A stretch of 20,217 nt of DNA, taken from positions 1 through 20,217 of IMG/VR virus record IMGVR_UViG_3300035698_028661; one strand, 5' to 3'. Of this stretch, positions 1 to 20,217 are shown piece after piece. Within the stretch, counting starts at the first letter, position 1. Each line of letters begins with the position of its first letter. Origin of the DNA: a virus. The position numbers and the translations under genes were made by a program. The notes below the pieces were generated by a model. That model had not been told where the DNA came from. It was given only the letters and a program-made list of their open reading frames with translations, and did no database searches.

Positions 1-1756
1 CGTCACCGGCGCGTGTCGCCCCGTTCATATTGGTTTCCGTGAAGATGATGTCCGTACTGCTGGCGATTGCGACCATCGGCGTGGCGTTCGTTAGGTTCGT
101 ACCGAGCGTGTCGAGACCCTGAACGGAAACGCGCTCGACGTTCGTGAGCGTCAAAGCTGCGAAGTCGCCCGCGGGTTCGATGACGGCGCCCGGCTCGAAA
201 ATGATGTCGAGATCTTCGGCGGTGTACGTCGCGGCGTTCGTTACGATGTCCTGGATGGTGATAGCAACCACCGGGGCGTAGGTTCCCGGGCGTACGCGAA
301 CGGCTCCACGCCCCCGTACGATGGCGTAGTTGATGGCTGCCTGCAATCCGCTGATGTTCCCTTCGCCAGTGGCTCCGGAAACGATGACCTCGTTCTTATC
401 GTCGAGCGTGTCGAGCCAAAAACGCCAGTCTCGGATTTGCGCGACGACACCAGCCGTCACATCAAACAGAGCCAGGAGCGCTTCGCCGGCCGGAATTGCA
501 GCGCCCGTATTAACCGTTCCCGTCGAGTCCACGGACAGGTAGTACGTGTTGTTGGCGAATGCGCCGATGGCGACCGCTCCGCCAGCGATGCTGATGTACT
601 CGGCTCCAACATAACCCGTCCACGCTGTGTACGTGAGGTTCGCGCCCGCGAGACCGCCCGTGACGCCGCCGGAGACCGTTCCGTCGGACCGACACTCGTC
701 GATGAAGTCGTGCGCGTCCTTGGCGTCATCCTCGGCGAACTCGAGACGGTCATCGAGCGTGTCGTACACCGTAGCGTAGACAGTGCTGTCGCGCGCGTCG
801 ATAACTTCGTGCGACGAACCGTATCCGGTGACCTCCGGGCGGTCGTCGACGATCATCGCGGTGGTGACCGTGTTATCCAAAGCCAACCGAGTCATGGTCG
901 CGATGGCGACGCGGTAGTGATAGTTACCGGACAACGCCGTGTATTCCAGCATCGGGGCTAAGTACGTATTGCCCTCGTAGATGTGAATCTGCTGGATGAG
1001 CTTCAGTCGACGGCAGGCCTCGACGCCACCCGTCACGCCTACGAGCGCGTGAAGAAGGTCGGGATCTTCAACGGAGTCTTCTTCATCGAGGTAGATGTCC
1101 AGGTAGACCGTGTCCACGCGCGTAGCTGGCGCTGCTCCGGGCGTGCTCAACGCCACCATGTAGTAGTCGCTCGTTGATGCGACGGCGAACATACCGCCGG
1201 CAGTCGTGATGGTGTTTGCGGTGTTGGAAAGAATCGCGAAGCGTGTAACGGGTGCGCCTTCGTCGACCTTCGGAACCAGGTCACGACCAACAAGTTCGTT
1301 GATGACGTAGTTGGCGTCAACGTCTGTCAGCACCGTGTCGGTCAAATTCGTGATGCGGTGATGAAGGAAATCCATTTCCGTTGCGGGCGCACCACCGCCT
1401 GCGACGGAATCGTCCGGGTCAAACTCGTAGGTCGACGGCATCACGGCCGTCATACCGCCCAGGTAGTATCGACCCGCACCCTCGATCGTACCGTCGCCGC
1501 CGTTGATCTCGAGGTTATTGACGTTCGAAACGCCCGACTCGTCGATCAAGAAATGAGTAGCGCCGGGCGTTCCGTCCTCGAACACCTCGTGACGGAATCG
1601 ACGGATATTCTCGACCACGTTGTGCATGTGGTCGTTGAAGTCCGCGTCCACCCAGGGAACACGAGCTGTAGGCTTGCTCTCCTGGAGGAGCGCGCCCCAG
1701 TAACGCTTGAACGGGTCGTAGATATTCTTGCTGTACTGACCTGTAAATAAACCCAT
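1..1756 (-). CDS. Tail fibre / baseplate-periphery protein with beta-helix, 3' end cut off by the window
   Basis: This reading frame is open for 585 codons from an ATG at 1756 and leaves the window without a stop. The N-terminus (residues about 1-50, with motifs such as YDPFKRYW and VDADFND) and residues 212-260 (DTVYLDIYLDEE, then EDPDLLHALVG) resemble the DUF6519-type proteins found near phage and injection-system baseplates. That is a recollection by pattern. Residues 358-444 form a small beta domain with the signature TYYLSVDSTGTV, also present in the gene just upstream. From about residue 465 the pattern ISGLQAAINYA, then VRVRPGTY, then IIFEPGA is typical of a right-handed beta-helix of the pectate-lyase kind used in tail spikes. 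The start lies 1 base after the preceding stop (TAACATG), which suggests coupled translation. Likely role is peripheral baseplate attachment and receptor or surface-polysaccharide binding. An enzymatic spike is possible but no catalytic residues can be assigned in the visible part. Confidence 0.75.
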   Translation of the reverse strand, partial: MGLFTGQYSKNIYDPFKRYWGALLQESKPTARVPWVDADFNDHMHNVVENIRRFRHEVFEDGTPGATHFLIDESGVSNVNNLEINGGDGTIEGAGRYYLGGMTAVMPSTYEFDPDDSVAGGGAPATEMDFLHHRITNLTDTVLTDVDANYVINELVGRDLVPKVDEGAPVTRFAILSNTANTITTAGGMFAVASTSDYYMVALSTPGAAPATRVDTVYLDIYLDEEDSVEDPDLLHALVGVTGGVEACRRLKLIQQIHIYEGNTYLAPMLEYTALSGNYHYRVAIATMTRLALDNTVTTAMIVDDRPEVTGYGSSHEVIDARDSTVYATVYDTLDDRLEFAEDDAKDAHDFIDECRSDGTVSGGVTGGLAGANLTYTAWTGYVGAEYISIAGGAVAIGAFANNTYYLSVDSTGTVNTGAAIPAGEALLALFDVTAGVVAQIRDWRFWLDTLDDKNEVIVSGATGEGNISGLQAAINYAIVRGRGAVRVRPGTYAPVVAITIQDIVTNAATYTAEDLDIIFEPGAVIEPAGDFAALTLTNVERVSVQGLDTLGTNLTNATPMVAIASSTDIIFTETNMNGATRAGD

Positions 1757-1757
1757 G

Positions 1758-3848
1758 TTACTCTGAAACTCCTACGAGTACGTTGTCGACATAATACGCA
1801 ATGTGAACGGTTCCCGCCGTGTTACTTTCAACTTCTCTTCGTAACCGTTGGAAAGCACCTGCGGAAGTAGACGTATACTCCATCCACATTCCTGTGTTCA
1901 AGGTTGGGGTATTACCCCTTGTATCCAGGACTATTTCTTTAGTCAGGTAATCCACGCTCGAACCAGCAGGGTTACCGTCACCAGCAGCTAAGAACCCACC
2001 TCTACCATCATCCGTCATCGACATAATCAGACCCGGCGCCGCACCAGAAAACCAGTACAACTTCACGGAATTGGGGACGAAGTAGTCGTTGATGATAGGT
2101 GCGTGGATACCGTTTTCGGACGTCTCCGCTTCTTGCGTCCGATAAATCGGCTGCGTTGCCGGCGCCAAGGTTCGTCGCCGGAGTATGTGAACGTAGCTAT
2201 CAGTCAAGACGCTCGCCAAATCAGTCATGAAGATATTCAATCCTCGTTCATGATAATGCGACGTCCGCTCGGGTCCGTACACGTAATGATGCTGGTCGGT
2301 CAGCGTCTCGCTACCACCAGCCAGCGTGGTGTCGAGCGTCGTCCGATCCGTGGTGTATACCGTCCCCGCTAGCATGTTGGTGTACAGCAGGCTCTCATGC
2401 ATCTCCAGAAGGCCGTCCGGAAGGATACCGGTCGCGCGGTACGCGGCCATGAGGATGGCTTCTTCGGTTCCCTTTCGCTGCCACAAATACGTCGCGCCCT
2501 TGACGTGTGCACGCTGGCGCATGAGAGGCCATGATTTGGGGATCGTGATTCCAACCAGTTCAGCCAACAACTGAAGGACGGGCGGCGGCGCGCGGTCGAC
2601 ATTGAGATACAAGTGGGCGATAGCCCGCGTGTACGCCCGGCCGCGTTCAAGTTCGACGCCAAACCACTTCAAGAAACGATACAACTGCCCACGCAGTTTA
2701 CCGTCGTTGTCGTTGATGTTCAGCACCTGACCATCTTCGTAGGTCAGCTCAGCGAGTACCTCCTGGGAACCCTTCGCATCATCCGATCGCCACTCACGCG
2801 GCAGATGATTCCACAACCACTCGAACAGGACCGTGCTGTCATAGATCAGGGCGTAGTCGCGCGACGTGCAGTTTCGCCACGACAACGTGAGCGGCGTGTA
2901 AACGAAGAAGCTGTAGTACCAGAAGTCGGTCGTGTCCCTCGTCGTCGTTTTTAGAATGCCGTCGGTCGTTAGGTCCATGTTCAGCAGAAGGCGCATGTCG
3001 TACGGACCGTCGATAATGGCGCCGCCAAACGTTTCAACGCGGCACAACAACGTTTCACCGACTTGAATTGACGTATTGTTGTTTACGATACCGTCGCTAT
3101 TAACGCTCAAGTAATAGACGCCAGCCGCACCGACCGAGTGAGGTTGTGCCGCAAACGTTAGCTCGTTATTGTGAACGAATCCTTCCCAACCCATGAGGTT
3201 GACGATGACGCCAGCACCCGCGGTTGCGAGACCACCAGAAACCGTACCGTTAAGTCGGGTCGATACGGTTTCCAAATCCATGACGTCGTACGTCAGCGTG
3301 ATGTCCGTGCCGATGTCGGGCGGTAACAGCGTGAAATCCAAGATGAGCGCGGGCGTGCAGTAGTCGATCGTCCCTGGCGCACCCGTCCAGCCACCTGCGC
3401 CGTCGTCTAAGCGCGTTTGCGGGGCTCCGCCTGAGGTCCATGCCACCGTGACTGTCGTGGGCTGTAGGGGGCCGTCATAGTCCAGCTCGTCGAGCGCGTT
3501 GGCGTTGTCTTCTGCGAAACTTGAACTGAAGACCGGGTCGGTTGTTTGAACGTTCTCCTTGATGATTTCGCCGGTATACGTCGTTGTCGCGAAAGGCGAC
3601 GAGTCCTCGAAGACCAGCTCGCCGTCTTCCACGTCGTAGGGGTAGTGGGCCAGCTGCCGCACGATCTTGACGTCCGTCGGCAAAATAGAAATGGGTGGAT
3701 AGAAACTACCCACGATCTGGTGGCCTTCCCAAGCCGTGAACGCATCAAAATCGCACGGGCACTTCTGCGGATCGCTACCCAGGGGCAGCATGCCCTTCGT
3801 AGCTCGCGGGAGTCCGCTACCGTAGATACCTTTGGCCCAGCGAAACAT
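1758..3848 (-). CDS. Baseplate wedge protein, P2 gpI-like core with added beta domains
   Basis: The protein is 696 residues, far longer than P2 gpI (under 200 residues). Residues about 330-480 carry the tail-protein-I pattern: LYRFLKWFG, then LLAELVGITIPKSWPLMRQR, then GATYLWQRKGTEEAI. In P2 and related phages this protein joins gpJ (gp6-like) in the wedge and anchors the fibres. Here the core is flanked by extra modules. Residues 131-188 and 594-658 look like two copies of one beta domain (W-SG-AP, DDG-GG, DY, L/D, Y). Residues 198-287 resemble a domain in the downstream fibre protein. Cysteines 30 and 32 near the N-terminus form a CPC motif of unknown meaning. The ATG is preceded by TAGGAGGT, a near-ideal Shine-Dalgarno that overlaps the stop of the previous gene. 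Position directly before the fibre gene matches the J-I-H order of P2. It may also do work done by gp7 in T4-type baseplates. Confidence 0.82.
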   Translation of the reverse strand: MFRWAKGIYGSGLPRATKGMLPLGSDPQKCPCDFDAFTAWEGHQIVGSFYPPISILPTDVKIVRQLAHYPYDVEDGELVFEDSSPFATTTYTGEIIKENVQTTDPVFSSSFAEDNANALDELDYDGPLQPTTVTVAWTSGGAPQTRLDDGAGGWTGAPGTIDYCTPALILDFTLLPPDIGTDITLTYDVMDLETVSTRLNGTVSGGLATAGAGVIVNLMGWEGFVHNNELTFAAQPHSVGAAGVYYLSVNSDGIVNNNTSIQVGETLLCRVETFGGAIIDGPYDMRLLLNMDLTTDGILKTTTRDTTDFWYYSFFVYTPLTLSWRNCTSRDYALIYDSTVLFEWLWNHLPREWRSDDAKGSQEVLAELTYEDGQVLNINDNDGKLRGQLYRFLKWFGVELERGRAYTRAIAHLYLNVDRAPPPVLQLLAELVGITIPKSWPLMRQRAHVKGATYLWQRKGTEEAILMAAYRATGILPDGLLEMHESLLYTNMLAGTVYTTDRTTLDTTLAGGSETLTDQHHYVYGPERTSHYHERGLNIFMTDLASVLTDSYVHILRRRTLAPATQPIYRTQEAETSENGIHAPIINDYFVPNSVKLYWFSGAAPGLIMSMTDDGRGGFLAAGDGNPAGSSVDYLTKEIVLDTRGNTPTLNTGMWMEYTSTSAGAFQRLRREVESNTAGTVHIAYYVDNVLVGVSE

Positions 3849-3857
3849 CGATACCTC

Positions 3858-4493
3858 CTAGCTACAGGATGAGACGTCAGGATTGCCCCCGGCGTACGTC
3901 GTTGTCCAGTCGTAGGTGTATAGCGGGCTGTCGCCACCAGGGAAGCCAGCCATATGAGCCGCGGTTGCGTACACGCGAATCTTACAAGCCGTGAGCTGAC
4001 CATTCGCGTTGTACGTATGGCCGTACTGATGGAAGAAACGGAATCCTAAGCCAGCGATAACCTTCAACAGTTCCCCGAAGCTGCCGACGATGACGTGATC
4101 CGTCTCGAGTCGATCCAGTTCACTCTCGAACAACGTGATGTGCTCGAACTCGGTGAATGGGGTGGCGCCACCTTTACTTTCGTACTTGATCATTAGGTCT
4201 CGACCCACCGTGGCGATATCAAGGTCGAGGAGGGGAACTACGGCCGTCGCGTAAAAATCAGGCATTCCAACTTCAACGGCACCCATCGGATTCAAGACGA
4301 TACCCGCCGGACCAGCTGCCCAAACGGCGCCCGCGATGCTGTAATACAACCCCGTCGACAAGGACAAGATCGTGGCGGTCGGGCTCAAACCGGGTTGCTC
4401 GATTTCACCAGCGCCAACCGTAGCCGTTGGACCAAACGACAGGTACAAATCTTCTGTGTGCATGTGTCGACGAGTTCTTGTTGTAGTCGGCAT
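3858..4493 (-). CDS. Unknown baseplate-region protein (211 aa)
   Basis: I do not recognise this protein. It sits between the gp6/gpJ-like and gpI-like genes, so a baseplate wedge accessory or fibre-attachment role is plausible. The N-terminal half is rich in Gly, Ala, Ser and Thr with alternating hydrophobics (ATILSLSTGLYYSIAG), which suggests beta structure. Residues about 120-165 look mixed helical (FEHITLFESELDRLETDHV, then GELLKVIAGLGFRFFHQYGH). The C-terminus is aromatic and ends in SSCS. There is no signal peptide, membrane segment or clear metal site. The ATG at 4493 is preceded by GAAAGGGATAGAGA, an acceptable ribosome site about 6 bases away. An internal Met at residue 11 is a less likely start. 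The gene begins 18 bases after the upstream stop and its own stop overlaps the next Shine-Dalgarno. Confidence 0.8.
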   Translation of the reverse strand: MPTTTRTRRHMHTEDLYLSFGPTATVGAGEIEQPGLSPTATILSLSTGLYYSIAGAVWAAGPAGIVLNPMGAVEVGMPDFYATAVVPLLDLDIATVGRDLMIKYESKGGATPFTEFEHITLFESELDRLETDHVIVGSFGELLKVIAGLGFRFFHQYGHTYNANGQLTACKIRVYATAAHMAGFPGGDSPLYTYDWTTTYAGGNPDVSSCS

Positions 4494-4511
4494 TCTCTAT
4501 CCCTTTCGGCC

Positions 4512-6221
4512 TTATTCGAGGCCGCCAGTGTAAGTAAGGTCCAGGCTGAATAGCGAGGCAATTTCGCCAGCCGTCACGAGGATTCTATTCGTCGTCAGGA
4601 AAGCCGAAACCCTAAACGAGGCTCTATCGCCAATCAGAGGTGGCGTTACGCCTGTCGCGGAGACCATGAATGATACCTCGCCGTCATCCGTGATGTACGT
4701 TGCGGTCGGGCTGATGATCCCGATGGTCGACTGAACGCCCGTCACGCTTCCGATGACGATGTACTGCGTCGCGCTCGTGAACTGAACTGTCCACGTCTCT
4801 GCAACCGTATCGTCACTCGTGGTGAGATTGGTGATCTCTACGTCGCCGTTCCAGACGTAATAAATGACCAGTGGATCGATTCGGAACTCGTCGAACTCCA
4901 CGTAGTCAACGCCCGGGGTGTTCTCGACGACGCCGGCTAGGTTGCTGAATTTGACGTCACCCTGCGCCGTCGTATCCGAACCGAAGTCTCGATTCGCGAA
5001 GGCGAACATGTCTTCCACGTTGGCGTCGCACACCGGTTCGACCGCGGCGTTCTCCCAGTTCTTTCGAACCGTAACGACGCCAGCTACGATGACCTGAACG
5101 TAGATAGCGCTCATGACGTTCAGTACGTCGGTTTCTACCTTCTTATCGAGAAGGTAGTTGTAGACAGCGACGAGCATCGCGGCGGGAGCTGTGCCGCCAC
5201 CAGAAGGCGCGACAACCACGTTCATGACGTTGATGCCGGACGCGTATGCGTACGACTTACCAACGCCGCTCACCTGCAAGGCGTGCACTTCGTAGTCTTC
5301 CGCGGTGACGGCGCGGTCCTGTGAGTTCCACATCCGCGGCGCGTTCGTCTTGATTTCGGCGTCCAGTTCAGACGGGCCGCCGCCAGCCGAAGCCGCGGGG
5401 TTCGTGAAGTTGAACGTTCTTAAAGCAATCGTTTTGTTTTCGTTAATGGAGCTAGCCTGGATTTGGCCTGAGACCCCGCCGCCAACGCGGTAAATCGCTC
5501 GGATAAGATGGGTGTTGCCTGGAATCTTCCCGTTGACGCCGTCGCCAAAGTTTCCGGAAACTTGATCGTGTTCGTTCCGCTGTAGGTAGTAATCCGTGTC
5601 GGACGATTCAGATAACGTCAGGGCGTCCCGTACGTCCCAAACTACCGCGTTAACCAGTAACGTAATCGGCGTATCCAAGACGGGTTTCTGCGTGAATAGG
5701 TAGCTCTGATTCGGCCTACCGTCCGACACGGCAATCGTCTCGTCTATAGTGACGCCGTGCGTAGCCGCTACGGCGGTGAGTTCAGACGTTACACCATCAC
5801 CCGGGAACGTAACTGACGAATCAAGCTCGAACTTTTCTCCCGTGCCGGCCGACAACTGCGTACCCGCTGGTATTAGAACATCGGCCCCTACGAACGGAAC
5901 AATGCTAATCGTTAAATCAACCTTGGCGGCCCCCGGTCCGGACGGCTGGTATCCAATGGTCTTGGCGTGCTCAACGATGGCGTACCGCGTAATTGCCGTG
6001 CTCAATGCTGATTGCTCGGCGGTACGGTCGATGTAGTAGTTCAGCCGGTCTTCCGCGGCCGAAAACAATCCAACCATCGCCATGCCCGGGTCGGACGCGT
6101 TGTGGTCCGTCCACTCCCCCAAGAAGAGCGGGATCATGATCATAGCGTCTGAACGAATCTCGGCGTACGCACGACTGCTGTAGTCGATGGGCGGCGGATC
6201 TGAGTTATTTAACGTCGCCAT
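4512..6221 (-). CDS. Baseplate wedge protein, gp6 / P2 gpJ family (baseplate J-like)
   Basis: This 569-residue protein is a strong match by pattern to the baseplate J-like family, which forms the ring of wedges around the hub and triggers sheath contraction. Visible hallmarks are DPGMAMVGLFSAAEDRLNYY (residues 45-64), the VLIPAGTQLSAG segment (115-126), FGDGVNGKIPG (225-235) followed by IYRVGGGVSGQI, and NSQDRAVTAEDYEVHAL (299-315). The C-terminal 120 or so residues are mostly beta and poorly conserved, as is common for the domain facing gpI. The ATG follows the gp25-like stop by 1 base (GAGGGATAACATG), so the stop lies within the ribosome site. It is the same pairing as P2 W-J and T4 gp25-gp6, which supports both calls. 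Confidence 0.93.
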   Translation of the reverse strand: MATLNNSDPPPIDYSSRAYAEIRSDAMIMIPLFLGEWTDHNASDPGMAMVGLFSAAEDRLNYYIDRTAEQSALSTAITRYAIVEHAKTIGYQPSGPGAAKVDLTISIVPFVGADVLIPAGTQLSAGTGEKFELDSSVTFPGDGVTSELTAVAATHGVTIDETIAVSDGRPNQSYLFTQKPVLDTPITLLVNAVVWDVRDALTLSESSDTDYYLQRNEHDQVSGNFGDGVNGKIPGNTHLIRAIYRVGGGVSGQIQASSINENKTIALRTFNFTNPAASAGGGPSELDAEIKTNAPRMWNSQDRAVTAEDYEVHALQVSGVGKSYAYASGINVMNVVVAPSGGGTAPAAMLVAVYNYLLDKKVETDVLNVMSAIYVQVIVAGVVTVRKNWENAAVEPVCDANVEDMFAFANRDFGSDTTAQGDVKFSNLAGVVENTPGVDYVEFDEFRIDPLVIYYVWNGDVEITNLTTSDDTVAETWTVQFTSATQYIVIGSVTGVQSTIGIISPTATYITDDGEVSFMVSATGVTPPLIGDRASFRVSAFLTTNRILVTAGEIASLFSLDLTYTGGLE

Positions 6222-6222
6222 G

Positions 6223-6666
6223 TTATCCCTCGTTTTGCTCTGTCAAATACCACGGGAACGTGAAGCTGTCAGGATTTCCGGTAGCAATAATGGTGTGCGA
6301 AACCGTCACGTCAATCGCACCGTTGTCTGGGTCTTGTTCGAACGCTACGTCAACGTTCGTGATTCGTTTTTCCCACCGCACGATTGCTGCGATCACATCG
6401 GTACGAAGCAACCCCTCGGAACGCACGATCGTTTCGAACGGAACGTCGTAAACTTTAGAACCGAATCGACGCCGCATGGTCCAGGACTTGAAGGCTGTAA
6501 ATACGATCAGACGAATAGACTGCTGGACGACCTGAAGGCGATACGTATCGTTCATCACCTCGCCCTTGGGGGCGCCAGACCACGCAACGCCACCGGTCGC
6601 AGAATCGATCTGGAAGGGATACTTCCATCCATTCCCGACTGGGTCTTTGTTACTTGGTAACGGCAT
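6223..6666 (-). CDS. Baseplate wedge protein, gp25 / P2 gpW family
   Basis: The protein is 147 residues, the usual size for gp25-like wedge proteins. The diagnostic region is residues 42-80, with a helix (YRLQVVQQSIRLIVFTAF), then RRRFGSKVYDVPFE. This corresponds to the family pattern of an arginine-rich turn, FGS/FGC and a following helix. Residues 84-112 (GLLRTDVIAAIVRWEKRI) match the next conserved helix. In contractile tails gp25 links the wedge core to the inner baseplate and helps nucleate the sheath. The ATG lies inside the end of the coiled-coil gene, giving a 17-base overlap, and no strong Shine-Dalgarno is obvious. Start by coupled reinitiation is therefore likely. The next gene is gp6/gpJ-like, the partner expected in every known contractile baseplate. 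Confidence 0.9.
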   Translation of the reverse strand: MPLPSNKDPVGNGWKYPFQIDSATGGVAWSGAPKGEVMNDTYRLQVVQQSIRLIVFTAFKSWTMRRRFGSKVYDVPFETIVRSEGLLRTDVIAAIVRWEKRITNVDVAFEQDPDNGAIDVTVSHTIIATGNPDSFTFPWYLTEQNEG

Positions 6667-7054
6667 CAGTCAAAGCCCTTTTCATCATCAAGAGACGAAG
6701 GTAACGTTCGGCGTCCTCAAGACGTTTGTTTTCACGCTCGACGTGCATACGACTAGCTTGGTCGTCATTGTACGCCTTCTCTTCTTCCAGAAGGACAGAA
6801 AGAGCGTATAATAAAGGATCACCTTGGCTCTCTTGAAGCAATACATGAACGTTGTTTAGCTGTAGCGTTAAACTACTAGCTTTCTGTAGAAACTTATCTC
6901 GTAGTTCACTTTTCTTTTTAAGCTCAACCTTCAAGTCAGAAATACGCCTACGTTCTTTGTCGATTTCGTCCGGCGATGGAAACTCCAATGAGTTAACGAC
7001 TTCAATAACGTCATCGCCCAACGAACGCGGAATCTTTCTGCTTTGACTATTCAT
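6650..7054 (-). CDS. Small coiled-coil protein of unknown function
   Basis: The 134-residue product is highly charged. Residues about 30-77 and 90-125 form two long helical stretches with heptad-like spacing of Leu and Ile (for example IDKERRRISDLKVELKKK and ENKRLEDAERYLRLLMMK). A coiled coil or helical hairpin is the only structural claim I can support. The start overlaps the preceding stop as ATGA, and the end overlaps the gp25-like start by 17 bases, so it is firmly inside the operon. Base composition is unlike its neighbours: a hand count over 6841-6960 gives 43 of 120 G+C, against 37 of 60 at 1021-1080. Possible roles are a baseplate assembly chaperone or a small wedge linker. Confidence 0.8.
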   Translation of the reverse strand: MNSQSRKIPRSLGDDVIEVVNSLEFPSPDEIDKERRRISDLKVELKKKSELRDKFLQKASSLTLQLNNVHVLLQESQGDPLLYALSVLLEEEKAYNDDQASRMHVERENKRLEDAERYLRLLMMKRALTDAVTK

Positions 7055-8544
7055 GGGTCAACAACCGTAACCGTGTTGCCTTCGATCGTAACGATGTTGG
7101 GCTCCGTGTCTGGCAGTTGACCCGTACCACCCGTCAGGTCTACGCCACCAATCATCGCCATGATAGGTACGCTGGTCGCGTCGCCGACGAGTACCAGGCC
7201 GACGCTGTAAAACGAGTCCTCGAATTCTGATACGTCGTAGTCATCTTCCTCGGCGTCGAGCTGATTGGTGAGCTGCGGAACCGTAGCTGTCAAAAGGCTC
7301 TGGAGGAAATCCGTCCCGCCGTAACTGAGCGGCGTCCAGAAACGAGCGGCCGTGAACACCGCGGCTTCAAGTAGGTTGGCGATGTCCGTCAGCCTATCCG
7401 CAAGACCGCGAAGAAATTCAGCCTGCTCCTCCAGGAACTCAGCAACCAGATCCAAATAGGCGGCGTTACCGGGCGGTGGTGACACCTGAACCATGAATTG
7501 GCGCAACACGTTTTCCAGCTCGACGAAAAAGGCGATAGCGGGCGTCCACCAGTCCGGCGGTCTACTCGCACGACGCCGACTCTCTACGCTAGAGTCCAGC
7601 TCACGCGGTACGTAGTTTTCAATCGCGTCCGCTAGACCCATGAACTGTTCCACTCGCTGCTGGAAGAAGATAGCTAACCCTGAGATTTTTTGAGCTAACG
7701 TTCCGATGTTAGCGTCGTTGAAGTACATCACCAACATGGCGACGGTTGGTGTATACAAGCGAGCGTCTAGGAATAACGTTGCCGTCCCGCTAGCTACGTA
7801 AACAAAGGCTAAGTACGGAAATTCAATAACGATGTCATTGATGGTTGAATACCTAGACGCGTTGAAGCGGTCATTGATTTCAACAATGAATGCTGTTACT
7901 TCAGCTACGTACTCCGTCATTTCATCAATGGGCGCCGGGGACGCTGAAAAGTCTGCCTCTGGAGCGCCGTCGATGAGGGCGAGCGATTTAGTCGTGAAGG
8001 CATCATCCTCTACCGTGACGATGTAGAAGCCGTCAGGAAGGGCGCTTAGATCGACGGATCCGGCGGACACCTTGGTGTAAACGCCATCAATGAACCCGCG
8101 CCAGTCAGCGATGTCTACAGTACCCCCGCCAGCCAAAAGCGACGCGCCGCCGTCGATAGTGGAGTTCCCGTCGAAGTCGTCGATGATGGGACGCTGCGGA
8201 TCGCCGATGTCGTCATACGTCTGGTTGACGCGTTCCACGAATCCTTCGGGTCCGAACTTATCGTTCGCGTTGAGGGGGGCGATGAACAGGGCGCTGAATC
8301 GTCCGTGGAGCATGGCGAGCAGCAGGTTCAGCAACTCGAGAAACACCTCGAAGATCAAGGAGTCCAAGGGAGTCTCGAACAACGCAACGATGTCAGCCAG
8401 TAACCGCAGCGCTGCAGCCTGTAGCTCCAGAATCCCGGCCATGAAGTCCAGAACGTCCGCCGTTGAACTCAAGAATCCTTCAAGCCAAGAAGCGAGGGGA
8501 TCACCGTCAAAGACGAGTTCATCCCAGCCGTATTCCGTAGCCAC
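7051..8544 (-). CDS. Unknown structural protein, largely helical, in the baseplate cluster (497 aa)
   Basis: I do not recognise the family. Residues 17-90 are a run of hydrophobic or amphipathic helices (LASWLEGFLSSTADVLDFMA, then LFETPLDSLIFEVFLELLNL). A beta-rich segment follows at about 125-200 (VDLSALPDGFYIVTVEDDA). Helical segments recur at 205-230, 285-312 and 333-400 (FLEEQAEFLRGLADRLTDIA). The C-terminus is Gly/Thr/Val-rich and ends VDP. The start is a GTG at 8544, chosen because GAGGGG lies about 6 bases upstream and the preceding stop is 3 bases away. Position between the spike cluster and gp25 implies a baseplate role. The amphipathic helices could pack along the tube or interact with membrane, which is inference only. 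The stop overlaps the next start as ATGA. Confidence 0.82.
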   Translation of the reverse strand: MATEYGWDELVFDGDPLASWLEGFLSSTADVLDFMAGILELQAAALRLLADIVALFETPLDSLIFEVFLELLNLLLAMLHGRFSALFIAPLNANDKFGPEGFVERVNQTYDDIGDPQRPIIDDFDGNSTIDGGASLLAGGGTVDIADWRGFIDGVYTKVSAGSVDLSALPDGFYIVTVEDDAFTTKSLALIDGAPEADFSASPAPIDEMTEYVAEVTAFIVEINDRFNASRYSTINDIVIEFPYLAFVYVASGTATLFLDARLYTPTVAMLVMYFNDANIGTLAQKISGLAIFFQQRVEQFMGLADAIENYVPRELDSSVESRRRASRPPDWWTPAIAFFVELENVLRQFMVQVSPPPGNAAYLDLVAEFLEEQAEFLRGLADRLTDIANLLEAAVFTAARFWTPLSYGGTDFLQSLLTATVPQLTNQLDAEEDDYDVSEFEDSFYSVGLVLVGDATSVPIMAMIGGVDLTGGTGQLPDTEPNIVTIEGNTVTVVDP

Positions 8545-8547
8545 GAT

Positions 8548-8784
8548 TTACCCCTCTTTCGAAAAGTTTGCACAGTGCAAACTTTTTCCGTTCCATTGTC
8601 CGCGAATTTTTGCGTGAAAAGCTGCCCCGCGAATCACCGCGTTGAAGAATCCCTTCTTCTGTTCCAACGCTTCCTCGGCCAGTGCCGGCAGCGCACTACT
8701 CATAGCCCGCAAGCCACGGCTCAACGGATGCTGAATAGCATTTTCTTCTCGCTTTACCGGCAGCTGCCACTCGAAAGGATTCAT
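8548..8784 (-). CDS. Small unknown protein (78 aa)
   Basis: No family is recognised. The product is basic, with an N-terminal FEWQLPVKRE segment and a likely helix at about residues 28-45 (MSSALPALAEEALEQKKGFF). It also contains FHAKIRGQWNG before the end. The ATG at 8784 overlaps the stop of the upstream gene as ATGA, and the stop is 3 bases before the GTG of the next gene. This spacing argues that it is translated despite its size. Its last dozen codons are written across a 25-bp palindrome, so part of the C-terminus may be shaped by a nucleic-acid constraint rather than protein function. It could be a spike-tip or baseplate linker, but nothing in the sequence proves it. Confidence 0.65.
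   Translation of the reverse strand: MNPFEWQLPVKREENAIQHPLSRGLRAMSSALPALAEEALEQKKGFFNAVIRGAAFHAKIRGQWNGKSLHCANFSKEG
8562..8586. repeat. Perfect 12-bp inverted repeat with a one-base centre
   Basis: The arms AAAAGTTTGCAC and GTGCAAACTTTT flank a single A, forming a 25-bp dyad. In RNA it would fold as about 10 bp with a 5-base loop. It lies in the last codons of the 78-residue gene and ends 5 bases before the GAGGGG ribosome site of the following GTG-started gene. It may control translation of that gene, protect mRNA, or be a protein-binding site. The stem is A/T-rich. The T run follows it only on the strand opposite to the genes, so it is a poor intrinsic terminator for this operon. Confidence 0.7.
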
Positions 8785-9248
8785 GACGACTCAATCTCCG
8801 GTGATACCGGATCCTTGGTAACGGACCAGTCTACTGCATCGCTGCTAGCGCCGCTGGTTTTGATGGTGAAGCCGTCTTTGTCTTTACCCTCGTACCACAA
8901 GCCAATGTTGGCGTCTGGCGTCAACGTGATGGAGTACTCGTCATCTTCAAAGCCAAGATCGGTAACGGATACGGACGTACCGGCCGAGAAGGACGCTCGC
9001 CCCGTCTTCTTCTTTCCGAAAGCCAGTTCCATGGCATAAACGTCTTGCGTGTACATCGCCAAGACAAGTTCGCCCATCGAGGGGCCCGCTTCACCGTCTA
9101 GCGATTCGCTCCATTTGGCCTCGGAAAACATCGAAACGTCTTCGCCGTCTGCGTTCTCGCCGAGCACACCCGTTTCATCCGACATGGTTACAAGCATCTG
9201 CTTGAACTGATCGGTTAAGAATTCCGCTAAGTCGGACTGAATCGTCAT
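8781..9248 (-). CDS. Spike-adjacent protein with a fibre-like beta domain (155 aa)
   Basis: Residues 1-75 are acidic and probably helical at the start (LAEFLTDQFKQMLVTM). Residues about 85-146 look like a small beta sandwich seen in many phage receptor-binding and fibre-tip proteins. The pattern is alternating strands, EYSITLTPDANIGLWYE, then KDGFTIKTSG, then AVDWSVTK. The GFT and VDW positions are the most characteristic. The gene directly follows the spike, with AAGGAC about 7 bases before the ATG and located in the last codons of the spike gene. Candidate roles are a spike-tip or spike-decorating protein or a short fibre. It has no PAAR-like proline-alanine-alanine-arginine motifs, so I do not call it a classical tip protein. 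Confidence 0.75.
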   Translation of the reverse strand: MTIQSDLAEFLTDQFKQMLVTMSDETGVLGENADGEDVSMFSEAKWSESLDGEAGPSMGELVLAMYTQDVYAMELAFGKKKTGRASFSAGTSVSVTDLGFEDDEYSITLTPDANIGLWYEGKDKDGFTIKTSGASSDAVDWSVTKDPVSPEIESS

Positions 9249-9251
9249 CGT

Positions 9252-10556
9252 TTATGTCCTTACTTGCAAAGAAGCGCTACCGTCTACTACAAAGACCGTA
9301 GCGGAAAGATTAAGCGGCCCCAGTGTAGCAAAACCAGTACTCATTGAACCAATCTTAGCTACGGGCGTTCCGCCAGGAACCGTAGACGATCCGGATCCGA
9401 CGGTCGTAAGCGGCGCGTCGATACCGCATGTTGCCGTACCCACCAAGTTCGCCTGCGTACCCGACACCTTTGCTTCGCCGAGCGACGTCTGCAACAACGC
9501 GCTACCGGCTGTTGTTTTCATCTTTACGGTGCCAGCTACCGTTTCGCTTGAAATATCTCCAAGCAACGTCTTGTTCTTGATACTACCGGCTATCGTTACT
9601 TCGTTCAGGAAGTTGCCGGCCATGACCTGGTTGGCGTGGACGTCCTTGGTAGGATCGGCCATGTCGCCAACCGTGAAGCTAGAACGTGACTCTTGATGCG
9701 TTTCGGCGCGGTATCGATCGCTCGTCTGAGAGGCGCCGCTGATGATGATTTGCTGGCTGTTCTTTACCTTGCGAATCTCACTACCGAGCGTCTTGCTGTA
9801 CTCGCCCTGGATCGTCTCGGTCATGTCTCCGTCGTGTGTATCAGTGATGGTACCGGAGCGACCGATCGTTCGGGTTCCAACGACCGTTTCATCCAGGTCG
9901 CCATGGATGGTTCGGTTGACCGAGCCGTCGAAGATTTCGACGAGGTCGGAGCGCAGGTGCCGCGTGACCGTACCGTAGACGACCTCGTACTGGTTGCCGG
10001 GTACGCGATGAAGCTCAGCGCCGCCCTTAGACCACTCCAGCATGGCCCCGTCGGAGTGGGTGAGCTGCATCAGCTCATCACCCTCAGTGTCGTCCATGAT
10101 GATGAGGTGACCCGACTCCGAACGCCAACCGCGCACTGAAGGGTAAACCCCCAACGCACGCGGCTCTGGCTCGTAGACCTTCTTCTCGTCGGAGTCTACG
10201 CCGTAATCTGAACCACGAGGTGGTTGTTCGCCCACGTCGTCTTTACCCTGGAAGGCATCCCCCAGGTCTGACGCCGCGGATTCCGCTGCCACCCACCCGG
10301 GGAACCAGACGGGATTCGCGGGGTTGCCGCCGAACTGGAACATGATCCATACAGCCGAACCTGCTGGCGGGATCCAACACGCACCGAAATTAGGTGAGGC
10401 GCCCCCGCCCAAGCCCGACATGGCGGGCGGGCACTTACCGCCGGGCCCGAAAACGTCTGGGACATTGACGATTAAACGACCCCGGCCGTCTTCTAGCGCG
10501 GTCACTACGGTGCCGCGATAGATGCCTGGAAATCTTTTATGTCGACCACCACCCAT
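9252..10556 (-). CDS. Central tail spike, gp5 / VgrG-C-like (OB fold plus beta-helix)
   Basis: The 434-residue product starts with an OB fold at residues about 10-92 (GIYRGTVVTALEDGRGRLIV, then CWIPPAGSAVWIMFQFGG and PVWFPGW), the N-terminal domain of gp5-type spikes. Residues 148-185 carry the connector SGHLIIMDDTEGDELMQLTH typical of gp5 and VgrG. From about 190 to 380 there are short repeated strands ending in Thr, Val and Gly (VNRTIHGDLDETVVGTRTIG), consistent with a triple-stranded intertwined beta-helix. There is no lysozyme domain, unlike T4 gp5, so it would pierce mechanically. Its ATG overlaps the hub stop by one base (TAATG), with GAGG nearby. The split hub plus spike pair matches T4 gp27/gp5 rather than a fused VgrG. 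Confidence 0.9.
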   Translation of the reverse strand: MGGGRHKRFPGIYRGTVVTALEDGRGRLIVNVPDVFGPGGKCPPAMSGLGGGASPNFGACWIPPAGSAVWIMFQFGGNPANPVWFPGWVAAESAASDLGDAFQGKDDVGEQPPRGSDYGVDSDEKKVYEPEPRALGVYPSVRGWRSESGHLIIMDDTEGDELMQLTHSDGAMLEWSKGGAELHRVPGNQYEVVYGTVTRHLRSDLVEIFDGSVNRTIHGDLDETVVGTRTIGRSGTITDTHDGDMTETIQGEYSKTLGSEIRKVKNSQQIIISGASQTSDRYRAETHQESRSSFTVGDMADPTKDVHANQVMAGNFLNEVTIAGSIKNKTLLGDISSETVAGTVKMKTTAGSALLQTSLGEAKVSGTQANLVGTATCGIDAPLTTVGSGSSTVPGGTPVAKIGSMSTGFATLGPLNLSATVFVVDGSASLQVRT

Positions 10557-12637
10557 TATTCGTCCTCGATGTTTCCGGTTTCATTTACGAATCTTCCATC
10601 GCCTACGACGTACGTCAGCAATTGCTTGTAACCTGGGTTTGTCGACTTTGACTGAGCGTCCTCTGGCGACAAGTTATCCGGATCCGCATTGGCGCCCGCT
10701 CCAGCTGCTGAAGGGGCGTACGTTCCGGGCGCTCGAACCTTGATCCTGATCCGGTAACTGTTACTCACGTCGAACTTGTGCTCGATGCGCTGGATGGTTG
10801 TACCACCAGACCATCGCGAAAGGTTTTGCAATTCGACGGCGCTGCGAGCGTACAGACCCGGAATGCCAAACGAGCTGAAGTCTATGAAAACGCCGTACTG
10901 ATTCGCGTCGGCGGTCCCTTGAACGTTCCGCTCCAGTTCTTCCTCAGTTCCGCCAAACAACCCGGCCGTAAACTCGTTATCGTCCGACTCCGATTTGAAC
11001 TTTACAGCAACCGCTTCGATGCCCTTATCGATCAACGAGCCGAGTTTTTCAGACGCGGTTGGTTCCCCGGCGATTGCGCTACTCGGGTCGTCTGAACTAC
11101 CACCCTGAACCGTCCCTTGATTCATCGAATTGACGATGCTCTGGTATTCAGATTTTTGAGCGTTAATCAAGGAACGCGTATCCGGAACTGAGTTGGGGCC
11201 GCCAACCTTACTAGCCCGCGCGGAAGCCTTGCTGCTGTTGGACCTTTCGGATCGGTTTAACGCAGCCTCCCGCCCCGACGCTAAGTCGATTTTCGTAAAG
11301 CCGAGTGCCGGCGTTCCCAAAAACGATTCTCGAGTCCTGGCGATAACGCCGTTGTCTAGTAAGTCATAAGCGAACTCCGTGTCGGGCTCTGGTTCTTTTT
11401 GTTTTGTTACCTCAGCCTTGGAGTTTTCGTCAATCAAAGAACCGCTTGTCTTACCACCTTTTTGGCGAAAGTTTTCCGTGATGGAGATTTCGAGAATGGG
11501 AAATGTGTGACTGTCTTTCGAGTCCTTTTCCCACAAGAAAGCGAGCGGCGTGCGACCGTCAAAATAGGGATCGTCAGCGTTCCCCACGCCTGACTGAGAG
11601 CCGTCGACTGCCTTCAGCCTATCCTCGTCACCTACTGAACGATTGTCGTAGTAGTCACTCGGTAAGCCCGTGTACCCCAATGACGTACGATCCTTGCGAC
11701 GAACTTGAATCGCGTTGTTCGTAAACACGGAGGAGTGCCCCTCTGAAAATCCCTCCATCGTTCTTCTAATAGGTTCGAGTTCGTTCGAGTCGTCAGGCGG
11801 ATGGCCAACGATAGGCTCGAATTGAGAAAACATCATAAGGCCATTAGACACGTGAAGGTAACGACCACCACCGCAGGATTGAGCTAGATCTCTTAAAAAT
11901 TCCCAGTGCGACCTACCGTTCGTTGAAACGCTTGGTAAACGATAGTCTAAACTGGGAACGCCTGTTCCATGTTTGATTGACGGAATTGATTCAAAACCAT
12001 ACCCCGCCGCAGCTAATTCAGCAGGCGTCATGGTAGAATCTACACCAAGACCACTATACCCTCGCTCAAGGGGGTTGCCAGCTGGAGTGTTACGCCAATT
12101 TTTTCTTGGGTCTACGTATTTTCTAATGACGTTACCGCTTGCGTCTACCTCGTTCTTGAATATAACACTAACCATCCCACTAATAACTGGTGGGTTGTCG
12201 TACTTTCCAAAATACGTTTTGAAACCGTAACGGTCAGCTAACTCTTGAACTATTTCGCGTACCGTTTTGTACGCCCACGTTTCCTGCGTTTCCATCTGCG
12301 CCATTGAAGCGCCTGATTGACCGCTTTGTCCCTGAAGAACCACAGAACACGTTCGCTGGGGCCCGAACAAATACTGCGGCTTCATCATCTTGAAAACACC
12401 CCAGTCAAAAACGCCGTCTGGTGTGTAGCCAAGGCTAATCCGTATGATTACCCCGGCGCGGAAATCACTAGAGCCCATCTCGTCAACGGTCAAGCCGCCA
12501 ACGGTCAGCTTAGCGGTCAAGAAGGCGCCGTCTTCGTCTACGATCTCAACGGATTCGATAACGCCGCCGTGGGACGTTTCCGTCCACGGAACACCGTCGA
12601 CCTCAATCTCGCAAACTGGGTCTTTATAGCTAGGCAT
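10556..12637 (-). CDS. Baseplate hub protein, gp27 / P2 gpD-like
   Basis: This 693-residue protein has the layout of a hub monomer. It starts with a beta-barrel (residues 1-105; IEVDGVPW, VESVEIVDEDG-like strands, GVIIRISLGY), then a helix with TVREIVQELADRYGF (125-139). A second region includes SHWEFLRDLAQSCGGGRYLH (243-262), the usual gpD/gp27 segment, and the C-terminus has TTIQRIEHKFDVSNSYRIRI (613-632). In known tails a trimer of this protein adapts the hexameric tube to the trimeric spike encoded next. Residues about 455-580 are rich in Ser, Asn, Gly and Lys and look like an inserted flexible segment. The ATG overlaps the LysM-like gene by 8 bases and has no clear Shine-Dalgarno, so initiation is probably coupled. 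Confidence 0.88.
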   Translation of the reverse strand: MPSYKDPVCEIEVDGVPWTETSHGGVIESVEIVDEDGAFLTAKLTVGGLTVDEMGSSDFRAGVIIRISLGYTPDGVFDWGVFKMMKPQYLFGPQRTCSVVLQGQSGQSGASMAQMETQETWAYKTVREIVQELADRYGFKTYFGKYDNPPVISGMVSVIFKNEVDASGNVIRKYVDPRKNWRNTPAGNPLERGYSGLGVDSTMTPAELAAAGYGFESIPSIKHGTGVPSLDYRLPSVSTNGRSHWEFLRDLAQSCGGGRYLHVSNGLMMFSQFEPIVGHPPDDSNELEPIRRTMEGFSEGHSSVFTNNAIQVRRKDRTSLGYTGLPSDYYDNRSVGDEDRLKAVDGSQSGVGNADDPYFDGRTPLAFLWEKDSKDSHTFPILEISITENFRQKGGKTSGSLIDENSKAEVTKQKEPEPDTEFAYDLLDNGVIARTRESFLGTPALGFTKIDLASGREAALNRSERSNSSKASARASKVGGPNSVPDTRSLINAQKSEYQSIVNSMNQGTVQGGSSDDPSSAIAGEPTASEKLGSLIDKGIEAVAVKFKSESDDNEFTAGLFGGTEEELERNVQGTADANQYGVFIDFSSFGIPGLYARSAVELQNLSRWSGGTTIQRIEHKFDVSNSYRIRIKVRAPGTYAPSAAGAGANADPDNLSPEDAQSKSTNPGYKQLLTYVVGDGRFVNETGNIEDE

Positions 12638-12959
12638 TTTTATTCAACAAGGAAGTGATGACGTCAAACGAGTCTCTCGTTGGGATCACTAACTGCCTTC
12701 CTGCCTCAATGGGTTCGAATGGATCTAAAATGTCATTAACGTCGGCGATGTAAAACCACAAACCTTCACGACCCATGATGTCAAAAGCTAATAGGTCTAG
12801 ATCAATTCCCTCACGCATTGACCGATAGCTAAATCCGCGCAAGCTGTTTACATCAAAATGGAACCTATCCAACACCGTAACGAACCCAGGCAACGTACTT
12901 ACAGAAGTTAGTTCAACTACGTTAGACAGGATGTATCTCGATCCAAACAGAATAGACAT
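12630..12959 (-). CDS. LysM / gpX-like baseplate hub protein
   Basis: With the ATG at 12959 the product is 109 residues. I chose this start because AGGTGG (12967-12972) sits 7 bases upstream, while a GTG 21 bases further up has no comparable site. Residues about 45-95 fit a degenerate LysM or gpX pattern: YRSMREGIDLDLLAFDIMG, then LWFYIADVNDI, then IEAGRQLVIPT. In contractile tails, LysM-like domains (P2 gpX, T4 gp53, the C-terminus of Afp7) bind at the hub-wedge interface rather than to peptidoglycan. Here it is a separate gene directly after the CIS-tube-like gene, so the two together could equal Afp7. It overlaps the hub start by 8 bases. Confidence 0.8.
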   Translation of the reverse strand: MSILFGSRYILSNVVELTSVSTLPGFVTVLDRFHFDVNSLRGFSYRSMREGIDLDLLAFDIMGREGLWFYIADVNDILDPFEPIEAGRQLVIPTRDSFDVITSLLNKNA

Positions 12960-12963
12960 TACA

Positions 12964-13545
12964 TCACCACCTAAAACCACTAGTTTGAGGTATAGGAATC
13001 GTGTTGTATTCAGATAACGTAACGCTAACCGTAGAGCGTGCTACCTTACCCCTGATGCCATCACCAAGGGCACGATTAAAGCGTTGAGTGATTCGAGCGC
13101 CAATCGATGAAATTACGTACGACCCCTTAGCGTCCGCGGCGATTACCAGTCCCAAAGTCGAAGGCCCGCGCCAAACGTTATCTTGATCGTATTGAGCATT
13201 AGACGCGCGTTTAAGCCAGTTCAACACATCATCAACACTTGTTACAGAAAATTCAGACCCGGTACTCCCTGGGGCCCAGGAACCCGCGAAACCGTCACCC
13301 TGTTTTTTGCCTATGTCGTTCAGGAACAATTCTAGTTGGAGCTTGTGAACACCACCTTGCGTAAATTGAACGAAAGAACTTGAGTTTCCCGGGGGTGAAA
13401 CTTCCGTGTATTGGAGGTTGCGCGACACTTGGGTTTGAGTCGGAACGAAAGGGAGCTGCAACCAAGAACGCGAGTTCCAGTCGTCAAGCGCCCGGAACGA
13501 CGTCGCTGCCAGATCAGCCGGGAATGTTAGTATCGGAAAAGCCAT
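12964..13545 (-). CDS. Tube-initiator / hub protein, CIS-tube (Afp7 N-terminal)-like
   Basis: The 193-residue product follows the tape measure, where P2 has U and injection systems have the Afp7-type gene. Its pattern fits the CIS-tube family. A short N-terminal segment leads to LQLPFVPTQTQVSRNLQYTE (residues about 30-49), then SFVQFTQGGVHKLQLELFLN (57-76), and a helical piece, VDDVLNWLKRAS. It ends with YVISSIGARITQRFNRALGDG and KVARSTVSVTLSEYNTI. These proteins join the end of the inner tube to the baseplate. Unlike Afp7 it lacks a fused LysM domain, which is encoded by the next gene. The ATG lies 5 bases after the tape-measure stop, with only a distant AAGGGA as ribosome site. A gp48/gp54-like role is the main alternative name for the same place in the structure. 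Confidence 0.75.
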   Translation of the reverse strand: MAFPILTFPADLAATSFRALDDWNSRSWLQLPFVPTQTQVSRNLQYTEVSPPGNSSSFVQFTQGGVHKLQLELFLNDIGKKQGDGFAGSWAPGSTGSEFSVTSVDDVLNWLKRASNAQYDQDNVWRGPSTLGLVIAADAKGSYVISSIGARITQRFNRALGDGIRGKVARSTVSVTLSEYNTIPIPQTSGFRW

Positions 13546-13550
13546 GTTGT

Positions 13551-16424
13551 TTATGGTCCCTTGGAGCCGGCGCCGCGAGTACCCGGCGTTGTTGAGTTAC
13601 CCCATACCTCATCGTCGTCGTCCTCAACTGTCGTAACCGCATCCTTGATGGTTTTTTCTCCGATCTTAACGTTGACGACAACCTCTGGCTTCTTCCTCCC
13701 GAACGTACCGGCGTCAAGTTCGTCGAGCATGTCGTTGAAGCTTTTCTTTTGGGGCTCGGAACCCTGATCCGTCAAAGAACGCTTCTGATCCCTAAGGAAC
13801 GTTTTTCTATCATTGATCTGCGTTACGGACGGGTCTCCTTGATCGGGTCGTCCCTCAAATATGATCTGAATCGTTTGCATGATTATTTTGAACGCTTCAA
13901 CCATCCCCCACAACAACCCGTACGCAACGGCCGCTAACGACAAGAATGGAGTAATGAAACCTAATATCAGCACTAGAATCATCGATACGATTACGAGACC
14001 AATAGCTGTAAGTATCGTTAAAATAGCCACACCCAGAACAAGAACTATAGCGGCGATAACCCCTACGATAAAAGCGATGACTGCTGCTACTAACAAGAAC
14101 AGCGGAACCATAATCGCCATCATTACCGACGTAATTACTCCAGCAACCAACATCACGACAGCCGCTCCAACAAAACCTATCGCCGCCATCATCCCTAAAA
14201 TTATAGCTGCAACAATCGCAAACCCTAATACCTTACCGAAGAACTTGGCTAAACCCCACCATTGAGATGCGTCTACTTCAAAGAGTTTGTCCCACACCCA
14301 GCTAAGTGCCGCGAGTAATTCCTTGGCTATTCCGCTTATCCCCTCACTCATCGCTCCCCAGAATTCACCGAACGAAATATCTCCAGTAAGGAACCTAACA
14401 AACGCAGCGAACATCAGTAGTAAGAAGTACAGCGCCGTACCTATTGGACCAACCAACACCAACGCTATCAAGGTACCCATGGTAACGAGCAAGCTCAAGA
14501 GCATCCCGAGACCAATGCCGATGACCACGATTCCCCGTTCAACCCATCGGAGCAACGAACCGATGGTCGCCAATGCGTTGATGAGACCGAGAGCGCTTAC
14601 GTCGTCGAACATCTCCTCAGTCAATCGGAAGTCGTTCGTTATCAGCATCCACAGCGCTTCAAAAAATAACTTCATCGGTTCGAACGAAGACCTAATCCTT
14701 TGGCCCAAATCGCCGCTAGCCTTCATCCACTCTCGAGTTCGAGTAACAATTGCTGAGATGAAAAATCCGATAGCGACGAGTCCGGCTATCGGCAACGCGA
14801 CAGCGACGGCCAAGAGGGCAAACGGCCCCAACCCGAAGAAAAGGATACCCGCTAATGCTATAGCTAAAGCTTTTAGGAGAACGGTATTTTCTTTCACTCC
14901 CTTACGGAAGATTGCAAGAGGTACACCGATTGCTACGAATGCAGTAACAAGGCCAAGAACCAAAATGGTAACGGGCCACAACAGCGCCCACATCGTCGCC
15001 ATCGATGCGTTGAACAAATCAATAGAAAACGTTAAGGCGCCTGTTGCAACCGTCGCAAGTGCTTCAGAAAAGACCATCGTACCAAGTTGGATCCCCATTA
15101 TTTGCATTAGATGGCCCATCAACGCAAAACCGCCAACAGCGAGTAGTATAGCTCCAACAAGGACTAAGATTAAGGATGCTGCGATACCGACTACAACACC
15201 TAGTTTGATCCAATTTCTATTATTGGATAGGAACACGTTGACCGCAAGTGTAATGTCGAAGACTTTTTCGAAGATCGCTGAAAGAACTGGCAACATAGCC
15301 GTACCAATAATGATAGCCATGTTACCGATCGAACCCTTGATACGAATGAGGGTTCCAAGAAGCGTTTCGCGCATCCGGGTCGCCGCCGATGCGACGGCGC
15401 CTTCGGAGTCTTGAAGTAGACCCAAGCGGTGACGAACGGCGTCGATACCCGTAAGAATTTCTCCGCTTTCAAGAACGAAGGAGTCCTTCAAGATGATGCC
15501 CACGCCACGCAAGCCACGCTTGGTGAAGACCTTCAAAATGTCTTCGTTGATTTTCTTTCCAGTGGCACCGGTCCTCTTCCAGTGCTTGTCTAGATCATCC
15601 AAGACGTCGATGAAGCTACGCACCTCGGCGTTCTGGTCGTAAGCGGTAACCTCACCGCCGGTCACCTCCCGAAGCCTCTCTTCGTTTCCAACCATGTTGC
15701 GCATGGCGATACGAATAGCGTTTGAACCAGCCGCCGCGTTAAATCCAACGTCGCGCGCCGCCGCCATCAGCGCCAGGGTTTCTTGGAAGTTCTGATTGAA
15801 GATACGAGCCTCACCAGAGATTCCGGCCAGCCCGCGTTCAAGGTCTTCGAATTGGAGTCGTGAAGTCTGAGTCGCCCGAGTCATCTGGTCAGCGGCTTGG
15901 CGAGCGCTCTTTAAGTCTCCGCGGAACGTTTTCCACGCGACAGAAACGGTGGCGGCGGCTTGCGTCGTCGTAATCATTCCACCAGCAGCTGACGTTAAAT
16001 CGAGAACGACTGAGGTGAGGTCATCCGTGATCTTATTCGTGTCAAATCCAGCTTGAGCCAAGGTCTGCATGGCTTGCGCAACCTGCGTAGCCGTAAACTC
16101 CGTTTCGAGCCCTAATCGTTGAGCCTCACCGGTCAACTTATCAAAATCAGCGCCCGTAGCTCTCGTAACAATTCCGACGCGCTCCATGGCGAATTCGAAG
16201 TCTGCGGCTGACTGCGCAGATTTGAAGGCGAGACCCAACCCCGTCATGCCGGCGGAAAGAGCGGCTGTACCGGCAATCATCGTGCCGAATGCACCGAACA
16301 ACGCGCTCGAGGCCTTTACGCTCCCCGCGGTAAATCCACGCAGACCCATCTGCGCTTTACGCAGCGCGGGAGAGGCGAAGTCTTTCGCGACGATAACGAA
16401 TTGAAGGCCATTGAGCGCGCCCAT
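13551..16424 (-). CDS. Tail tape measure protein (TP901 / PhageMin_Tail type)
   Basis: The 957-residue product has a TP901-type core at residues about 60-270. It includes SAADFEFAMERVGIVTRATG, then LTGEAQRLGLETEFTATQVA, then FNQNFQETLALMAAARDVGF, the classic region of phage minor tail proteins. Tape measures fix tail length and are ejected through the tube. By the usual rule of about 1.5 Å per residue, a tail near 140 nm would be expected. The middle and C-terminal parts contain several hydrophobic stretches (about 405-437, 470-507, 517-560, 631-678, 732-842). The last has no charged residue for 111 positions. The C-terminal 100 residues are charged and end in a Gly/Ser/Thr tail. AAGGAG lies 8 bases before the ATG and overlaps the preceding stop. 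Tape measures often insert in the host inner membrane, which fits the hydrophobicity. Confidence 0.95.
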   Translation of the reverse strand: MGALNGLQFVIVAKDFASPALRKAQMGLRGFTAGSVKASSALFGAFGTMIAGTAALSAGMTGLGLAFKSAQSAADFEFAMERVGIVTRATGADFDKLTGEAQRLGLETEFTATQVAQAMQTLAQAGFDTNKITDDLTSVVLDLTSAAGGMITTTQAAATVSVAWKTFRGDLKSARQAADQMTRATQTSRLQFEDLERGLAGISGEARIFNQNFQETLALMAAARDVGFNAAAGSNAIRIAMRNMVGNEERLREVTGGEVTAYDQNAEVRSFIDVLDDLDKHWKRTGATGKKINEDILKVFTKRGLRGVGIILKDSFVLESGEILTGIDAVRHRLGLLQDSEGAVASAATRMRETLLGTLIRIKGSIGNMAIIIGTAMLPVLSAIFEKVFDITLAVNVFLSNNRNWIKLGVVVGIAASLILVLVGAILLAVGGFALMGHLMQIMGIQLGTMVFSEALATVATGALTFSIDLFNASMATMWALLWPVTILVLGLVTAFVAIGVPLAIFRKGVKENTVLLKALAIALAGILFFGLGPFALLAVAVALPIAGLVAIGFFISAIVTRTREWMKASGDLGQRIRSSFEPMKLFFEALWMLITNDFRLTEEMFDDVSALGLINALATIGSLLRWVERGIVVIGIGLGMLLSLLVTMGTLIALVLVGPIGTALYFLLLMFAAFVRFLTGDISFGEFWGAMSEGISGIAKELLAALSWVWDKLFEVDASQWWGLAKFFGKVLGFAIVAAIILGMMAAIGFVGAAVVMLVAGVITSVMMAIMVPLFLLVAAVIAFIVGVIAAIVLVLGVAILTILTAIGLVIVSMILVLILGFITPFLSLAAVAYGLLWGMVEAFKIIMQTIQIIFEGRPDQGDPSVTQINDRKTFLRDQKRSLTDQGSEPQKKSFNDMLDELDAGTFGRKKPEVVVNVKIGEKTIKDAVTTVEDDDDEVWGNSTTPGTRGAGSKGP

Positions 16425-16435
16425 TTTTACACTCC

Positions 16436-16621
16436 TTATTTGGAGAATCGGGGGTGGCTAGGCTTTGAACCACTGCTAGACTTCATGTCGCCACGCTGTT
16501 TTTCCTGCTGTTCAGTCAGCTTCAGCAGGTACCAGTCGCGCTCCCACTCCGGAAGCGCGTCAGCGTCCTGGGGTGACATCCCGAGTCCTTCGGGATGAAT
16601 GAGCACGAAGTTTTGCTCCAT
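16436..16621 (-). CDS. Small tail assembly chaperone frame (E'/T-like, probably fused by frameshift)
   Basis: The frame encodes 61 residues from an ATG at 16621, including GMSPQDADALPEWERDWYLL. The tryptophan-rich segment is like the short second chaperone frames that precede tape measures. The same frame stays open upstream without a stop through the T TTT TTG at 16657-16663. A -1 shift there would join it to the larger chaperone as a protein of 342 residues. Independent initiation is possible but weak, because AAGGAA is about 11 bases before the ATG. Place between the larger chaperone and tape measure equals that of E' in P2, of T in the lambda G/GT pair, and of the short DUF6760-type gene in some injection systems. 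The role would be to coat the tape measure and recruit tube subunits during assembly. Confidence 0.8.
   Translation of the reverse strand: MEQNFVLIHPEGLGMSPQDADALPEWERDWYLLKLTEQQEKQRGDMKSSSGSKPSHPRFSK
16577..16597 (-). other. Stable hairpin downstream of the frameshift site
   Basis: An 8-bp perfect stem (CATCCCGA with TCGGGATG) encloses a 5-base loop within the small chaperone frame. It starts 59 bases after the slippery heptamer. Classical stimulatory stems begin 5-9 bases downstream, so a direct role in frameshifting is doubtful. It could slow ribosomes or form part of a longer structure. The protein-coding constraint alone would not require such a stem. Confidence 0.5.
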
Positions 16622-16629
16622 GAGAGCTT

Positions 16630-17463
16630 CTATTCCTTCTTTGCTTGCCCCCGCAGCAAAAAATCCAGGATGTCAACCTGGACGTCAACGCGTCGACCGC
16701 ATACGGAACAGTTACCTTTTTCGGAAAGATCGGGCCCCGCTTTGTGCTTTTCGATGGCTTCCTCGAAGAAGTTCAAGATCGGCGCCTCGAAGATTTCCAG
16801 ATCTTCACGATCAACCGTCTGGCCGTTCACTTCCATGATCGTGGCCAACAGCATGTCGTCATTCATGTCGATGGGGTTTGCTTCCAGTCGACCTTGATTG
16901 GAGTACTTCAACGCGATGTCTTCGAAATCACCACCCAAGAGGTAGTGGAATTTCACCGTCACGCCGAGCTTTTCATCTTTCTCAGTGAAGGTGGGGAAGC
17001 CTTCTTGCCATTCCGGATCGACCCGAATGATTTTGATCTCATCCAGCTCGACGGTGAAGTCCGTTTTCTCGCCGCAATCGGGATGCTGGCAAGCAGAGGT
17101 CGCCACCATGGTTCGGGCGTCAGGCCACGTCTGCTTCCGAATTTCCAGTAGCAAGAAGTTGCGATCCGCTTCGGTCATACGACGCAAGAGCGGGGCGGTG
17201 GGCCGTTCACTCCCGAGCGTCTCTACGCACCGAGACAAGAATGCCGTGGTGATGTGAGCACCGCTCCGGCGAGCCTTGCCGGCAGCCGCAGCTTTCCGGT
17301 CGCCGCCGTTGGACGCGCGAACCGTTGCGGTTTTGATGACCACCCCTTCGGCGTCCGTGAATCCAACGGGTAGAATCAGTTCTTCTGAGGTTGTGGGTTC
17401 CGGCAGTCCGAACTTCTTGCGTCGATCTGCTGGGGTGAGATGCTGCTTTCGAATACGTGTCAT
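16630..17463 (-). CDS. Tail assembly chaperone, gp26/gpE-like, with four cysteines
   Basis: The 277-residue product has a basic N-terminus (TRIRKQHLTPADRRKKFG), a helical middle (FLSRCVETLGSERPTAPLLR) and a mixed C-terminal half. Cysteines 125 and 130 (CQHPDC) and 252 and 255 (CSVC) are spaced as a split zinc ribbon, which recalls the T4 gp26-like proteins of contractile tails and injection systems. The sequence FLLLEIRKQTWPDARTM precedes the first pair. Location between tube and tape measure fits a tail assembly chaperone. The slippery heptamer T TTT TTG covers codons 268-269, 8 codons before the stop. The ATG has GGAGGAGA upstream, a strong ribosome site. Specific assignment to gp26 is by pattern and less certain than the chaperone position. 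Confidence 0.78.
   Translation of the reverse strand: MTRIRKQHLTPADRRKKFGLPEPTTSEELILPVGFTDAEGVVIKTATVRASNGGDRKAAAAGKARRSGAHITTAFLSRCVETLGSERPTAPLLRRMTEADRNFLLLEIRKQTWPDARTMVATSACQHPDCGEKTDFTVELDEIKIIRVDPEWQEGFPTFTEKDEKLGVTVKFHYLLGGDFEDIALKYSNQGRLEANPIDMNDDMLLATIMEVNGQTVDREDLEIFEAPILNFFEEAIEKHKAGPDLSEKGNCSVCGRRVDVQVDILDFLLRGQAKKE
16657..16663 (-). other. Putative -1 ribosomal frameshift site (slippery heptamer T TTT TTG)
   Basis: On the coding strand the heptamer reads T TTT TTG, exactly in the X XXY YYZ phase of the larger chaperone frame (codons GAT TTT TTG). After a -1 slip the new frame reads through 12 codons with no stop and enters the small chaperone frame in register. The two frames differ by exactly -1. 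The heptamer is of the type used in the P2 E/E' tail genes. It is followed by a G-rich run, CGGGGG, and an AAGGAA that could act as an internal stimulatory Shine-Dalgarno or serve the downstream ATG. Confidence 0.75.
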
Positions 17464-17541
17464 GGTAGTTCTCCTCCGCCCTCTGGGTGGCTTCTAAATT
17501 GAACCAGAGCCAAAGCGGCCGAAGTGGGTTAATCGTTACGC
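17464..17541 (-). other. Largest gap between genes (78 bases), carries the chaperone ribosome site
   Basis: The gap separates tube and chaperone genes. It holds a strong Shine-Dalgarno (GGAGGAGA) about 7 bases before the ATG at 17463. A weak 6-bp stem (CTCTGG with CCAGAG, 17481-17486 and 17504-17509, loop of 17 bases) lies just upstream. There is no T run after it, so it is not a convincing terminator. I see no clear -10/-35 promoter. The gap might mark an RNA processing point that lets highly needed sheath and tube differ in amount from the chaperone. Confidence 0.4.
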
Positions 17542-18087
17542 TTAGGTGGCTCCAAGGGTCGAACCAGCGCGTTCAACAGCCATCTCGACGCGCTCGAACC
17601 ATACGTCCGAAGATGTGCCGTCGAGATCGGAATGCTCGTAAATCGCGGGCCATACGGCATCGAAATAGTACTCAAAGGCATGCGGGGTGTTCCCGCCGGG
17701 TGCGTCCCCGCCACGAGGGAAGACTTCTACGCGCATGCTGCCGCGGAGCACTTCTTCCTCTACATTGCCGTCTACGTCGATATCGACGATTTGCTTGTTC
17801 CAGTCGAGTAGAACGTTGGCTCCCTGAGAAGCAGCGCTCTCCAGTAACTGGCCACGCTCCAACACGATGTTGTCGTACGTGGTGAGCCCCGGAATCTTTC
17901 GAACAGATCCCAACTCATCGCCGTTACGGTATTCGACCTGCTCCGTTTCCTGACGCAAACCGCTAACGCGCTGGCAACCGATCGTAATCGGAGAACCGCT
18001 GTTTACGGAATTCGGCGGGTTAAGAGTTATCCGAAACTTGAATCCGCGCAACGGATCGTGCCGCACGCTACCACTAAGAATTGCCAT
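17542..18087 (-). CDS. Tail tube protein (T4 gp19-like)
   Basis: The 181-residue product follows the sheath directly and is close to the T4 gp19 length. The N-terminus has DPLRGFKFRITL, and residues about 38-75 carry the tube-family core: RVSGLRQETEQVEYRNGDEL, then KIPGLTTYDNIVLERGQLLE. The pattern GL-E-E-YR-G, then PG-T-Y-NI-L-RG is highly characteristic. Hexamers of this protein stack to form the inner tube through which DNA or cargo passes. The C-terminal part (VWPAIYEHSDLDGTSSDVWF) matches the last strands before the helix VERVEMAVERA-like end. GGAGGC lies 6 bases before the ATG and is part of the last sheath codons, so sheath and tube are translated together as in P2 FI-FII and T4 gp18-gp19. 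Confidence 0.94.
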   Translation of the reverse strand: MAILSGSVRHDPLRGFKFRITLNPPNSVNSGSPITIGCQRVSGLRQETEQVEYRNGDELGSVRKIPGLTTYDNIVLERGQLLESAASQGANVLLDWNKQIVDIDVDGNVEEEVLRGSMRVEVFPRGGDAPGGNTPHAFEYYFDAVWPAIYEHSDLDGTSSDVWFERVEMAVERAGSTLGAT

Positions 18088-18090
18088 GAG

Positions 18091-20118
18091 TTAGCCTCCA
18101 GTTATACCCAAGTCGCCGCTGATGAGCGCCAAGTTGAAGAGAATGAACTCAGCCGGCGGTACCGGCCGAATGCCCATGTCGCAGTGCAGGTTACCCAGTT
18201 CGATCTCGGATGCCGGGTTGTTCTCATCATCGCACTTGACGTAGTACGCGCCGTTGACCGCTTCCGCCGAAGCTCCCGCGGGTACGTACAGCGATCCGTC
18301 ACGATACAGGCTTCCCAAGAATGACCGTACCGAGAGGTACAGACTGCGTCGCGTGGTGTAGTCGTTTGGTTCGAAGACCACCCACCCGGTGCTGTTGAGA
18401 ATGCCGACCTGGACGTAGGTCATGATGCGGCGGATGTTGATGTAGTGGCGACCGTCCTTGACGGTCCACATCGTACGCGCGCCCCAGATTCGGAAACCCC
18501 GCTCCGCGAAGTTGCGGATGACGTTGACGCCGAGTGGGTTCAATAACCCTTGTTCGGCGTCCTGGACGTCCACGGTGAGCCCAAGGATGTTATTCAACAC
18601 AGGAACGTTGGCCGGCGCCTTGCGAATACCGGAAGTTTGCGTACTGTCCGACCACGCTCCCTGAACGGTTCCGTCAGGGGGGAGGTCGATCGTCAAGCCG
18701 TCGTTATCCGGGTCTGCGATCTGCACCCACGGGAAGTACAGCGCCACGAAGCTGGAGTCGATTCCGATGGTGTAGCGTCGATACTCATCCGCGGCCAGTA
18801 CCGTATCTACAGTGGCTGGCGTGTGGGCGATGTACATCGTGTCGGCGCGATTTTCTGAGTAAGCCGCAGCGGCTTGATCGACCACTACGCTATCGCTATC
18901 CGGAACCGACCAGAAGTTCATGGCTCCGCGACCCGCGAAGTCAAACAGGTACATACCCGTCTTTCCCGTAAAGTCGTCAATACCAACGAAATCGGCAGCC
19001 GCGACGGCAGCGTCAGTACCACCCGTTAGGCTGGTTTCCACGGTGTCGATTGGGGCAAACTGACCGTCTGTGAAGGGACCGGTGACACTCATTCCAACCC
19101 CGGTTGTCGCTGAAACGAGAATGCTCTCGTTGGTGGTACCACCCAACCGCGTCGCGATGGAATCGGCTGAATCCGTGGAGACGCTGAGGAACTCATGAGT
19201 TTCTACGACGGCGTTGTCTTCGTAGACGACCATGTCGAATTCTTCGCTAACCACAATCGCACCAATAATGAGTGCGTTAGTCAGATTCGTCGAGAAGGTG
19301 ACGGTGTTACCACTCACCGACAACACCTCGAGAAATTCGAATTCCGTCGCAACCGAACCGTAAAGACCGACAACCATGCCGGTCGCGAAACGCGTACCGT
19401 CAACGACGATAACGTCAGCCTGAGCGGCAGCAGCGGCCACGGCCGCCGTAGTGGAGGCGCGGTGTTTGCTGCAGGTGGTCAGGTTCGAGCCATCACCGCA
19501 AATGGCTCCCCCTATAGGATCCGCAAGTGAAAACGTCTTCGTGGTGTAGTCGATGGCGTAGATGTAACCATACTTGGTAAGACCCGACGCCGGGTCGACG
19601 CCACGAACCACATCGCCAATCTCGAACCCGGTAACGTCACTTACGATAACGTCGGCGACGCTACTGGCGCCGCCAGCAGGCCACGTCGCCGGGTCATTGA
19701 TGGTTGTGGAGGCCTTGAGGTTGGACACCCCCAAGAAGTTGCCGCCTTCGCCCTCGGCAATCGAAAGAACATTCAGACCAACCGCGGGAATGAGTACGGA
19801 GTTGTTGATGTCGAGATCTGCGTGGTTGGCGGGCGAGATGCTCTGGGCCGTGATTTTGGAAATCCAACACGCCGAACCACCGTTTTCGAAGAATTGCTTG
19901 ACGCAAAACGGCAAAAACAAATCACCGTAAACGGAGCTGTTGAAGATGCCGCCATACAACCTCGTGAATTGAGACCACGACGTCACGAAACCGAGCTTGT
20001 CGTCCACCCCGCGTCGAGTCAAACCCTCGAACGCACCGATGTCGGCAGCTGGGGCTGTGATGAGCGGAATGCCACCTTGTTCGGTGAAATAGAGACCGGG
20101 GAAGGTCAGAATAGGCAT
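18091..20118 (-). CDS. Contractile tail sheath protein with a large inserted beta domain
   Basis: The 675-residue product has both conserved ends of sheath proteins. At the N-terminus are FPGLYFTEQGGIPLITAPA and DIGAFEGLTRRG, then FVTSWSQFTRLYGG and a helix with FFENGGSACWISKI. At the C-terminus are AERGFRIWGARTM (538-550), RHYINIRRIMTYV (557-569), VFEPNDYTTRRSLYLSVRSF (581-600), AYYVKCDDENNP (624-635) and IRPVPPAEFILFNL (650-663). Contraction of the sheath drives the tube through the envelope. The middle (residues about 100-370) is Ala/Val/Thr/Ser-rich and variable, as expected for the surface domain. It contains two similar beta units at 153-202 and 232-280. AGGAGG lies about 9 bases before the ATG, inside the end of the previous gene. 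Confidence 0.97.
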   Translation of the reverse strand: MPILTFPGLYFTEQGGIPLITAPAADIGAFEGLTRRGVDDKLGFVTSWSQFTRLYGGIFNSSVYGDLFLPFCVKQFFENGGSACWISKITAQSISPANHADLDINNSVLIPAVGLNVLSIAEGEGGNFLGVSNLKASTTINDPATWPAGGASSVADVIVSDVTGFEIGDVVRGVDPASGLTKYGYIYAIDYTTKTFSLADPIGGAICGDGSNLTTCSKHRASTTAAVAAAAAQADVIVVDGTRFATGMVVGLYGSVATEFEFLEVLSVSGNTVTFSTNLTNALIIGAIVVSEEFDMVVYEDNAVVETHEFLSVSTDSADSIATRLGGTTNESILVSATTGVGMSVTGPFTDGQFAPIDTVETSLTGGTDAAVAAADFVGIDDFTGKTGMYLFDFAGRGAMNFWSVPDSDSVVVDQAAAAYSENRADTMYIAHTPATVDTVLAADEYRRYTIGIDSSFVALYFPWVQIADPDNDGLTIDLPPDGTVQGAWSDSTQTSGIRKAPANVPVLNNILGLTVDVQDAEQGLLNPLGVNVIRNFAERGFRIWGARTMWTVKDGRHYINIRRIMTYVQVGILNSTGWVVFEPNDYTTRRSLYLSVRSFLGSLYRDGSLYVPAGASAEAVNGAYYVKCDDENNPASEIELGNLHCDMGIRPVPPAEFILFNLALISGDLGITGG

Positions 20119-20121
20119 CTG

Positions 20122-20217
20122 CTAGCCCTCCTTTGCCGCGGTTGTCGGCTTGTTCTTTTTCAGGATCTTCTTGGGTTCGTCTACGATGACCAGACGCGGC
20201 TTCCGAAGATGAGACGC
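20122..20217 (-). CDS. C-terminal end of an unknown upstream protein (5' part outside the window)
   Basis: Thirty-one codons and a TAG stop are visible in one open frame that enters from the right edge. The end is lysine-rich (VDEPKKILKKNKPTTAAKEG) and probably disordered. Its last codons contain the AGGAGG used by the sheath gene, and the stop is 3 bases from the sheath ATG, so it is the preceding member of the operon. In P2-like and T4-like clusters this place may be held by a tail completion, terminator or small adaptor protein, but the visible piece does not allow an assignment. Confidence 0.6.
   Translation of the reverse strand, partial: ASHLRKPRLVIVDEPKKILKKNKPTTAAKEG

Follow-up and report, generated by a model that had tools for sequence, protein, structure and literature searches.

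Among the tail genes of a 20.2-kb fragment from a virus record (20,217 nucleotides, the whole stretch analysed and hereafter the window), a large open frame is followed by a small one in a different phase, which raises the question of whether these are two genes or one gene read in two frames. The identified genes of the window all lie on the minus strand, in the order tail sheath, gp19-like tube, chaperone pair, tape measure and then baseplate genes, and the source appears to be an uncultured, T4-like phage with a contractile tail. The larger frame of the pair (TAC-N) is placed between the tail tube and tape measure genes, as are the gp26/gp51 chaperones of T4-like phages. No Rfam families and no tRNA were found in the window. 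A 375-codon open frame on the opposite strand (14287-15414, +), antisense to the tape measure gene, is most likely a by-product of a hydrophobic coding strand. The features are listed below, L002 being an independent contig that is the sole close relative found.

18091..20118, minus strand: tail sheath protein (PF04984 + PF17482; PHROG 23)
17542..18087, minus strand: tail tube protein (PF06841 Phage_T4_gp19, E=2.5e-17)
16630..17463, minus strand: TAC-N, gp26-like tail assembly chaperone frame, 277 aa (PF12322; PHROG 150; AlphaFold2 model)
16657..16663, minus strand: putative site of -1 tandem slippage, heptamer T TTT TTG in phase (direct reading; kept in L002)
16634..16638, minus strand: AAGGA, weak Shine-Dalgarno-like sequence 12 nt before the small-frame ATG (direct reading; present in L002 too)
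16622..16657, minus strand: overlap/junction in -1 after the slip, 12 sense codons (AAGASKEGIEAL; direct reading)
16436..16621, minus strand: TAC-C, 61-codon small frame in -1, gp51-like position, motif LPEWERDWY (direct reading; L002 comparison)
13551..16424, minus strand: tape measure protein, 957 aa, directly after the chaperone pair (PF10145, E=7e-21)

A preliminary description of this DNA had proposed that a -1 frameshift joins the two frames, and direct reading of the codons confirms the junction as it was described there. GAT TTT TTG forms codons 267-269 of the 277-codon frame and is followed by eight sense codons and then TAG, the 61-residue frame (ORF 16621-16436(-)) lies exactly in -1, and the codons that would be read after the slip (GCT GCG GGG GCA AGC AAA GAA GGA ATA GAA GCT CTC) number 12, contain no stop and lead into the ATG. 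Given this phase and the 12 intervening sense codons, a slip would give a fusion of 342 residues (269+12+61) beside the 277-residue protein. The combination expected of a lambda/P2-type frameshift, an in-phase X XXY YYZ site with an open -1 extension that is kept in a relative, is found here. We infer the occurrence of slippage, its rate and the binding roles of the products as follows: most ribosomes would end after 277 residues to give TAC-N, and a minority would slip back one base at T TTT TTG, with both tRNAs (tRNA-Phe and tRNA-Leu) pairing anew on TTT TTT, and would go on to give TAC-NC of 342 residues. If lambda gpG/gpGT serves as the model, TAC-N would associate with the tape measure protein, whose gene comes immediately downstream, the extra C-terminal domain would bring in the tail tube subunit, whose gene comes immediately upstream, and neither TAC-N nor TAC-NC would stay in the finished tail; the frameshift mechanism of lambda and P2 is reviewed in PMC5009743.

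TAC-N matches PF12322 (T4_baseplate, T4 gp26) with E=1.3e-6 and 28.7 bits against a cut-off of 24.5, as do all 44 aligned members (the window protein and 43 relatives), and it is assigned to PHROG 150. Since TAC-N belongs to PF12322, its closest counterpart is the gp26/gp51 chaperone of T4-like phages, and gp26 and gp51 are listed as hub assembly chaperones in a review of T4 (PMC3004832). The AlphaFold2 model of TAC-N (mean pLDDT 90.4) matches many BFVD viral models named T4-like baseplate-hub (gp26) proteins; sequence and fold searches of the PDB gave no significant match, the HK97 tail assembly chaperone ranking fourth among the fold matches (prob 0.44, non-significant). The four cysteines that had been pointed out earlier in the larger partner (C125, C130, C252 and C255) are all there as a split, zinc-ribbon-like set, and among the aligned relatives C125, C130 and C255 are invariant and C252 nearly so, so the motif is a trait of the family and is not special to this phage.

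The heptamer and its surroundings are conserved in L002, whose TAC-N protein is 82% identical to that of the window and which retains the heptamer, the open -1 overlap and the small frame. Along the 1028 nt of the pair, the 45-nt stretch of highest identity is the junction (43/45 identical versus 78% overall), only 2 of the last 14 TAC-N codons are changed (background 55%, P about 0.002), and TAC-C is 73% identical with dN 0.18 and dS 1.4, figures that rest on two sequences with saturated dS and are supporting rather than decisive. On this comparison the small frame is under protein-level selection. The lineage of the window had only these two members in the collections searched, no relatives were found in bacterial genomes, and two further candidates (L087 and L182) proved spurious. 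Within the genes of the window, sites of the X XXY YYZ class (Y = A/T) occur nine times in 6676 codons, and the coding strand carries just one T6 run besides the heptamer. When the codons of TAC-N were shuffled, the chance of any in-phase site of this class in the 14-codon zone was 0.023.

The same arrangement is present in T4-like phages. In 6/6 pairs read (cyanophages S-ShM2, S-SRM01, S-T4 and P-RSM1, Vibrio phage ValKK3 and Desulfovibrio phage 7757) T TTT TTC stands in phase 13 nt before the gp26 end with the partner in -1, gp26 ending in each case TTT TTC xxx stop and gp51/TAC-C following in -1, and the GAT TTT TTG of the window occupies the equivalent place. The alignment check suggested for the heptamer and open -1 overlap is therefore passed by L002 and by 6/6 further T4-like pairs, and S-H9-1 and Atu_ph07 agree with this arrangement, the small frame of S-H9-1 matching PHROG 634 'baseplate hub assembly catalyst' (gp51) at E=2e-26. 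T4-like TAC-N/TAC-NC tail assembly chaperones are reportedly the subject of Vladimirov, Gautam and Davidson 2022. According to PMC12846349, which cites Vladimirov et al. 2022, tail assembly chaperone genes have been assigned in T4-like phages and their TAC-N genes carry poly-T signals for -1 frameshifting; PMC10885494 also cites this work on TAC-N/TAC-NC. The small frame of the window has a PxxER-like motif in common with the C-terminal domain of gp51 with no significant profile match between them, and profile searches with this frame gave no significant hit. Elsewhere, the -1 small domain of one relative (L096, 3603-3828) matches Pfam DUF6760 (E=3e-5; L002 at 0.08 only), which suggests that DUF6760, a family of unknown function, may be a TAC-C-type domain. 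Four other loci (L091 at 9447, L141 at 8439, L124 at 5383 and L172 at 2244) have an open -1 partner after TAC-N with no obvious canonical heptamer near the stop.

These comparisons bear on the ways in which the two frames could be other than one recoded gene. Homopolymer runs are prone to errors, and a sequencing or assembly error in the T run could have split one true frame; this is scarcely credible, given that the independent contig L002 has equal frames with the 8-residue tail LRGQAKKE intact and that the arrangement is equal in 6/6 further phage genomes. The 61-residue frame might instead be a separate gene, translated from its own ATG at 16621 (the free product would begin MEQNFVLIHPEGLG) and coupled to the upstream stop, with the heptamer incidental. 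That ATG is preceded at 12 nt by AAGGA in both the window and L002, and gp51 is often annotated as an ORF of its own; by its title, Vladimirov et al. 2022 is said to hold that T4 itself uses a mechanism other than frameshifting. We nevertheless consider a separate gene very improbable, because an in-phase T TTT TTG would arise by chance in the 14-codon zone with a probability of just 0.0003 (codon-shuffled TAC-N), no stop interrupts the -1 reading of the 12 codons that lead up to the ATG and conservation at the junction is unusually high, and because in 6/10 of the -1 members no start codon lies 15 or more codons ahead of the ER motif, P-RSM1 has no annotated small gene and the annotated start in S-T4 falls inside the conserved region. 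It is also unlikely that internal initiation yields a share of free 61-residue protein next to the fusion made by frameshifting: the weak start is kept in the window and L002, but the 12-nt spacing between AAGGA and ATG is poor, and neither lambda T nor P2 E' is known to us to be made in both ways. The sequence itself shows the phase, the heptamer, an overlap free of stops, their conservation in one relative, the family, the gene order and the equivalents in other phages, and the two frames are very probably one recoded gene for a T4-like (gp26/gp51-type) tail assembly chaperone with a -1 slip at the heptamer. The heptamer, the overlap, L002 and the T4-like pairs support the -1 mechanism originally proposed as the best explanation.

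No conserved downstream stimulatory RNA structure common to the window and L002 was found at the usual spacing, the downstream fold having a z of -2.3 in the window and -1.0 in L002 with different folds. Two hairpins were considered and rejected, CATCCCGA/TCGGGATG about 60 nt past the slip because it is too distant and weaker in L002, and TCCAGG/CCTGGA directly upstream of the heptamer because it would sit inside the ribosome.

Unexpectedly, the wider family probably uses frameshifts of both directions. Automatic classing of 90 distinct relative loci gave 75 with the second frame in +1 and 10 in -1, with five more assigned to +1 by eye, and a sheath-anchored search that was blind to the chaperone returned distinct loci of both kinds, 20 in +1 and 5 in -1. 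In 75/75 of the automatically classed +1 members the permitted zone (last +1 stop to 0-frame stop; median 10 codons) contains a TTT codon with C or T as the next base, and the codon after TTT is CGN in 52, CAA or CAG in 13, a stop in 8 and CTY in 2. TTT is always there in 43 lineages (thinned at 75% identity), although TTC accounts for 31% of the other Phe codons in these genes. Sites of the UUU_Y type are known to be prone to +1 slippage in bacteria. A -2 slip in these relatives would give the identical frame and may be the event that occurs. The +1 clade includes the Streptomyces phages BRock, LuckySocke, Alone3, GiJojo and pSt2308 and about 70 environmental contigs. The gp26-like genes of these Streptomyces myophages have a conserved second frame in +1 with a W..RER.W motif, and in the named phages this frame either bears the label of a distinct hypothetical protein or has no annotation, so that comparison of the sequences points to a probable unannotated +1 frameshift. 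In L005 (7527-8610, BRock), L003 (3833-4940, LuckySocke), L174, L175 and L004 the gp26-like genes end CTG TTT C.., the BRock junction reading CTG TTT CGC GAA CTC TAA. The small frame of the window resembles the TAC-C of the +1 relatives at motif level (LPEWERDWY versus LTxRERxNW), with an hhalign probability of 0.4%.

As most distant relatives found probably use +1 at UUU_Y, the direction of the frameshift would not be conserved family-wide. A maximum-likelihood tree of 56 TAC-N rows recovers the main +1 clade as one group (support 98/92), with neither the window nor L002 in it and both close to other -1 rows; deep placements are unsure owing to long branches, and the direction label requires at least three changes on this tree. 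A switch of direction within the window's own lineage had been suspected since the first ~50 distinct relatives were all +1; it was ruled out by this placement of the two sequences on the tree and by the T4-like outgroups, which are -1. Bacillus phage SP-15 (L169, 1324-2263) has a +1 second frame near GAA TTT TTT CAC and Streptococcus phage vB_SagM-GXN1 (L168, 1444-2193) one near TTC TTT CGT, both outside the main +1 clade, which suggests that the direction changed repeatedly. On the simplest reading, -1 is the older state and +1 a later one, perhaps reached more than once. It seems likely that one homologous chaperone family has switched frameshift direction and kept its short/long design, the T4-like phages and the window being -1 and a large monophyletic sister clade +1.

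A slip back at TTTTTTG is a known trick of tailed phages; the site for it is real and conserved here and not new in type. The sequence data indicate that a myovirus lineage not described elsewhere makes its T4-like gp26 chaperone in a short and a long form via -1 slippage, and the 61-residue ORF should consequently be annotated as a fusion domain. Since an equal two-form output is apparently reached via opposite frameshift directions, selection would keep the long form and not the site; the comparison of directions is a natural experiment and the part that specialists would most want to follow, and under the +1 reading several named Streptomyces phages would need new annotation.

Compared with known systems, the likeness to P2 E/E' and lambda G/GT that the preliminary description had drawn holds as an analogy of mechanism, with the position before the tape measure gene and the short and long forms also shared (T TTT TTG is the P2 heptamer as well), but the closest counterpart is gp26/gp51 (PF12322), and the HK97 chaperone is a non-significant fold match. 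With gp26/gp51 of T4-like phages the window shares the PF12322 TAC-N, the zinc-ribbon-like cysteines, the placement between tube and tape measure genes, a poly-T -1 site (GAT/AGT/TCT) TTT TTY and a -1 small partner with a PxxER-like motif, whereas its heptamer ends in G (TTG) rather than C, its TAC-N extends 8 residues past the slip rather than about 1, and its TAC-C is without significant profile similarity. The +1 UUU_Y chaperones have in common with the window the family, gene order, cysteines and a small second frame with a W..RER.W motif; this frame stands in them in +1 at (YTG) TTT-Y, followed mostly by CGN, CAR or a stop, whereas that of the window stands in -1 at T TTT TTG.
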